Assembly: GCF_025642745.1 (NCBI RefSeq)
Contig: NZ_JANZKP010000020.1
Span: 1 to 57,095, forward strand
Length of the DNA: 57,095 bases
Direction: 5' to 3'
Source of the DNA: Cellulomonas sp. RIT-PI-Y
Lineage (GTDB): Bacteria > Actinomycetota > Actinomycetes > Actinomycetales > Cellulomonadaceae
The notes under the pieces are model-generated. The model did no database searches, had not been told where the DNA came from, and saw nothing but the letters and a program-made list of their open reading frames with translations. Positions 1 through 57,095 of the stretch are shown piece by piece. Both the position numbers and the translations under genes were made by a program. Each line of letters opens with the position of its first letter. Position 1 is the first letter of the stretch.

Positions 1-1662
1 ACCGCCCGGGTCCGCGCCGTCTCCGGCCCCCGGATCGCGGACCTGGTGCTCGCCGCCCTCCGCCGCACCCTCACCGACACCCTGACGACGGCCGACGACG
101 GCACCGCCTTCGTGATCACCGGCGACATCCCGGCGATGTGGCTGCGCGACTCCACCACCCAGCTCACCCCGTACCTGCGGTTCGTCGCCGACTGCCCGCC
201 GCTCGCCGACCTGGTCGCCGCCGTGGTGCGGCGCCAGATGGCCTGCCTCGACCACGACCCCTACGCCAACGCGTTCAACGACGGCCCGACCGGCGCGCAC
301 TACGACCCCGACGACGTCTGCGACGACCCGCACGTCTGGGAGCAGAAGTACGAGGTCGACTCCCTCGCCTACCCGGTCACCCTCGCGCACCGGCTCTGGC
401 GGGAGACCGGCCGCACCGACCACCTGGACCACCGCACCCACCGCGTGCTGGCCACCGTCGTCCACCAGCTCCGGGTCGAGCAGCACCACGACGACTCGGC
501 CTACCGGTTCGCCCGCGCGGGCGCCAAGCCCACCGAGACCCTGGCCCGGGACGGCCGCGGCACGCCGGTCGCCGTCACCGGCATGACCTGGTCCGGCTTC
601 CGCCCCTCGGACGACGCCTGCACCTACGGCTACAACGTCCCGGCCAACCTGTTCGCCGCGCAGGCCCTGCTCGCCGTCGCCGACCTCGCCCGGGACGTCT
701 ACGCCGACACCGACCTGGCCGCCGACGCCCGTGCCCTGTCCCGGGAACTGGTCGACGCCGTGCACGCCCACGGCACCGTGCCGAGCACCGACGGCGGACA
801 CCCGATCTACGCCTACGAGGTCGACGGCCTCGGCCACGCCCTGTGCATGGACGACGCCAACACCCCGTCCCTGCTCTCCCTGCCGCTGATCGCCCCGGAC
901 GTCGTCGACCACGACATCTGGCGCACCACCCGCCGGTTCGTGCTCAGCCCCGCCAACCCCTACTACTTCTCCGGCAGCCACGCCGCCGGGATCGGCAGCC
1001 CGCACACCCGTCCCGGCCGGATCTGGCCGATCGCGCTCGCCGTTGAGGGTCTCACCGCCACCCCCGCCGACCGCGTGCGCCTGCTGCGACTGATCGCCGA
1101 CACCGATGGCGGCACCGGCCGGGTGCATGAGAGCTTCGACCCGTCCGACCCGACCGTGTTCTCCCGCCCCTGGTTCTCCTGGGCGGACTCGATGTTCTGC
1201 GAACTCGCCCTCACCGTCGCCGACGACGCCCGACCGCACCACACTGGAGAGACCCCGATGAGCACCAAGACCGCCGTGTCCACCCCGCACGCCCCGGCCC
1301 CCGCGCACACCTTCCACCAGGGCGTCCGCACCGGCCCGTTCGTCCAGGTCTCCGGCCAGGGTCCGGTCGACCCCACCACCGGCGAGTACCTCCACCCCGG
1401 CGACGTCGCCGCGCAGACCACCCGCACCCTGGAGAACGTCCGCGCCATCGTCGAGGCCTCCGGCGCCAGCTTCGACGACGTGGTGATGCTCCGTGTCTAC
1501 CTGACCACCCGGGACGACTTCGCCGCGATGAACGACGCCTACGGTGCCTTCGTCCAGGAGCACTGCCCGAGCGGGGTGCTGCCGAGCCGGACCACCGTGA
1601 TGGTGGAGCTGCCGCGCGAGGAGATGCTGGTGGAGATCGACGCGTTCGCGATCACCGGCTGA
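1..1662 (+). CDS. Glycoside hydrolase family 125 (exo-alpha-mannosidase-like) fused in frame to a RidA domain; 5' end outside window
   Basis: The reading frame is open from base 1, so the start codon lies upstream. The first ~415 codons match the GH125 family (metal-independent exo-alpha-1,6-mannosidases, six-hairpin fold): the GDIPAMWLRDSTTQ block (about 120-160), the QKYEVDSLAYP block, MTWSGFRPSDDACTYGYNVPANL with the likely general-acid Asp (about 585-650), and GRVHESF with the likely base Glu (about 1120). The family normally ends near PWFSWADSMFCEL, reached at about 1210. Instead of a stop, about 15 further codons lead into a complete RidA domain ending at 1662. No stop separates them, so the gene reads as one polypeptide, though an internal ribosome site sits before the RidA ATG. 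Family calls are confident; the fusion's physiological reality is not. Confidence 0.85.
   Translation, partial: TARVRAVSGPRIADLVLAALRRTLTDTLTTADDGTAFVITGDIPAMWLRDSTTQLTPYLRFVADCPPLADLVAAVVRRQMACLDHDPYANAFNDGPTGAHYDPDDVCDDPHVWEQKYEVDSLAYPVTLAHRLWRETGRTDHLDHRTHRVLATVVHQLRVEQHHDDSAYRFARAGAKPTETLARDGRGTPVAVTGMTWSGFRPSDDACTYGYNVPANLFAAQALLAVADLARDVYADTDLAADARALSRELVDAVHAHGTVPSTDGGHPIYAYEVDGLGHALCMDDANTPSLLSLPLIAPDVVDHDIWRTTRRFVLSPANPYYFSGSHAAGIGSPHTRPGRIWPIALAVEGLTATPADRVRLLRLIADTDGGTGRVHESFDPSDPTVFSRPWFSWADSMFCELALTVADDARPHHTGETPMSTKTAVSTPHAPAPAHTFHQGVRTGPFVQVSGQGPVDPTTGEYLHPGDVAAQTTRTLENVRAIVEASGASFDDVVMLRVYLTTRDDFAAMNDAYGAFVQEHCPSGVLPSRTTVMVELPREEMLVEIDAFAITG
1258..1662 (+). CDS. RidA (YjgF/YER057c/UK114) enamine/imine deaminase module, possibly also translated from its own start
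   Basis: RidA hydrolyses reactive 2-aminoacrylate and related imines released by PLP enzymes. From the ATG at 1258 there are 134 residues, a full family length. The PSRTTVMVELP segment near residue 110 carries the Arg that binds the substrate carboxylate in RidA (Arg105 in E. coli), so the domain looks active rather than a structural remnant. A GGAGAG purine run sits 6 nt before the ATG, good spacing for independent initiation, although the frame is continuous with the GH125 domain upstream. It could therefore be the C-terminal domain of a fusion, a separate product, or both. It is listed separately so that it is not lost inside the hydrolase. Confidence 0.6.
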   Translation: MSTKTAVSTPHAPAPAHTFHQGVRTGPFVQVSGQGPVDPTTGEYLHPGDVAAQTTRTLENVRAIVEASGASFDDVVMLRVYLTTRDDFAAMNDAYGAFVQEHCPSGVLPSRTTVMVELPREEMLVEIDAFAITG

Positions 1663-1683
1663 CCCCGGTCCGGCGGGATCCGG

Positions 1684-2670
1684 TCAGCCGTCCGCCGGGA
1701 ACCGGATCCCCGCCGCCAGCCGCGCCGCGGTCTGCACCCGGCTGACCGCCAGGCTGTCCGCCAGCCACGCCGCTCCGGTCAGCCGGTCGTCGTCGGCGAT
1801 CACCGAGCCGAACGCCCGGAACTCGATCGCCAACCGGTCCGCCGCGCCCCCGTCGTCGAAGGTCTCGACGGTGCCGTCGTTCAGCTCCAGCCGGACCTCG
1901 CCCACCAGGTTCGGCGACAGCGCGGTGGTGATCCGTCCGGCCGTGCCCTGGATCAGCCCGCCCTGCGGACCCGCGGAGTCCTTGGCCGCCGTGCAGGTGG
2001 CCACGAACGTCGGGTAGCGCAGCACCAGCACCCCGCTGGTGTCGATCCCGCGCTCGACGTTCGGCGTGTAGACCGCCGACTCCGGCTCGCCGAACAGCCC
2101 GAGCACGAAGTGCAGGTTGTACAGCCCCAGGTCCATCAGCGCGCCCCCGGACTGCGCCGGGTCGAAGGCGGGTAGCACCTCCCCGGAGCGGAAGGCGTCG
2201 TACCGCCGGGAGTACTGGCTGTACTGGCTCTGCACCAGCTTCACGTCCCCGACCCGCGGCAGCCACTCCCGGACCTTGCCGTAGGTGCCCAGGTGCACGG
2301 TGGTGATCGCCTCGAACAGGAACAGTCCCCGCTCGGCCGCGAGCGCCGCCAGCTCCTCCGCCTCCGCGACGGTGCTGGTCATCGGCTTCTCCACGATGAC
2401 GTGCAGCCCACGCTCCAGCGCATCGCGGGCGTAGACCACGTGCGCGACGTTCGGCACCGCGACGTAGACGGTGTCGATCCCGGAGCCGAACAACTCGTCG
2501 ACGCTGTCGGTGACCAGGCCGACCCCGGTCCGGGCGGCCAGCTCGCGGGCGTTCTCCAACGACCGCGGCCGGGCCAGCAGGCCGACGACCTCCAGCCCCT
2601 CGATCCGCGGAGCGGCGTGCTCCAGGAACTCCGCCACCATGGCGCCCGCACCGACGATCCCGAGTCTCAT
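1684..2670 (-). CDS. Gfo/Idh/MocA family NAD(P)-dependent oxidoreductase
   Basis: 328 residues. The N-terminal Rossmann fold has GIVGAGAM at about residues 4-11, and the family signature EKP lies in HVIVEKPMTS at about 90-99, where the Lys is catalytic. The C-terminal half is the alpha/beta substrate-binding domain (QSQYSQYSRRYDAF, GGALMDLGLYNLHF). These enzymes oxidise or reduce sugars, inositols or related diols; the substrate cannot be read from sequence. It converges on the GH125-RidA gene with a 21-base gap and diverges from the GlxA-type regulator at 2706. A sugar-related job is plausible given the mannosidase next door, but that is inference. Confidence 0.85.
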   Translation of the reverse strand: MRLGIVGAGAMVAEFLEHAAPRIEGLEVVGLLARPRSLENARELAARTGVGLVTDSVDELFGSGIDTVYVAVPNVAHVVYARDALERGLHVIVEKPMTSTVAEAEELAALAAERGLFLFEAITTVHLGTYGKVREWLPRVGDVKLVQSQYSQYSRRYDAFRSGEVLPAFDPAQSGGALMDLGLYNLHFVLGLFGEPESAVYTPNVERGIDTSGVLVLRYPTFVATCTAAKDSAGPQGGLIQGTAGRITTALSPNLVGEVRLELNDGTVETFDDGGAADRLAIEFRAFGSVIADDDRLTGAAWLADSLAVSRVQTAARLAAGIRFPADG

Positions 2671-2705
2671 GGGGGCAGTATCCCCCGGCGTCCTACCCTG
2701 GCCGG

Positions 2706-3662
2706 GTGGCCGACACCCGACTGAGACGCGTCGCCGTCCTCGTCCTGGAGGGCGCCAAGCCGATGGACGTCGGCATCCCGGCCCAGGTGTTCACCCGGCG
2801 CCCGAGCATGCCCTACGAGGTCCGGGTCTGCGGCCCCGCCCCCGGGCTGGTGCGCGGCGGCGACGGCCTGTCGTACCACGTCGCCCATGGCCTGGACGCG
2901 CTGGAGTGGGCGGACATCGTCTTCGTCCCCGGCTACCGCACCCCGGACCGCGAGGACCCGCCACCCGCCGTCGTCGCCGCCCTGGTCGCGGCGCACCACC
3001 GCGGCGCGGACCTGGCCGCGATCTCCACCGGAGCCTTCGCCCTGGCCGCCACCGGCCTGCTCGACGGCCTCCGCGCCACCACGCACTGGCACTACACCCG
3101 GGTGTTCGCCGCGCGGCACCCCCGGATCACCGTGGACGAGAACGTCCTGTTCGTCGACGAGGGCCGGCTCCTGACCTCAGCGGGCGCCGCCTCCGGGCTC
3201 GACCTGTGCCTGCACATCATCCGCCGGGACCTCGGCATCGCCCCGGCCAACCACGCCGCCCGCCGCCTGGTCGCCGCCCCGTACCGCAGCGGCGGCCAGG
3301 CCCAGTACGTCCCCCGCCAGATCCCCGAGCAGCTCGGCGAGCGCTTCGCCGCCACCCGGGAGTGGGCCATGCATCACCTGGACGACCCGCTGACCCTGGA
3401 CGCCCTGGCCCGGCACGCCGCGGTCTCGCCCCGGACGTTCTCCCGGCGATTCGTCGAGGACTCCGGCTACACCCCGATGGAATGGGTGCTGCGCGCCCGG
3501 ATCGACGTCGCCCGCGAACTCCTCGAACGCTCCGAACGGTCGGTCGAGCAGATCGCCGCCGACGTCGGGCTCGGCTCCGGCGCGAACCTGCGGCGGCACT
3601 TCCACCGCGTCCTGCGCACCACGCCGAGCGAGTACCGCCGCACGTTCTCCCGCGGCGAGTAG
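2706..3662 (+). CDS. GlxA/FtrA-type transcriptional regulator (DJ-1/PfpI domain + AraC HTH)
   Basis: 318 residues from a GTG. Residues about 8-180 form a DJ-1/PfpI-like amidase fold (VAVLVLEGAKPMDVGIPAQVF; AISTGAFALAATGLL, in which the usual nucleophile Cys of the elbow is replaced by Thr). Residues about 215-315 are a double AraC/XylS helix-turn-helix (LTLDALARHAAVSPRTFSRRF, SVEQIAADVGLGSGANLRRHF). Such proteins are cytoplasmic DNA-binding regulators that sense small metabolites through a non-catalytic DJ-1 domain. It is divergent from the oxidoreductase at 1684-2670 with only 35 bp between starts, so that gene is its most likely target. Confidence 0.88.
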   Translation: MADTRLRRVAVLVLEGAKPMDVGIPAQVFTRRPSMPYEVRVCGPAPGLVRGGDGLSYHVAHGLDALEWADIVFVPGYRTPDREDPPPAVVAALVAAHHRGADLAAISTGAFALAATGLLDGLRATTHWHYTRVFAARHPRITVDENVLFVDEGRLLTSAGAASGLDLCLHIIRRDLGIAPANHAARRLVAAPYRSGGQAQYVPRQIPEQLGERFAATREWAMHHLDDPLTLDALARHAAVSPRTFSRRFVEDSGYTPMEWVLRARIDVARELLERSERSVEQIAADVGLGSGANLRRHFHRVLRTTPSEYRRTFSRGE

Positions 3663-3663
3663 C

Positions 3664-3698
3664 TGGCCGGATCCTCACGGACCGTGGCGCTCCGGCCA
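3664..3698 (+). terminator. Hairpin just after the GlxA-type regulator gene
   Basis: TGGCCGGA (3664-3671) pairs with TCCGGCCA (3691-3698), and CACGG/CCGTG can form an inner helix. There is no U tract, so it is a terminator candidate only by position, directly after the stop codon at 3662. Confidence 0.35.
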
Positions 3699-3764
3699 CT
3701 GTCGAGCCGGTTCGCGGCCGACGACTCTGGTGGAACATTCAACCGCCACCACCGGGAGACGACC

Positions 3765-4769
3765 ATGACCCGCATCGCCATCAACGGTTTCGGACGCATC
3801 GGCCGCAACGTCCTGCGCGCCCTCCTCGAGCGCGACAGCGCGCTGGAGGTCGTCGCCGTCAACGACCTCACGGCCCCCGACGCCCTGGCCCGACTGCTCG
3901 CCTTCGACTCCACCGCCGGTCGCCTCGGCCGCGCGGTCGAGGTCGACGGCGACACCCTGGTCGTCGACGGGCGCCGCATCACGGTCCTGGCCGAGCGCGA
4001 ACCGGCACAGCTGCCGTGGGCGGCCCTCGACATCGACATCGTCCTGGAGTCCACCGGACGGTTCGCCGGCGCTGCGGCCGCCCGCGCCCACCTGGACGCC
4101 GGGGCCCGCACCGTCCTGGTCGGCGCGCCCTCCGACGGCGCGGACGTCACCCTCGCCTACGGCGTCAACACCGACGCCTACGACCCCGCCGTGCACACCC
4201 TGATCTCCAACGCCTCGTGCACGACCAACGCCCTGGCCCCGCTCGCCCAGGTGCTCGACCAGCTGGCCGGGATCGAGCACGCCTTCATGACCACCGTCCA
4301 CGCCTACACCCAGGAGCAGAACCTCCAGGACGGCCCGCACCGCGACCCGCGCCGCGCCCGCGCCGCCGCTCTCAACATCGCCCCGACCACCACCGGCGCC
4401 GCCAAGGCCATCGGCCTGGTCCTCCCCCAGCTCGACGGCCGCCTGTCCGGCGACTCCATCCGCGTCCCGGTCCCGGTCGGCTCCCTGGTCGAGCTCAACG
4501 CCACCGTCACCCGCGACGTCACCCGCGACGACGTGCTCGCCGCCTACCGCGCCGCCGCCGACGGGCCGCTCGCCGGGGTGCTGGAGTACTCGGAGGACTT
4601 CCTGGTCTCCTCGGACATCACCGGGAACCCCGCGTCGTCGGTGTTCGACTCGCTGCTGACCCGGGTTGACGGCCGGCACGTGAAGGTCGTGGCCTGGTAC
4701 GACAACGAGTGGGGATTCTCGAACCGGGTGGTGGACACGCTGGAGCTGATCGGGCGGTCGCAGGGCTGA
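3765..4769 (+). CDS. gap: Glyceraldehyde-3-phosphate dehydrogenase, type I
   Basis: Catalyses oxidative phosphorylation of glyceraldehyde-3-phosphate in glycolysis. The start is the ATG at 3765 (GGGAGAC upstream), giving 334 residues beginning MTRIAINGFGRIGRN, the conserved NAD-binding start; an in-frame ATG at 3684 would add 27 unconserved residues. The catalytic Cys is in SNASCTTN at about residue 152, and the partner His is in TTVHAYTQEQ. The C-terminal WYDNEWGFSNRVVDTLEL motif is intact. It stands alone, followed by a strong hairpin at 4878-4907 and then the tRNA gene on the other strand. The family often has several paralogues in actinobacteria, so this need not be the only copy. Confidence 0.93.
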   Translation: MTRIAINGFGRIGRNVLRALLERDSALEVVAVNDLTAPDALARLLAFDSTAGRLGRAVEVDGDTLVVDGRRITVLAEREPAQLPWAALDIDIVLESTGRFAGAAAARAHLDAGARTVLVGAPSDGADVTLAYGVNTDAYDPAVHTLISNASCTTNALAPLAQVLDQLAGIEHAFMTTVHAYTQEQNLQDGPHRDPRRARAAALNIAPTTTGAAKAIGLVLPQLDGRLSGDSIRVPVPVGSLVELNATVTRDVTRDDVLAAYRAAADGPLAGVLEYSEDFLVSSDITGNPASSVFDSLLTRVDGRHVKVVAWYDNEWGFSNRVVDTLELIGRSQG

Positions 4770-4877
4770 ACGGCGCGACCACTCGTCCGCCGATGACGAC
4801 GCCCGCTCTGCTCGGTCTGCGGCGCAGCGCAGGTGACCACGTGCAGCCGCGTGGAGCTCACGGGCGCGGCGAACGGC

Positions 4878-4907
4878 AAAGGCCCGGACCACCTGGTCCG
4901 GGCCTTC
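4878..4907 (+). terminator. Intrinsic-type terminator hairpin after gap, facing the tRNA gene
   Basis: AAGGCCCGGACC (4879-4890) and GGTCCGGGCCTT (4895-4906) form a perfect 12-bp stem with a 4-nt loop. It sits between the convergent gap and tRNA genes and, with A-rich and T-rich outer bases, could act in both directions. Confidence 0.7.
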
Positions 4908-4932
4908 GTCACCGATCTGCATCGGCACTGTG

Positions 4933-5006
4933 TAGCGGGGGCAGGATTTGAACCTGCGACCTCTGGGTTATGAGCCCAGCGAGCTACCGAGCTGCTCCAC
5001 CCCGCG
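4933..5006 (-). tRNA. tRNA-Met (CAT), initiator type (fMet)
   Basis: Read on the minus strand, the 74 bases fold as a cloverleaf. The anticodon loop is CTCATAA, closed by GGG/CCC, the three consecutive G-C pairs diagnostic of initiator tRNA. The first base (C at 5006) faces T at 4934, so the 1-72 pair is open, another initiator hallmark. The T arm reads GCAGG-TTCAAAT-CCTGC and the discriminator is A. The 3' CCA is not encoded (ACA follows), so it must be added post-transcriptionally. Confidence 0.95.
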
Positions 5007-5075
5007 TCGGTGAATAGAACACTACGCGAGTCCGACCGAACGGCCAAATCCGCACGGCGTGCGCTGGCTCACACA

Positions 5076-5113
5076 CGACGACGCCCGGCCCTCACAGGGA
5101 CCGGGCGTCGTCG
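5076..5113 (-). terminator. Strong hairpin terminator after the UPF0182 gene
   Basis: CGACGACGCCCGG (5076-5088) and CCGGGCGTCGTCG (5101-5113) form a perfect 13-bp stem; CCCT/AGGG in the loop can extend it. It begins 9 bases past the UPF0182 stop codon. Its arms are nearly the same as those of the hairpin after folD at 48995-49043. Confidence 0.7.
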
Positions 5114-5121
5114 GTGCTGGG

Positions 5122-8100
5122 TCAGCCCCCGGAGGACTCGGTGTCCGCCGCGATCGCGTCCTCCAGCGCCTGCTGCAGCCGCTCCTGCGCGTCGCCGTAG
5201 GCAGCGAAGTCGCCGTTGGCCAGCGCCTCCTGCCCCTCGGTGAGCGCCTGCTCGGCCCGGTTCAGCGCGTCGGTGCGACGGGTGGTCGCGTCGCCGCTCG
5301 GGGTGCTGGTGGCGTCCGGGTCCGGGGTCGCCGTGGCGTCCGGGTCGGGAGTCTCGCCGGCCGACCCGTCGCCGGTGTCGTCGCCGGCATCGGGTTCGAC
5401 GATCTCGTTCCCGGCGTCGCCGGCCTCGGTCCCGGAGTCGCCGCCGAACACCTGGTCCAGCGCCTCGTCCAGGGTGCTGGCGAAGCCGATCTCGTCACCG
5501 AAGGCGACCAGGACGCGCTGCAGCAGCGGGACCTGGGTGCCGCTGGACGCCTGGACGTACACCGGCTGGACGTAGAGCAGCCCGCCGCCGACCGGGAGGG
5601 TGAGCAGGTTGCCGCGGATCACCGAGGACCCGCCGCGTTCCAGGATGTTCAGCTCGTTGGAGACCGCGGGGGTCGAGCTGAAGTTGTTGTTCATCTGGTT
5701 CGGGCCGGGGATCGTCGAGTCGCGTGGCAGCTCGAGCAAGCGGATCTGGCCGTAGGTGTCGGCGGGATTGCCCGCCTCCGATCCTGCCTCGGCGTCGACC
5801 GCCACGTACCCGGTGAGCACGTCCCGGGCGCTTCCGCCGGACGGGATGTAGGTGCTCATCAGGGAGAAGCTGGCCGCGTCCTGACCGGGCATCTGCAGGG
5901 TCAGGTAGTACGGCGGCTGGGCGACGCCCGCGGACTCCCCGGCGGTCGGGTCGTTCGGGGTGCGCCAGAAGTCCGACCCGGTGAAGAAGGTGTTCGGGTC
6001 GGTCACGTGGTACTGCCCGAGCAGGGTGCGCTGCACCTTGAACAGGTCCTCCGGGTACCGGATGTGGCTCATCAGGTCGGAGCTGATCTCGGAGGCCGGG
6101 GTCAGGGTGTTGTCGAAGACCTTGGCCCAGGTCTGCAGGACCGGGTCCTCGGTGTCCCAGGCGTACAGCGTGACGGTGCCGTCGTAGGCGTCCACGGTGG
6201 CCTTGACCGAGTTCCGGATGTAGTTGACCGTGCGCGGCTCCAGGGCCTGCACCGTGCTGGAGTTCTCGGTCAGGGCGTCGGTGGTGGCGTCCTCCAGGGA
6301 CTGCCGCGCGGCGTAGGGGTACTGGTCGGAGGTGGTGTACCCGTCGACCATCCACACCACCCGGCCGTCGACGACCGCGGGGTACACCCGGCCGTCGAGG
6401 GTCAGGTACGGGGCGACCTTCTGCACCCGCTCGACCGGGTCCCGGTCGTAGAGGATCTGGGACTCGCTGGTCACCCGGTCGGAGAACAGGATCTGCTCGG
6501 AGCCGAACTTGATCGAGTAGAGCAGCTTGGTCCAGAGGTTGGTGATCTCCGGGCCGGCCGAGACCTCGTCGGTGGGGAACGTCGTGCTGACCGCGCCGTT
6601 GGCCGCCTCGTCGCTCGGGTAGTCGAACTCCCAGCTGTCCGTGCCCTCGGGGGCGCCGACGATGGAGTAGTCCGGCGAGTTCTGGCCGAAGTAGATCCGC
6701 GGCTCGTACTCGCCCAGCTCACCGCTGGACGGGATACCGGACTCCCAGAAGTCGGGGGCGCCGGTGGAGGTGGTGGTGTTGCCGTAGGCGGCGACCACGC
6801 CGTAACCGTGGGTGTAGATCGTCGCGTCGGAGTTCCAGTTCCGCCGGTTGGCGTCCAGACCGTCCAGGTCGATCTCGCGGACCGCGATCACGGTGTCCCG
6901 GCTCTCGCCCTCGATCTCGTACCGGTCGACCGACAGGGTGTCGGCGAAGGAGTAGAAGCCGCGGATCTGCTCCAGCTGCCGGAACGACGGCGAGACCTCC
7001 TGCGGGTCGAGCAGGCGGATCGATGCGGTGGTGTCGGCGTCCTCGCGGAGCGCGCCCGGGGTGGCGTCGGTCTCGGCGTTGTAGGACTGGACGTCCACGT
7101 CCTCCAGGTTGTACGCGGCCAGGGTGGCGTCGATGTTGCGCTGGATGAACGGCGCCTCGGACTCCTGCTGGTTCGGGTTCACCTGGAACCGCTGCACGAC
7201 GGCCGGGTAGATCCCGCCGATCGCGACCGCGCCGACCACCATCACGCCGATGCCGAGGGCGGGGACCCGCCAGCTGCCGCGGATCGCGGTGAAGACGAAC
7301 ATCAGCGCGACGAGCACCGCGATCGCGGCCAGGATCTGCTTGGACGGGATGACCGCGTTGACGTCGGTGTAGGACGCCCCCTCGAACCGGTCGCCCTGGC
7401 TGGTGAGCACCGAGTACTGGTCCAGCCAGTAGTTCCCTGCGATGACCAGCATGAGCACGGCGCCGGTGATCGACAGCTGCACCCGGGCGGCCTTGGTGGT
7501 GCGCGGAGTGCCGTCGGACGGGCCGATCCGCAGGCCCCCGTACAGGTACTGGGTGACCAGACCGGCGATCCCGGCCAGCACGACGGTCGCCATGATGAAC
7601 GAGACCACGAACCGGATGCCGGGCAGCTGGAACAGGTAGAAGCCCAGGTCGATGCCGTACTGCGGGTCATCGGTGCCGACCGGGGTGGCGTTCAGCCAGA
7701 GCTGGACGGTGCTCCACTGCTGGGAGGCGGCCACACCGGCGAACAGGCCGAGCACCGCCGGGCCGACGATCACGACGACCTTGCGCAGCGGCTCGATGGC
7801 CTCCCGGTAGGAGTCCAGGCTGACCTGCTCGCGGTTGGACGGCGCGTAGATCGGCCGACTGCGGTACGCGACCGTGACCGAGATGAAGACGGCCGCGGCC
7901 ATCACCAGGAAACCGGCGGCGAACAGCGCCGTCCGGGTCCCCCACTCGGTCCACAGCACGGTCGCGAAGCCGAGCTGGTCGAACCACATCACCTCGGTCC
8001 AGAACTGGGCCATGAGCACCACGGCGAACACGATCACCAGCAGCACCAGCGCGGTGATCACCAGCGGGTTGCGGCGGCGGCGCGCGCCACCTCCGGCTGG

Positions 8101-8154
8101 CCGTGGGGGACGTGGCCCCTGCGGTCGAGAAGCGGACGGGTTGGCGAAGGCCAC
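5122..8154 (-). CDS. UPF0182 family integral membrane protein
   Basis: 1010 residues from a GTG with GAGGAA 5 nt upstream. After a short Pro/Arg-rich cytoplasmic start come about seven hydrophobic helices within the first ~330 residues (for example NPLVITALVLLVIVFAVVLM and ILAAIAVLVALMFVFTAI). A large region rich in Asp, Thr and Tyr follows, probably outside the membrane (LLDPQEVSPSFRQLEQIRGFY, YPEDLFKVQR), and then an acidic Asp/Thr/Pro tail and a final Ala/Gln/Glu helix. This is the actinobacterial UPF0182 architecture (M. tuberculosis Rv3193c is a relative, from memory); biochemical function is unknown. It is divergent from the PPA1309-like gene and followed by a hairpin terminator. Confidence 0.9.
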   Translation of the reverse strand: MAFANPSASRPQGPRPPRPAGGGARRRRNPLVITALVLLVIVFAVVLMAQFWTEVMWFDQLGFATVLWTEWGTRTALFAAGFLVMAAAVFISVTVAYRSRPIYAPSNREQVSLDSYREAIEPLRKVVVIVGPAVLGLFAGVAASQQWSTVQLWLNATPVGTDDPQYGIDLGFYLFQLPGIRFVVSFIMATVVLAGIAGLVTQYLYGGLRIGPSDGTPRTTKAARVQLSITGAVLMLVIAGNYWLDQYSVLTSQGDRFEGASYTDVNAVIPSKQILAAIAVLVALMFVFTAIRGSWRVPALGIGVMVVGAVAIGGIYPAVVQRFQVNPNQQESEAPFIQRNIDATLAAYNLEDVDVQSYNAETDATPGALREDADTTASIRLLDPQEVSPSFRQLEQIRGFYSFADTLSVDRYEIEGESRDTVIAVREIDLDGLDANRRNWNSDATIYTHGYGVVAAYGNTTTSTGAPDFWESGIPSSGELGEYEPRIYFGQNSPDYSIVGAPEGTDSWEFDYPSDEAANGAVSTTFPTDEVSAGPEITNLWTKLLYSIKFGSEQILFSDRVTSESQILYDRDPVERVQKVAPYLTLDGRVYPAVVDGRVVWMVDGYTTSDQYPYAARQSLEDATTDALTENSSTVQALEPRTVNYIRNSVKATVDAYDGTVTLYAWDTEDPVLQTWAKVFDNTLTPASEISSDLMSHIRYPEDLFKVQRTLLGQYHVTDPNTFFTGSDFWRTPNDPTAGESAGVAQPPYYLTLQMPGQDAASFSLMSTYIPSGGSARDVLTGYVAVDAEAGSEAGNPADTYGQIRLLELPRDSTIPGPNQMNNNFSSTPAVSNELNILERGGSSVIRGNLLTLPVGGGLLYVQPVYVQASSGTQVPLLQRVLVAFGDEIGFASTLDEALDQVFGGDSGTEAGDAGNEIVEPDAGDDTGDGSAGETPDPDATATPDPDATSTPSGDATTRRTDALNRAEQALTEGQEALANGDFAAYGDAQERLQQALEDAIAADTESSGG

Positions 8155-8269
8155 GGTGGTTCCTCGTCGTCGGCGAACGGGTCAGGCGCATCACGCCCTG
8201 TGCGGGTCAACGTGCCAGGTGATCCACAGGTTCCCACAGGTCCCGTCCAGCGGTGCGAGGATGCTGCCC

Positions 8270-8827
8270 GTGACTGAGACGACCGCTGCGACCGACCCCA
8301 CCGCCACCCCGCTCGCCCAGGCGGTGGTGGAGATCGAACGCCATGTGGCGACCGGCGGCTGGGACGGCCCGGTCCGGGTCTTCGCCCTGGTCCGCACCGC
8401 GAGCGCCCTGGACGCCGAGCCCGCGCTCGCCCAGCAGCTGCCGCCGGAGGTGCTGGCCGCCGCGGCCGCCGAGCCGGGGCACCTGACCTCGGTGGAGCAG
8501 GAGGGGCTGCCCGCCTCGGACGACCTGGAGGGCCTGCTCGGTGCGATCGCCTGGCCGTCCACCGTCGACGGTGCCGCGGTCACCGTCGAGCGGGTCGTGC
8601 TCCCGCCGGAGGCCGAGGACTCGCTGCCCGAGGACCCGCAGCAGGCGTTGGACGCGCTGATGGCCCACCCGGACCGCCAGGACGTGCGCCTGGCGGTGGG
8701 CGTGCTGCGGGACGGGTCGGCCTGGTGCGCGATCCGGCAGCGGTCGATGGACGCGGATCAGGCCGTGGGCCAGGGACCGGACGCGGTGCCCGGTCTGATC
8801 GAGGCGTTGCGGGCGACGCTGGCCTGA
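8270..8827 (+). CDS. PPA1309-family conserved actinobacterial protein of unknown function
   Basis: 185 residues from the GTG at 8270, chosen because GCGAGG lies 9 nt upstream; an ATG at 8261 directly abuts that purine run and would be poorly spaced. The sequence is soluble and acidic, with the pattern LAQAVVEIERHVATGGWDGP near the start and VRLAVGVLRDGSAWCAIR near residue 145, which I recognise as the PPA1309 family beside UPF0182 genes in actinobacteria. No catalytic motif is apparent. It lies divergent from the UPF0182 gene and convergent with the PDZ protease, the usual context for this family, but no role is established. Confidence 0.75.
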   Translation: MTETTAATDPTATPLAQAVVEIERHVATGGWDGPVRVFALVRTASALDAEPALAQQLPPEVLAAAAAEPGHLTSVEQEGLPASDDLEGLLGAIAWPSTVDGAAVTVERVVLPPEAEDSLPEDPQQALDALMAHPDRQDVRLAVGVLRDGSAWCAIRQRSMDADQAVGQGPDAVPGLIEALRATLA

Positions 8828-8840
8828 GCCCGGGGCGGCC

Positions 8841-9950
8841 TCAGCCGCAGGTCGGCAGGTCCGCGGTGTCCCCGGAGCCGATCGCCTCGACCGCCTCACG
8901 GGCGCCGTGCAGGCTGTCGATCTTCACCACGCTCAGCCCGTCGGGGATGTTCCCGACCACCTCGTCGCAGTTGTCAGCGGGGGCCAGGAACCAGCTCGCG
9001 CCGTCCCGCACCGAGCCGGCCATCTTCTGCCGGATCCCGCCGATCGGGCCGACGTCCCCGTTCAGGTCCATCGTGCCGGTCCCGGCGATGTGCACACCGT
9101 TCGCCTCGTCCTCCGGGGTGAGCCGGTCGATGATCCCGAGCGCGAACATGGTGCCCGCGCTGGAGCCGCCGATGTCCTCGATCCTGATCGACACGTCCAC
9201 CGGCAGGTCGAAGGCCGGGTCGATGTAGACACCGAGCTGGCTGCCGCCGCCGTCCTTGGCGGTGGTGGTCACCGGCACGTCGACCGGCTGACCGTCCCGC
9301 TCCAGTCCCAGGGTGAGGGTGGTGCCCGCGTCCGTGTCGTCCAGCAGGTCGATCAGCTGCGCGTAGGACGTCATCGCGACGCCGTCGACAGACACCAGCA
9401 CGTCGTCCTCCCGCACGGCGTCCTCCGCCGGGCCGCCCTCGACCGTGCCCGCGATGGTCATGGTCGTCGGCACCTCGTACCCGAGCTCCTCCAGCGCGGC
9501 GACGGTGGCGTTCTCCTGCGAGGTCGTCATCTGCGCCTGGTTCTGCTCGGCGATCTGCTCCTGGGTGGCGCCCTGCGGGTACACGTACTCGACCGGCAGC
9601 ACCTGGCTGGACCCGCTGAGCCAGCCCGCGACCACGCCGACCAGCGTCGCCGGGTAGCCCGGGCCACCGGTGCTGGACACCGTGGTCAGCCGGAGCTCGC
9701 CGGTGGAGTCGTAGGTCTCGGCGCCGGAGATGCTGATCAGCGGCTCGCCGTCGTACTCGCCGAGGGTGTTCAGGGTGGGGCCGGGGCCGTTCACCACGTA
9801 GGGCACCGGCAGCAGCAGCATGCCGAGCAGCAGCGCCGCCGAGCCGAGCATCCCGAAGGTGAGCAGGGCGGCACGTCGGGTCACCGGCGGACTGACGGGT
9901 TCCTCCGGGCCGAAGACGTCTGCGGGCCGGGGCTGTTGCGGGTCGGACAC
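8841..9950 (-). CDS. Membrane-anchored PDZ / Lon-fold serine protease (YlbL-like)
   Basis: 369 residues from the GTG at 9950 (an upstream in-frame start at 9998 is possible; neither has a clear ribosome site). One N-terminal membrane helix (AALLTFGMLGSAALLLGMLLLP) is followed by a PDZ domain (VEGGPAEDAVREDDVLVSVDGVAM) and a Lon-protease C-terminal domain. The Ser-Lys dyad is visible: Ser in GGSSAGTMFALGIID and Lys in GGIRQKMAG, about 45 residues later. Homologues (M. tuberculosis Rv3194c, Bacillus YlbL, from memory) are extracytoplasmic proteases. The active site would face outside the cell. The gene is divergent from the DUF2342 zincin at 10101, as in other actinobacteria. Confidence 0.85.
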   Translation of the reverse strand: MSDPQQPRPADVFGPEEPVSPPVTRRAALLTFGMLGSAALLLGMLLLPVPYVVNGPGPTLNTLGEYDGEPLISISGAETYDSTGELRLTTVSSTGGPGYPATLVGVVAGWLSGSSQVLPVEYVYPQGATQEQIAEQNQAQMTTSQENATVAALEELGYEVPTTMTIAGTVEGGPAEDAVREDDVLVSVDGVAMTSYAQLIDLLDDTDAGTTLTLGLERDGQPVDVPVTTTAKDGGGSQLGVYIDPAFDLPVDVSIRIEDIGGSSAGTMFALGIIDRLTPEDEANGVHIAGTGTMDLNGDVGPIGGIRQKMAGSVRDGASWFLAPADNCDEVVGNIPDGLSVVKIDSLHGAREAVEAIGSGDTADLPTCG

Positions 9951-10100
9951 CGGACGATCATGCCGCACCCGGCTGGGACTTCCCTGCGCAGCCCGCACGC
10001 GGCCCGCACGCTGCGCCCTGAGCGAACCGGGGCCGTCCGCCCAGGGTCCGCACAGGGATCGGTCGTTACCGTGGTGCGACCACGAACACCGGGAGCTCCG

Positions 10101-11489
10101 ATGGACGACGTCTCACCCACCTCCGGCCGGCCGGAGGGTTCCGCCTGGGAGCAGATGCTGCGGCAGATGTTCGGACCCGAGGCCGACGAGGCCCTGCGCC
10201 AGATGCGCGAGCAGGGTCTCGACCCGGCGCAGATGGTCGCGGCCTCCGGCCTGCCCGACGACCCCGCGGCCCTGCAGCAGATGATCGGCCAGGTGCAGCG
10301 GATGCTCGCGTCCAGCGGTGACGGCCCGGTGAACTGGGACGTCGCGCACGACGCCGCCCGGCAGATCGCGGTCACCGGCGGCGACCCGGTGCTCAGCCCG
10401 CAGCAGGCCCGCGAGGCCACCGAGGCGTTGTCCGTCGCGGAGCTCTGGCTCGACGCCGCCACCGATCTGCCCCCGGCGGGCGGCCCGGCCCAGGCGCTGT
10501 CCCGTTCGGAATGGGTGGAGCAGACCCTGCCGACCTGGCGCCTGCTGACCGAGCCGGTCGCGACGTCGATGTCCCAGGCCCTCGCCGAGACGCTGTCCAG
10601 CCAGCTGCCCGAGTCGATGGACCTGCCGCCCGCCTTCGCCGGGATGCAGGCCGACCCGGCGACGATGATGCGCCAGCTCGGGTCCCTGGTGTTCGGCATG
10701 CAGGTCGGACAGGCCGCGGGATCGCTGGCCCGGGAGGTGTTCGGACTGACCGACGTCGGTCTGCCGCTGGTGCACTCCCCCGCCACCGCGCTGGTGCCGG
10801 GCAACGTCGGGGACTTCGCCGAGGGGCTGGAGGTCCCGCTGGAGGAGGTCCGGCTGTTCCTGGCCGCCCGGGAGGCGGCGCACGCCCGGCTGTTCACCCA
10901 CGTCGGCTGGCTGCGCGGACACCTGCTGTCGGCGGTGGACGCCTACGCCCGCGGGATCTCGATCGACCTGGAGAGCCTGGAGGAGTCGGTCCGCCAGATC
11001 GACCCGACCGACCCGCAGGCGCTGCAGGGCGCGCTGTCCTCCGGGGTGTTCGCTCCGCAGAACACCCCGGAGCAGCAGGCGGTGCTCGAGCGCCTGGAGA
11101 CCGCGCTGGCGCTGGTCGAGGGCTGGGTGGACGAGGTGACCGCGGCCGCCACGCTCCCGCACCTGCCGCACACCATGCAGCTGCGGGAGATGATCCGTCG
11201 TCGTCGCGCCGCCGGCGGACCCGCGGAGCAGACCTTCGCCACCCTGGTCGGCCTCGAGCTGCGACCCCGCCGGTCGCGGGACGCCGCCGCGCTGTGGGCA
11301 CTGATCGCCCGGGAGTCCGGGCCCGAGGGCCGGGACGCCGTCTGGGACCACCCGGATCTGCTGCCGACCGCCGAGGACCTGGACGACCCGTCGGGCTACC
11401 AGGGCCGGCGGCAGGCCGCCCAGGACGAGCACGCCGACCTGGACCGGGCGCTGGCCGAGATCCTGGGCGAGGAGGAGGACCAGGGCTGA
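10101..11489 (+). CDS. DUF2342 / Zincin_2 family zinc-dependent metalloprotease-like protein
   Basis: 462 residues from an ATG with GGGAG 5 nt upstream. The body matches the actinobacterial DUF2342 (TIGR03624) family: an N-terminal Met/Gln-rich segment (WEQMLRQMFGPEADEALRQM), LPTWRLLTEPVATSMSQAL, FGMQVGQAAGSLAREVFG, and LFLAAREAAHARLFTHVGWLR at about residues 250-270. The last segment is where the family's metal motif lies; here it reads E-A-A-H rather than a full HExxH, so catalytic competence is uncertain. It is divergent from the PDZ protease and convergent with the YgjP-like metalloprotease (3-base gap). Function is not established experimentally for this family as far as I know. Confidence 0.85.
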   Translation: MDDVSPTSGRPEGSAWEQMLRQMFGPEADEALRQMREQGLDPAQMVAASGLPDDPAALQQMIGQVQRMLASSGDGPVNWDVAHDAARQIAVTGGDPVLSPQQAREATEALSVAELWLDAATDLPPAGGPAQALSRSEWVEQTLPTWRLLTEPVATSMSQALAETLSSQLPESMDLPPAFAGMQADPATMMRQLGSLVFGMQVGQAAGSLAREVFGLTDVGLPLVHSPATALVPGNVGDFAEGLEVPLEEVRLFLAAREAAHARLFTHVGWLRGHLLSAVDAYARGISIDLESLEESVRQIDPTDPQALQGALSSGVFAPQNTPEQQAVLERLETALALVEGWVDEVTAAATLPHLPHTMQLREMIRRRRAAGGPAEQTFATLVGLELRPRRSRDAAALWALIARESGPEGRDAVWDHPDLLPTAEDLDDPSGYQGRRQAAQDEHADLDRALAEILGEEEDQG

Positions 11490-11492
11490 CGC

Positions 11493-12143
11493 CTAGTCGT
11501 CGCCCTCCTCGTCGGTGGACTGCGGCCGGCCGCCCTCGCGGTCCGCGTAGGACCAGCCGTCCAGGAACCCGCGCGCCCGTTCGGTGCGCGGGTAGGTCTC
11601 CAGCTCGGCCCAGAACTCCGGGCCGTGCCCGGCGTGCAGCAGGTGGTTCAGCTCGTGCAGCAGCACGTAGTCGGTGACCCAGGCGGGCATGCCGCGCAGC
11701 CGGTCGGAGATCCGGATGCTGCCGTCCCCCAGGCTGCACGATCCCCAGCGCTGGCCCTGGTTGGACGACCAGCGCACCGACGACGGGACGGCGCGGCCAC
11801 CCAGGTAGCGGTCGGAGAGCTCGACGGCGCGCTGGGCCAGTCCGTCGTCGGAGGGCCGTCGGCGCTGTTCCTGCCGGGCCAGCCGCTCGACCATCCGGCC
11901 GACCCACTCCCGCTCCTGGGCGCGGGTGAACCGTGCCGGGATCGCGACCACGGTGCGGCCGTTCTCCCGGAACGCGGTCACCGTCCGGGACCGGCGCCGT
12001 GAGCGGCGCACCTCCACCGGGCCGGGCAGCAGCTCGGCGGCGTCCGGCGCGCTCGACGCCGCAGCGGCACCGGTGATCTCCGGCCCGCCGGTCCCCTCCC
12101 GGTGCTGGCGCACGGACAGCACCGTAGCGGGTGCGCAGGTCAC
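11493..12143 (-). CDS. YgjP-like (WLM/M48-type) metallopeptidase
   Basis: 216 residues if the GTG at 12143 is used; no ribosome site clearly picks a start and the first ~40 residues are unconserved-looking. The core domain has WGSCS (SNQGQRWGSCSLGDGSIRIS) followed by the zinc motif HELNH in YVLLHELNHLLHAGHGPEFW, where HExxH plus a following HGxxFW are hallmarks of the YgjP/SprT-like group. It is expected to be a cytoplasmic zinc peptidase; substrates are unknown. An N-terminal basic RRSRRRSRTV stretch precedes the domain. It ends in an acidic DEEGDD tail 3 bases from the convergent DUF2342 gene. Confidence 0.85.
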   Translation of the reverse strand: MTCAPATVLSVRQHREGTGGPEITGAAAASSAPDAAELLPGPVEVRRSRRRSRTVTAFRENGRTVVAIPARFTRAQEREWVGRMVERLARQEQRRRPSDDGLAQRAVELSDRYLGGRAVPSSVRWSSNQGQRWGSCSLGDGSIRISDRLRGMPAWVTDYVLLHELNHLLHAGHGPEFWAELETYPRTERARGFLDGWSYADREGGRPQSTDEEGDD

Positions 12144-12236
12144 GCCGTGGGAATTCGGCGCCCGAGGGGGTCGCCCCGGGGACGCCCGGACGTGAATACT
12201 GGGCCCCCTGCGTCCGCGATGGCCCGAGGAGATCCG

Positions 12237-12395
12237 ATGTCCGACACCTATACCGGCGAGTTCTACTGCGTGAAGTGCAAGGAGAAGCGGGAGACCACCG
12301 GCGACGTCGTGATCTCGGACTCCGGCCGCCGGATGGCCAAGGGCGTCTGCCCGGAGTGCGGCACCAAGCTGAACCGGATCCTGGGCAAGGCCTGA
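12237..12395 (+). CDS. DUF5679 small zinc-ribbon protein
   Basis: 52 residues from the ATG at 12237, set by GAGGAGA 4 nt upstream. Two Cys pairs, YCVKCK (about residues 10-15) and CPECG (about 39-43), make a treble-clef or zinc-ribbon fold; the loop EKRETTGDVVISDSGRRMAKG between them is basic. The ending TKLNRILGKA resembles DUF5679 proteins widespread in actinobacteria. The family is uncharacterised; the ribbon suggests RNA, DNA or protein binding. The next gene, an E1-like protein, starts 69 bases downstream on the same strand and could be co-transcribed. Confidence 0.85.
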   Translation: MSDTYTGEFYCVKCKEKRETTGDVVISDSGRRMAKGVCPECGTKLNRILGKA

Positions 12396-12464
12396 CTTTT
12401 CCCTCTGTGGACAACCGGTCCGGGCCCGCCCGGCCGTGCCACCGTGCTGCCAGGAGGTGGCGCG

Positions 12465-13457
12465 ATGCGACTACGGCGCGGACTACGGGTGCTGCGCACC
12501 GGCGACGACGAGGTCCAGATCGGGACCGACCCGAGGTGGTCGGTCCGGCTGCACGGCCTGACCGCGACGCAGTGCCGCGCGGTGCTGCGGGGCACGGAAC
12601 GCCCGTTGCGACCGGCGCTGCCGGAACCCGTCCTGATCGAGCTCGACCGGCTCGGTCTGCTGCGGGCGCCCGTGCTGCGCACCACCCCGATGCCGGACCG
12701 GCTGGTGCCGGACGTGCTGGCCACGGCCCTGGTCGGCGACGGTGACCTGCGCGAGGTGCGGGAACGACGTGCCGCCGCCACCGTCACGGTCGGCGGACTG
12801 GGCCGGACCGGGATCCTGATCGCGACCACGCTGGCCGGCGCCGGGGTCGGCACCGTGCTGCTGGACGACCGTCGCCGGGTGCTGGACGCCGACGTCGGCA
12901 CCGGGTTGTCGCCCGCGGACGTCGGGCACCGTCGGCAGACCGCGGCCGCGCAGCTGCTGCGCACCGTCGCACCGGGGGTCCGGACCGGGTCGACCGACCG
13001 CTGGGGAAACGCGCCCACCGTGGTGGTCACGGTCTCCGCCGACGCGGCGGACCCGGAGCAGGGCCTGCGACTGATGTCCGCCGGACTGCCCTGGCTGCCG
13101 GTGGTGCTCCGGGAGGCGGATGCGCTGATCGGACCGCTGTCCGTGCCGGGCGGACCGAGCTGCCAGCGCTGCGTGGAGCTGGCCCGGGCGGACCGCGACC
13201 CCCAGTGGCCGCGGGTGCTGGGGCTGCTGTGCTCCGGCGATCGGGTCGCGGCGGAGCCGGTGGTGCTGGCGGCGGTGGCCGGGGGCCTGGCCGCCGCGGA
13301 GGTGCTCCGCGTGGTGGACGGCGGTCGGCCGATGACCGCGGGCCGTCAGTACGAGGTGCCGATGCCGTCGGTCGAGCCGAGGTTGCGGGTCTGGGCGGCG
13401 CACCCGGAGTGCGGATGCGCCGCCCTGCCGACGTCGGACGGGAAGGTCGCGGACTGA
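12465..13457 (+). CDS. ThiF/E1-like adenylyltransferase-fold protein (possible RiPP-type leader-binding domain at N-terminus)
   Basis: 330 residues; the start is fixed by AGGAGG 7 nt before the ATG. Residues about 1-85 (RLRRGLRVLRTGDDEVQIGTD...) look like the small N-terminal domain seen in ThiF-like proteins annotated as TOMM/RiPP precursor-binding proteins. Residues about 105-310 are an E1 fold: TVGGLGRTGILIATTLAGAG (nucleotide-binding glycine loop) and DDRRRVLDADVG. CQRC at about 235 and the C-terminal ECGC supply a probable zinc site. No YcaO, ubiquitin-like protein or precursor peptide lies nearby apart from the DUF5679 ribbon upstream. The partner is unknown; it could equally be a degenerate MoeB/ThiF relative. 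It converges on whiB7 with a 9-base gap. Confidence 0.7.
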   Translation: MRLRRGLRVLRTGDDEVQIGTDPRWSVRLHGLTATQCRAVLRGTERPLRPALPEPVLIELDRLGLLRAPVLRTTPMPDRLVPDVLATALVGDGDLREVRERRAAATVTVGGLGRTGILIATTLAGAGVGTVLLDDRRRVLDADVGTGLSPADVGHRRQTAAAQLLRTVAPGVRTGSTDRWGNAPTVVVTVSADAADPEQGLRLMSAGLPWLPVVLREADALIGPLSVPGGPSCQRCVELARADRDPQWPRVLGLLCSGDRVAAEPVVLAAVAGGLAAAEVLRVVDGGRPMTAGRQYEVPMPSVEPRLRVWAAHPECGCAALPTSDGKVAD

Positions 13458-13466
13458 ACCGGCATG

Positions 13467-13805
13467 TCAGGCCGCCGGGGTGGCGTCCTTGCGGGGCCGG
13501 CCACGGCCACGCTTGACCGCCACGACCTGTCCCGCGACGAAGACCTCTCCGCCCCAGACCCCCCAGGGCTCCTCCCGCTCCAGGGCGCCGGCCAGGCATC
13601 CCTGGATCAGGGGGCAGTCCCGGCACAGGGCCTTGGCCTGCTCGACCTCGGAGGTGCGCTCGGCGAACCAGAGCTCGGGGTCGTGGGAACGGCACGGGAT
13701 GAGTCCCGCGACCAGGTCGTCGAAGTCGTCGGTGCCGGACGTGACGGGGGGCCAGGGACCGGAACCGCCGAGTCCGATCGTGTCGAGCAGCGAGGTGAGC
13801 CGCAC
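13467..13805 (-). CDS. whiB7: WhiB7-type Fe-S transcriptional regulator
   Basis: 112 residues from a GTG with AGGAGG 5 nt upstream. The four cluster Cys are C38, C61, C64 and C70 (CRDCPLIQGC); the WhiB GVWGG turn is at 82-86. The C-terminal AT-hook RGRGRPRK at 99-106 distinguishes WhiB7 (WblC in Streptomyces) from other Wbl proteins. WhiB7 binds the housekeeping sigma factor and activates promoters carrying an AT-rich box upstream of -35, driving intrinsic resistance to ribosome-targeting antibiotics. Its neighbours uvrD2 and mycoredoxin match the mycobacterial locus. A leader of roughly 400 nt with two uORFs and an internal terminator precedes it. Confidence 0.92.
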   Translation of the reverse strand: MRLTSLLDTIGLGGSGPWPPVTSGTDDFDDLVAGLIPCRSHDPELWFAERTSEVEQAKALCRDCPLIQGCLAGALEREEPWGVWGGEVFVAGQVVAVKRGRGRPRKDATPAA

Positions 13806-13889
13806 GATGTCCTCCTGAGGTGATGCGAGTGCTGATGGGGCGGGCGGGTCCCGCCGCTTCCCACCTCGCCCCTGACATCAGGTCGGGAC

Positions 13890-13927
13890 AAAGAGAAAGG
13901 CCACGGAATCCGGGGGACTCCGTGGCC
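13890..13927 (-). terminator. Intrinsic terminator (attenuator) in the whiB7 leader
   Basis: On the minus strand GGCCACGGAGTCC (13927-13915) pairs with GGATTCCGTGGCC (13911-13899) across a 3-nt loop, a 13-bp stem with one G-U pair, followed at once by TTTCTCTTT (13898-13890). This is a complete intrinsic terminator lying about 85 nt upstream of the whiB7 start and 15 nt after the stop of the 67-codon uORF. Confidence 0.85.
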
Positions 13928-13942
13928 TGCAGGGCTGGCGCT

Positions 13943-14146
13943 CTAGCTGAGCGTCCCTGGGTCGACGGAGCCGGGGGTGTGGGCGTCACCGCTGCCACGC
14001 AGGCGGCCGGTGTAGCCGAGGGTGGCGAAGCCGCCACGGGTGTTCATCCGCACTGCGGACACACCACTCCCCTGGACCCAACCGAAGGTGGACACCTGGA
14101 TCGGCAATGCGATGGCATCGGAACCGATCATGTCGAGCGTCTTCAC
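13943..14146 (-). CDS. whiB7 leader uORF2, 67 codons
   Basis: The GTG at 14146 is preceded by AGGAGG with 7-nt spacing, one of the best ribosome sites in the window. The 67-residue product (VKTLDMIGSDAIALPIQV...DPGTLS) has no domain I recognise and no hydrophobic helix. Its start overlaps the stop of uORF1 by 4 bases (GTGA), so the two should be translationally coupled. It ends 15 nt before the attenuator stem, so a ribosome terminating there would cover the 5' arm. I infer a regulatory role: normal translation versus stalling decides whether the terminator forms. It could also encode a real small protein. Confidence 0.6.
   Translation of the reverse strand: MKTLDMIGSDAIALPIQVSTFGWVQGSGVSAVRMNTRGGFATLGYTGRLRGSGDAHTPGSVDPGTLS
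14033..14039 (-). promoter_or_regulatory. Possible antiterminator segment inside uORF2
   Basis: The minus-strand heptamer CCGTGGC here can pair with GCCACGG in the 5' arm of the attenuator at 13915-13927. Pairing would break the terminator stem. Seven bases is short, so this is only a candidate. Confidence 0.3.
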
Positions 14147-14205
14147 AGGGTCCACCTCCTCTCGTATCCGACCGGTCTGTCGATCCACAGCACGGCCTGT
14201 CTCAT
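14143..14205 (-). CDS. whiB7 leader uORF1, 20 codons
   Basis: The ATG at 14205 opens a 20-residue frame (MRQAVLWIDR followed by PVGYERRWTL) whose TGA overlaps the GTG of uORF2. Its codons GAG-AGG-AGG-TGG contain the Shine-Dalgarno of uORF2. No good ribosome site precedes the ATG, but it lies only about 12 nt past the predicted -10, so the mRNA would be nearly leaderless. Coding is inferred from architecture, not from homology. Confidence 0.45.
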   Translation of the reverse strand: MRQAVLWIDRPVGYERRWTL

Positions 14206-14217
14206 CGGGCAGGAGTC

Positions 14218-14247
14218 ACAGTAGAGCGGCCCTCCCGAGGGGCACAA
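14218..14247 (-). promoter_or_regulatory. Predicted whiB7 promoter
   Basis: On the minus strand TTGTGC (14247-14242) and TACTGT (14223-14218) are separated by 18 bp. Directly upstream of the -35 is an AT-rich patch (TTAATTCGG) that overlaps the uvrD2 stop codon at 14253-14255. An AT-rich box just upstream of -35 is the known signature of WhiB7-activated promoters, so autoregulation is likely. Confidence 0.6.
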
Positions 14248-14252
14248 CCGAA

Positions 14253-16268
14253 TTAACCAGAAACTTCTCGATGGCTCGCGACCAGGTCCAGCAGCTCGGT
14301 GCCGTAGCGGTCGATCTTGGCCGGTCCGATGCCGTGGATCCGCGCCAGATCGGGCACCGAGGCCGGTCGCAGCTCGGCGATCGAGGCCAGCGTCGCGTCG
14401 CCCAGCACGGTGAAGTCCGGCTTGGAGGTCCGGCGGGCCAGCTCCTGGCGCCAGGACTTCAGCGCGGACAGCAGCGCCGGGTCGGGGGTGCCGGTGGTCC
14501 GGGGCACCGACTCGGTGTCGCGACGGCCGAACCTCCCGCGTCCGTCGCTCGGCCACAGCCCGTCCAGGAACCGGGACCGGCGGCGGTTGCCCCGGCCGCC
14601 CGGTGTGCGCGAGCGCGCGTAGGACAGCTCCAGGTGCTCCCGGGCCCGGGTGACGCCGACGTAGAGCAGGCGACGCTCCTCCGCGAGGTCTGCGGTGGTG
14701 TCCGCCGACGCCCACGGCACCAGCCCCTCACTCAGACCGGTCAGGAAGACCGCGTCCCACTCCAGGCCCTTCGCCGCGTGCAGCGAGGCCAGGGTGACGC
14801 CTTCCACCGTCGGCGCGTGCTGCACCGCGGCACGGTCGTCCAGGTCGGCCACCAGGTCGGCGACCGTGGCCCGGGTGCCCGCGCGCTCGGCGGACGCGGC
14901 CAGCTCGTCGGCGAGCGCGACCAGGGCGGACAACGAGTCCCAGCGCTCGCGCGAGGCGCCCCGTGCGGCGGGCGGCTCCTCCGACCAGCCCACCGCCCGC
15001 ATCGCGTCCCGGGCGGCCTGCGGCATCGAGTCGTCGGGATCGGCGGCCACCGCGGCGCCGCGCAGCGTGGTGATGGCGTCCCGGACCTCGCGCCGGGCGA
15101 AGAACCGCTCGCCGCCGCGCAGCACGTAGCCGATCCCGACCGCGGCCAGTGCCTGCTCGTAGGCCTCGGACTGCGAGTTGATCCGGTACAGCACCGCGAT
15201 CTGGCTGGGCCGGGTCCCCGCCGCGATCAGCCGGCCGATCCGGGTCGCGACCCCGGCGGCCTCGGCCTCGTCGTCGTCGTAGACCGCGAACCGCACCGGC
15301 CCGGCGGAGGGGCGCTGCGCGACCAGTTCCAGCGGCTCCCAGCCCGTGCCCCGGGGAGCGCGGCGCAGCACCTCGTTGGCCAGACCCACCACCTGGGGCG
15401 TGGAGCGGTAGTCCCGGACCAGCTTCACCACCTGGGCCTTCGGGTGGTCCGCGGTGAACCGGGTCAGGTAGTGCGGCGTCGCCCCCGCGAAGGAGTAGAT
15501 GGTCTGCGCCGGGTCGCCCACCACGCAGAGCTCGTCCCGGCCACCGAGCCACTGGTCGAGCAGGAACTTCTGCAGCGGGGAGATGTCCTGGTACTCGTCG
15601 ACCACGAACCGGCGGTACTGCGAGCGGACCTCCTCGGCGACGGCGCCGTTGTCCACCAGCATCCCGGCCAGCAGCCAGAGGATGTCCTCCATGTCCATCC
15701 CGCCGCGGGCGTCCTTGGCGTCCTCGTACGCGGTGATCAGCCGGGCGATCACCTGGTGGTCGTGCCCGGCGGGGGCCGGCCGGCCGGCGGCGGCCGCGGC
15801 GGTCTCGTAGTCCTCGGCCGTGATCCGGCTGACCTTGGCCCACTCGATCTCCGACGCCAGGTCGCGCACCGCGACCCGGTCCACGGACAGCCCGAGCCGG
15901 TGGGCGGCGTCCGCGACCACCGGGGCCTTCTGTGCCAGCAGCTCCGGCACCGGCCCGCCGACCACCCGCGGCCAGAAGTAGCGGAGCTGGCGCAGGGCGG
16001 CCGAGTGGAAGGTACGGGCCTGCACCCCGCCGACGCCCAGGTCGCGCAACCGGCTGCGCATCTCCCCCGCGGCCCGGGCGGTGAACGTCACCGCCAGCAC
16101 GCTGGTCGGGGCGTAGACGCCGGTGCGCACGCCGTAGGCGATCCGGTGCGTGATCGCGCGGGTCTTGCCGGTGCCCGCGCCCGCGAGCACGCAGACCGGC
16201 CCGGTGAGGGCGCCGGCCACCGCGCGCTGGTCGGGATCGAGGGCGTCGAGCAGGTCGTCGGGGGACAT
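14253..16268 (-). CDS. uvrD2: ATP-dependent DNA helicase UvrD2 (SF1A with C-terminal HRDC domain)
   Basis: 671 residues from the ATG at 16268, chosen because GCGAGG lies 9 nt upstream; in-frame ATGs at 16277 and 16316 are less well placed. Walker A is GAGTGKTRA at about residue 30, motif II is VDEYQD in FVVDEYQDISPLQKF, and the helicase core ends near LLYVGVTRAREHLELSYA. The last ~75 residues (ALLSALKSWRQELARR...LARIHGIGPAKIDRYG) form an HRDC nucleic-acid-binding domain, the mark of actinobacterial UvrD2. It unwinds DNA during repair and is essential in mycobacteria. It is divergent from mycoredoxin and upstream of whiB7, the same order as Rv3198c-Rv3197A. Confidence 0.93.
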   Translation of the reverse strand: MSPDDLLDALDPDQRAVAGALTGPVCVLAGAGTGKTRAITHRIAYGVRTGVYAPTSVLAVTFTARAAGEMRSRLRDLGVGGVQARTFHSAALRQLRYFWPRVVGGPVPELLAQKAPVVADAAHRLGLSVDRVAVRDLASEIEWAKVSRITAEDYETAAAAAGRPAPAGHDHQVIARLITAYEDAKDARGGMDMEDILWLLAGMLVDNGAVAEEVRSQYRRFVVDEYQDISPLQKFLLDQWLGGRDELCVVGDPAQTIYSFAGATPHYLTRFTADHPKAQVVKLVRDYRSTPQVVGLANEVLRRAPRGTGWEPLELVAQRPSAGPVRFAVYDDDEAEAAGVATRIGRLIAAGTRPSQIAVLYRINSQSEAYEQALAAVGIGYVLRGGERFFARREVRDAITTLRGAAVAADPDDSMPQAARDAMRAVGWSEEPPAARGASRERWDSLSALVALADELAASAERAGTRATVADLVADLDDRAAVQHAPTVEGVTLASLHAAKGLEWDAVFLTGLSEGLVPWASADTTADLAEERRLLYVGVTRAREHLELSYARSRTPGGRGNRRRSRFLDGLWPSDGRGRFGRRDTESVPRTTGTPDPALLSALKSWRQELARRTSKPDFTVLGDATLASIAELRPASVPDLARIHGIGPAKIDRYGTELLDLVASHREVSG

Positions 16269-16362
16269 CGCTGGCATCCTCGCACCTGTCGCCGACAGGT
16301 CGGGAATGCCCGGCACCGTGGGCGGTGTTCCCCGCGCAGGACCCCGAGGAAAGGAAACCCCC

Positions 16363-16632
16363 GTGACTCAACTGACCCAGGAGCTGCCCGCCCAGGGCTC
16401 GGTCACGATGTTCACCACGACCTGGTGCGGCTACTGCCGTCGGCTGAAGACCCAGCTGGACAGCGCGGGCATCGGCTACACCGAGGTCGACATCGAGCAG
16501 TTGCCGGACGCGGCCGCCTTCGTCGAGCGGGTGAACGGTGGCAACCAGACCGTGCCGACCGTGCTCTTCCCGGACGGTTCGGCGCTGACCAACCCCTCGC
16601 TGGTGCAGGTCAAGCAGACCCTGTCCGTCTGA
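16363..16632 (+). CDS. mrx1: Mycoredoxin (glutaredoxin-fold, mycothiol-linked disulfide reductase)
   Basis: 89 residues from a GTG preceded by GAGGAAAGG. The thioredoxin fold has WCGYC at residues 21-25 (FTTTWCGYCRRLK), the cis-Pro loop TVPTVLF at about 65-71 and a final ALTNPSL segment. Mycoredoxin-1 uses mycothiol to reduce mixed disulfides, replacing glutaredoxin in actinobacteria. The position between uvrD2 and nudC matches Rv3198A. Stop to the convergent nudC stop is 3 bases. Confidence 0.9.
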   Translation: MTQLTQELPAQGSVTMFTTTWCGYCRRLKTQLDSAGIGYTEVDIEQLPDAAAFVERVNGGNQTVPTVLFPDGSALTNPSLVQVKQTLSV

Positions 16633-16635
16633 GGC

Positions 16636-17688
16636 TCAGGCCCCGCCGTCGTCCGCGTGACCGGCGGGGCCCGCCGCGGTCGCGACCACCGAGTCGCGCC
16701 ACGCGTCCGGCTGCGGCCCCGGCGGGAGCTCCCCGCCGAACCAGTCCTCGATCAACGCCCGGGCGATCGACGTCGACGGCGGCAGCACCACGTCGCCCAC
16801 CGCCACCGCGCGGTGCAGCTCGGACCGGGTGAACCACTGCGCCGCTGCCAATTCCTCGCCGTCGACGGTGATCTCCGTGCTGAGCGCGTGGGCCCGGAAG
16901 CCCAGCATCAGCGACGCCGGGAACGGCCAGGGCTGGCTGCCCTGGTACTCGACGTCGCCGACCACCACGGCCGACTCCTCGCGTACCTCGCGCCGGATCG
17001 CATGCTCCACCGACTCCCCCGGCTCCACGAACCCGGCCAGCGTGGAGAACCGCTTGGCGGGCCAGGCCGCCGAGTTGGCCAGCAGCAGCCGGTCCTGGTC
17101 GTCGACCACCGCCATGATCACCGCGGGGTCGGTCCGCGGGTAGTGCTCGCTGCCGTCCGCGACACAGCGCCGCACCCAGCCGGACTGCACGGTGTAGGTC
17201 ACCGCCCCGCACCGCGGGCAGCGCGGGTGCCGGACGTGCCACTCGTAGAGCGCCACCGCCGCGGTCGCCAGGCCGGCGTCCCGGGCGGACAGCTCGGCGC
17301 CGATCTCGCGCAGCGGCACCCAGCGGGTCCCGGCGGGCAGGGCGGCGGCCTCCGGCTCCGGCACGTGGTGCGCCAGGTAGGCGGGCGGCGTGCGCTCCGA
17401 CGACTCGGTGGCCGCGACCCCGGGGATCCGGTCCGCGTCGTCGTAGCCGAGGAACGCCCAGCGCTCGGCCAGCGAGCCGGTCGGGGCGCGGAGGGCCGCC
17501 TCGGCGGGTGCGAACCAGACCACGGACGGCCGTCGGCCGTCGGTGCGCGCCACCACCCGGCCGGCGCTGACCAGGAGCACCCGGCTCTCCGGCAGCTCGA
17601 TCAGACGGTCCAGCAGGGCGGGGTCGCGGCGGAGGTCGGCGGCACGGTCGGTCACCGTGCGCGACAGCGGGAGTTCGGAGTCGAGCAC
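16636..17688 (-). CDS. nudC: NAD(+) diphosphatase / NADH pyrophosphatase (NudC, Nudix)
   Basis: 350 residues from a GTG. The C-terminal Nudix domain has the box GFVEPGESVEHAIRREVREE followed about 17 residues later by SQPWPFP, the array specific to NudC enzymes that hydrolyse NADH/NAD and can remove NAD caps from RNA. A zinc ribbon precedes it, with CPRCG and then RRCVADG; only three Cys are visible, so the fourth ligand of the usual CxxC-CxxC set is replaced. An N-terminal Ala/Arg-rich domain of ~170 residues is typical of actinobacterial members. It is convergent with mycoredoxin and divergent from the phosphotransferase. Confidence 0.92.
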   Translation of the reverse strand: MLDSELPLSRTVTDRAADLRRDPALLDRLIELPESRVLLVSAGRVVARTDGRRPSVVWFAPAEAALRAPTGSLAERWAFLGYDDADRIPGVAATESSERTPPAYLAHHVPEPEAAALPAGTRWVPLREIGAELSARDAGLATAAVALYEWHVRHPRCPRCGAVTYTVQSGWVRRCVADGSEHYPRTDPAVIMAVVDDQDRLLLANSAAWPAKRFSTLAGFVEPGESVEHAIRREVREESAVVVGDVEYQGSQPWPFPASLMLGFRAHALSTEITVDGEELAAAQWFTRSELHRAVAVGDVVLPPSTSIARALIEDWFGGELPPGPQPDAWRDSVVATAAGPAGHADDGGA

Positions 17689-17846
17689 CTCGTCACCGTA
17701 CGCGTCCGGACCGGCGGTCGCAGAGCCGGTCGGCCCCCGGCCGGATCGGGATCGCCTCCGGCCCCGCGGTCACGCCCGGGGATCGCCGACACGCCGGAAC
17801 GGGACACGCCCGGACGTACCGAGCCCCGCACCCGCGTGTCCCGCCT

Positions 17847-17852
17847 ACCCTG
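17847..17852 (+). promoter_or_regulatory. Leaderless -10 box for the phosphotransferase gene
   Basis: TACCCT ends 5 bases before the GTG at 17858, leaving no room for a ribosome site. Confidence 0.45.
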
Positions 17853-17857
17853 TGGGG

Positions 17858-18805
17858 GTGCGTTCACCCCTTGCCCTCGCCGCCCTCGCGACCGTCGCCG
17901 TGCCCGGCTTCGACGCCCGGGCGGTGCGCGCCACCGATTCCGGGGGCGACGACGACACCGCGGTGGTGACCGACGCCGGCAACACCCGCTGGGTGGTCCG
18001 CGCTCCGCGCACCACCGCCGCCGGAGCGGCGCTGGAGGCCGAACTGGTGCTGCTCGCCGCACTCGCCCAGGCGGTCGACGACGAGAAGCTGCCCTTCGAC
18101 GTGCCGCGCACCGTCGGCACCGCCCCGCTCGAGGAGGGCGGCCGTGCGGTGATGTACCGCCAGCTCAAGGGCCGCCCGGTCGCCCTGGACCGGTTGCAGC
18201 CCGGGCCCGGCACCGCCGCCGCGCTCGGCCGGGCGATCGGCGCGCTGCACGAGCTGCCGCCCACCCTGGTCGAGGAGGCCGGGCTGCCGGTCTACGACGC
18301 CGCCACCTACCGCCAGCGCCGCCAGTCCGAGGTCGACGAGGCCGCCCGCACCGGCCGGGTGCCCGCCACCCTGCTGCGGCGTTGGGAGGAGCGCCTGGAG
18401 GACATCGCGCTCTGGAAGTTCAGCCCCACCGTCGTGCACGGCGACCTGTCCGCCGACCACGTGCTGGCCGCCGACGGCGAGATCACCGGCGTCCTCAGCT
18501 GGGGCGAGGCCAAGGTCGCCGACCCCGCCGACGACCTGGCCTGGCTGCTGGTCGCCGCCCCGCAGGACGCCGTGGACTCCGTGATGGAGGCCTACCAGCT
18601 GCGTCGCACCGAGCTCACCGACCCGTTCCTGGCCGACCGCGCCCTGCTGGCCGGGGAGCTCGCCCTGGTGCGCTGGCTGCTCTACGGCGTGCGGTCCGGC
18701 GACGACGAGGTGATCGCGGACGCGGTGTCCATGCTGGACGAGCTGGACGAGCAGACCCGCGAACTGCCGGAGACCGGCGGGACCCCCGCGGTCGACGTCG
18801 ACTGA
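17858..18805 (+). CDS. APH-family phosphotransferase (aminoglycoside/macrolide kinase-like fold)
   Basis: 315 residues from a GTG just after a -10-like hexamer. The kinase-like C-lobe is intact: VVHGDLSADHVL at about residues 192-203 (Brenner motif HGDxxxxHV, usually HGDxxxxN) and ITGVLSWGEAKVADPADDLAWL at about 208-230, where the usual metal-binding IDW/IDF Asp reads LSWGE. The N-lobe is weak (DTAVVTDAGNTRWVVRAPRT). Relatives are often labelled macrolide 2'-phosphotransferase, but at this conserved chromosomal spot a metabolic or small-molecule kinase is as likely; I would not predict resistance from it. It is convergent with adnB. Confidence 0.75.
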   Translation: MRSPLALAALATVAVPGFDARAVRATDSGGDDDTAVVTDAGNTRWVVRAPRTTAAGAALEAELVLLAALAQAVDDEKLPFDVPRTVGTAPLEEGGRAVMYRQLKGRPVALDRLQPGPGTAAALGRAIGALHELPPTLVEEAGLPVYDAATYRQRRQSEVDEAARTGRVPATLLRRWEERLEDIALWKFSPTVVHGDLSADHVLAADGEITGVLSWGEAKVADPADDLAWLLVAAPQDAVDSVMEAYQLRRTELTDPFLADRALLAGELALVRWLLYGVRSGDDEVIADAVSMLDELDEQTRELPETGGTPAVDVD

Positions 18806-18824
18806 CGACTCCGCCGGCCCCGCT

Positions 18825-21800
18825 TCACCCCTGCGTGACCCCGAGCAGCATGCGCTCGATGTCCTCCGCGCCGAGCAGTCGCTCGGGTCGCACGGTACGC
18901 CCGGTGCCGACGTAGCAGAACGCCGCGCTCACCCGGTCCAACGGGGTGCCGGTCCACCGCGACCAGGCCAGGCGGTACACGGCGAGCTGCAGTTCACGGA
19001 CCGCGGCGGACTCCGGATCGGTCGGCGGTGCGCCGGTCTTCCAGTCCACGACCACCACGGCGTCCTCGCCGGGGCGGGCCGGGTCGGCGAACACGGCGTC
19101 GATCCGGGAGCGCAGCACGTAGCCGCCGATCACGGTCTCGACATCGGCCTCGACCGCCACCGGGCGCAGGTCGGCCCACTCGGTGGCCAGGAAGTGCTCG
19201 CGCAGGGTCAGCTCGTCGGCGTCGACCGGCACCGAGTCGTCGTCGGCCCCGGGCAGGTCGTCGATGTCGACCAGCGTGGACTCGCCGAAGAAGCCCTCCA
19301 CCCAGGCGTGGAACCGGGTGCCGCGACGGGCCTGCGGGGACGGCCGTTGCGGCACGGGTCGGCGCAGGGCGCGCGCGAACTCGGCGGGATCGCCCGCGAG
19401 TCTGACCACGGCGGACGCGGACAGGTGGGCGGGCAGTTCGACGTCGGCGCCGGGCCGCGAGTCGTCCTCGCGTTCGGCGAGCAGCAGGCGGACGGTGCGG
19501 TCCCAGGGGGTCGGGGTGTCGTCGGGTCCGGCGGCGCGGGCGGCGAGCACGGCGGCGGCGGCGGTGCGGACCAGGTCGCGCCGGGTGCCGGTGCCGAAGG
19601 GGTCGGCGGGCCAGAGCACCGCGGTCTCGGCGGACTCGCGGGGGTTGGGCTGGTCGGGGTCGGGCAGCTCCGACCAGTCCTCGACCTCGGCCAGTCCGGC
19701 CTCGACCACCTCGGTGAGGAACAGGGAGGGCGGCCGGGGACGGCTGGCGTCGGCCCACCACGCGCCGGTGAGCAACAGTGCGGCCCGGGCGCGGGTGAAG
19801 GCGACGTAGGCCAGGCGACGTTCCTCGGCGACCTGGTGGTCCCCGGCGTCCCGGCGGAACCGCTTGCGGCGTTCGGCCAGGTCCTTGGGGTCGGCGGCGC
19901 CCGCGTACGCGAACTCGGGCAGGTCGTGCCGGTCGCCGCGCAACGGGTAGGGCAGCTCTCCCAGGCCGGTGAGCCAGCCCGAGTCGACCGGGCCTTCGGT
20001 GCCCTGGGTGCGGGTGGCGGGCAGTCCGCCGTCGACCAGACCGGCCACGGCGACCACGTCCCACTCCAGGCCCTTGGCCGCGTGCACGGTCATCAGCTGC
20101 ACCGCGTCCGGATCCGGCTCGGTGACCGGCATGTCCAGGCCCTGTTCGTGGGCGTCCGCGGACTCCAGCCAGGCCAGGAAGCCGCCGAGGGTGGGGTCGT
20201 CGGTGGACTCGGCGTACTGCACGGCGACATCGCGGAACGCGTCCAGGTGTGCGCGGGCCCGGCCGGGACTGAGCCCGGGACGCGCGGCGACCTCCAGGTC
20301 CAGGCCCCACAGCCGTTCCGCCTGCACGACCAGCTCCGGCAGGGAGAGGTAGGTCTGCCCGCGCAGCGCGCGCAGCACCCCGGCCAGTTCGGCGAGCCGG
20401 CCGCGTCCGACCTCGCTGAGCGACCGGCCCCGGGCGCTCCGCCAGCCCGGCGGCGGCAGCTGGTCCACCGCGTCCACGATGCTGCGCTCGTCCGCCACGT
20501 CGGCGGCGGCGGGGACGTCACCGGCGGCGGCGCGGCGGTCCAGGCCCTCGGCGACCTGCACCGACCAGTCGGCCAGCGCGTGCAGGTCCGCCGCGCCGAC
20601 CCGGAGCCGGGCACCGGTGAGCAGCCGCATCAGGGCGTCACCGCGGGACGGGTCGTGCGCGGCCTGCAGCAGGGCGACCACGTCGACCACCTCGGGCGTG
20701 GCCAGCAGTCCGCCGAGTCCGACCACCTCGACCGGCAGGCCCGCGTCCCGCAGGGCGGCGTGCAGCACCGGGAACTGGGCACGCTTGCGGCAGAGCACCG
20801 CGGCGCCGACCCGGCCGGAGCCGTCCGGGCCCGCGGGCCGCCAGCGCCCGGCGACGAACTCCGTGACCGCCCGCGCCTCGTCCTCGACCGTGGGCAGCAT
20901 CCGGGCCGCCACGTGCCCGGGACCGGCACCGGGGCGTGCGCCGAGCTCGGGCAGGTCGATCCTGGCGTTCTCCGCCCGGCGCAGGGGTGCGGCCACCAGG
21001 TTCGCGGCGGCCAGCACCGCGACGTCGTTGCGCCAGGACGTGGACAGCTGGTGCAGGTCGGCCCGCCGCCGGTCCCCGTCCTCCGTCACGATCGGGAAGG
21101 TCTCCGGGAACCGCTCCAGGCCGCCCGCGCTGGCGCCCCGCCAGCCGTAGATCGACTGGTGCGGGTCGCCGACCGCGGTCACCGGGTGCCCGCCGCCGAA
21201 CAGCGAGGACAGCAGGACCAGCTGCGCGTAGGAGGTGTCCTGGTACTCGTCCAGCAGCACCACCCGGAACCGGCCGCGCTCGGTCGCCCCGACCTCCGGC
21301 ACGTCCCGGGCCAGGCGGGCCGCGATCGCCACCTGGTCGCCGAAGTCCAGGGCGTCCGAGGCCCGCTTCCGCCGGCGGTACTCGGCGACCAGGTCCAGCA
21401 CCCGGGCGCGCTCGCCCAGGGCACCGACCAGGGTCCGGATGTCGGCGTACGGCGCGCGGGGCGGGGTGCCGGGCGGGGTTGCCTCGATCGCCTCGACGAT
21501 CTGCTCGATGCCGCGCCGGGCGGCCTCCGGCTCCAGCAGGTGCTCGTCCAGCGCGCCGGACAGCGACAGCACGGCGTCCACCACGGTGGAGACGGCCGCC
21601 CGGGTGTCCAGGTCGGCGGTCCAGGACTCGACGACCTGGCTCGCCAGCTGCCACTGGGCGGCCTCGCCGAGCAGCCGCGCGGCGGGCTCGACGCCCAGAC
21701 GCAGACCGTGGTCGCCGACCAGGGACGCGGCGTAGGCGTTGTAGGTGGAGACGGTCGGCCGGGCGATCGTGGCCAGCGCGGTGTCCTCGGCGGCGGACAG

Positions 21801-22106
21801 GCCGGGCAGCACCAGCCCCTCCGACGACGCGGCGCGGGCCAGGTGCCGCAACCGGCGGCGCACCCGTTCGGCGAGCTCCCCGGCGGCCTTGCGGGTGAAG
21901 GTCAGGCCGAGCACCTGCTCCGGCGCCACCATCCCGTTGGCGATCAGCCAGACCACCCGGGCGGACATCGTCTCCGTCTTCCCCGACCCGGCGCCGGCGA
22001 CCACCAGGGCCGGGCGCAGCGGCGACTCGATCACCGCCACCTGCTCGTCGGTCGGCGGATCGCGGCGCAGGAGCCCGGCGATGTCCCGGGCGGACAGCGT
22101 GCTCAC
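18825..22106 (-). CDS. adnB: AdnB-type ATP-dependent helicase-nuclease (SF1A motor + RecB-family nuclease)
   Basis: 1093 residues from a GTG that overlaps the adnA stop by 4 bases (GTGA), implying translational coupling. Walker A is AGAGSGKTE at about residues 36-44, motif II is LLDEYQDTSYAQL, and later motor motifs include LMTVHAAKGLEWDVV and RLAYVAFTRARAALLLTG. The final ~200 residues are a RecB/PD-(D/E)XK nuclease with VVVVDWKTG. AdnA-AdnB is the actinobacterial counterpart of RecBCD/AddAB that resects double-strand breaks; AdnB is the active translocase. The canonical motor and second position in the operon match Rv3201c. Confidence 0.92.
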   Translation of the reverse strand: MSTLSARDIAGLLRRDPPTDEQVAVIESPLRPALVVAGAGSGKTETMSARVVWLIANGMVAPEQVLGLTFTRKAAGELAERVRRRLRHLARAASSEGLVLPGLSAAEDTALATIARPTVSTYNAYAASLVGDHGLRLGVEPAARLLGEAAQWQLASQVVESWTADLDTRAAVSTVVDAVLSLSGALDEHLLEPEAARRGIEQIVEAIEATPPGTPPRAPYADIRTLVGALGERARVLDLVAEYRRRKRASDALDFGDQVAIAARLARDVPEVGATERGRFRVVLLDEYQDTSYAQLVLLSSLFGGGHPVTAVGDPHQSIYGWRGASAGGLERFPETFPIVTEDGDRRRADLHQLSTSWRNDVAVLAAANLVAAPLRRAENARIDLPELGARPGAGPGHVAARMLPTVEDEARAVTEFVAGRWRPAGPDGSGRVGAAVLCRKRAQFPVLHAALRDAGLPVEVVGLGGLLATPEVVDVVALLQAAHDPSRGDALMRLLTGARLRVGAADLHALADWSVQVAEGLDRRAAAGDVPAAADVADERSIVDAVDQLPPPGWRSARGRSLSEVGRGRLAELAGVLRALRGQTYLSLPELVVQAERLWGLDLEVAARPGLSPGRARAHLDAFRDVAVQYAESTDDPTLGGFLAWLESADAHEQGLDMPVTEPDPDAVQLMTVHAAKGLEWDVVAVAGLVDGGLPATRTQGTEGPVDSGWLTGLGELPYPLRGDRHDLPEFAYAGAADPKDLAERRKRFRRDAGDHQVAEERRLAYVAFTRARAALLLTGAWWADASRPRPPSLFLTEVVEAGLAEVEDWSELPDPDQPNPRESAETAVLWPADPFGTGTRRDLVRTAAAAVLAARAAGPDDTPTPWDRTVRLLLAEREDDSRPGADVELPAHLSASAVVRLAGDPAEFARALRRPVPQRPSPQARRGTRFHAWVEGFFGESTLVDIDDLPGADDDSVPVDADELTLREHFLATEWADLRPVAVEADVETVIGGYVLRSRIDAVFADPARPGEDAVVVVDWKTGAPPTDPESAAVRELQLAVYRLAWSRWTGTPLDRVSAAFCYVGTGRTVRPERLLGAEDIERMLLGVTQG

Positions 22107-25100
22107 TGCACCACCTGCCCGCCCTCGTCGCGGACCGGGCAGGACCGGCGCACCGGGCACCGGTCGCACATCCCGTTGACCGTGGCGTGGAAGGTCGACG
22201 CGGCCATCCGCTCGGCCACCTCCTCGATGTGGCTGCGCGCCCAGGAGGTCTCCGGTTCGGGGCCGAGGCCGTCCTGCGGGCGGACGGCGGCCTTCTTCTG
22301 CACGTCGGAGACGAACACCAGCTGGGCCCCGACCGCGTGCGCGCCCTCCGGCAGCCCGTCCACCCGGCCGGCGTCCACGGCCAGCTGATAGGCGCCGAGC
22401 TGCGGGTTGGTCGCGGTGTCCTCGGCGCTGGGCAGGGTGCGCCCGGTCTTCAGGTCGACCACCCGGACCGCGCCCTCCCCACCCGCGGACTCCACCCGGT
22501 CGATGCTGCCACGGACCAGCGCGCGGTCCAGCGGCAGCTCGAAGCTCGCCTCCACCGCCAGCGGGTCACCGGCCTGGGCGAAGTACCCGGCCAGCCGCTC
22601 GATCATCCCCTCGGCCCGTCGGCGTTCCAGGGTCGCGGGCCAGCCCTCGCCCAGCCCGAGCTCCGGCCAGCGCCGGTCCAGCTCCCCGGCGAGCTCGGCG
22701 CGGCTGCCCTGCGGGAGCCGCTGCGCGATGGCGTGCACCAGGGTGCCCAGGGTCTGCCGGGAGGAGTTCGGCGCCGTGCCCCCGGCGGCCTCCAGCGCCC
22801 AGCGCAGCGCGCAGGTCCCGGCGGTCTCGATCCGGGACGGCGACACCGGCACCCGCTCGCCCTCGGGCCACAACGGATCGTCGGTGGAGACCGGGGCCAG
22901 TCCGTGCCACTGCGCCGGGTCGGCACCGGGCACCCCCGCGTCCGCGAGCCGGGCCAGCACCCGGGCGGCGGCCGGATCGGCGGCACCGAGCCGGGCGGTG
23001 TGCTCCAGCCGGGCGCGCAACGACCCCACCAGTCCGCGCAGGTCCAGCGGGGCGGGGGCGCCGACCTTGCGCGGGTCCTCGTCCTCCTCCTGGGCCTCGA
23101 CCAGGTCCAGGAAGGGCGAGGGCTGCTCCTCGGAGTCGGCCACCGCGGTGACCAGCAGCAGCCCTCGTGGCCGGGAGACCGCGACGTAGAACGAGCGCAG
23201 CTCGTCGGCCAGCACCGCGGCCCGGGCGGCAGCACCGTGGTCCGCCCCGTGGTCGTCGGACCGGCCGGCCACCACGTCGACCAGGGTCTGCGAGCCGAGC
23301 AGCGAGTCCCGCAGCCGCAGGTCCGGCCAGACCCCCTCCTGCACCCCGGCGACCGCGACCAGCTCCCACTCCCGGCCGGCCGCCCCGGCGGGGGTCAGCA
23401 CGCTCACCGCGTCCCGGCGGGCCCGGGCGGCGATGGTGTCGGCGGGCAGCTCTTGCGACTCCACCCAGTCCAGGAACGCGGCAGGCCGGGCCTGCGGCAT
23501 CCGGTCGACGTAGGTCTCCGCGGCCCGGAACAGCGCGAGCACCGCGTCCAGGTCCCGGTCCGCGCGTGCCCCGCCCGGCCCGCCCGCGAGCGCCGTCCGG
23601 CGCCACGGGTCGGCGAGCGCGGCGGTGTCCCACAGCGCCCAGAGCACGGTCTGCGGGTCGGCTCCGGGCGCACGGGCGGCCTCCCTCCCCCGGGCCAGCA
23701 CGGTGGCCAGCCGTTCCATCGGCCGACGGGACACGGCGGGCAGGGTGGCGACCCGGAGCGGGTCCCCGAGCGCCTCGACCAGCAGTTCGTCGGAGGTCCG
23801 GCCCCGGCGATCCTCCGTCGCCCCGGCGATCTCCTCCGCCCGCAGCGCCCGGCGCACCCGGCGCAGACCGACCGCGTCCAGCCCGCCCAGCGGGGAGCAG
23901 CACAGCCGCGCGGCCTGCTCCGCGTCCAGCTCCCGGCCGCCGAGCTCCTCGCCCAGCACCACCCGGAGCGCGTCCAGCAGCGGGCGGACCGCGGGCTCGT
24001 CCTTCAACGGCACGTCCGACCCGACCACGGCGACCGGCACCGCGGCCGAGCCCAGCGCGCGGCGCAGGGCGGTGACCTGGCCGCCGGAGCGCGCGATCAC
24101 GGCCATCTGCTCCCACGGCACGCCCCGTTCCAGGTGCGCGCTGCGCAGGGCGTGCGCCAGATACGCCGCCTCCTGGGCCGCACTGGGCAGCACGGCGGCC
24201 CGCACGGTGCGATCCGGCGCGGCGGGGGTCTGCGAGGCCGCCCGCCGGTGCTGCGCGCCGCCGACCACCGCGATCCGCTCCGCCACCCGGGCGGTGACCG
24301 CCCGCAGCGCACCGCCGTGCCGGCGGACCCGGTCCAGCACCAGCCGGGCGGCACCGAACTCGCCGGGCCCGTCGCCGATGGCGTCCGCGCGCCCGACCAG
24401 CCCCGGGGTGGCGCCGCGGAAGGTCTGCACCGCCGCGTCCGGGTCCGCGACCAGCAGCAGCCGCGCCCCGTCGTCGGCGAGCACCCGCAGCAGCCGGGCG
24501 GTGGCCTCGGTGGACTCCTGGTAGTCGTCGACCACCACCAGCCGCCAGCGCGGGCGGGGACGGCCGGGCAGGTCCTCCTCCCAGTGCCGCAGCGCGTCGG
24601 CCGCCTCCTCGACCACCACGGCGGGGTCGAGGCGCGCCCCGACGTCCGGGGTGGTGCCGCGCAGCCCGGTCACGTCCAGGTACTCCTGGTACAGCACGGC
24701 GGCAGCGACCCAGGCCGGCCGGTCGTGGGTGCGCCCCAGCCGCGCCAGGTCCACCGGATCCAGACCGCGTTCGGCGGCACGCATCACCAGGTCGCGCAGT
24801 TCACCGCGGAACGACCGCAGCCCGATCGTCTCCGCCGGGACGCCCTCGGGCCAGACCAGGTCGACGCCCTCCCCCGCCAGGTGCCCGGCCAGCAGCTCGG
24901 CCAGCGCGAGGTCCTGCTCCGGCCCGGAGATCAGCACCGGCGGCGGGTCGCCGACCAGCACCGCGCGCTGGCGCAGCACCGAGAAGGCCGCCGATGCCGC
25001 GGTCCGGACCATCGCCTGCCCGCTGGTCCGCCGCACCCGGGACCCGATCCGGTCGCGCAGCTCCGCGGCGGCCCGGCGGGAGGCGGCCAGCACCAGCACG

Positions 25101-25327
25101 TCGTCGGGGCGCAGACCGGCGGTCCAGCCCCTGTCCGCGGCCAACGCCTCCGCCACCGCCTCGACCACGAGTCCGGTCTTGCCCGCACCCGCCGCACCGG
25201 TCACCAGCACCGCGGACTCCGCACCGGACAGCAGCAGGTCCACCGCCGCCCGCTGGTCGCCGCCGAGCGCCACCGGCGGGGCCACGTCGGCCAGCGCGGG
25301 GCGCACCAGTCGCGGAGCGGAGAGCAT
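22103..25327 (-). CDS. adnA: AdnA-type helicase-nuclease subunit with Fe-S nuclease domain
   Basis: 1074 residues from the ATG at 25327, preceded by a G-rich ribosome site; upstream in-frame ATGs at 25351 and 25378 run into the TetR promoter region. It has a divergent SF1 motor with Walker A TGAAGAGKTG at about residue 43 and VVVDDYQESTEATARLL in place of DExx. The C-terminal nuclease domain has VRVVDLKTGR. Cys in AGTCALRW together with MCDRCPVRRSC near the C-terminus give the four-Cys iron-sulfur staple of AddB/Cas4-like nucleases. It pairs with AdnB in break resection. Promoter and start lie back-to-back with a TetR gene. Confidence 0.92.
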   Translation of the reverse strand: MLSAPRLVRPALADVAPPVALGGDQRAAVDLLLSGAESAVLVTGAAGAGKTGLVVEAVAEALAADRGWTAGLRPDDVLVLAASRRAAAELRDRIGSRVRRTSGQAMVRTAASAAFSVLRQRAVLVGDPPPVLISGPEQDLALAELLAGHLAGEGVDLVWPEGVPAETIGLRSFRGELRDLVMRAAERGLDPVDLARLGRTHDRPAWVAAAVLYQEYLDVTGLRGTTPDVGARLDPAVVVEEAADALRHWEEDLPGRPRPRWRLVVVDDYQESTEATARLLRVLADDGARLLLVADPDAAVQTFRGATPGLVGRADAIGDGPGEFGAARLVLDRVRRHGGALRAVTARVAERIAVVGGAQHRRAASQTPAAPDRTVRAAVLPSAAQEAAYLAHALRSAHLERGVPWEQMAVIARSGGQVTALRRALGSAAVPVAVVGSDVPLKDEPAVRPLLDALRVVLGEELGGRELDAEQAARLCCSPLGGLDAVGLRRVRRALRAEEIAGATEDRRGRTSDELLVEALGDPLRVATLPAVSRRPMERLATVLARGREAARAPGADPQTVLWALWDTAALADPWRRTALAGGPGGARADRDLDAVLALFRAAETYVDRMPQARPAAFLDWVESQELPADTIAARARRDAVSVLTPAGAAGREWELVAVAGVQEGVWPDLRLRDSLLGSQTLVDVVAGRSDDHGADHGAAARAAVLADELRSFYVAVSRPRGLLLVTAVADSEEQPSPFLDLVEAQEEDEDPRKVGAPAPLDLRGLVGSLRARLEHTARLGAADPAAARVLARLADAGVPGADPAQWHGLAPVSTDDPLWPEGERVPVSPSRIETAGTCALRWALEAAGGTAPNSSRQTLGTLVHAIAQRLPQGSRAELAGELDRRWPELGLGEGWPATLERRRAEGMIERLAGYFAQAGDPLAVEASFELPLDRALVRGSIDRVESAGGEGAVRVVDLKTGRTLPSAEDTATNPQLGAYQLAVDAGRVDGLPEGAHAVGAQLVFVSDVQKKAAVRPQDGLGPEPETSWARSHIEEVAERMAASTFHATVNGMCDRCPVRRSCPVRDEGGQVVQ

Positions 25328-25395
25328 CTGCACCCCCCGATCCCACCACATGGGACCGACATCGGACCGCCGCTCCACCCGGTCGGCGGGCTGGC

Positions 25396-25401
25396 TATCA
25401 T
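25396..25401 (+). promoter_or_regulatory. Leaderless -10 box for the TetR gene
   Basis: TATCAT ends 6 bases before the ATG at 25408, with no ribosome site between them. Confidence 0.5.
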
Positions 25402-25407
25402 CGCCCG

Positions 25408-26043
25408 ATGGCGACCCCTCCCACCGGCCAGGGACGACCGGCCCGCATGCCGCGTGACCTGCGACGCGCCCAGGTGCTGCGCGTCGCCCAGGAGCTGTTC
25501 ACCGCCGAGGGCTTCCATCACGTGTCGATGGACGACATCGCCGAGCGGGCCGAGGTGAGCAAGCCGGTGCTCTACCGGCACTTCCCGTCCAAGCTCGACC
25601 TGTACCTGACCGTCGTCGACGCCCGGGGCGCGGACCTGCTGTCCGCGGTGGACGCCGCGATCGCCGAGGTGCCGGACGCCCGGAACGCGATCACCGGCGT
25701 GGTCGCGGCGTACCTGCAGTTCGTGGACCGCACCGGCGAGGCCGCGGCCCTGCTGTTCGAGTCCGACGTGATGCACGACCCCGATGTCCGGGCCAGGGTC
25801 GAGCGCGCCACCGATCTGGTGACCGGCCGTCTGGAGCAGGTGCTCGCCGGGGTGCCCGGTCTGGCCCCGTCGCCGGTGGCCGTGCTGGCGCCGTGTCTGG
25901 CCGCGATGGCCCAGCAGGCCGCCACCCGGCGGCTGCGCGACCCGCACGCGCCGGACGCCCGGCAGACCGCCGCGCTGGTGACCCGGCTGGCCTGGGGCGG
26001 GGTGCGCGACTTCCTGCCGGATCCGGACGCCGGCCCGGCCTGA
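25408..26043 (+). CDS. TetR/AcrR family transcriptional regulator
   Basis: 211 residues. The N-terminal HTH is clear: RRAQVLRVAQELFTAEGFHHVSMDDIAERAEVSKPVLYRHFPSKLDLYL at about residues 18-66. The C-terminal ligand-binding domain is all-helical and not diagnostic. The ATG lies 6 nt past a -10 box, so a leaderless mRNA is expected. It is divergent from adnA (80 bp between starts) and followed by the DUF3107 gene. The same TetR-DUF3107 pair exists in M. tuberculosis (Rv3208-Rv3208A, from memory). The ligand is unknown; autoregulation and control of adnA are possible from position alone. Confidence 0.9.
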   Translation: MATPPTGQGRPARMPRDLRRAQVLRVAQELFTAEGFHHVSMDDIAERAEVSKPVLYRHFPSKLDLYLTVVDARGADLLSAVDAAIAEVPDARNAITGVVAAYLQFVDRTGEAAALLFESDVMHDPDVRARVERATDLVTGRLEQVLAGVPGLAPSPVAVLAPCLAAMAQQAATRRLRDPHAPDARQTAALVTRLAWGGVRDFLPDPDAGPA

Positions 26044-26088
26044 CATCGGCCGAGGGCGAACGCAGGCACGTCCGGCCGGCGTCCGACC

Positions 26089-26094
26089 TAGGAT
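26089..26094 (+). promoter_or_regulatory. -10 box of the DUF3107 gene
   Basis: TAGGAT, within TAGGATGACCGC; the same 12 bases occur at 28612-28623 before the DEAD helicase gene. The implied leader is about 50 nt and contains a small CACCC/GGGTG hairpin. Confidence 0.45.
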
Positions 26095-26151
26095 GACCGC
26101 AGCAGGCACCCGCCGGGTGCACTCAGCTCTGATGCGAGGAGACGACGAAGC

Positions 26152-26376
26152 GTGGACATCACGATCGGTGTGCAGAACCTGCCCCGCGAGCTGGTGATCG
26201 AGTCGGCGCAGAGCGCGGACGAGGTCGCCGCCGCCGTCGAGGCCGCCCTGGGTGGCAAGTCGACCCTGGAGCTGACCGACGCGCGCGGTCGCCGGGTGAT
26301 CGTCCCCTCGGCCGCCATCGGCTACGTGGAGATCGGCACGGAGGCCAAGGGCACGGTGGGCTTCGGCGCCCTCTGA
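26152..26376 (+). CDS. DUF3107 family protein
   Basis: 74 residues from a GTG, with AGGAGA about 12 nt upstream. The sequence starts VDITIGVQNLPRELVIES and ends YVEIGTEAKGTVGFGAL, the conserved frame of the actinobacterial DUF3107 family (TB9.4/Rv3208A type). It is a small soluble protein with a beta-rich pattern around the central alpha helix (SADEVAAAVEAALGG). The function is unknown; the constant location next to the TetR gene suggests a shared regulon. It is followed directly by a strong terminator. Confidence 0.88.
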   Translation: MDITIGVQNLPRELVIESAQSADEVAAAVEAALGGKSTLELTDARGRRVIVPSAAIGYVEIGTEAKGTVGFGAL

Positions 26377-26386
26377 CCCGGTGACG

Positions 26387-26425
26387 ACGAAGGCCCGCTC
26401 CCCTCTCCGGGGTGCGGGCCTTCGT
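26387..26425 (+). terminator. Terminator hairpin after DUF3107
   Basis: CGAAGGCCCGC (26388-26398) and GCGGGCCTTCG (26414-26424) form a perfect 11-bp stem, extendable by one A-T pair; CCCC/GGGG in the loop adds an inner helix. Confidence 0.75.
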
Positions 26426-26489
26426 GCTGCGGCTCCCGGGTGCGGGCGGTCGTGCCGACGCTCCTGGGGTGCGGGCCGTCGTGCGGACC
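26411..26489. repeat. Three degenerate 28-29-bp tandem repeats derived from the terminator arm
   Basis: GGTGCGGGC recurs at 26411, 26439 and 26468, each followed by a similar TCGTGC segment and CTCC. The first copy is the 3' arm of the terminator; the last abuts the stop codon of the ferritin-like gene at 26490. It fills the whole convergent spacer. Confidence 0.6.
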
Positions 26490-27206
26490 TCAGGCGGTGA
26501 GGCCGAGCCGGCTCATCCGGCGGGTGTGCTCGGCGGTGAGCTCGCCGAACAGCTTCGGGTCCGCGGCCGGGGCCTCGTCGGCGGGCGCCGCGGCGGGTGC
26601 GCCGTCCCGGCGTCCGACCAGGCGGACCAGGCTCGGGTGCGCGGCCATCGCCTGCTGCACCACGCCCAGCGCCTCGCCGACCAGCCGACGACCCCACAGC
26701 GCGAGCCGGGAGACCAGCACCTCGTCCTGCGCCCCCGCGGTCTCCAGCTCCGCGACCGCCAGCTCGGCGTGCGCGGCGTCGTCCAGCACCTCGAGCAGCA
26801 GCTCACGGGTCACCTCGTCCACCGCGCCCGCGGCGATCCGGCAGAAGTCGTCGGAGACGCCCTCGGCCACGTAGGACCGCAGCAGACGCTCCCACCAGGT
26901 GCTCGGCTGGGTGCGGTGGTCGAAGTCCTCCAGCAGCCGGGTGTACGCGCCGAGGCTGAGCTCCGGGTCCCCGCCCAGCTCACCGACCCGGGCCAGCACC
27001 CGGTCGCGCCGGTCGACCGCCGCAGCCGCCAGTCGGCTGAGCTCGAGCTGCTGCGCAGTGGTCGGCGCCTCGCGCGCGTCGTCCGCGAGCCGGCCGAAGG
27101 CGACGTGCTGCAGATGGGCGACGAGGCCGAGCAGCTCGACGGTGTCGGCGTGGTCCGCACGGTCGGCGGCGGCCTCGGGACGGCCCTCGGTGGCGGCAGA
27201 AGTCAT
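26490..27206 (-). CDS. Ferritin-like-fold protein (tRNA-hydroxylase-like diiron fold)
   Basis: 238 residues from the ATG at 27206; longer frames upstream run into the promoter of the divergent MFS gene. It is nearly all-helical: ELLGLVAHLQHVAFGRLADDAR, ELSRLAAAAVDRRDRVLARVGEL and LLEVLDDAAHAELAVAELE look like the helices of a four-helix ferritin-like bundle. Possible metal ligands (Glu, Asp, His) are present but no complete ExxH pair is evident, so iron binding is uncertain. Actinobacterial relatives (Rv3210c, from memory) are annotated as ferritin-like domain proteins. It sits between DUF3107 and the MFS transporter. Confidence 0.75.
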   Translation of the reverse strand: MTSAATEGRPEAAADRADHADTVELLGLVAHLQHVAFGRLADDAREAPTTAQQLELSRLAAAAVDRRDRVLARVGELGGDPELSLGAYTRLLEDFDHRTQPSTWWERLLRSYVAEGVSDDFCRIAAGAVDEVTRELLLEVLDDAAHAELAVAELETAGAQDEVLVSRLALWGRRLVGEALGVVQQAMAAHPSLVRLVGRRDGAPAAAPADEAPAADPKLFGELTAEHTRRMSRLGLTA

Positions 27207-27313
27207 CCGTCGATCGTAGCCCGCCCGGCTATGCTGGCCCACAGCACAGGGGAAGTCCGCGACCTGGTGGTGGGGAGGCGCGTCCGTCCGACGTACCCCC
27301 TGAGAGGTCCTCC

Positions 27314-28555
27314 GTGCATGCGCTCTCCGCATACTCACGCCTGTTCGCGCTGACCGGTCCGCTCTACGTCCTGGTCGCGTTCCTGGGCCGGCTGCCGATG
27401 GCGATGGCCCAGGTCGGCACCCTGATGCTGGTGTTCCGGGCCACCGGCTCCAACGAGGTCGGCGGCGTCGCCGCCGGAGCACTCGCCGTCGCCAACGCGA
27501 TCGGAGCACCGATCGCCGGGATGCTCTGCGACCGCCACGGCCAGCGGATCGTGGTCCTGGTCCAGTCGCTCGCCGGGACCGCCGGGCTGATCGGCCTGGT
27601 GCTGCTCGCCCACCACGGTGCCCCGAACCCCGCCATGATCGCGATGTCCGCCGCCCTCGGCGCCGTGCTGCCGCAGGTCGGCCCCCTGGCCCGGGTGCGC
27701 TGGCGTCCGCTCGCGGCCCGGTCCGGCAGCGACCAGCGCCGACTGGTGGACGCGGCGTTCTCCTACGAGGGGGCCGCCGACGAGGCGTCCTTCGCGCTCG
27801 GCCCCGCCCTGGTCGGCATCGCGGCGGTCCTGGTCTCCCCCGCCGGAGCGCTGATCACGGCGGCCGCGCTGCTGGCGGTCTTCGGCACCGCCTTCGCCCT
27901 GCACCCCACCGCCCGGCTCACCGGCCCGGCGGTGCACGCGGCCAACACCATCCCCGCCCGGACGACCGGCACGGACCACCGCCCGGTGGACGGCCGGTTC
28001 CTCACCGCCGGGCTGCTCGTGCTGATCCTCGCCCAGTGGTCGGTCGGCGTGCTGTTCGGCGCGACGCAGACCGGCACCAACGCTCTGGCGGACTCGGTGG
28101 GCAAGGCCGGGGTCACCGGCCTGGTGCACGCCATGCTCGGGGTGAGCTCCGCGCTCGCCGGGGTGGCCACCGCGTTCATCCCGGCCCGGGTGCCGCAGCG
28201 CCGCCGGATGCTGGCGGCGGGCGTCGCGCTGATCGCGCTCTCCTGGCCGCTGCTCCTGGTCGACTCGCTCGGACCGCTGATCGGTGCGGTGGCGGTGCTC
28301 GGCTTCGCGATCGCCCCGTTCATGATCTCGGTCTACTCCCAGGCCGAGCACTCGGTGCCGCCCGCCCGCAGCGCCCTGGCGATGACCCTGCTCGCAGGGG
28401 CCACCAGCATCGGGTACGCCTGCGGCGCCGGGGTGGCCGGGTCGCTGGCGGACTCCTCCGGGCACACCGCGGCCTTCGGGGTCACGGTGGCCGCGACCGC
28501 ACTGGCCCTGGTGCTGGCAGTGGTCCGCCAGCGCGGGTCCCGCGCCGCCGTCTGA
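27314..28555 (+). CDS. Major facilitator superfamily transporter
   Basis: 413 residues from a GTG with GAGAGG 6 nt upstream. There are about twelve hydrophobic helices. After the second comes the MFS loop motif in degenerate form (GMLCDRHGQRIVVL, fitting GxxxDRxGxRxxx). The central loop between helices 6 and 7 is about 40 residues (HPTARLTGPAVHAANTIPARTTG). It is inferred to be an inner-membrane exporter of small molecules; the substrate is not predictable. It lies divergent from the ferritin-like gene and ends in a hairpin before the DEAD helicase leader. Confidence 0.85.
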   Translation: MHALSAYSRLFALTGPLYVLVAFLGRLPMAMAQVGTLMLVFRATGSNEVGGVAAGALAVANAIGAPIAGMLCDRHGQRIVVLVQSLAGTAGLIGLVLLAHHGAPNPAMIAMSAALGAVLPQVGPLARVRWRPLAARSGSDQRRLVDAAFSYEGAADEASFALGPALVGIAAVLVSPAGALITAAALLAVFGTAFALHPTARLTGPAVHAANTIPARTTGTDHRPVDGRFLTAGLLVLILAQWSVGVLFGATQTGTNALADSVGKAGVTGLVHAMLGVSSALAGVATAFIPARVPQRRRMLAAGVALIALSWPLLLVDSLGPLIGAVAVLGFAIAPFMISVYSQAEHSVPPARSALAMTLLAGATSIGYACGAGVAGSLADSSGHTAAFGVTVAATALALVLAVVRQRGSRAAV

Positions 28556-28557
28556 CC

Positions 28558-28598
28558 GGATCGGTCCCGGCGTCCGCGCACGTCGCCGGGACCGATCC
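28558..28598 (+). terminator. Hairpin after the MFS gene
   Basis: GGATCGGTCCCGGCG (28558-28572) pairs perfectly with CGCCGGGACCGATCC (28584-28598). The stem starts 3 bases past the stop. No U tract follows, so termination efficiency is uncertain. Confidence 0.5.
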
Positions 28599-28611
28599 AC
28601 GGCCGTGCCGT

Positions 28612-28809
28612 AGGATGACCGCCGTTAGCGGTTGCCCGGTCGTCTCGACGACGGCGCGCCGAGCCGTTCCGTGTGTCACTCGCGCGGGACCGCCGGCGGC
28701 ACACCTGCACGATCGGCTGCCGGACCAGACCGTGGCGATGCCCGTCGCTGCCCGGGGCCAGCCCCCGCGCGATGTGCGGCCCGCCACCTGCACGAGTGAA
28801 GAGTCCTCC
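28612..28809 (+). promoter_or_regulatory. Promoter and ~185-nt leader of the DEAD-box helicase gene
   Basis: TAGGAT at 28612-28617 is a good -10, giving a 5' leader of about 185 nt that is GC-rich and could fold. Long leaders are common for cold-inducible DEAD-box helicase genes, but I see no specific motif or uORF here. Confidence 0.4.
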
Positions 28810-30480
28810 GTGACCACAGACACCACCACGAACGAACCTCTGCCCGAGGACATCGCGGCCGAGACGATCGACGCCCCGACCGCCGCCTCGGTGCAGGCCG
28901 CCGACGTGACCTTCGCGGACTTCGACGTCCGTCCGGAGATCGTCGCTGCCCTGGCCGACGCCGGGATCACCACCCCGTTCCCGATCCAGGCGATGACCCT
29001 GCCGGTCGCGCTGGCCGGGCACGACATCATCGGCCAGGCCAAGACCGGTACCGGCAAGACCCTCGGCTTCGGCGTGCCGCTGCTGCACCGGGTGATCGCC
29101 CCCGCCGAGGACGGCTGGGACACCTTCCCGAACCAGGGCAAGCCGCAGGCGCTGGTGATCGTCCCGACCCGTGAGCTCGCCGTCCAGGTGGCCGGTGACC
29201 TGCAGACCGCCTCCAAGCGGCGCAGCGTCCGGGTCGCCCTGCTCTACGGCGGCCGCGCCTACGAGCCGCAGATCGAGATGCTGAACCGCGGCGTCGAGGT
29301 GGTCGTCGGCACCCCGGGCCGGATGATCGACCTGATGAACCAGGGCCACCTCGACCTCACCGCGGTGCGCTGCGTCGTGCTGGACGAGGCGGACGAGATG
29401 CTCGACCTCGGCTTCCTGCCCGACGTGGAGAAGCTGCTGGCCCGCACCCCGGCCTCCCGGCACACCATGCTGTTCTCGGCCACCATGCCGGGCGCGGTCG
29501 TCGCGATGGCCCGCCGCTACATGACCCAGCCGACCCACATCCGGGCCAACCAGCCCGACGACGAGGGCGCCACGGTCAAGAACATCAAGCAGGTCATCTA
29601 CCGGGCGCACGCGCTGGACAAGGTCGAGATGCTCGCCCGCATCCTGCAGGCCAAGGACCGCGGCCTGACGATCGTCTTCGCCCGGACCAAGCGCACCGCC
29701 GCCAAGGTCGCCGACGAGCTGGTCGACCGTGGCTTCGCCGCCGGAGCCCTGCACGGCGACCTCGGCCAGGGTGCCCGCGAGCAGGCGCTGCGCGCGTTCC
29801 GCAACGGCAAGGTCGACGTGCTGGTCGCCACCGACGTCGCCGCCCGCGGCATCGACGTGGACGACGTGACCCACGTGGTGAACTACCAGTGCCCCGAGGA
29901 CGAGAAGACCTACCTGCACCGCACCGGCCGCACCGGCCGCGCCGGGCACAAGGGCACCGCGGTCACCTTCGTCGACTGGGACGACGTGCCGCGCTGGTCC
30001 CTGATCGACAAGGCGCTCGGCCTGGGCATCCCGGACCCGGCCGAGACCTACTCCTCGTCGGAGAACCTCTACACCGACCTGGACATCCCGGCGGGCACCA
30101 CCGGCCGCCTGCCCCGCTCCCAGCGCACCCGCGCCGGGCTCGAGGCCGAGGTGCTCGAGGACCTGGGCGAGACCGGCAAGCGGCACACCAGCGGACGCTC
30201 CGAGGGCGGGCGCGGACGTTCCGAGGGCGGGCGCTCCGAGGGCGGCCGTGGCGAGCGCTCCGGCGACCGTCCGGCGCGGCAGCGGAACCGCCGCTCCGAG
30301 GCGCCGCGGTCCGATTCGGCCGAGGCACCGCGGTCCGAGTCCGCCGAGGCACCGCGGTCCGAGTCCCCGGCCCCGGCCGGTGACGCCGTGACCGAGGGCG
30401 GTGACGCACCGCGTCGTCGCCGTCGTCGCCGTCGCGGCGGTTCGGGCTCCGGCACGGCCGCGCCCAGCACCGAGAGCTGA
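28810..30480 (+). CDS. DEAD-box ATP-dependent RNA helicase
   Basis: 556 residues from the GTG at 28810. The SF2 motifs are in order: Q motif (FADFDVRPEIVAAL...TPFPIQAM), Walker A AKTGTGKT at about 77-84, PTRELAVQV, GTPGR, DEAD at about 192-195, SAT in LFSATMPG, RGIDVDDV and HRTGRTGRAG. The last ~110 residues are low-complexity: SEGGRGR/GERSGDR basic repeats, three copies of a SAEAPRSES-like unit, and an Arg-rich run, typical of RNA-binding tails of actinobacterial RhlE/CsdA-type helicases. It remodels RNA in ribosome assembly or decay. Position matches Rv3211 (rhlE). Confidence 0.92.
   Translation: MTTDTTTNEPLPEDIAAETIDAPTAASVQAADVTFADFDVRPEIVAALADAGITTPFPIQAMTLPVALAGHDIIGQAKTGTGKTLGFGVPLLHRVIAPAEDGWDTFPNQGKPQALVIVPTRELAVQVAGDLQTASKRRSVRVALLYGGRAYEPQIEMLNRGVEVVVGTPGRMIDLMNQGHLDLTAVRCVVLDEADEMLDLGFLPDVEKLLARTPASRHTMLFSATMPGAVVAMARRYMTQPTHIRANQPDDEGATVKNIKQVIYRAHALDKVEMLARILQAKDRGLTIVFARTKRTAAKVADELVDRGFAAGALHGDLGQGAREQALRAFRNGKVDVLVATDVAARGIDVDDVTHVVNYQCPEDEKTYLHRTGRTGRAGHKGTAVTFVDWDDVPRWSLIDKALGLGIPDPAETYSSSENLYTDLDIPAGTTGRLPRSQRTRAGLEAEVLEDLGETGKRHTSGRSEGGRGRSEGGRSEGGRGERSGDRPARQRNRRSEAPRSDSAEAPRSESAEAPRSESPAPAGDAVTEGGDAPRRRRRRRRGGSGSGTAAPSTES
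30298..30369 (+). repeat. Three coding repeats of a GAGGC(A/G)CCGCGGTCCGA unit in the helicase tail
   Basis: Near-identical 27-bp units encode SEAPRSDSA, SEAPRSESA-like and SEAPRSESP segments in the disordered C-terminus. In-frame slippage here would only change tail length. Confidence 0.55.
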
Positions 30481-30500
30481 CCGCTCGACCCGCACGACCC

Positions 30501-30541
30501 CACGGAGGGCGTCCCGTCGGTCCGACGGGACGCCCTCCGTG
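30501..30541 (+). terminator. Very long hairpin terminator after the DEAD-box helicase
   Basis: CACGGAGGGCGTCCCGTCGG (30501-30520) is followed after one base by its exact reverse complement (30522-30541). With a minimal loop the stem is about 18 bp. It separates the helicase from the convergent MpaB-like gene. Confidence 0.75.
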
Positions 30542-30619
30542 CGTGTGAGACGGTCCGCGGCGACCCTCCGGGCGCTCCGAGCAGCCGGCGGCGGCAGACC
30601 CCGCGAGGACGGGCGGGCC

Positions 30620-31486
30620 TCAGCCCGCGGACGGCGTGGGCAACGGTGGCTGGGCGGCGAGCGCCCAGCGCACGACGCGGGTGAGGACGGCGCCGACGAC
30701 GGGCGCGAGCCAGCGGTCGAGCCACGGGCGATCCGGCAGGCCCAGGGGCTCCCGGCAGGCCCGGGGCAGCAGCCCGATCGCCGCGAGCACCAGGCCCCGG
30801 TAGGGCAGCCGTGCCGGCAGCGGCAGCGGTGGCTCGTGCAGCAGGAACCGGGCCGCGTCCCGCGCCGCCGCACTCCCCCGCAGCTCGGGCCGGAACCCGT
30901 CCAGCTCCGCCCGCAGCTCCCGCACCGTCTCCGGGGGGTCGAGCACTCCGAGCTCGCGTGCCGTGCGGGCCGCCTCCGCCACGTACCGATCGCAGTCCCG
31001 GGCGGACAGCGGCCGTGCCCCGAACCGCTGGTGGGCGGTCAGGAAGGCGTGCACCTCCGCCACGTGCACCCAGCGCAGCAGGTGCGGGTCGGAGGCGGCG
31101 TAGGGCTCCCCCTCCTCGGAGAACCCGCTGATCCCCGCATGGATCTCCCGGACCGCACGGGTCGCCTGTCCGGCGTGCTCCGCGGTGCCGAAGGCGGTCA
31201 CCGCCAGGAACGCGCTGGTCCGCTGCAACCGTCCCCAGGGGTCACCGCGGTAGCCGGAGTGCGCCGCCACCGCGGCCATCGCCCGCGGGTGCCAGGACTG
31301 CAGCAGCAGCGCGTTCAGACCGCCGATGAACATCGACGCGTCGCCGTGCACCTGACGGATCGGGGCGTCGGGGGCGAACCAGCGGTCGCCCGGGGTGCCG
31401 TGGATCCGGTCGCGGATCCGGTTCCCGTGCGGGCCGGCGACACGGTCGAGCAGGGCGGTGGACAGGCGGGTGCGCAGCGAGGTCAC
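30620..31486 (-). CDS. MpaB-like oxygenase family protein (DUF2236)
   Basis: 288 residues from a GTG. The DUF2236/MpaB pattern is visible: VHGDASMFIGGLNALLLQSWHPRAMAAVAAHSGYRGDPWGRLQRTSAFL at about residues 46-95 and HLLRWVHVAEVHAFLTAHQRFGARPLS at about 135-162. In the family, conserved Asp, His and Arg in these blocks bind a b-type haem; fungal MpaB cleaves a farnesyl chain and bacterial latex-clearing proteins are distant relatives. The actual substrate here is unknown. It is the last gene of a minus-strand set with marC and PHP, separated from marC by 42 bases. Confidence 0.82.
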   Translation of the reverse strand: MTSLRTRLSTALLDRVAGPHGNRIRDRIHGTPGDRWFAPDAPIRQVHGDASMFIGGLNALLLQSWHPRAMAAVAAHSGYRGDPWGRLQRTSAFLAVTAFGTAEHAGQATRAVREIHAGISGFSEEGEPYAASDPHLLRWVHVAEVHAFLTAHQRFGARPLSARDCDRYVAEAARTARELGVLDPPETVRELRAELDGFRPELRGSAAARDAARFLLHEPPLPLPARLPYRGLVLAAIGLLPRACREPLGLPDRPWLDRWLAPVVGAVLTRVVRWALAAQPPLPTPSAG

Positions 31487-31528
31487 CGGTCGATGCTCAC
31501 GCGGACCGGCCGGATCGGCACCCGGAAG

Positions 31529-32152
31529 CTAGCCCGCCGCGATGAACGCCCGCACCGCGTCCGCGACCAACTGCACCGCGATCGCCGCGAGCAGCAGACC
31601 GGCGATCCGGGTGACCAGCGTGGTGCCGGAGTCGCCGAGCACGCGGTTGATCACGCCGGCGAACCGCATGGCCAGGAACAGGCACAGGTGCACCGCCACG
31701 ATGCCCAGGCCGATCGAGACCCAGTCGGCGGCGGTGCCGTCGCTCTGCTGGACGAACACCATGGTCGCGACGATGGCACCGGGTCCGGCCAGCAGCGGGG
31801 TGCCGAGCGGCACCAGGGCCACATTGACCTTGCTGTTGCCGGAGGGCTGCGGGTCCTCGGACTTGCCGGTGAGCAGTTCCATCGCCACCAGGAGCAGCAG
31901 CAGACCACCGGAGGCCTGCAGCGCGGGCAGCGAGATGTGCATGTAGGACAGCAGCCCCTGGCCGAAGACCGCGAACACCAGGATCACGCCGAACGCGACC
32001 AGGATCGCCTGCCGGGCGGCCTTGGCCCGCTGCTGCTTGGTCATGGTGCCGGTCAGCGCCAGGAAGATCGGCACGGTCCCGGGCGGGTCCATGATCACGA
32101 ACAGGGTGATGAAGACTTCACTGAACAAGCGCCAGTCGAGAACCGCGCTCAT
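31529..32152 (-). CDS. MarC family (UPF0056) integral membrane protein
   Basis: 207 residues, six hydrophobic helices. The family start LFITLFVIMDPPGTVPIFLALT (here FSEVFITLFVIMDPPG) and the central GPGAIVATMV motif (TPLLAGPGAIVATMVFV) are present. MarC was once thought to be a drug exporter, but its function is unresolved. The ATG overlaps the PHP gene's stop by 4 bases (ATGA), so the two are translationally coupled and probably form an operon. Confidence 0.9.
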   Translation of the reverse strand: MSAVLDWRLFSEVFITLFVIMDPPGTVPIFLALTGTMTKQQRAKAARQAILVAFGVILVFAVFGQGLLSYMHISLPALQASGGLLLLLVAMELLTGKSEDPQPSGNSKVNVALVPLGTPLLAGPGAIVATMVFVQQSDGTAADWVSIGLGIVAVHLCLFLAMRFAGVINRVLGDSGTTLVTRIAGLLLAAIAVQLVADAVRAFIAAG

Positions 32153-32991
32153 GCTCGCACCACCGGTGTCCGTCCCTCCGACTCGATCCGCCCCAGCACC
32201 TCCGGGGCGGTCAGATTCTCCCCCAACCGGTTCGGTTTTCCCGCACCGTGGTAGTCGCTGGACCCGGTGGCCAGGACCCCGAGCCGTCGTGCCAGCTCCC
32301 CGAGCCGGGCGCGCTGGGCGGCGTCGTGGTCCCGGTGGTCCACCTCCAGCCCGGCCAGTCCGGCCTCGACCAGGTCCTCGATCACCCGGTCCGGCACCAC
32401 CCGGCCGCGTCCGTCCGCGCCCGGATGCGCGAACACCGGCACTCCGCCCGCCGCCCGGATCGCCTGCACCACGTCGACCGCCTCCGGCGCGTAGTACGGC
32501 ACGTAGTAGCGGCTGCGCCCGGCCAGCAGACCGTCGAACGCCGCGGACCGGTCCGGCACGACGCCGAGCACGACCAGCGCGTCCGCGATGTGCGGACGAC
32601 CGACCACGGTCCCCGGCTGCTGCACGGCGGCGACGTCCGCCCAGGTGATCGGGTAGTCCACCGCCAGCCGCTCGACGATCTCGCGTCCCCGGTGCTGACG
32701 GGCCTCCCGGGTGCGCGCGATCAGGGTCGCCAGCGCCGGGTGCTCCGGGTCCTGCAGATAGCTGAGCAGGTGCACGCTCACCCCACCGACCAGGGCGGAG
32801 ACCTCGGTGCCCCGGACCAGGGCGACCCCGGTGACCGGCACCGCGTCGGCGGCCTCGGCCCAGCCGGCGGTGGTGTCGTGGTCGGTCAGGGCGACGACGT
32901 CCAGCCCGGCCTCCGCCGCCGCGGCCAGGACCCGGGCGGGCGGCTCGGTGCCGTCCGACACGGTCGAATGGGTGTGGAGGTCGATGCGCAC
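32149..32991 (-). CDS. PHP-domain phosphoesterase (YciV/RNase AM-like)
   Basis: 280 residues from an ATG. The four PHP metal motifs are visible: DLHTHS at residues 4-9, LTDHDT near 36, HPG in FAHPGADGRG near 190, and GSSDYHG near 242. The arrangement resembles E. coli YciV/RnaAM, which acts on 3',5'-nucleoside bisphosphates and short 5'-phosphorylated RNAs. It is cytoplasmic. The gene begins a short operon with marC and is divergent from aminopeptidase P, with 36 bp between starts. Confidence 0.88.
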   Translation of the reverse strand: MRIDLHTHSTVSDGTEPPARVLAAAAEAGLDVVALTDHDTTAGWAEAADAVPVTGVALVRGTEVSALVGGVSVHLLSYLQDPEHPALATLIARTREARQHRGREIVERLAVDYPITWADVAAVQQPGTVVGRPHIADALVVLGVVPDRSAAFDGLLAGRSRYYVPYYAPEAVDVVQAIRAAGGVPVFAHPGADGRGRVVPDRVIEDLVEAGLAGLEVDHRDHDAAQRARLGELARRLGVLATGSSDYHGAGKPNRLGENLTAPEVLGRIESEGRTPVVRA

Positions 32992-33027
32992 CGCCGCAGC
33001 CTAGTGAGCCGGTGTCAGACTGGCCCC

Positions 33028-34545
33028 ATGAGCGACACGTCCGAGCAGTCCCTCGCCGACCGCGGCTCCAACCGCAGTCAGCGCCCGCAGTCCGCCGCCT
33101 TCATCGACTGGGTGACCTCCGGCTGGGCCGACCGCCCGGCGAGCACCGCCGCGCGCGGTGCGGCCGCCGACTTCACCGCCGTCCGCCGGGCGACGCTCTC
33201 CGCCGAGTTCCCGGGTCAGCGCCTGGTGATCCCGGCCGGCGCGTTCAAGGTCCGGTCCAACGACACCGACTACCGGTTCCGCCCGCACTCCGCCTTCGCG
33301 CATCTGACCGGGCTGGGCTCGGAGCAGGAGCCGGACGCGGTGCTGGTCCTGCACCCCGCCGCCGACGGCGAGGGTGACGAGCTGCCCGACGGCACCCGCA
33401 GCGGCCACCGCGCGGTGCTGTACATGCGGCCCCTGGCGTCCCGGGACACCGAGGAGTTCTTCGCCGACGCGCGGTACGGCGAGTTCTGGGTCGGTGCCCG
33501 CCCGACCCTGGAGGACATGGCCGCGGTGACCGGCCTGGCCACCGCACACGCGAACGAGCTGCGGGACGCGCTGGCCAAGGACGTCGGCGCCGACGGCGTG
33601 CAGGTGCTGGTCGTCCCGGAGGTGGACGACGCCGTGGAGGCGGTGGTCGAGGAGATCCGCGAGACCCCGCAGGCCGAGCTGGACGCCCGGCTGGCCGAGG
33701 CGCTGTCCGAGCTGCGGCTGATCAAGGACGCACACGAGGTCGGCGAGCTGCGCGCCGCGGTCGCCGCCACCGCCGAGGGCTTCGAGCAGATGGTCCGCCG
33801 GCTGCCGGAGGCGGTCGCGCACCGCCGGGGAGAGCGCGTGATCGAGGGCACCTTCCTGGCGAAGGCCCGCGAGGAGGGCAACGACGTCGGCTACGAGACG
33901 ATCGCCGCCGCCGGGTCGCACGCCACCACGCTGCACTGGACGGACAACGACGGTCAGGTCCGCGAGGGCGAGCTGGTGCTGGTCGACGCCGGGGTCGAGG
34001 TCGACTCGCTGTACACGGCCGACATCACCCGCACCCTGCCGGTCACCGGCACCTTCACCGCGGACCAGCGCCGGGTCTACCAGGCGGTGCTGGACGCGGC
34101 GGACGCCGCCTTCGCCGTGGCGGTGCCGGGCAACCGGTTCCGGGACGTGCACGCCGCCGCGATGGAGGTGATCGCGGCCCGGCTCGAGGAGTGGGGCATG
34201 CTGCCGGTCACCGCCGCGGAGTCGCTGAGCCCCGAGGGCCAGCAGCACCGGCGCTGGATGGTGCACGGCACCAGCCACCACCTCGGTCTGGACGTGCACG
34301 ACTGCGCGCAGGCCCGCCGGGAGATGTACCTGGACGCGGTGATCGAGCCCGGCATGGTGTTCACGATCGAGCCCGGTCTGTACTTCCAGGCCGACGACCT
34401 GCGGGTGCCCGAGCAGCTGCGCGGGATCGGCGTCCGGATCGAGGACGACGTGCTGATCACCGCCAACGGCAACGAGAACCTCTCGGCCGCGCTGCCGAGG
34501 ACGCCGGAGGAGATCGAGCGCTGGATGGCCGATCTGCTGGGCTGA
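33028..34545 (+). CDS. pepP: Xaa-Pro aminopeptidase P family protein (M24B)
   Basis: 505 residues from the ATG at 33028. The N-terminal AMP_N domain (about 40-190) includes GAFKVRSNDTDYRFRPHSAFAHLTGL. The pita-bread catalytic domain has all five metal ligands: Asp in LVDAGVEVDSLYTADITRTLPVTG (two Asp), His in HGTSHHLGLDVHD, Glu in TIEPGLYF, and Glu in GIGVRIEDDVLIT. It removes N-terminal residues preceding proline. A weak -10 (CAGACT, 33016-33021) lies 6 bases from the ATG, so it may be leaderless. A strong convergent terminator follows. Confidence 0.92.
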   Translation: MSDTSEQSLADRGSNRSQRPQSAAFIDWVTSGWADRPASTAARGAAADFTAVRRATLSAEFPGQRLVIPAGAFKVRSNDTDYRFRPHSAFAHLTGLGSEQEPDAVLVLHPAADGEGDELPDGTRSGHRAVLYMRPLASRDTEEFFADARYGEFWVGARPTLEDMAAVTGLATAHANELRDALAKDVGADGVQVLVVPEVDDAVEAVVEEIRETPQAELDARLAEALSELRLIKDAHEVGELRAAVAATAEGFEQMVRRLPEAVAHRRGERVIEGTFLAKAREEGNDVGYETIAAAGSHATTLHWTDNDGQVREGELVLVDAGVEVDSLYTADITRTLPVTGTFTADQRRVYQAVLDAADAAFAVAVPGNRFRDVHAAAMEVIAARLEEWGMLPVTAAESLSPEGQQHRRWMVHGTSHHLGLDVHDCAQARREMYLDAVIEPGMVFTIEPGLYFQADDLRVPEQLRGIGVRIEDDVLITANGNENLSAALPRTPEEIERWMADLLG

Positions 34546-34559
34546 CCCCGCCGCACACG

Positions 34560-34599
34560 ACGAAGGCCCCGTCCCGGGTGATCGGGACGGGGCCTTCGT
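34560..34599 (+). terminator. Strong bidirectional hairpin between pepP and the GSP17M-like gene
   Basis: ACGAAGGCCCCGTCCCG (34560-34576) and CGGGACGGGGCCTTCGT (34583-34599) form a perfect 17-bp stem with a 6-nt loop. The minus-strand stop codon lies 5 bases beyond. Confidence 0.8.
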
Positions 34600-34604
34600 G
34601 GCTG

Positions 34605-35396
34605 TCAGCGCTGCTGCTGCTCCGGGGCGTCCGGATCCTGCGGCGGCGCGGTCGGGGCCGGAGGCTGCTGCTCGGCGGGGGCCGCGTACTGGCCGTACTG
34701 CGGTGCCGGGCGATCGGCCGGGGCGGCGGGCTGGGCCGGGGCCGCAGGCTGGGCCGGTGCGGCCGACTCCGCCGGTGCCGCGTACTGCCCGTACCGAGGC
34801 TCGGCCGGACGGGGCGGTGTGGGGCCGGTGGGCGCGACCGGGGCCTGCGGGTGCGCAGCTGCCGGGTTCGACGGCGGAGCGCCGAACGGGGCGGCCGGGG
34901 CAGCCGGCTGGCCGGTGCGGACCGCGCCGACCTCACGCAGCAGGGTGCGGGCCTCGTGCGCCTTCTCCGTGGCACACAGCACCGCGTACTGGCTGGCCAC
35001 GATCTGGCTCTGCGAGGTGAAGTCCCGCTTGCCGCCGGTGATCGCGTAGCTGACCACGCCGAACAGCAGGCCGAAACCACCGCCGACCACCATCGCGACC
35101 AGCAGGATGCCGAGCGAGTTGGAGGTCAGCATGAACAGCAGGCCGATGAAGATGCCGAACCACACGCCGGACAGGAAGCCCGACAGGGCCACCCGCGGGT
35201 AGGTCAGTCGCCCGGTCACCCGCTCGACCATCTTCAGATCGGTGCCGACGATCGTGACGTGCTGGACCGGGAACTGGCGGTCGGAGAGGTGATCGACCGC
35301 GCGCTGCGCCTCCAGATACGTGCCGTAGGACGCGACCGTCTCTCCCTGGGGCAGAGTCGGTGTCGGGGGAACGCGAGGACCACCGGTGAAGGACAT
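34605..35396 (-). CDS. GSP17M-domain membrane protein with Pro/Ala/Gln-rich tail
   Basis: 263 residues from the ATG at 35396; the longer frame upstream would overlap the divergent MgtE-like gene. Residues about 20-80 match the general stress protein 17M-like domain (VASYGTYLEAQRAVDHLSDRQFPVQHVTIVG). Two hydrophobic helices follow (VWFGIFIGLLFMLTSNSLGIL, VAMVVGGGFGLLFGVVSYAI). The last ~110 residues are disordered and repetitive, with two YGQYAAPAE copies and three AAPAQ/APAD units. It is probably an inner-membrane protein with a cytoplasmic tail. The biochemical role is unknown; relatives are often mislabelled as magnesium transporters because of the neighbouring gene. Confidence 0.8.
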   Translation of the reverse strand: MSFTGGPRVPPTPTLPQGETVASYGTYLEAQRAVDHLSDRQFPVQHVTIVGTDLKMVERVTGRLTYPRVALSGFLSGVWFGIFIGLLFMLTSNSLGILLVAMVVGGGFGLLFGVVSYAITGGKRDFTSQSQIVASQYAVLCATEKAHEARTLLREVGAVRTGQPAAPAAPFGAPPSNPAAAHPQAPVAPTGPTPPRPAEPRYGQYAAPAESAAPAQPAAPAQPAAPADRPAPQYGQYAAPAEQQPPAPTAPPQDPDAPEQQQR

Positions 35397-35510
35397 GACC
35401 ACATCCTCGCGCACCCCGAGCACCGGTGCCAGAGAACACGGGTGGCCAGCAGGGAACTCATGGCGGGCGTCCAGACTTCGTCCAGGTCGGCGGCGAAGCG
35501 CTCCGACCGA

Positions 35511-35516
35511 TACGCT
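35511..35516 (+). promoter_or_regulatory. Leaderless -10 box for the MgtE/CBS gene
   Basis: TACGCT ends 6 bases before the GTG at 35523. Confidence 0.45.
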
Positions 35517-35522
35517 CACCGC

Positions 35523-36818
35523 GTGAGCGGCGCCGGAACCCGAGTCTTCGTCGCGCGCCTGGCGGGGACCCCCGTCTTCGACCCGATCGGTGATCAGGTC
35601 GGCCGGGTGCGCGATGTCGTCGTCCTCCTCCGACCCAAGGGCGCCCCGCGCGCGGTCGGACTGGTCGTGGAGGTGCCCGGCAAACGCCGGGTGTTCGTCC
35701 CGCTGACCCGGGTGACCGCGATCGATCCCGGTCAGGTCATCTCCACCGGTCTGGTGAACATGCGCCGGTTCGAGCAGCGTCCGTTCGAGACCCTGGTGGT
35801 CGGCGAGCTCTTCGACCGCACCGTGCCGCTGACCGACGGCTCGGGCACCGCCACCGTCGAGGACGTGGCGATCGAGCGGCAGCGCAACGGAGACTTCCTG
35901 ATCACCAAGCTGTTCGTCCGGCGGCACCGTCCCGGCCGTGGCGGGCTGCTGCGCCGGCGCGGCGAACCCGAGCTGATCGACATCGACGACGTCGCCGGCC
36001 TGGCCCGCATGACGGAGAACCAGGGCGCCGCCCTGCTGCTGGCCCAGTACGACGAGCTGAAGCCCGCCGACCTGGCCGACGTCATGCACGACATGGGCAC
36101 CACCCGCCGGCTGGAGGTCGCCACCGCGCTGGACAACGAGCGGCTGGCCGACGTCCTGGAGGAGCTGCCCGAGGACGACCAGGTCGCGATCCTGTCCGGC
36201 CTGGAGCGCACCCGCGCCGCGGACGTGCTCGAGGCGATGCAGCCGGACGACGCCGCCGACCTGCTCGGCGAGCTCCCGGACGACGAGCAGGCCGAACTGC
36301 TCGGGCTGATGGAGCCCGAGGAGGCCCGTGACGTCCGCCGTCTGCTGGCCTACGAGGACAACACCGCCGGTGGTCTGATGACGACCGAGCCGGTGATCCT
36401 CGGCCCGGAGACCCCGATCGCCACCGCGCTGGCCCACGTGCGCCGCCGCGACCTCACCCCGGCGCTGGCGTCGATGGTGTTCGTGGTCCGGCAACCGGTG
36501 GAGACCCCGACCGGGCGGTTCATCGGCGTGGTGCACCTGCAGCGGATGCTGCGCGAACCCCCGCACGAGCCGCTGGGATCGATCGTCGACACCGACATCG
36601 ACCCGGTGCCGCCGGAGACCCCGCTGCTCGCGGTCACCCGGCGGCTGGCCACCTACGACCTGCTGGCCATCCCGGTGATCGACGAGGAACGTCGCCTGAT
36701 CGGCGCGGTCAGCGTGGACGACGTGCTCGACCATCTGCTGCCCGAGGACTGGCGGGAGACCGACGAGGAGGTGCAGCCCGAGGCACCGGCGACTGTGGAG
36801 GGAGGCACCCGTGCCTGA
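35523..36818 (+). CDS. Soluble MgtE N-domain / CBS-pair protein with PRC-like N-terminus
   Basis: 431 residues from a GTG. Residues about 10-135 contain two PRC-barrel-like repeats (FDPIGDQVGRVRDVVVLLRP; GSGTATVEDVAIERQRNG). Residues about 175-280 are the helical MgtE_N superhelix (LKPADLADVMHDMG..., ADVLEELPEDDQVAILSGLE). Two CBS domains follow (GGLMTTEPVILGPETPI; DIDPVPPETPLLAVTRRLATYDLLAIPVID). The C-terminal membrane channel domain of true MgtE is missing, so this is a cytosolic sensor-like protein, not a transporter by itself. It overlaps the DUF1003 gene by 8 bases, which suggests that membrane protein is its partner. Confidence 0.85.
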   Translation: MSGAGTRVFVARLAGTPVFDPIGDQVGRVRDVVVLLRPKGAPRAVGLVVEVPGKRRVFVPLTRVTAIDPGQVISTGLVNMRRFEQRPFETLVVGELFDRTVPLTDGSGTATVEDVAIERQRNGDFLITKLFVRRHRPGRGGLLRRRGEPELIDIDDVAGLARMTENQGAALLLAQYDELKPADLADVMHDMGTTRRLEVATALDNERLADVLEELPEDDQVAILSGLERTRAADVLEAMQPDDAADLLGELPDDEQAELLGLMEPEEARDVRRLLAYEDNTAGGLMTTEPVILGPETPIATALAHVRRRDLTPALASMVFVVRQPVETPTGRFIGVVHLQRMLREPPHEPLGSIVDTDIDPVPPETPLLAVTRRLATYDLLAIPVIDEERRLIGAVSVDDVLDHLLPEDWRETDEEVQPEAPATVEGGTRA

Positions 36819-37311
36819 GCGTCTCGATACCCCGAAGGCCGCGCGGCGGACCTTCCTCCCCCGGTTGCAGGAGGACGCCTTCGGCAAGATCTCCGAGGGC
36901 ATCGCCCGGTTCATGGGCACCCCGCTGTTCCTGTTCTATCTGACGATCTTCTGCATCCTCTGGCTGTCCTGGAACGCCTGGGGCCCGGAGACCCTGCGGT
37001 TCGACAGCGCGGCCAACGGCTTCACCGCACTGACCCTGATGCTGTCGTTGCAGGCCTCCTACTCCGCGCCGCTGATCCTGCTCGCGCAGAACCGGCAGAC
37101 CGACCGGGACCGCGTGACCGCCGAGCAGGACCGGCAACGCGCCGAGCGGAACCTGGCCGACACCGAGTTCCTGGCCCGGGAGATGGCGGCGCTGCGCATC
37201 GCGCTGTCCGAGGTCGCGACCCGTGACTTCGTCCGGTCCGAGATCCGGAACCTGCTGGAGGAGCTGGCCGAGGACCGCGAGGACTCCGGCCCGCACTCCG
37301 ACCACCGCTGA
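36811..37311 (+). CDS. DUF1003 membrane protein
   Basis: 166 residues from a GTG with GGAGGG upstream, beginning 8 bases inside the MgtE/CBS gene. Two membrane helices (MGTPLFLFYLTIFCILWLSWNAW and GFTALTLMLSLQASYSAPLILL) are followed by the DUF1003 signature LAQNRQTDRDRVTAEQDR and a long charged helix, probably a coiled coil. The family is uncharacterised. The overlap with the MgtE/CBS gene suggests a stoichiometric membrane complex. Confidence 0.9.
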   Translation: MPERLDTPKAARRTFLPRLQEDAFGKISEGIARFMGTPLFLFYLTIFCILWLSWNAWGPETLRFDSAANGFTALTLMLSLQASYSAPLILLAQNRQTDRDRVTAEQDRQRAERNLADTEFLAREMAALRIALSEVATRDFVRSEIRNLLEELAEDREDSGPHSDHR

Positions 37312-37370
37312 GGCGCACCTCACGTCACCGGCGGGTCTTCGGCCCTGGCCGGGCCGACCGGGAGCCGACC

Positions 37371-37376
37371 TACGAT
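37371..37376 (+). promoter_or_regulatory. Leaderless -10 box for mrp, overlapping an upstream ATG
   Basis: TACGAT contains the first two bases of the ATG at 37375. The next in-frame ATG (37384) lies 7 bases past the box, so it is taken as the start. Confidence 0.5.
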
Positions 37377-37383
37377 GGACGGC

Positions 37384-38550
37384 ATGACAGCCGCCCTGGA
37401 CCACCGCGACCCCGAGGCGGTCGCCGCCGCCGTCCGTGCCGCGCTCGAGCACGTGATCGACCCGGAGATCCGGCGGCCGATCACCGAGCTGGGGATGGTC
37501 CGCTCGGTCGACGTGGACACCAGCGACGACGCCGGCGCGATCGTCACGGTCGGCATCGACCTCACCACGGCGGGCTGCCCGCTGCGCGACACCATCACCC
37601 AGGACGTCACCGGTGCGGTCCAGGCGCTGGACGGCGTGCACGAGGTCCGGATGGCGATGGGCGTGATGAGCCCCGAGCAGCGCGCCCAGCTCACCGAACG
37701 ACTGCGCGGCGGCCCCGAGCCGGTGATCCCGTTCACCCAGCCCACCTCGCTGACCAAGATCTACGCGATCGCCTCCGGCAAGGGCGGGGTCGGCAAGTCC
37801 TCGGTCACCGCGAACCTCGCCGCCGCGATGGCCGCCGACGGGCTGCGGGTCGGCGTGATCGACGCGGACATCTACGGCTTCAGCCTGCCCCGGATGCTCG
37901 GCGTCACCCAGCCGCCCACCCGGGTGGACGAGATGCTGCTCCCGCCGATCTCGCACGAGGTCAAGGTCATCTCGATCGGCATGTTCGTCCCGCCGGGCCA
38001 GCCGGTGGTGTGGCGCGGGCCGATGCTGCACCGCGCACTCCAGCAGTTCCTCTCCGACGTGTTCTGGGGCGACCTGGACGTCCTGCTGCTCGACCTGCCG
38101 CCCGGGACCGGCGACATCGCGATCTCGGTGGCCCAGCTGCTGCCCGGCTCCGAGCTGATCGTGGTCACCACCCCGCAGACCGCGGCCGCCGAGGTCGCCG
38201 AGCGTGCGGGGTCGATCGCCGCGCAGACCCGCCAGCAGCTGGTCGGCGTCGTGGAGAACATGGCCTGGCTGGAGCAGCCGGACGGCACGCGCCTGGAGCT
38301 GTTCGGCTCCGGCGGCGGCCGGCGGGTCTCGGAGAACCTGTCCAGGCTCTCCGGCGGCGACGTGCCGCTGCTCGGCCAGGTGCCGCTGGACATCCAGCTG
38401 CGCGAGGCCGGCGACGGCGGCACCCCGGTCGTGCTGTCCGACCCGGACTCCCCCGCGGCGGTCGCGCTGCGCGGGGTGGCACGGAGCCTGGCGTCCCGGG
38501 CGCGGGGGCTGGCGGGCAAGTCGCTGGGGCTGACGCCGATCCGGCACTAG
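37384..38550 (+). CDS. mrp: Mrp/NBP35 family iron-sulfur cluster carrier ATPase
   Basis: 388 residues from the ATG at 37384. The N-terminal DUF59/MIP18 domain (VIDPEIRRPITELGMVRSV...GCPLRDTI) is followed by a deviant-Walker P-loop SGKGGVGKSS at about residues 130-139, VIDADIYGFSLP and LLLDLPPGTGDIAISVAQ. Mrp proteins carry Fe-S clusters between scaffold and target. The CxxC that binds the bridging cluster in many members is absent (ENMAWLEQPDGTRLELFGSGGG), as seems common in actinobacteria. It follows the MgtE-DUF1003 pair after 72 bases, with its own promoter. Confidence 0.92.
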   Translation: MTAALDHRDPEAVAAAVRAALEHVIDPEIRRPITELGMVRSVDVDTSDDAGAIVTVGIDLTTAGCPLRDTITQDVTGAVQALDGVHEVRMAMGVMSPEQRAQLTERLRGGPEPVIPFTQPTSLTKIYAIASGKGGVGKSSVTANLAAAMAADGLRVGVIDADIYGFSLPRMLGVTQPPTRVDEMLLPPISHEVKVISIGMFVPPGQPVVWRGPMLHRALQQFLSDVFWGDLDVLLLDLPPGTGDIAISVAQLLPGSELIVVTTPQTAAAEVAERAGSIAAQTRQQLVGVVENMAWLEQPDGTRLELFGSGGGRRVSENLSRLSGGDVPLLGQVPLDIQLREAGDGGTPVVLSDPDSPAAVALRGVARSLASRARGLAGKSLGLTPIRH

Positions 38551-38591
38551 GGACAGCAGCCCGGTCGTCGGCCCGACATGGCCGGCGGGGA

Positions 38592-39076
38592 TCAGCCGAA
38601 CCGACCGCGCAGGTCCTCGACGATGCGCGGGACGCTGGTCGGCGGTCGGTGGACCACCTCGCCCGGGACACCCAGCCGATCGTCCGGCAGCCACCACTCC
38701 GCCATCTGCTCCGGTGTGAAGTCGGAGGCCTGCGGTCGGTCGGCGTGCCGCGCCAGCGTCTCGGCGAACGGCACATCGAGGTAGACCACAGTCGCGTCGT
38801 GGTCCGCGATCAACGCCCGGAGCATGTCCCCGTATCGCTCGGCGGCGAGGATGCCCTCGACCACGGTGTGCCGGCCCTCCCCCAGTGAGGCGCGCGCGAT
38901 CAGGTCGATCATCTGCGGCGCCAGCCCACCGGCTCGTCCCCTTCCCAGAGCAGCGTGCGCCGGATCTGATCCTGTTCGACCAGCGTCGTGCGTCGACCGA
39001 GCTCGGTCCGCAGCGTTCGCGCGATCGTGCTCTTGCCCGAGCCCGACGGGCCGCGCAGGACGAGCAGATGGGGCAT
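38592..39076 (-). pseudogene. Frameshifted P-loop (AAA/zeta-toxin-like) kinase
   Basis: From the ATG at 39076 the frame reads MPHLLVLRGPSGSGKSTIAR...LVEQDQIRRTLLWEGDEP, a Walker A P-loop kinase start, but stops at 38909 after 55 residues. The rest of the same protein (GGLAPQMIDLIARASLGEG..., VVYLDVPFAETLARHADRP, DRLGVPGEVV) continues in another frame to 38592. The break maps to about 38925-38932, where the minus strand reads CCGGTGGG; one extra base (CCGGGTGGG) would restore the family sequence. A real one-base deletion or a sequencing error in a G run are both possible. Intact relatives are small cytosolic kinases of unknown substrate. Confidence 0.75.
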
Positions 39077-39126
39077 GGGACGAGGCTAGCCACCACCGCC
39101 CACGAGGTCGGTACATCCGCGCCCAC

Positions 39127-39265
39127 TTCGGTACCCCAGGTACCGAACTCGACACCGGGGTACCGAACTCGCGGGGCGCCGGTGGTGCCGTGGCGCCGGA
39201 CTCGCCGGGCGCCGGTGGCGCCGTGGCACCGGACTCGCCGGGCGCCGGTGGCGCCGTGTTGGTTT
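39127..39265. repeat. Intergenic repeat array: TACCGAACTCG motifs and three 33-bp tandem units
   Basis: TTCGGTACC (39127-39135) and GGTACCGAA (39139-39147) form a perfect 9-bp inverted repeat. GGTACCGAACTCG occurs at 39139 and 39159. Three 33-bp units beginning ACTCGC(G/C)GGGCGCCGGTGG start at 39167, 39200 and 39233. The array ends at the promoter of the DeoR gene. The GAACTCG/TACC motif recurs in the spacer at 48602-48919. Confidence 0.8.
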
Positions 39266-39283
39266 CTGTTCGGTTGTGGTGGA

Positions 39284-39289
39284 TACTGT
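39284..39289 (+). promoter_or_regulatory. Leaderless -10 box of the DeoR-galT-galK operon
   Basis: TACTGT ends 5 bases before the GTG at 39295; a TTGGTT at 39259-39264 is a possible -35 with long (19-bp) spacing. Confidence 0.45.
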
Positions 39290-39294
39290 CAATC

Positions 39295-40119
39295 GTGCTG
39301 GCCAGTCAGAGACAGGATCGGATCGTCGCCGAGGTGCGTGGCCGGGGTGCGGTGCGGGTCGCGGACCTGGTGGAGCTGCTGGACGTGTCGGAGATGACCG
39401 TCCGACGCGACATCACCGAACTCGATCGGGCCGGACTGGTCCGCCGGGTGCACGGTGGCGCGGTCGCCCCGGACACCCTGGCCCGGCCCACCGACGAGCC
39501 CGGCTTCGAGGCGAAGACGACCTGGGCCGCGGCGGAGAAGGAGTCGATCGCCGACCTGGCCGCGCAGGAGATCGCGCCCGGTCAGGCGATCGCGCTGTCC
39601 GCGGGCACCACGACGCACCTGCTGGCCCAGCGGATCGCCGCCGGCACCGAGCTGCGGCCCCTCACCGTGGTGACCAACTCCCTGCCGGTCGCCGAGACCC
39701 TGCACCGGGCGGCGCCGGGGGTCGCCCCGCTGGACGTGATCCTCACCGGCGGCTCGCGCACCCCCTCGGACGGCCTGGTCGGGCCGGTGGCGGACGCCGC
39801 ACTGGCCACGCTGCGGGTCGACCGGCTGTTCCTCGGGGTGCACGGGCTGGACGCGAGCGGACTGATGACGCCGAACCTGGCCGAGGCCGCCACCGACCGT
39901 GCGCTGCTGCACGCAGCAGCTGCCGTCACGGTGCTGGCCGACCACTCCAAGTGGGGTGTGGTCGGACTGGCGCACATCGCCGCGCTGGAGGCGGTCGACA
40001 CAGTGATCAGCGACGACGCCCTTCCAGCCGAGGCCCGGATCGCGCTGTCCGAGGCCGGGTGCCTGTTGCGCACCCCCCACGAGCCCGGCACCACCCCGGC
40101 ACCGACCAAGGAGCACTGA
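39295..40119 (+). CDS. DeoR/GlpR-family transcriptional regulator, probable regulator of the galactose genes
   Basis: 274 residues from the GTG at 39295. The N-terminal winged HTH is RIVAEVRGRGAVRVADLVELLDVSEMTVRRDITELDRAGLVRRVHGGA at about residues 8-56. The C-terminal DeoR sensor domain (about 75-250) has the sugar-phosphate isomerase-like fold with LSAGTTTHLLAQRI and LFLGVHGLDASGLMTPN. An in-frame extension upstream would translate the 33-bp repeats as GAGGAVAPDSP units and is rejected. galT begins 2 bases after its stop, so it is the first gene of a gal operon; family members usually respond to phosphorylated sugars. Confidence 0.88.
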   Translation: MLASQRQDRIVAEVRGRGAVRVADLVELLDVSEMTVRRDITELDRAGLVRRVHGGAVAPDTLARPTDEPGFEAKTTWAAAEKESIADLAAQEIAPGQAIALSAGTTTHLLAQRIAAGTELRPLTVVTNSLPVAETLHRAAPGVAPLDVILTGGSRTPSDGLVGPVADAALATLRVDRLFLGVHGLDASGLMTPNLAEAATDRALLHAAAAVTVLADHSKWGVVGLAHIAALEAVDTVISDDALPAEARIALSEAGCLLRTPHEPGTTPAPTKEH

Positions 40120-40121
40120 CC

Positions 40122-41327
40122 GTGACCGTCGACAGCACCCTGCTCACCCCCGGCGTGCGCCGGACCCGGACGTCGATGGCGGACGGGCGGGACCTGTTCT
40201 ACTTCGACGACTCGGCCGCCTACGTCAGCGGCGAGCGGGTCCGCCGGCTGGACGACCCGCGACCGCTGCCGGACCGGTTCGCCCCGGTGGTCGGCGAGGA
40301 CGGTGTCGCCCGCCCGGTCACCGGACCGGAGCTGCGCCGCGACCCGCTGACCGGGGACTGGATCCCGATGGCCGCGCACCGGATGAACCGCACGTTCCTG
40401 CCCCCGGCGGACGCGAACCCGCTGGCACCGGCTCGACCGGGTGCGGTCTACCAGGACGGCGAGGTCCCGGACACCGACTACGACGTCGTGGTGTTCGAGA
40501 ACCGCTTCCCGTCCCTGATGGCGGTCCCCGGTGTCCCGGACGAGGTCACGTTGCGCGACGGCGAGGAGCTGTGGCCGACCCGCCCGGCCGCCGGCCGCTG
40601 CGAGGTGATCTGCTTCAGCTCCGACCCGACCGCCTCGCTGCGTACGGTGTCCCCGGCCCGGATGCGCACCATCGTCGAGGCCTGGGCGGACCGCACCGCG
40701 GCGCTGGGCGAGCTGCCCGGCATCGAGCAGGTCTTCGCGTTCGAGAACCGCGGCAAGGAGATCGGGGTCACCCTGCACCACCCGCACGGTCAGATCTACG
40801 CCTTCCCGTACCTGACCCCGCGCACCGAGGCCATGCTGACCCAGGCCCGCGAGCACCACGAGCGCACCGGTCGACTGCTCGGCCGGGATGTCCTGGACGC
40901 GGAGCTGCGCGCCGGGGACCGGGTCGTGCTGGAGTCCGAGCACTGGGTCGCCTACGTGCCGTTCGCCGCTCGCTGGCCGGTGGAGGTGCACCTGGCGCCC
41001 CGTCGCGACGTGCCGGACCTGCCCGCACTGACCGACGCCGAGCGCGCCGACCTCTCCACCACCTACCTGGAGCTGCTGCGCCGCCTCGACCTGTTCTTCG
41101 AGCAGCCGGACGGCACGCCGATCCCGCTGCCGTACATCTCCGGTTGGCACCAGGCCCCGGTCCGCGCCGGTCGCGAGCTCTCCCGGCTGCACCTGCAGCT
41201 GTTCTCCGTCCTGCGCGCCCCCGGCAAGCTCAAGTACCTGGCCGGCGTCGAGTCCGGCATGGCCGCCTGGATCAGCGACACCACCCCCGAGCGGATCGCC
41301 ACCCGACTGAAGGAGCTGGCCCGATGA
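40122..41327 (+). CDS. galT: Galactose-1-phosphate uridylyltransferase
   Basis: 401 residues from the GTG at 40122, with AAGGAG 8 nt upstream inside the DeoR gene end. It transfers UMP between UDP-glucose and galactose-1-phosphate in the Leloir pathway. The active-site HPHGQ is at about residues 220-224 (GVTLHHPHGQIYAFPY), where the second His is the nucleophile. FENRFPSLM and the C-terminal GWHQAP and HLQLFSVLR blocks are typical of type I GalT. It overlaps galK by 4 bases (ATGA). galE is not in the window. Confidence 0.94.
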   Translation: MTVDSTLLTPGVRRTRTSMADGRDLFYFDDSAAYVSGERVRRLDDPRPLPDRFAPVVGEDGVARPVTGPELRRDPLTGDWIPMAAHRMNRTFLPPADANPLAPARPGAVYQDGEVPDTDYDVVVFENRFPSLMAVPGVPDEVTLRDGEELWPTRPAAGRCEVICFSSDPTASLRTVSPARMRTIVEAWADRTAALGELPGIEQVFAFENRGKEIGVTLHHPHGQIYAFPYLTPRTEAMLTQAREHHERTGRLLGRDVLDAELRAGDRVVLESEHWVAYVPFAARWPVEVHLAPRRDVPDLPALTDAERADLSTTYLELLRRLDLFFEQPDGTPIPLPYISGWHQAPVRAGRELSRLHLQLFSVLRAPGKLKYLAGVESGMAAWISDTTPERIATRLKELAR

Positions 41328-42547
41328 CCACCTGGATCGACGCCTGGTCGCGCACCGACGGCGACACCCGGGCCCGCGCGCTGTTCGCCGAGCGGTTCGG
41401 CGCCGAGCCCGCCGGCGCGTGGTCCGCGCCGGGCCGGGTCAACCTGATCGGCGAGCACACCGACTACAACGGCGGCCTGTGCCTGCCGTTCGCGCTGCCG
41501 CACCGGACCTACGTCGCCGTCACCCCGGTGGACTCCGACCGGATCCGGCTGATCTCGGCGCAGGAGGAGGGGGTCCGCGAGGTCGACCTGGCCGCCGTGG
41601 CTCCCGGCACCGTCGAGGGCTGGCCGTCCTACGTCGCCGGGGTCGCCTGGGCGCTGCGCCAGGCCGGTCATCCGGTCCGGGGCTTCGACATCGCCGTCGA
41701 CTCCTGCGTGCCCTACGGCTCCGGGCTGTCGTCCTCGGCGGCGCTGGAGTGCGCGGTCGCCGTGGCCCTGGAGGACCTGTTCGGCCTCGGGCTGGCGGGG
41801 ACCGACGAGGGCCGCACCACGCTGACCGGCATCTGCGTCCGGGCCGAGAACGAGATCGCGGGCGCCAACACCGGCGGCATGGACCAGGCGGTGTCCCTGC
41901 GCGGGCAGGCCGGGCACGCCCTGGAGCTGGACTGCCTGGACGACTCGGTCCGCCAGGTGCCCTTCGACCTGACCGGTCACGACCTGGCGCTGCTGGTGAT
42001 CGACACCAAGGCCGAGCACTCGCACGCCGGGGGCGAATACGCCGCTCGCCGCGCCGAGTGCGAGCGCGCCGCCGAACTGCTCGGGGTCGGGACCCTGCGG
42101 GAGATCGGGCTCGACGGTCTCGGTGACGCCCTGGCCGACCTGGCCCGGCTCACCGGTCCGGAGGGGGACGGTTCCGCGGTCGCCGAGGTGCTGGTCCGTC
42201 GGGTCCGGCACGTGGTGACCGAGATCGGCCGGGTGCAGGAGTTCGTCGAGCTGCTGGACGACGGTCGGGTGGACGAGGTGGGCGCCGCGATGGACGCCTC
42301 GCACCTCTCGCTGCGCGACGACTACCAGGTGTCCTGCCGCGAGCTGGACCTCGCGGTGGACGCGGCCCGATCGGCCGGCGCGCTCGGCGCCCGGATGACC
42401 GGCGGCGGATTCGGCGGCTCGGCGATCGCGCTGGTCCGGGCGGACGAGGTCGAGCGGGTCGCCGAGGCGGTGGCGGCGGCGTTCGACGACGCGGGCGTAC
42501 GGGCTCCGGCGTTCCTGGTGGCGACGCCGGAGGGTCCGGCTGCCTAG
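41324..42547 (+). CDS. galK: Galactokinase
   Basis: 407 residues, GHMP-kinase family. The galactokinase signature GRVNLIGEHTDYNGG is at about residues 38-52, the ATP loop PYGSGLSSSAALE at about 128-140, and the third GHMP motif GARMTGGGFGGSAIAL near 360. It phosphorylates galactose at C1, feeding GalT. Its ATG overlaps the galT stop, giving translational coupling within a DeoR-galT-galK operon. Its TAG stop shares the palindromic CTAG at 42544-42547 with the stop of the convergent GH16-like gene. Confidence 0.95.
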   Translation: MTTWIDAWSRTDGDTRARALFAERFGAEPAGAWSAPGRVNLIGEHTDYNGGLCLPFALPHRTYVAVTPVDSDRIRLISAQEEGVREVDLAAVAPGTVEGWPSYVAGVAWALRQAGHPVRGFDIAVDSCVPYGSGLSSSAALECAVAVALEDLFGLGLAGTDEGRTTLTGICVRAENEIAGANTGGMDQAVSLRGQAGHALELDCLDDSVRQVPFDLTGHDLALLVIDTKAEHSHAGGEYAARRAECERAAELLGVGTLREIGLDGLGDALADLARLTGPEGDGSAVAEVLVRRVRHVVTEIGRVQEFVELLDDGRVDEVGAAMDASHLSLRDDYQVSCRELDLAVDAARSAGALGARMTGGGFGGSAIALVRADEVERVAEAVAAAFDDAGVRAPAFLVATPEGPAA

Positions 42548-43311
42548 TCCGCCCACCCCCGCACCCGGTGCAGGACGGCGGACTTCGGGTATCGCCCGCC
42601 CGCGGGTCCGACGTCGAACAGGTCCAGCATCAGCAGCAGCGGGTAGTCCGGCGCCTGGTCGATCTCCCGCACCACCTCCCCCTCGCAACCGATCACGGTG
42701 CGGCCCGCACCCCAGAGCACGGTCCAGGTATGAGGCCGACTCACGTCCAACGGCACCTCGACCTCGGTCATGTCGGTGACCAGCCGAGGGTCGTGATGCG
42801 CCTTGAGGCCGGTGCGGACGGTGGTGCTCGCGCCGATCGCGGCGGCGTCGATCTCGGCCACGCACAGCTCACCGGAATCGTGGGGACTGTCGCGCTCGAC
42901 TCCGACCAGCCAGATCGCCAGCATGCAGCCCTGGTCTCGGCTCGCTGACGCGGTCACGTCCACTCGGCCCCTCCTGGGCGCGAACATCAGTCGTTCCGGG
43001 GACGGACTGCGGACGACCAGGCCGTCCGGGCGATGCCGGTGCATGCCGCGGGTGGAGCCGAGCGACCCGGACCATGTACCGGTCTGCAGGTGGGAGACCC
43101 GCAGCGGGGAGTCCTCAGGTCTCCAATCGGGCTGGTCAGCCTCGATACGCAGGGCCAGTCCGCCCTCGACGATCCGGGTGCGGGCGGCCGACCGGTCAGG
43201 GGTGGTCCAATGCGGCAGGTAGTGCGGCACCCAACGGCGCGGATCTGGACCTGTCGCGAAATCGTCGTCCAGATCGGGATCCCGTTCGGGAGCGTCGGGC
43301 AGCCTGCTCAC
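42544..43311 (-). CDS. GH16/concanavalin-fold-like protein, probably non-catalytic
   Basis: 255 residues from a GTG that overlaps the upstream regulator's stop by 4 bases. The pattern of short beta strands (DDFATGPDPRRWVPHYLPHW, LQTGTWSGSLGST, GCMLAIWLVGVE, HTWTVLWGAGRTVIGCEGEVV, PLLLMLDLFDV) resembles the GH16 laminarinase jelly roll. The catalytic GH16 motif ExDxxE seems degenerate: CVAEIDAAAIG has E and D but lacks the second Glu. No signal peptide is visible, so it is likely cytoplasmic. Function unknown; it could be a carbohydrate sensor or a small lipid/sugar-binding domain. It forms an operon with an ArsR-like regulator. Confidence 0.6.
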   Translation of the reverse strand: MSRLPDAPERDPDLDDDFATGPDPRRWVPHYLPHWTTPDRSAARTRIVEGGLALRIEADQPDWRPEDSPLRVSHLQTGTWSGSLGSTRGMHRHRPDGLVVRSPSPERLMFAPRRGRVDVTASASRDQGCMLAIWLVGVERDSPHDSGELCVAEIDAAAIGASTTVRTGLKAHHDPRLVTDMTEVEVPLDVSRPHTWTVLWGAGRTVIGCEGEVVREIDQAPDYPLLLMLDLFDVGPAGGRYPKSAVLHRVRGWAD

Positions 43312-43817
43312 GGCCGCTCCATCCGCCCCGCGTCCAGGTGCATCGCGAACAGGATCGAGTACGGGTCCCCACCGGGGGTGGGCTCGCGCTCGGCCAGTTC
43401 GGCGAAGAAATCGGTGATCCTCCCGACCAGTTCGGCGTGTTCATCGGGGGACAGCCGCACGCCGAGCCGGGTCATCTCCACCGACTGCTCCGGGGCCTCG
43501 GCCAGTTCCTCCAGGAACGCGTTCACCATGACCTGCTGCTTCCCCGGGAACGGGGGCATCCGCCAGGAGCGACCGGTCGCCCGGTAGGGCACCTCCCGGG
43601 ACCCCCGGGCACCCCGGCGGACCGGTTCGGCGGCCAGGAACCCGCGATCGACCAGGGTCCGCACGTGGTGCAGGACGGTGGCCGGGTTCTTACCCAGCCG
43701 CTCGGCGATCTCCCGGTTGGTGTGCGACTCGTCCAGGCACAGCCGCAGGATCCGCAGCCGCAGCGTGGAGGCGAGCGCACGGGCATCGGCATCCGGATCG
43801 GGTGCGAGCTCGGTCAT
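43308..43817 (-). CDS. ArsR-like winged-helix transcriptional regulator
   Basis: 169 residues from the ATG at 43817. An earlier in-frame ATG (43826) lies within the -10 box TACGAT, so the second is preferred. The HTH is at about residues 12-65: DARALASTLRLRILRLCLDESHTNREIAERLGKNPATVLHHVRTLVDRGFLA. The C-terminal part (about 80-165) has no known ligand motif and no metal-binding Cys cluster, so it is not an arsenic sensor. It is divergent from an MFS gene, with a perfect inverted repeat between them (43832-43851), its likely operator. Confidence 0.85.
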   Translation of the reverse strand: MTELAPDPDADARALASTLRLRILRLCLDESHTNREIAERLGKNPATVLHHVRTLVDRGFLAAEPVRRGARGSREVPYRATGRSWRMPPFPGKQQVMVNAFLEELAEAPEQSVEMTRLGVRLSPDEHAELVGRITDFFAELAEREPTPGGDPYSILFAMHLDAGRMERP

Positions 43818-43831
43818 GTGGTCCATCGTAC

Positions 43832-43851
43832 TGATTGACTTTTCCCAATCA
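43832..43851. promoter_or_regulatory. Operator-like inverted repeat TGATTG-N8-CAATCA
   Basis: TGATTG (43832-43837) and CAATCA (43846-43851) flank an 8-bp spacer. The site overlaps the -35 TTGACT (43835-43840) of the MFS gene and lies just upstream of the -10 TACGAT (43825-43830, minus strand) of the regulator gene, so one bound dimer could repress both. Confidence 0.65.
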
Positions 43852-43864
43852 CTCGCGGGACCCT
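43835..43864 (+). promoter_or_regulatory. Promoter of the MFS gene at 43871
   Basis: TTGACT (43835-43840), 18-bp spacer, GACCCT (43859-43864), then 6 bases to the ATG: a leaderless arrangement. Confidence 0.5.
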
Positions 43865-43870
43865 CGTGCC

Positions 43871-45130
43871 ATGACCGCTCCCCGCCGTTCGTTGATCCAC
43901 CATGCCGACTTCCGCCGGTTGTGGGTGGGCGACGCGCTCGGGCAGCTCGGCGCGCAGCTCACCGGACTCGCGCTCCCGATCCTGGCGGTGCGGCACCTGG
44001 CGGCGACCGAGGCGCAGATGGGGCTGCTCACCGCTGCCGAGACCGCCGCGTTCCTGGTGATCGGCCTGCCGGTCGGCGCCTGGGTGGACCGGATGCGCAA
44101 ACGCCGGGTGCTGATCCTGGCCGATCTGGTGCGCGCGGCCACCTTGGCGGTGGTCGTCGTGCTGGCGCTCACCGGACACGGGTCGATGCCGTTGCTCTAC
44201 GTCGGGGCCCTGGTGATCAGTGCAGCGTCGGTGTTCTTCGACGTGTCGCACCAGTCGTACGTGCCCGGACTGGTCGGGCTGGACCACATCGGTGAGGGCA
44301 ACGCCAAGCTGCAGGCCACCCAGTCGGTCGCGATGGTGGTCGGCCCGGCCCTCGGCGGCGTGCTGCTCCGGCTGGTCAGCGCACCGGTGGTGATCGCAGT
44401 CAACGCGGTGACGTACCTGCTGTCCGCCGTCGCGGTCGGACGGATCCGCGCCCGGGAGGAACTGCCGCCCGCGCACACCCGGCGGCCGTTGCGGACGGAG
44501 ATCGCCGAGGGGCTGTCCTTCGTGGTCCGGCAGCCGTTGCTGCGCCGGATCGTGGCCTGCACCGGGATCGCCAATCTGTTCTCGGCGGTGTCGAGCGCGG
44601 TGGTGGTGATCTTCGCGCTCCGGGAACTCGGGCTCGACGAGGCCGCCTACGGCACCGTGCTGTCCGCGGGCGCGGTGGGCGGTCTGCTCGGCGCGGCGGT
44701 CTCCGACCGACTGGCCCGCTGGGTGGGCGAGGGCCGGATCATCCCGCTGTCCGCGGTGGCCTTCGTCCCCGGCACCGCGCTGACCCCGCTGGCGGCGACG
44801 CTGCCGGTGCCGCCGCAGCTGACCTTGATCGTCGGCGGGTTCTTCCTCTCGTTCTCGGTGGTGGTCTACAACGTGGCGCAGGTCAGCTTTCGGCAGCGAC
44901 TGTGCCCGCCCACCCTGCTCGGCCGGATGAACGCGTCGGTGCGGTTCATCGTCTGGGGCGCGATGCCGCTCGGCGGACTGGTCGGCGGCTGGCTCGGGCA
45001 CGTGTACGGCGCGCTGCCCACGCTCTGGGTGGCGGCGGCCGGCGCTGCGCTGTCCACGCTCCCCGTGCTGTTCTCCCCGCTGGTCCGGATGCGCGAACTG
45101 CCCGGTCCCGCACAGCCGGTGGAGGTCTGA
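43871..45130 (+). CDS. MFS transporter (MFS_3/enterobactin-exporter-like)
   Basis: 419 residues from the ATG at 43871, about twelve membrane helices. The opening RRSLIHHADFRRLWVGDALGQLGAQLTGLALPILAVRHLAATEAQMGLL and the loop GAWVDRMRKRRVLILADLVRA are typical of the MFS_3 group that exports siderophores, macrolides and other natural products. Divergent orientation from an ArsR-like regulator with a shared operator supports drug- or metabolite-inducible efflux; the substrate is unknown. Ends with a short cytoplasmic tail. Confidence 0.88.
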   Translation: MTAPRRSLIHHADFRRLWVGDALGQLGAQLTGLALPILAVRHLAATEAQMGLLTAAETAAFLVIGLPVGAWVDRMRKRRVLILADLVRAATLAVVVVLALTGHGSMPLLYVGALVISAASVFFDVSHQSYVPGLVGLDHIGEGNAKLQATQSVAMVVGPALGGVLLRLVSAPVVIAVNAVTYLLSAVAVGRIRAREELPPAHTRRPLRTEIAEGLSFVVRQPLLRRIVACTGIANLFSAVSSAVVVIFALRELGLDEAAYGTVLSAGAVGGLLGAAVSDRLARWVGEGRIIPLSAVAFVPGTALTPLAATLPVPPQLTLIVGGFFLSFSVVVYNVAQVSFRQRLCPPTLLGRMNASVRFIVWGAMPLGGLVGGWLGHVYGALPTLWVAAAGAALSTLPVLFSPLVRMRELPGPAQPVEV

Positions 45131-45191
45131 CCGCCGCACGGGGATCGGCTCGCGGTCACCCGACCACGCGCCGACCCGGTCGAGCTCCACG

Positions 45192-45205
45192 GGCGACATG
45201 TCGCC
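45192..45205. promoter_or_regulatory. 14-bp perfect palindrome upstream of the membrane protein gene
   Basis: GGCGACATGTCGCC reads the same on both strands and lies about 20-30 bases before the next start. It may be an operator; no known consensus is recognised. Confidence 0.35.
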
Positions 45206-45225
45206 TACGGGCGCTGTGACCAGGC

Positions 45226-46473
45226 ATGATGAGGGTCATGCTCCGCGTGTTGCTCGCCGCTGTCATCGGCATGTTCGCCACCTCCGTGGTCCTCACGGTG
45301 ACCGAGATCGACGACGGGCACTGGGTCTGGCTGCCGGTCACCGGCACGGCGATGACCCTGCTGCTGATCGTGGTCAGCGTGGTGAAGGTGTTCGCCGGCA
45401 GCAGCGCCGCCCGCGTGCCGGACATCGAGGCCGCCGACCGGGACGGGCGGGTGTTCCTGGCCAAGATCCTGGACGTCCGCGCCACCGGCAGCTCGATCAA
45501 CGACAACCCGGTGTGCGAGATCCGGCTGCTGGCCCAGCCGCGCACCCGCGCTGCGTACCAGACCAGCACCCGCACCCTGGTGAACCTCGGCCGCCTGGCC
45601 GGCCTGCAGCGCGGCGCGATCGTCGTGGTGGCCCAGCCGGACGCCGATCGCCCCGAGCTGACCCTGCTGGAGCAGCCGCCCGCGCACTGGCAGCGCCTGG
45701 CCGACACCGACAGCCGCCTGCAGGCGATGGACGCGGCACCGGAGTGGACCATGCCGCCCGCCCGTGGCCGCAACCGGGACGGGCTGCTCCGGATACCCGC
45801 GATCGTGCTGGTCCTGGCGTTCGTGGTCGGTGCCGGCATCCGGATCTGGCCGGTGCGGGACGTCGCGCTCGCCGTGGTCCAGGGCCAGTCCGTCGAGGAG
45901 GCCACGGGTGGGGTCGACGGCACCACCACCACGCCGCCGACCGACCCGGCCGCCGACGACTCCCCGACGGTCGAGCCGATGCTGTTCCAGGCGGCCCAGA
46001 CCCAGCAGGTGATCGACGATCTGGTCGCCGCCTCCGGGGTCACCCAGTTCACCGCGGTGCAGTTCATGCCGACCTACGCCACCGCCGACGGTCTGACCAG
46101 CCCGGACGCCGTGACCACGGACAGCTGGCTCTGGCGCGACGGCACCGCCCAGCACCAGGGCCCCGAGCTCATCCAGTCCGACGCGGCGGATCTCCCCGAC
46201 GAGCTGTTCGACGTCACCACCGTGGACTGGTCGCTGATCGAGGGCCTGGTCGCCCAGCTCCCCGCCCTGACCGGCATCGACGACCCGGATCCGGTGGTCT
46301 ACGTCCGGCGCGCGGTGTCCTCCCGGGTGACCACCCCGGTCGAGTTCTCGCTCAGCACGGACGACGACTACGACGACGCGTGGATCAGCGCGGACGCCAC
46401 CGGGCAGATCGTCGAGATGGACGGCGGGGCGCCCGACTCGCCGGCCGCCCAGTGGGAGGCCGCGAACGGCTGA
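45226..46473 (+). CDS. Membrane protein of unknown function
   Basis: 415 residues (start uncertain among ATGs at 45226, 45229 and 45238). Two N-terminal helices (LRVLLAAVIGMFATSVVLTV and LPVTGTAMTLLLIVVSVVKVF) precede a cytosolic beta-rich segment (AKILDVRATGSSINDNPVCEIRLLA) that resembles short domains found in other actinobacterial membrane proteins. A third helix (IPAIVLVLAFVVGAGIRIWP) follows, and then an acidic extracellular C-terminal half (residues about 220-415, Thr/Asp/Val-rich) with no Cys. No family could be assigned. It stands alone between an MFS gene and xth. Confidence 0.75.
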   Translation: MMRVMLRVLLAAVIGMFATSVVLTVTEIDDGHWVWLPVTGTAMTLLLIVVSVVKVFAGSSAARVPDIEAADRDGRVFLAKILDVRATGSSINDNPVCEIRLLAQPRTRAAYQTSTRTLVNLGRLAGLQRGAIVVVAQPDADRPELTLLEQPPAHWQRLADTDSRLQAMDAAPEWTMPPARGRNRDGLLRIPAIVLVLAFVVGAGIRIWPVRDVALAVVQGQSVEEATGGVDGTTTTPPTDPAADDSPTVEPMLFQAAQTQQVIDDLVAASGVTQFTAVQFMPTYATADGLTSPDAVTTDSWLWRDGTAQHQGPELIQSDAADLPDELFDVTTVDWSLIEGLVAQLPALTGIDDPDPVVYVRRAVSSRVTTPVEFSLSTDDDYDDAWISADATGQIVEMDGGAPDSPAAQWEAANG

Positions 46474-46485
46474 CGGCCGGCGGGC

Positions 46486-47289
46486 TCAGACCGCGTAGTC
46501 CACCAGCACCGGCGAGTGATCGCTCCACCGCTCGTCGTAGGTCGGCGCCTTGTCGATCTCCACCGAGCGGACCTTCTCCGCCAGGCCCGGGGTGGCCAGC
46601 TGGTAGTCGATCCGCCAGCCCGCGTCGTTGTCGAAGGCCTGCCCGCGCCAGGTCCACCAGGTGTACGGGCCCGGGCCCTCGCCGCCGTGCTCCCGGCCCA
46701 GGTCGTGCCAGCCGAGCTCGTCGAACCAGCGGTCCAGGTAGACCCGCTCCTCGGGCAGGAAGCCGGCGTTCTTCCGGTTGGTGCGCCAGTTCTTCAGGTC
46801 GACCTCGCGGTGGGCGATGTTGAGGTCCCCGGCGACGACCACGTCCTGCCCGGAACCGGCCAGCTCGGCGAGCCGCTTGGTGACCACGTCCAGGAACGCG
46901 AACTTCTCGTCCATCTTGGGGGTGCCGGCCTGGCCGGAGTGGATGTACGCGGACACCACGGTGAGGCTGCCGCCGTCCGGCAGCTCCAGGTCCGCCTCCA
47001 CCCAGCGGCCGGTGTCGACGGGCACCCCGGTGCCCAGCCCGATCCGGATCGCGCTCATCGGCAGCCGGGACGCGATCGCGACGCCGGCCCGGCCCTTGAT
47101 CTCACAGGCCTCGTGCGCGAGGTCCCACTCCTCGGTCGACAGGAAGTCGCTGAGGATCTCGTCCGGAGCCCGGACCTCCTGCAGCAGCATGACGTCCGGG
47201 CGGCGCGCCGCCACCCAGTCGCCCATCCCCCGCTTGTACGCGGCCCGGATCCCGTTCACATTCGCAGTCGCTACCAACACGCTGTCCAT
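46486..47289 (-). CDS. xth: Exodeoxyribonuclease III / AP endonuclease
   Basis: 267 residues from the ATG at 47289 (MDSVLVATANVNGIRAAYKRG). EEP-fold signatures: NVNGIRA, LLQEVRAPD (metal-binding Glu), VVSAYIHSG, AGDLNIAHREVDLKN and a C-terminal RIDYQLATPGL...WSDHSPVLVDY with the catalytic Asp-His. The enzyme cleaves abasic sites and removes 3' blocking groups during base-excision repair. It is divergent from the MalY-type aminotransferase and alone on its strand. Confidence 0.93.
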   Translation of the reverse strand: MDSVLVATANVNGIRAAYKRGMGDWVAARRPDVMLLQEVRAPDEILSDFLSTEEWDLAHEACEIKGRAGVAIASRLPMSAIRIGLGTGVPVDTGRWVEADLELPDGGSLTVVSAYIHSGQAGTPKMDEKFAFLDVVTKRLAELAGSGQDVVVAGDLNIAHREVDLKNWRTNRKNAGFLPEERVYLDRWFDELGWHDLGREHGGEGPGPYTWWTWRGQAFDNDAGWRIDYQLATPGLAEKVRSVEIDKAPTYDERWSDHSPVLVDYAV

Positions 47290-47386
47290 CCAACCCCACG
47301 GCACCCACACGTCCCGCACCGGCCGGCGGTGCGACCGCTCACACCCCCGCTGGCACCGACCCCGCGCACGGTGATCTGATGCCGGG

Positions 47387-48538
47387 ATGACCTTCACCGA
47401 CGACGCCGACGCCCGCACCGCCGACCAGCTCCGCGCCGCCGGCAGTCTGAAGTGGTCCCAGTTCCCGGACCGGATCGGGGCGTTCGTGGCCGAGGCCGAC
47501 TTCGGCACGGCACCGGCCGTGAGCGCCGCGCTGCACGCCGCGGTCGACGCCGGCCGGCTCGGCTACCAGTCGCCCGCCGACGTCGACCGGATGGCCCACG
47601 CCTTCGCCGGGTTCGCGGAGGCCCACCACGGCTGGACGGTGCCGGTGGACCGGGTCCGTCCGCTGCCCGACGTGTTCACCGCGTTCCGGGCCGCGATCGA
47701 GCAGTTCACCTCCCCCGGCGCCGCGGTGATCCTGCCGACCCCGGCGTACATGCCGTTCCTGACCCTGCCCGGGTCGCTCGGCCGACGGGTGATCGAGGTC
47801 CCGCTGGTCGAGGTCGACGGCCGGATGACGCACGACCTGGCTGGCATCGGCCGGGCATTGGACGACGGCGGGGAGCTGCTGCTGCTCTGCAACCCGCACA
47901 ACCCCACCGGCCGGGTGCTGGACGCCGACGAGCTCTCCGGGATCGCCGCCGTGGTCGACGCGCACGGCGGCCGGGTGTTCGCCGACGAGATCCACGCCCC
48001 GTTGGTCTACCCCGGCCGTGCCCACCTGCCCTACGCCGCGCTCAGCCCAGTCACCGCGGGGCACGCGTTCACCGCGACCTCGGCGAGCAAGGCCTGGAAC
48101 ATCCCCGGGCTGAAGGCGGCGCAACTGGTCCTGAGCAACGACGCCGACGCCGAGCGCTGGGCGACGATCGGCGAGGAGTACGAGAAGGGCGCGTCCACCC
48201 TCGGGCTGATCGCCGCGGCCGCCGCCTACACCGACGGCCGGGACTGGCTCGCCGAGGCGGTGCACTACCTGGACGGCAACCGCCGGCTGTTCGCGGAGCT
48301 GGTCGCGGACCGGTTGCCCACCGTCGGTTTCACGCCCCCGGAGGGCACCTACCTCGGCTGGCTCGACCTGCGCGACGTCGGACTCGGCGACCGCCCCGCC
48401 CGCGCGATCCCCGGCGTCGCCCTCACCGACGGCCTGGCCTGCGGCGCGGCGGGCGCCGGCTTCGCCCGGGTCACGCTGGCGACCCCGCGCCCCGTCCTCC
48501 GCGCCATCGTCGACCACCTCGCCGCCACGATCGCCTGA
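47387..48538 (+). CDS. MalY/PatB family PLP-dependent aminotransferase (C-S lyase type)
   Basis: 383 residues from the ATG at 47387. Fold type I PLP enzyme: LLLLCNPHNPTGRVL (Asn contacts PLP) at about residue 163-177, VFADEIHAPLVY at about 197-208, and TATSASKAWNIPGLK with the Schiff-base Lys at about 235. The NPHNPTGRV and SASKAWNIPGLK blocks are typical of MalY/PatB cystathionine beta-lyase-like enzymes rather than aspartate aminotransferase. It likely cleaves C-S bonds of cysteine conjugates or transaminates. A -10-like TCTGAT (47375-47380) lies 6 bases from the ATG. Confidence 0.88.
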   Translation: MTFTDDADARTADQLRAAGSLKWSQFPDRIGAFVAEADFGTAPAVSAALHAAVDAGRLGYQSPADVDRMAHAFAGFAEAHHGWTVPVDRVRPLPDVFTAFRAAIEQFTSPGAAVILPTPAYMPFLTLPGSLGRRVIEVPLVEVDGRMTHDLAGIGRALDDGGELLLLCNPHNPTGRVLDADELSGIAAVVDAHGGRVFADEIHAPLVYPGRAHLPYAALSPVTAGHAFTATSASKAWNIPGLKAAQLVLSNDADAERWATIGEEYEKGASTLGLIAAAAAYTDGRDWLAEAVHYLDGNRRLFAELVADRLPTVGFTPPEGTYLGWLDLRDVGLGDRPARAIPGVALTDGLACGAAGAGFARVTLATPRPVLRAIVDHLAATIA

Positions 48539-48540
48539 CT

Positions 48541-48990
48541 GTCCCCCCTCACCCCGGCCCCGCCCCCGGCCCCGGTCCTGGCCTGGCCTGGCCCGAGCGT
48601 TCCAGCGCGACCCGAGGTCGGCAGTACACCCCTCCAGGGCACCGGCAGACTGCCGAACTCGGGCACAACTGCCGAGTTCGGCCGCACGTCGCCCGATCCG
48701 GTGCAGTCGGCGGCCCGGCCCCGGCCCCGGCGTCCCAGCGCGGCCCGAGGTCGGCAATACACCCCTCCAGGGCACCGCCAGACTGCCGAACTCGGGCACA
48801 ACTGCCGAGTTCGGCCACACCTGGCCCGGTCCGGCACCGCGCGTGGCCCGGTCCGATGCCCCGCGTGGCCCGGTCCGGCGCCGCACGTGGCCCGATCCGG
48901 TGCCGGCGAGTTCGGTACCCGCGCACCGACACCATGGGGCGGGGTGCCGCAATCGCGGCCGATGCACCGAAGCCGGCAGGGACGCCCCAC
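48541..48990. repeat. Intergenic repeat array between the aminotransferase and folD
   Basis: This ~450-bp gene-free stretch holds two direct copies of an 82-bp unit (48602-48683 and 48735-48816, offset 133, about three differences). Each contains an 11-bp inverted repeat GCCGAACTCGG/CCGAGTTCGGC. After the second copy come four 22-bp units with GGCCCG(G/A)TCCG cores (starting near 48823, 48845, 48867 and 48889). CGAGTTCGGTACC at 48907-48919 is the reverse complement of the GGTACCGAACTCG motif at 39139. I see no coding frame or promoter. Confidence 0.8.
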
Positions 48991-48994
48991 CCCT

Positions 48995-49043
48995 GCACGC
49001 GACGACGCCCGCCCCCACACCGGGAGCGGGCGTCGTCGCGTGC
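48995..49043 (-). terminator. Very strong hairpin terminator after folD
   Basis: GCACGCGACGACGCCCGC (48995-49012) and its exact reverse complement (49026-49043) form an 18-bp stem with a 13-nt loop, 3 bases past the folD stop. The stem core equals that of 5076-5113. Confidence 0.8.
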
Positions 49044-49046
49044 GGT

Positions 49047-49925
49047 TCAGAGGGCGCGCTCGGCGGCCTCCACCACGTTGGCCAGCAGCATGGCGCGGGT
49101 CATCGGGCCCACGCCGCCGGGGTTGGGCGAGCGCCAGGCGGCGATCTCCGCGACCTCGGGATCGATGTCCCCGGCAATCCGGCTCATGCCGGTCTCCGGG
49201 TCGGTCACCCGGGACACCCCGACGTCGATCACCACGGCGCCCGGCTTCACCAGGTCCGCGGTGAGGATGCCGGGCACACCGGCGGCGGCGATGATCACGT
49301 CCGCGTGCCGGGTGTGCTCACCCAGGTCGGCGGTGCCGGTGTGGGTGAGCGTCACGGTGGCGTTCACCGCCCGGCGGGTCAGCAGCAGGCCGATCGAGCG
49401 ACCGACGGTGGTCCCGCGGCCGATCACGACCACGTCTGCCCCCGCCAGGTCGACACCGTGCCGGGTCAGCAGCTCGATGATGCCGCGCGGCGTGCAGGGC
49501 AGCGGGGAGTCGATCTCCTCGTTGACCCGCAGCACCAGTCGGCCCAGGTTGGTCGGGTGCAGGCCGTCCGCGTCCTTGGCGGGGTCGACCAGCTCCAGTA
49601 CCCGGTTGGTGTCGATCCCGCGCGGCAGCGGCAGCTGGACGATGAACCCGGTGCACTCCGGGTCCGCGTTCAGCCGGGCCACGGCCGCCTCGATCTCCTC
49701 CTGACCGGCGTCGGCGGGCAGGTCCTCCCGGATCGACGCGATGCCGACCTCGGCGCAGTCCCGGTGCTTGCCCGCGACGTAGGAGAGCGACCCGGGGTCC
49801 TCGCCGACCAGCAGCGTGCCGAGTCCGGGCCGGACGCCGCGCGCCGCCAGGGCGGTCACCCGCTGGGCGAGCTCGGCCTTGATGGCGGCCGCGGTCGCCT
49901 TGCCGTCGAGAATCCGTGCGGTCAT
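49047..49925 (-). CDS. folD: Methylenetetrahydrofolate dehydrogenase / methenyltetrahydrofolate cyclohydrolase
   Basis: 292 residues from an ATG, 1 base after the glyA stop. FolD interconverts 5,10-methylene-THF, methenyl-THF and 10-formyl-THF. Conserved blocks: [14 protein letters not shown] (catalytic Lys) at about residue 48-62, [13 protein letters not shown] at about 92-104, [14 protein letters not shown] at about 116-130, [17 protein letters not shown] (NADP-binding Rossmann) and [17 protein letters not shown] at the end. With glyA it is a classic one-carbon operon, here behind a ZTP riboswitch, which ties its expression to purine/folate status. Confidence 0.95.
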
Positions 49926-49926
49926 C

Positions 49927-51216
49927 TCAGTACTGCTTCAGGCCGGGGTACAGCGGGAAGGAGTCCGCGAGCTTGGTCACCCTGGCCCGCAGCGCCTCGA
50001 CGTCCGCCGACTGCCCCTGGGTCAGCGCGGTGGCGATCACGTCCGCGACCTCGGTGAACTCCGCGTCGCCGAACCCCCGGGTGGCCAGCGCCGGGGTGCC
50101 GATCCGCAGACCGGAGGTCACCCGCGGCGGACGCGGGTCGAACGGCACCGCGTTGCGGTTCACGGTGATGCCGACCGCGTGCAGCAGGTCCTCGGCCTGC
50201 TGGCCGTCCAGGTCCGAGTTCCGCAGGTCGACCAGCACCAGGTGCACGTCGGTGCCGCCGGTCAGCACGGAGACGCCCGCCTCGCGCACCGCGGGGGCGG
50301 TCAGCCGGTCGGCGATGATCCGCGCGCCGTCGATGGTGCGCTGCTGACGATCCCGGAAGTCCTCGGAGCCGGCGATCTTGAACGACACGGCCTTGGCGGC
50401 GATCACGTGCATCAACGGGCCGCCCTGCTGGCCGGGGAACACCGCGGAGTCGATCTTCTTGGCGTACTCCTCCTTGCTCAGGATGAAGCCCGAGCGCGGG
50501 CCGCCGATCGTCTTGTGCACGGTGGAGGACACCACGTCGGCGTAGGGCACCGGGGACGGGTGCAGCCCGGCGGCGACCAGACCGGCGAAGTGCGCCATGT
50601 CGACCCAGAGCTTGGCGCCGACCTCGTCCGCGATCTCCCGCATGGCGGCGAAGTCGAGGTGCCGGGGGTAGGCCGACCAGCCGCCGATGATCACCGACGG
50701 GCGGTGCTTGAGCGCGGCCTCGCGGATCGCCTCCGGCTCGATCAGGTGGGTGTCCGGGTTCACGCCGTACGCGGCGACGTCGTAGAGCTTGCCGGAGAAG
50801 TTGATCTTCATGCCGTGCGTCAGGTGTCCGCCGTGCGACAGCTCCAGGCCCAGGATCCGGTCGCCGGCGTTGGCGAGCGCGTGCAGCACCGCGGCGTTGG
50901 CGGTGGCGCCGGAGTGCGGCTGGACGTTGGCGTGCTCGGCGCCGAACAGCTCCTTGGCCCGGGTGATCGCCAGCGTCTCGGCGATGTCGACCTGCTCGCA
51001 TCCGCCGTAGTACCGGCGACCGGGGTAGCCCTCGGCGTACTTGTTGGTCAGGACCGACCCCTGGGCCTGCAACACGGCGCGGGGGACGAAGTTCTCGCTG
51101 GCGATCATCTCCAGCGTGCTCTGCTGACGGGTCAGCTCACCGTCCAGGACGGCGGCGATCTCGGGGTCGACCTGGTCCAGGCCCTGGTCCAACAGCGGGG
51201 TGTGCTCGGCGCTCAT
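49927..51216 (-). CDS. glyA: Serine hydroxymethyltransferase
   Basis: 429 residues from the ATG at 51216, set by GAGGAGA 4 nt upstream; a start 5 codons earlier overlaps the ribosome site. It makes glycine and methylene-THF from serine and THF. PLP enzyme blocks: [73 protein letters not shown] and [19 protein letters not shown], with the PLP Lys in VHK (usual THKTLRGPRGG slightly altered). It heads the glyA-folD operon. Confidence 0.95.
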
Positions 51217-51285
51217 GCGTCTCCTCGGCACTCAGCGGGCTCGGTCGCGGAAGACCGCAGCCTCAGGCGGCGTTGATCCGACCGA

Positions 51286-51366
51286 CGGGCCCAGGCGTCC
51301 GACCCGAAGTCTCCAGCTGTGTCGCTCCCCGGTGGTGCCCCACCTGTGCGCCAGTTACGACGCGGA
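51286..51366 (-). promoter_or_regulatory. ZTP (pfl) riboswitch upstream of glyA-folD
   Basis: On the minus strand the leader holds the hallmark segments of the ZTP/pfl aptamer in order: CGTAACTGGCG (about 51359-51349), GTGGGGCACCACCGGGGAGC (about 51343-51324) and CGCCTGGGC (51297-51289). The ligand is ZTP/ZMP, which accumulates when 10-formyl-THF is short, and the class typically controls glyA, folD and purine genes. A -10 TATGGT (51373-51368) is directly upstream. About 70 nt separate the aptamer from glyA; I see no clear terminator, so control may act at translation initiation. Confidence 0.85.
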
Positions 51367-51384
51367 CACCATAGCAACCCCGGG

Positions 51385-51894
51385 TCAGTGCGCGACCGGC
51401 TCGTCCGCGACGTCGGGGTCCCCCATGATCCGGCGCAGGTAGGCGTAGGTCAGGTCGCCGACGGTCTGGTCGTGCTCGTGGGTGTAGCCGTGCTTCTCGT
51501 ACATGGCCAGGTTCTGCACGGAGTCACGTCCGGTGAACACCCAGACCTCCTCCACGTCCGCGGGCATGTGCGGCAGGATCGACAGCAGCAGCTGGGTCCC
51601 GATGCCGTGACCCTGCTGGTCCGGGGCGACCGCGAATCGGCCGAGGGTGGCCTTCTTGCCCTCGAACACCACCCGGATGGATCCGACCATCCGGTGACCG
51701 GCCCAGGCGCCCAGGGTGACGACACCGTCCGCGGCCAGGTCGGCACGCAGCTCGCTGAGGGTCTGGGTCAGCGGCGGGATGTGGGCGTCGTTGTACTGCT
51801 GGGCCTCCGTGACGAATGCGGCCCGGCGCAGCGTGAGCAGTTCGCCCGCCTCGGCGTCGTCGACGGGCCGGATGGTCAGCTCGGTCTCGCTCAT
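51385..51894 (-). CDS. GNAT family N-acetyltransferase
   Basis: 169 residues. Motif A of the acyl-CoA site is RFAVAPDQQGHGIGTQLLLSIL at about residues 90-111 (Q-x-x-G-x-G/A type), preceded by GHRMVGSIRVVFEGKKATLGR and followed by GRDSVQNLAMYEKHGYTHEHDQ, a typical GNAT C-terminus. The acceptor substrate is unknown. It ends about 12 bases before the glyA promoter on the same strand and is divergent from purU, with 99 bp between starts. Confidence 0.88.
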   Translation of the reverse strand: MSETELTIRPVDDAEAGELLTLRRAAFVTEAQQYNDAHIPPLTQTLSELRADLAADGVVTLGAWAGHRMVGSIRVVFEGKKATLGRFAVAPDQQGHGIGTQLLLSILPHMPADVEEVWVFTGRDSVQNLAMYEKHGYTHEHDQTVGDLTYAYLRRIMGDPDVADEPVAH

Positions 51895-51980
51895 GTCCCC
51901 ATCGTCTCAGCCAGGCCCGGGTTCCGACCACCCGGAGGTCCTGAGTCTGGACACCCGGTTCCCTGTGAACCGGGCGCGGG

Positions 51981-51986
51981 TACTCT
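51981..51986 (+). promoter_or_regulatory. Leaderless -10 box of purU
   Basis: TACTCT ends 7 bases before the GTG at 51994. Confidence 0.5.
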
Positions 51987-51993
51987 CGCCGTC

Positions 51994-52863
51994 GTGTCGA
52001 CCTCGCCCGCCTCCGCCTCCGGCACCTCCTGGGTGCTCTCGCTGTCCTGCCCCGACCAGCCCGGCATCGTCGCCGCGGTCGCCGGTCTGCTGGCCGAGCA
52101 CGGCGGGAACATCACCGAGTCGCAGCAGTTCGGCGACCCGCTGTCGGGGCTGTTCTTCATGCGGGTCGAGGTCGCGGCCGCCGCCTCCCGGGACGCGTTG
52201 TCCGCGGGGTTGGAACCGCTGGCGGACCGGTTCGGGATGACCTGGACCCTGGACGTCGCCGGCCGGCCGATGCGCACGCTGATCCTGGGGTCGACCGCGG
52301 CGCACTGCGTGAACGACCTGGCGTTCCGCCAGCGGTCGGAGAGCCTGCCGATCGACATCGTCGGCCTGGTGTCCAACCACACCGCGCTCGCCGATCTGGC
52401 CGCGTTCTACGGGATCGACTTCCACCACGTGCCGGTGAACCGGGAGACCAAGGCCGCCGCCGAGGCCCGGCTGCTGGAGCTGGTCGAGGAGCTGGACGTC
52501 GAGCTGGTCGTCCTGGCCCGCTACATGCAGATCCTGTCCGACGACCTGTGCCGCACCCTGTCCGGTCGGGTGATCAACATCCACCACTCGTTCCTGCCGT
52601 CGTTCAAGGGCGCCCGGCCGTACGCGCAGGCGCACGAGCGCGGCGTGAAGCTGATCGGAGCCACCGCGCACTACGTGACCGGAGACCTGGACGAGGGCCC
52701 GATCATCGAGCAGGACGTGGAGCGGGTGGACCACACCCGGGGCGTGAACGACCTGGTGGCGCTGGGTCAGGACGTCGAGCGACGGGCGCTGGCCCGGGCG
52801 GTGCGCTGGCACGCGGAGCACCGGGTGCTCCTCGACGGGCACCGCACCATCGTCTTCCGGTAG
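51994..52863 (+). CDS. purU: Formyltetrahydrofolate deformylase
   Basis: 289 residues from a GTG. PurU hydrolyses 10-formyl-THF to formate and THF, balancing the one-carbon pool. An N-terminal ACT domain (WVLSLSCPDQPGIVAAVAGLLAEHGGNITESQQF, about residues 11-45) precedes the formyltransferase fold with VGLVSNHTALADLA, LVVLARYMQILSDDL and the catalytic NIHHSFLPSFKGARPY (Asn, His) and GDLDEGPIIEQ (Asp). It lies near the ZTP-controlled glyA-folD operon but on the other strand with a leaderless promoter. It converges on the ABC ATPase gene with a 4-base gap. Confidence 0.94.
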   Translation: MSTSPASASGTSWVLSLSCPDQPGIVAAVAGLLAEHGGNITESQQFGDPLSGLFFMRVEVAAAASRDALSAGLEPLADRFGMTWTLDVAGRPMRTLILGSTAAHCVNDLAFRQRSESLPIDIVGLVSNHTALADLAAFYGIDFHHVPVNRETKAAAEARLLELVEELDVELVVLARYMQILSDDLCRTLSGRVINIHHSFLPSFKGARPYAQAHERGVKLIGATAHYVTGDLDEGPIIEQDVERVDHTRGVNDLVALGQDVERRALARAVRWHAEHRVLLDGHRTIVFR

Positions 52864-52867
52864 ACCC

Positions 52868-53674
52868 CTAGAGCACGTGCGACGGCCGGATCGCCCGGCC
52901 GTCCGGGGTGATCCCGGTGATCGCGGCGATCAGGTCCTCGTAGGAGGCGTGCTCGGCGTCGAAGTCGCCGTTCACCCGGCCGAGCCGGAGCACCACGATC
53001 CGGTCGGCGACCGCCTGCACGTCGACCATCGAGTGGCTGATCATCACCACGCCGAGCCCGGCTTCGCGCAGCCGCTCGACCATGTTCAGCACCTCGGCGG
53101 TCTGGGAGATGCCGAGCGACGCCAGCGGCTCGTCCAGCACGACCACCTTGGGCTGCCCGACCAGCGCGCGCGCCACGGCCACCGCCTGCCGCTGCCCGCC
53201 GGACAGCGAGCTCAGCGGGGCACGCACCGAGGGCACCCGGGCGGCCAGCTGGTTCAGGACCTCCCAGGCGCGCTTCTCCATCAGCCGCTCGTCCAGCAGC
53301 CCGCCGCGACGCAGCTCCTGACCGAGGAACAGGTTCTGCACCACGTCCAGGTTCTCGGCCAGCGCCGGGACCTGGAACACCGCGGCGATCCCCCGCTCGC
53401 GCGCCTCGCGGGTGTTGGTCAGGGCGACCCGCTCCCCGCCGACCTCGATCCAGCCGGAGTGCGGCAGCAACGCGCCGGACATCACCCGGGCCAGGGTCGA
53501 CTTGCCCGCGCCGATGTCGCCGACCACGGCGACCACCTCGTGCGGGTGGACGTCCAGGTCGACGTCCACCAGCGCCCGCACCGCGCCGTACCGGTAGGAC
53601 ACGCCGCGAACCGACAGGGCTGGTGTGCTCGTCCGTGAGGGCACCGGTCCTCCTCCACTGCTGTGGGTGGTCAT
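52868..53674 (-). CDS. Sugar-type (CUT2/Xyl-Rbs-like) ABC transporter ATP-binding protein, single domain
   Basis: 268 residues from the ATG at 53674, overlapping the ROK gene's stop (ATGA). Walker A GDIGAGKST at about residue 53-61 (typical GDNGAGKST slightly altered), Q-loop FQVPALAENLDVVQNLFLG, signature LSGGQRQAVAVARAL at about 156-170, Walker B VVVLDEPLASLG and the switch His in VVMISHS. It resembles the first half of RbsA/XylG-type ATPases that import monosaccharides, here as one domain (FrcA-like). No permease or binding-protein gene follows, so it is an orphan in this window. Confidence 0.88.
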   Translation of the reverse strand: MTTHSSGGGPVPSRTSTPALSVRGVSYRYGAVRALVDVDLDVHPHEVVAVVGDIGAGKSTLARVMSGALLPHSGWIEVGGERVALTNTREARERGIAAVFQVPALAENLDVVQNLFLGQELRRGGLLDERLMEKRAWEVLNQLAARVPSVRAPLSSLSGGQRQAVAVARALVGQPKVVVLDEPLASLGISQTAEVLNMVERLREAGLGVVMISHSMVDVQAVADRIVVLRLGRVNGDFDAEHASYEDLIAAITGITPDGRAIRPSHVL

Positions 53675-54855
53675 CCTGCCACCACCAGGGACTCCGCCAC
53701 GCCCGCATGGTCCATCGCCAGCGCGAGCGCGCCCCGCACCTCGGCCTCGGTGCCCAGTGCGGTCGCGACCACCTCGACCGGTCCGACCGTGCTGGGCAGG
53801 GTGCGTTGGACCAGGACCGAGCGGAAGGTGTCGAGCAGGATCGCCCCGGCCTCGGCCAGCCGTCCGCCGACCACCACGACCTCCGGGTCGAGCAGATTGC
53901 AGGTGTCGGCGGCGGCGACCGCGAGCAGGCGTCCGGCGTCGGAGATCACCCGCCGGCAGCCCGGGTCGCCGTCCTGCGCCCGGGCGATCACGTCCGGCAG
54001 CGTGAGGTGCCCGTGGCTCGCCTCCAGCATCCGCAGCAGGGCCGGGGCGCCGATCACCGCGTCCAGGCAGCCGCGATTGCCGCACCGGCAGATCGGGCCG
54101 TTCTCGTCCACCGTGATATGGCCGAACTCGCCCGCCGCGCCCGCCCGGCCGTGCACCAGCTGCCCGCTGACGATCAGCCCCGCGCCCACCCCGTGCGACA
54201 CCTTCAGGTAGACCACGTGCCGTCGGCCGGCTGCGGCGCCCTGCCGGAGTTCGGCCAGCGCGCCCAGGTTCGCGTCGTTGTCCACGAACACCGGTGCGCC
54301 CAGCCGCCGCTCCAGCACCTCGGTGACCGAGACGCCGTCCCAGCCGCGCAGCACCCCGGCGGACACGATCCGCCCGGTGGCCGGGTCGACCGGTGCCGGG
54401 ACACCGACCCCGATCGCGAGCAGTTCGGACAGCCCGGTGTCCAGGCTCTCCACCAGTTCGGCGATCAGCAGGGCCGCCCGCTCCAATCCGGCGTCCGCGC
54501 GGTGCTCCGGCGGCAACGGCATCCGCTGCTCGGCCAGGATCTGCTGCCCGGCGTCGGCGATCGCGACCCGCAACGACCGGGAGCCGAAGTGCACCCCGGC
54601 GACCAGACCGAGGTTCCGCGCCAGGGTCACCTGCTGGGCGCGACGGCCGCTGCGGATGCTGGAGGAGGTGTGCAGGACACCGGCGGAGGTGAGCTCCTTG
54701 ACGATGTTCGACACGGTGGCGGGTGACAGCCCGGTGACACCGGCCAGCTCGACCTGCGTGAGGGAACCACGCTGCTGGACGGCACTCACGATCCGGGCGC
54801 GGTTGGCTTCACGGAGCGAAGACTGCGAACCCGGGGTCACCCTCTCAGTGCCCAC
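53671..54855 (-). CDS. ROK-family transcriptional repressor (NagC/XylR-like)
   Basis: 394 residues from a GTG 6 bases after TATCCT, so probably leaderless. The N-terminal HTH is ANRARIVSAVQQRGSLTQVELAGVTGLSPATVSNIVKELTSAGVL at about residues 17-62. The ROK domain has two ATPase-type lobes with GVGVPAPVDPATG, the zinc-binding and sugar-binding H-C-C-C motif in GHITVDENGPICRCGNRGCLDAVIGAPAL at about residues 243-271, and VVVVGGRLAEAG. Such repressors sense xylose, glucosamine or related sugars. The coupled downstream gene is the sugar ABC ATPase, its likely target operon. Confidence 0.9.
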   Translation of the reverse strand: MGTERVTPGSQSSLREANRARIVSAVQQRGSLTQVELAGVTGLSPATVSNIVKELTSAGVLHTSSSIRSGRRAQQVTLARNLGLVAGVHFGSRSLRVAIADAGQQILAEQRMPLPPEHRADAGLERAALLIAELVESLDTGLSELLAIGVGVPAPVDPATGRIVSAGVLRGWDGVSVTEVLERRLGAPVFVDNDANLGALAELRQGAAAGRRHVVYLKVSHGVGAGLIVSGQLVHGRAGAAGEFGHITVDENGPICRCGNRGCLDAVIGAPALLRMLEASHGHLTLPDVIARAQDGDPGCRRVISDAGRLLAVAAADTCNLLDPEVVVVGGRLAEAGAILLDTFRSVLVQRTLPSTVGPVEVVATALGTEAEVRGALALAMDHAGVAESLVVAG

Positions 54856-54861
54856 CCCAGG

Positions 54862-54867
54862 AGGATA
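54862..54867 (-). promoter_or_regulatory. Leaderless -10 box of the ROK gene
   Basis: TATCCT on the minus strand, 6 bases before the GTG at 54855. Confidence 0.5.
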
Positions 54868-54931
54868 GCGCCGCCGCTGCGCGGGTCCGCACCAGCGCGC
54901 GATTGGGTTCAGGTCGTGACGTCAGCGCGGT

Positions 54932-54950
54932 TGGTACCATCGTGGTACCA
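54932..54950. promoter_or_regulatory. Operator of the antitoxin-toxin operon: two TGGTACCA boxes
   Basis: TGGTACCA occurs at 54932-54939 and 54943-54950, each self-palindromic, with 11-bp centre spacing (about one helical turn). A -10-like TACCAT (54935-54940) lies within. This is the kind of site a ribbon-helix-helix antitoxin would use for autorepression. Confidence 0.65.
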
Positions 54951-54971
54951 CCCACCGGAGGAAGGATCCTC

Positions 54972-55166
54972 ATGGCCCGCACGCTGCGTCTGTCCGACGA
55001 GGCCGAACACGCCGTCACGAGCCTGGCCGCCGCCGAGAACATCTCGCAGAACGAACTCATCAGCCGCGCCGTCCTCGACTACGCCGCCAAGCGGACCTCC
55101 GTCCGCGACGCGCTGCTGGCCGAGATCGTCGCCGAGGACGCGGAGATCCTCGACCGCCTGGCATGA
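54972..55166 (+). CDS. Ribbon-helix-helix antitoxin, partner of the Doc-like toxin
   Basis: 64 residues from the ATG at 54972, with GGAGGAAGG 8 nt upstream. MARTLRLSDEAEHAVTSLAAAENISQNELISRAVLDYAAKR is a typical CopG/RHH DNA-binding half (beta strand then two helices), and the remaining residues (TSVRDALLAEIVAEDAEILDRL) would wrap the toxin. Its stop overlaps the toxin ATG by 4 bases, the usual toxin-antitoxin coupling. Upstream duplicate palindromes fit autorepression. Confidence 0.85.
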   Translation: MARTLRLSDEAEHAVTSLAAAENISQNELISRAVLDYAAKRTSVRDALLAEIVAEDAEILDRLA

Positions 55167-55540
55167 ACACGGTCCACCTCGGCCCCGACGACCTGCTGGC
55201 TGCCGCGAAGGCGTTCCTGGGCGCCGATCCGGTGCTGCGCGATCCGGGGGCCCTGATCGCCGCCGCGGTCCAACCCGGCACCACCTGGGAGGGCGTCCCG
55301 CTGTACCCGACTCTGGACGACAAGGCCGCGGCCCTGCTCGTCAGCATCGTGGCCAATCATCCGCTGGTGGACGGCAACAAGCGCCTCGGCTGGGTGAGCA
55401 CGCGGTTGTTCTACGCGCTCAACGGCCGGCGCTTGTCGATGCCGACCGACGAGGCGGTCGCCTTCGTGCTGTCGATCGCCGACGGCAGCCTGCGCGACGT
55501 GCCACAGGTCGCTCGACGACTCGCCGCCGCAGCGGCATGA
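55163..55540 (+). CDS. Doc/Fic-family toxin
   Basis: 125 residues, the length of Doc proteins, with HPLVDGNKRLGW at about residues 66-77, matching the Fic/Doc motif HxFxD(G/A)NKR; the usual Phe is Leu. Doc phosphorylates elongation factor Tu and Fic enzymes AMPylate targets; a DGNKR rather than DANKR loop leaves open which reaction occurs. It is coupled to an RHH antitoxin by a 4-base overlap, and so is probably a functional TA module. A terminator hairpin begins immediately after its stop. Confidence 0.88.
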   Translation: MNTVHLGPDDLLAAAKAFLGADPVLRDPGALIAAAVQPGTTWEGVPLYPTLDDKAAALLVSIVANHPLVDGNKRLGWVSTRLFYALNGRRLSMPTDEAVAFVLSIADGSLRDVPQVARRLAAAAA

Positions 55541-55578
55541 CGGAGGCCCACCCCGGACCGAGCCGGGATGGGCCTCCG
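55541..55578. terminator. Shared hairpin terminator between the Doc-like gene and idh
   Basis: CGGAGGCCCACCCCGG (55541-55556) pairs with CCGGGATGGGCCTCCG (55563-55578), 16 positions with a single C/A mismatch and a 6-nt loop. Both flanking genes end toward it. Confidence 0.7.
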
Positions 55579-55594
55579 ATGACGGTCGGGCCGG

Positions 55595-56812
55595 TCAGCC
55601 CAGGCGCGCCGCCAGGTTCTCGTCCAGCGCCGCGAGGAAGTCCTCGGTGGTCAGCCACGCCTGGTCCGGGCCGACCAGGAGCGCGAGGTCCTTGGTCATC
55701 TTCCCGGACTCGACGGTCTTGACCACCACGTCCTCCAGGGTCTCCGCGAAGGTGATGACCTCGGGGGTGGAGTCCAGCTTGCCGCGGTGCTTGAGGCCAC
55801 CGGTCCAGGCGAAGATCGACGCGATCGGGTTGGTCGAGGTCGGCTTGCCCTGCTGGTGCTGGCGGTAGTGCCGGGTCACCGTGCCGTGGGCGGCCTCGGC
55901 CTCGACGGTCTGCCCGTCCGGCGTCATCAGGACCGAGGTCATCAGGCCGAGCGAGCCGAAGCCCTGCGCGACGGTGTCGGACTGCACGTCGCCGTCGTAG
56001 TTCTTGCAGGCCCAGACGTAACCGCCCTCCCACTTCATCGCGGAGGCGACCATGTCGTCGATCAGCCGGTGCTCGTAGGTCAGGCCCTTGGCCGCGAACT
56101 CGGCGGCGAACTCCGCGTCGAACACCTCCTGGAAGATGTCCTTGAACGCGCCGTCGTAGGCCTTGAGGATGGTGTTCTTGGTGGACAGGTACACCGGGTA
56201 GTTCCGCTGCAGGCCGTAGGCGAAGGACGCCCGGGCGAAATCGCGGATCGACTCGTTGAAGTTGTACATGCCCATCGCGACGCCGCCGGCTTCGGGGTAG
56301 GTCACGACCTCCTGGTGGATCGGCTCGGAGCCGTCCGCCGGGGTGTAGGTGAGCGTCAGGGTGCCGGCGCCGGGGACCTTGAAGTTGGTCGCCTTGTACT
56401 GGTCGCCGTGGGCGTGCCGGCCGATGATGATCGGCTTGTTCCACCCCGGCACCAGGCGCGGGATGTTGCTGATGATGATCGGCTCGCGGAAGACCACGCC
56501 GCCGAGGATGTTGCGGATGGTGCCGTTCGGCGACACCCACATCTTCTTCAGGCCGAACTCCTCGACCCGGGCCTCGTCCGGCGTGATGGTGGCGCACTTG
56601 ACGCCGACGCCGTGCTCCTTGATCGCGTGCGCCGCGTCGACCGTGACCTGGTCGTCGGTGGCGTCGCGGTTCTGGATCGACAGGTCGTAGTACCGCAGGT
56701 CGATGTCCAGATAGGGGTGGATCAGGCGGTCCTTGATGAACTGCCAGATGATCCGCGTCATCTCGTCGCCGTCGAGCTCGACGACCGGTCCCTGCACCTT
56801 GATCTTCGCCAT
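55595..56812 (-). CDS. icd: NADP-dependent isocitrate dehydrogenase (homodimeric type)
   Basis: 405 residues from the ATG at 56812. The eukaryote-like dimeric subclass is shown by the start [85 protein letters not shown] (metal-binding Asp) and [23 protein letters not shown]. It makes 2-oxoglutarate and NADPH in the TCA cycle. The -10 TAATCT lies 7 bases before the ATG, so a leaderless mRNA is likely. A palindrome sits just upstream. Confidence 0.95.
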
Positions 56813-56819
56813 GCGCGCC

Positions 56820-56825
56820 AGATTA
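56820..56825 (-). promoter_or_regulatory. Leaderless -10 box of icd
   Basis: TAATCT on the minus strand, 7 bases before the ATG at 56812. Confidence 0.55.
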
Positions 56826-56833
56826 CTTGACGT

Positions 56834-56845
56834 CGAGATATCTCG
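56834..56845. promoter_or_regulatory. Palindrome CGAGATATCTCG upstream of icd
   Basis: A perfect 12-bp palindrome, AT-rich at its centre, 9 bases upstream of the icd -10; flanked by TGACG and CGTCA. It could be an operator over the -35 region. Confidence 0.5.
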
Positions 56846-56980
56846 GGTCGTCAGGCCGACTTCCAGGCGGCGCACAGGCTCTGCTGGCATGCTGAGTGGC
56901 CGAGTCGGTGCCAGGAGCACGACCCACCGCCGCGACGCAGCATCCGCGGCTCCATCGATCTGACGAACGACGGGATCACC

Positions 56981-57095
56981 ATGTCGCAGGAGAAGCCCGG
57001 CACCCCGGGCGAGCCGGAGAACACCCCGCAGCAGCCGGAGACCACCCCGGACGCCCCACACCACTGGTGGAGCGACCCGGCATCATGCCCGGGTT
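56981..57095 (+). CDS. Start of a Pro/Glu/Thr-rich protein, cut by the window end
   Basis: The frame from the ATG at 56981 stays open to the last base (38 codons). The product ([20 protein letters not shown], then ...[12 protein letters not shown]) is a disordered N-terminus rich in Pro, Glu and Thr, with two adjacent Trp that could begin a domain. No family is assignable. Codon use is GC-rich at third positions, as in neighbours. The 168 bases between its start and that of divergent icd hold the promoters. Confidence 0.45.

Follow-up and report, generated by a model that had tools for sequence, protein, structure and literature searches.

The closest described system is the leader of whiB7/wblC in Mycobacterium and Streptomyces, in which a uORF and an intrinsic terminator are combined with an antiterminator that uses both uORF and terminator sequences, as set out in the available portions of PMC10727445 and PMC13393426. 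The available portion of a 2025 paper (PMC12121999) notes that it had yet to be tested whether antibiotics stall ribosomes inside the uORF of whiB7. Leader peptides of the ErmDL type sense macrolides and have Arg-Leu-Arg as the arrest motif of their upstream frame; in ErmDL, which controls an erm gene, the motif lies at residues 6–8, and peptidyl-Arg-Leu occupying the P site is unable to react with Arg-tRNA (PMC8298421, in part). In the his and leu attenuators, the position of the ribosome selects the antiterminator or the terminator, and the leader pauses in hisL and leuL follow the consensus G-10 Y-1 G+1 (PMC9291695, in part).

We analyzed a window of 57,095 nucleotides (the whole stretch of DNA examined) from Cellulomonas sp. 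RIT-PI-Y. On its minus strand, the window shares with the whiB7/wblC attenuator a long leader, a uORF, a terminator, a predicted uORF-derived antiterminator, and whiB7 downstream, and long leaders that combine a uORF with an intrinsic terminator were also found family-wide. The assignment of this leader to the uORF-linked, ribosome-sensing attenuators that work by the known whiB7/wblC mechanism is well supported. It differs from that system in that leaders of the Cellulomonas family are enriched in a distance-set Arg/Lys-X-Arg/Lys (R/K-X-R/K) motif, whereas 60 leaders from other families are not clearly so. Neither this motif nor a pause-like element in the middle of the uORF is described for whiB7 in the portions of the literature examined. 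The window has Arg-Leu-Arg in an upstream frame, as ErmDL-type peptides do; unlike in ErmDL, the motif lies late in a 67-codon frame, which is followed by a terminator of transcription and by the gene for a regulator. The ErmDL frame is much shorter than this uORF. With the his and leu attenuators, the window shares the proposed choice by ribosome position and the pause consensus, the pause being read here from sequence only, but it has no run of codons for a single amino acid, and the proposed signal is drug-bound ribosomes.

Organization of the whiB7 leader

The promoter-like sequence named in the original prediction was present, with a −35 element TTGTGC at 14247–14242, an 18-nt spacer, and a −10 element TACTGT at 14223–14218. 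We based the promoter call on conservation because a sigma-70 scan of the leader gave no consensus promoter; the spacer was restricted to 17–19 nt, beginning with 18, when sites were sought, and is not an outcome. The predicted AT-rich box was likewise found, at about 14266–14251, overlapping the uvrD2 stop codon (14255–14253). Across 107 leaders, the 9 nt upstream of the −35 element were 67% A+T against a background of 25%, a composition that fits the AT-rich WhiB7 site expected there. The M. tuberculosis protein binds to AT-rich DNA ahead of the −35 element (PMC6282962, in part), and the box is likely a WhiB7 autoregulatory site.

The whiB7 uORF (uORF2, 14146–13943) comprises 67 codons from a GTG start to a TAG stop (13945–13943), behind the Shine-Dalgarno sequence AGGAGG (14160–14155); Shine-Dalgarno-led starts also occur in relatives. 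As predicted, it begins within the stop codon of a preceding frame as GTGA. Its length had been thought unusual and proved ordinary, since such uORFs span 34–97 codons in 118 family leaders and 50–131 codons in the 60 examined outside the family. The hairpin expected ahead of whiB7 was present as a predicted intrinsic terminator (13928–13888), with a 14-pair stem at 13928–13898, one pair longer than first noted, and the T-rich tail TTCTCTTTGT. Alone it folds at a computed −26.9 kcal/mol, and it was the one terminator-like site found in the leader, against 0.1 expected in shuffles; the fold of the whole leader beat 100 of 100 shuffles (z −3.7). A search of 13780–14280 against 4,227 Rfam families gave no match up to E = 1. 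The whiB7 gene (13805–13467) follows its own Shine-Dalgarno sequence (13816–13811), and its product matches Pfam WhiB (E 4.9e-16), with no NCBIfam match at 0.001. The translation shows four Cys, EPW, GVWGG, and RGRP, in line with the four Cys, EPW, G[IVL]W[GA]G, and AT-hook RGRP by which WhiB7 is defined (PMC10727445, in part).

The predicted 20-codon frame (uORF1, 14205–14143) is a real open frame, and its conservation does not exceed chance. Its ATG lies only about 5–7 nt from the likely +1, itself predicted near 14210, and has no Shine-Dalgarno sequence. Such a near-leaderless frame might pass ribosomes to uORF2 by coupling, slowing in either one then blocking the terminator, and the GTGA overlap in the window, together with ATGA in leader L005 and GTGA in L014 with a frame of 20 codons that opens at an ATG in the matching position, speaks for this arrangement. 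Yet among the 80 family leaders with a start codon near +1, the frame opening there ended at the uORF2 start in 20 (25%), compared with 23.4% when the intervening bases were shuffled; among the remainder, 12 ran in frame into uORF2, 25 ended earlier, 21 ran past it, and 2 had no stop in the stretch examined. Another 18 of the 98 family leaders examined have no start codon near +1. C. denverensis (L058), a close relative, reads from this ATG straight on into uORF2 without a change of frame; L001 and L005 encode different uORF1 peptides, and uORF2 carries its own Shine-Dalgarno sequence. Two coupled uORFs were rejected on the shuffle frequencies and the L058 fusion, and we regard ribosome handover between them as very unlikely. 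Equally improbable, in our estimate, is that uORF2 initiation is the control point, with the transcript 5′ end (GTCCTTG in relatives) masking the uORF Shine-Dalgarno sequence: many leader 5′ ends fold onto it, but for this 5′ hairpin or mask, considered in place of uORF1, the mean fold z in 107 leaders was only −1.17, with 41 of them below −1.5, and the window gave −0.2; RNAalifold gave no consensus structure.

Predicted antiterminator and ribosome position

Folding prediction yielded an antiterminator formed from the uORF end and the terminator arm. In the window, its outer helix would pair GGCTCCGT in uORF codons 59–61 (13972–13965) with part of the terminator 5′ arm (13923–13916), and two inner stems within 13959–13930 (13959–13955/13934–13930 and 13953–13949/13943–13939) would enclose the uORF stop. 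Among the 105 of 118 family leaders usable for this analysis, at least six of the seven GGAxxCC bases of the terminator 5′ arm paired with the uORF end, with the stop enclosed, in 99, compared with 22% of shuffles. A looser count of any arm base paired upstream with the stop enclosed gave 105 of 105, but 69% of shuffles too, and does not discriminate. Fold energy averaged z −2.56 against dinucleotide-shuffled upstream pieces and fell below −2 in 66 of 105 leaders. The longest uninterrupted duplex that the uORF can make with the terminator arm exceeded shuffles only slightly, at a mean z of 0.84 in 118 leaders. The word GACTCCG was found in 59 of 111 leaders with a GGAGTCC arm and in none of 47 with three other arms, and no own-arm words of this form were found for those three arm types. 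In two classes, RNAalifold returned nearly invariant helices without any double change; the third class gave no consensus. Eight of the 105 leaders have a variant terminator arm, and their predicted partners change to match; in these eight the partner is the one chosen by the fold itself, and one or two bases stay unpaired in four of them. Terminator arm type follows phylogeny. The original prediction of a ribosome-sensing attenuator was supported, with a uORF-linked terminator and, added by this analysis, a predicted antiterminator from the uORF end; its two-uORF part was not supported.

In the complete leader at equilibrium, the terminator formed wherever the ribosome stood (window, P ~1.0, codons 40–67). 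The choice must therefore be kinetic, and the calculation was accordingly made on the leader before the terminator is complete. With the P site at codons 44–54, the terminator 5′ arm of the window was computed to be paired with a probability of 0.97–0.98 before the 3′ arm exists; this dropped to 0.57 at codon 55 and to 0.46 or less from codon 56 on. In silico, then, the switch in the window flips after codon 54. Across 66 leaders, computed arm pairing averaged 0.92 with the ribosome on the R/K-X-R/K motif and 0.39 with it at the last sense codon.

Candidate arrest motif and pause-like element

The uORF carries an R/K-X-R/K motif of the macrolide-arrest type, Arg-Leu-Arg at codons 48–50 (14005–13997), a predicted macrolide or ketolide arrest site. 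Such motifs lie 3–20 codons ahead of the antiterminator in 75 of 105 family leaders (shuffled mean 20.4, max 33) and in 43 of 65 non-redundant ones (shuffled 12.3, max 21), with nulls that ignore relatedness among leaders. Most lie 6–14 codons ahead. Among 40 leaders fetched later, 23 were dropped, 19 of them as near-duplicates, and 15 of the 17 kept, all from the same family, had the motif (shuffled 2.4; 0 of 1,000). For three antiterminator positions, the median distance from the last motif to the antiterminator was 10.0, 10.3, and 10.3 codons, and that to the stop codon was 19, 15.5, and 13 codons, taken without an upper bound (an earlier set was restricted to 4–13 codons). Judged by these medians, the motif position shifts with the antiterminator and not with the stop codon.

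A second conserved feature is the nucleotide element CAGGGGAGTGGTGTGTCC at 14074–14057, a candidate RNA polymerase pause site. It fits the hisL-type leader consensus, with G-10 at 14070, Y-1 at 14061, and G+1 at 14060. Elements of this kind occurred in 99 of 118 family leaders, against 33 in shuffles (max 44), and in 13 of the 17 later leaders, against 3.9. Base frequencies were taken by anchoring on CAGGG alone (T 64/68, Y 66/68, G 63/68), and a motif-conditioned logo was set aside.

Both features admit other readings. A plain attenuator could do without an arrest motif, any slow-down before codon 54 inducing whiB7 and Arg-X-Arg reflecting composition or an RNA constraint. Consistent with this, Arg is locally enriched (18.8% vs 7.9%) along with Gly, 30 of 105 family leaders have no motif at 3–20 codons, five sampled genera had none at 4–13 codons (0/3, 0/3, 0/2, 0/2, 0/1), and whiB7 responds to several drug classes (PMC12121999, in part). 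Enrichment in the 60 leaders from other families is not clear either, with 8 against 5.9 at 4–13 codons and 19 against 10.3 at 3–20 codons, within the shuffled maximum of 21. Counts of i,i+1 basic pairs (38 vs 27.2) and of Ala/Gly-X-Ala/Gly (34 of 65 vs 24.4) are raised too. Against composition, basic pairs at spacing i,i+2 stood out when only the local sequence was shuffled (46 vs 24.4; 0 of 500). Lys is used as well as Arg, synonymous codons vary (Arg-Leu-Arg is written by six codon triplets), the motif holds its distance to the antiterminator, and it recurs in the later leaders. On balance we consider the plain attenuator unlikely. As a separate observation, the Arg-Leu-Arg of ErmDL is needed for telithromycin and dispensable for erythromycin (PMC8298421, in part), which we counted against the proposed arrest.

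Somewhat more weight, still tentative, goes to a reading of CAGGGG..TGTGYCC in which it acts as a small RNA hairpin or through the encoded peptide, with no polymerase pause. Its GGG/CCC arms could pair in many leaders, and in Cellulomonas it lies mostly in frame 0, encoding Gln-Gly-X-(Ala, Gly or Thr). In the window, however, the arms give only two or three pairs as read from the letters; different amino acids are encoded at the conserved T, among sites chosen by the motif; and L077, L078, L088, L214, and L218 carry the element in a frame other than 0 of their assigned uORF. For four of these five leaders no promoter was recognized.

Proposed mechanism and its meaning

What the sequences themselves show is the leader parts and how they are conserved, where the R/K-X-R/K motif stands with respect to the antiterminator, and a conserved element in mid-uORF. 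We consider it likely that a single Shine-Dalgarno-led 67-codon uORF and the terminator form an attenuator in which a stall, probably at Arg-Leu-Arg 48–50, spares whiB7 transcription. A ribosome reaching the uORF stop codon would open the antiterminator, the terminator would form, and transcription would stop. A ribosome stalled upstream, probably when a macrolide or ketolide halts it at codons 48–50 with its P site on codon 49 (Leu), would leave the antiterminator folded, and whiB7 would be transcribed. We infer that ribosomes translate the uORF and are stalled within it by drugs, that an RNA polymerase pause at 14061/14060 keeps the ribosome in pace, and that the choice between antiterminator and terminator is kinetic. 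Any block before codon 54 would act alike, so other ribosome drugs would also induce whiB7; the Arg-X-Arg motif would add a dedicated macrolide or ketolide trigger to this general slow-down response. To a broader proposal we give an even chance: that selection in Cellulomonas and its family keeps R/K-X-R/K about one ribosome length before the antiterminator and shifts it whenever the antiterminator shifts, plus an embedded polymerase pause that synchronizes ribosome and polymerase, such that whiB7 is turned on by programmed arrest of its own leader peptide and not only, as in relatives, by general slow-down.

The antiterminator pairing, the placing of R/K-X-R/K, and the pause-consensus element in family leaders are new here, and this comparative sequence evidence names points that can be checked at the bench, namely codon 49, the 6–14-codon rule, the flip at codons 54/55, and base 14061. 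In actinomycetes, whiB7 acts as a master switch for intrinsic tolerance of antibiotics. The proposal, if true, would also mean that relatives share one switch to which one family has added a drug-specific trigger.

Leader composition and the upstream frame

The whiB7 gene lies at 13805–13467 on the minus strand, downstream of uvrD2, whose stop codon (14255–14253, minus strand) marks the upstream border of the leader interval. The encoded protein matches the Pfam WhiB family, and its translation contains four cysteines, EPW, GVWGG and RGRP, the features listed in PMC10727445. All leader features named in the original prediction were found between the two genes on the minus strand. The terminator scan of the leader returned one site against 0.1 expected, a predicted intrinsic terminator with a 14-pair hairpin at 13928–13898 (minus strand) and a T-rich tail. 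The 426-nt leader folded at −207.7 kcal/mol (z −3.7), and none of 100 shuffles folded as well. The same window also carries a ZMP/ZTP riboswitch (RF01750, 57.2 bits) at 51282–51368 on the minus strand.

WhiB7-like matches at a threshold of E 0.001, some of them paralogues, were obtained in all same-genus (60/60), Cellulomonadaceae (150/150) and class (118/118) genomes searched, and a total of 223 WhiB7 loci were located. The nearest named relative among the 80 loci kept was C. denverensis (89% over WhiB7). For the family, 128 loci entered leader extraction and yielded 118 distinct leaders; five broke the rules and the remainder were repeats. Across these 118 leaders the uORF, which is the 67-codon ORF at 14146–13943 (minus strand) in the window, spans 34–97 codons and mostly ends 13–24 nt upstream of the terminator. 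The shortest case, L053 with just 34 codons, is without the pause-like element described below and keeps the promoter and terminator. GTCCTTG or a near form is widespread at the likely +1 of family leaders (e.g., L038 and L047), and in many leaders it is complementary to a CAAGGAC adjoining the whiB7 start.

The original prediction had coupled this uORF to a 20-codon uORF1 (14205–14143, minus strand), whose frame is open in the window. The expected spacing is present in 98 leaders, 18 of which lack a start codon near +1. In the other 80, the frame at this position stops at the start of the second uORF in 20, fuses with it in frame in 12, stops upstream in 25, overruns in 21 and has no stop within the stretch examined in 2. 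With the middle bases shuffled and the start and end fixed, 23.4% of frames stop at that start by chance. The ATG at the uORF1 position of C. denverensis (L058) reads into the second uORF, the uORF1 peptides of two family leaders (L001 and L005) are unlike, and overlaps are cheap because TGA sits in the start context (ATGA, GTGA); we therefore dropped the coupled two-uORF design. A true two-uORF case was seen in L050, from another genus of the family, where the uORF is split into ORFs of 42 and 32 codons with an ATGA overlap, lying between about −365 and −141 relative to the start of whiB7; L048 resembles this arrangement.

A predicted antiterminator

For folding, we took the 105 of 118 leaders in which a promoter was recognised and the stop codon lies 5–30 nt before the terminator stem, and the RNA was folded with the 5′ arm of the terminator made and the 3′ arm not yet made. 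In 99 of the 105, at least six of the seven GGAxxCC arm bases were paired to the uORF end with the stop codon enclosed, compared with 22% when the upstream piece was shuffled. The uORF-linked attenuator originally proposed for whiB7 is supported, with a predicted terminator and an antiterminator predicted from the uORF end. A looser count, any arm base paired with the stop enclosed, reached 105/105 and says little because shuffles reach 69%. The mean fold energy of these pre-terminator pieces was z −2.56, with 66/105 leaders below −2; in the window z was −2.6, and 1 of 50 shuffles was equally good. The predicted window helix pairs GGCTCCGT (13972–13965, minus strand) with ACGGAGTC (13923–13916, minus strand), contains one G-U pair and encloses two inner stems.

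The arm GGAGTCC is common to 97 of the 105 leaders, and the eight variants are GGACTCC (3), GGAAGCC (2), GGAATCC, GGATCCC and GGAGCCC (1 each). For these variants the predicted partner changes to match, with one or two unpaired bases in four, which gives modest support because folding itself seeks complementarity. No double changes came out of an alignment-based count.

A predicted arrest motif and a pause-like element in the uORF

The window uORF contains Arg-Leu-Arg, a predicted macrolide/ketolide arrest motif, at codons 48–50 (minus strand), ahead of an antiterminator whose first codon is 59. In PMC8298421, arrest at this tripeptide is described as peptidyl-Arg-Leu-tRNA in the P site being unreactive toward Arg-tRNA, and the ErmDL RLR as needed for telithromycin and dispensable for erythromycin. 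The pattern Arg/Lys-X-Arg/Lys occurred 3–20 codons before the antiterminator in 75/105 family leaders, compared with 20.4 (max 33) in residue shuffles, and in 43/65 of the non-redundant set, compared with 12.3 (max 21); motifs farther upstream in the family leaders showed no excess over residue shuffles. The motif is also built with Lys, and its synonymous codons vary. Arg is the most enriched residue in this region (18.8% vs 7.9%), followed by Gly, and shuffling was therefore repeated within the local window. Basic pairs at i,i+2 still numbered 46 against 24.4 (0/500 shuffles as high), with i+1 mildly raised (38 vs 27.2) and i+3 and i+6 under expectation. Across nine residue classes, i,i+2 pairs were found for basic residues in 36/65 leaders (7.1 shuffled) and were somewhat raised for Ala/Gly (34/65 vs 24.4); no other class was clearly raised.

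Counted back from the last base of the stop codon, the antiterminator starts at 26–36, 14–24 or 9–13 nt, depending on the leader. Across these classes, in the 92/105 leaders with such a motif anywhere upstream of the antiterminator, the median distance from the last motif to the antiterminator was 10.0, 10.3 and 10.3 codons, and that to the stop codon 19, 15.5 and 13 codons. Of 40 extra family regions taken later, with windows fixed beforehand, 19 were near-duplicates and 4 did not show the terminator pattern. Removing these 23 left 17 leaders, which share source genomes with the family search and, with respect to the family tree, are not an independent sample. The motif was present at 3–20 codons in 15/17 (2.4 shuffled) and at 4–13 codons in 8/17 (1.4 shuffled), with 0/1000 shuffles as high in either case, and the loose antiterminator count was 17/17. 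Outside the family, the motif was not enriched at 4–13 codons (8/60 vs 5.9 shuffled) and weakly enriched at 3–20 codons (19/60 vs 10.3, max 21). Within it, five sampled genera had no motif at 4–13 codons.

Farther upstream in the uORF, GG-N6-T-[GC]-[CT]-G was found in 99/118 family leaders against 33 (max 44) in codon or base shuffles, and in 13/17 later leaders against 3.9. Re-anchoring on CAGGG alone gave 68 distinct sites, 39/118 leaders having no such CAGGG, and the conserved positions at these sites were T+8 (64/68), Y+10 (66/68), G+11 (63/68), C+13 (58/68) and C+14 (58/68). The element fits the RNA-polymerase pause consensus G−10 Y−1 G+1 as given in PMC9291695 and is a candidate pause site, with Y−1 in the window at 14061 (minus strand), 85 nt after the first uORF base. 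The CAGGG site is read in frame 0 in 61/68, and two of the seven exceptions may be L048 and L050, which were wrongly framed. Five leaders (L077, L078, L088, L214 and L218) carry the element in another frame, which favours a role at the nucleotide level; for four of the five the uORF start is less sure because no promoter was recognised. Some leaders from other orders also contain similar words. Five leaders from another order with genomes of ~8–10 Mb (L138, L139, L141, L142 and L143) share GGCACCGGTCTGTCC, which also fits the pause consensus, 248–257 nt upstream of the terminator.

Ribosome position and the proposed switch

In our model, the ribosome masks every nucleotide as far as 15 nt past the first base of the P site. 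For the window, the computed probability that the terminator 5′ arm is paired was 0.97–0.98 with the P site at codons 44–54, fell to 0.57 at codon 55 and did not exceed 0.46 thereafter. Among 66 leaders with an arrest motif 4–13 codons before the antiterminator, mean arm pairing was 0.92 with the ribosome on the motif (>0.8 in 62/66) and fell to 0.39 with it on the last sense codon (>0.5 in 20/66). The pre-terminator piece folds below the terminator alone in 88/105 leaders, the pieces differing in length. Once the terminator is complete, it is the equilibrium fold of the window at each ribosome position tested (codons 40–67), and with the ribosome on the motif the mean antiterminator probability over the 66 leaders was only 0.08. 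The antiterminator would therefore have to act kinetically, in time, rather than by final stability.

The attenuator belongs to a known kind. Control of whiB7/wblC by uORF-linked attenuation was reportedly described by Lee et al. in 2022, as related in papers that cite them. The accessible texts of PMC10727445, PMC13393426, PMC11550727, PMC13236596 and PMC4128351 present whiB7/wblC attenuation by a uORF, a terminator and an antiterminator, and that of PMC12121999 states ribosome stalling within the whiB7 uORF as untested. In the titles and abstract openings listed, from mostly non-subscription literature, we found no arrest-motif or pause-site claim for a whiB7 leader. The predicted arrest motif and the pause-like element would be what is new in this attenuator. 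We consider it likely that the leader works as an attenuator in which a ribosome stalled before the antiterminator, probably at Arg-Leu-Arg under a macrolide or ketolide, would turn whiB7 on.
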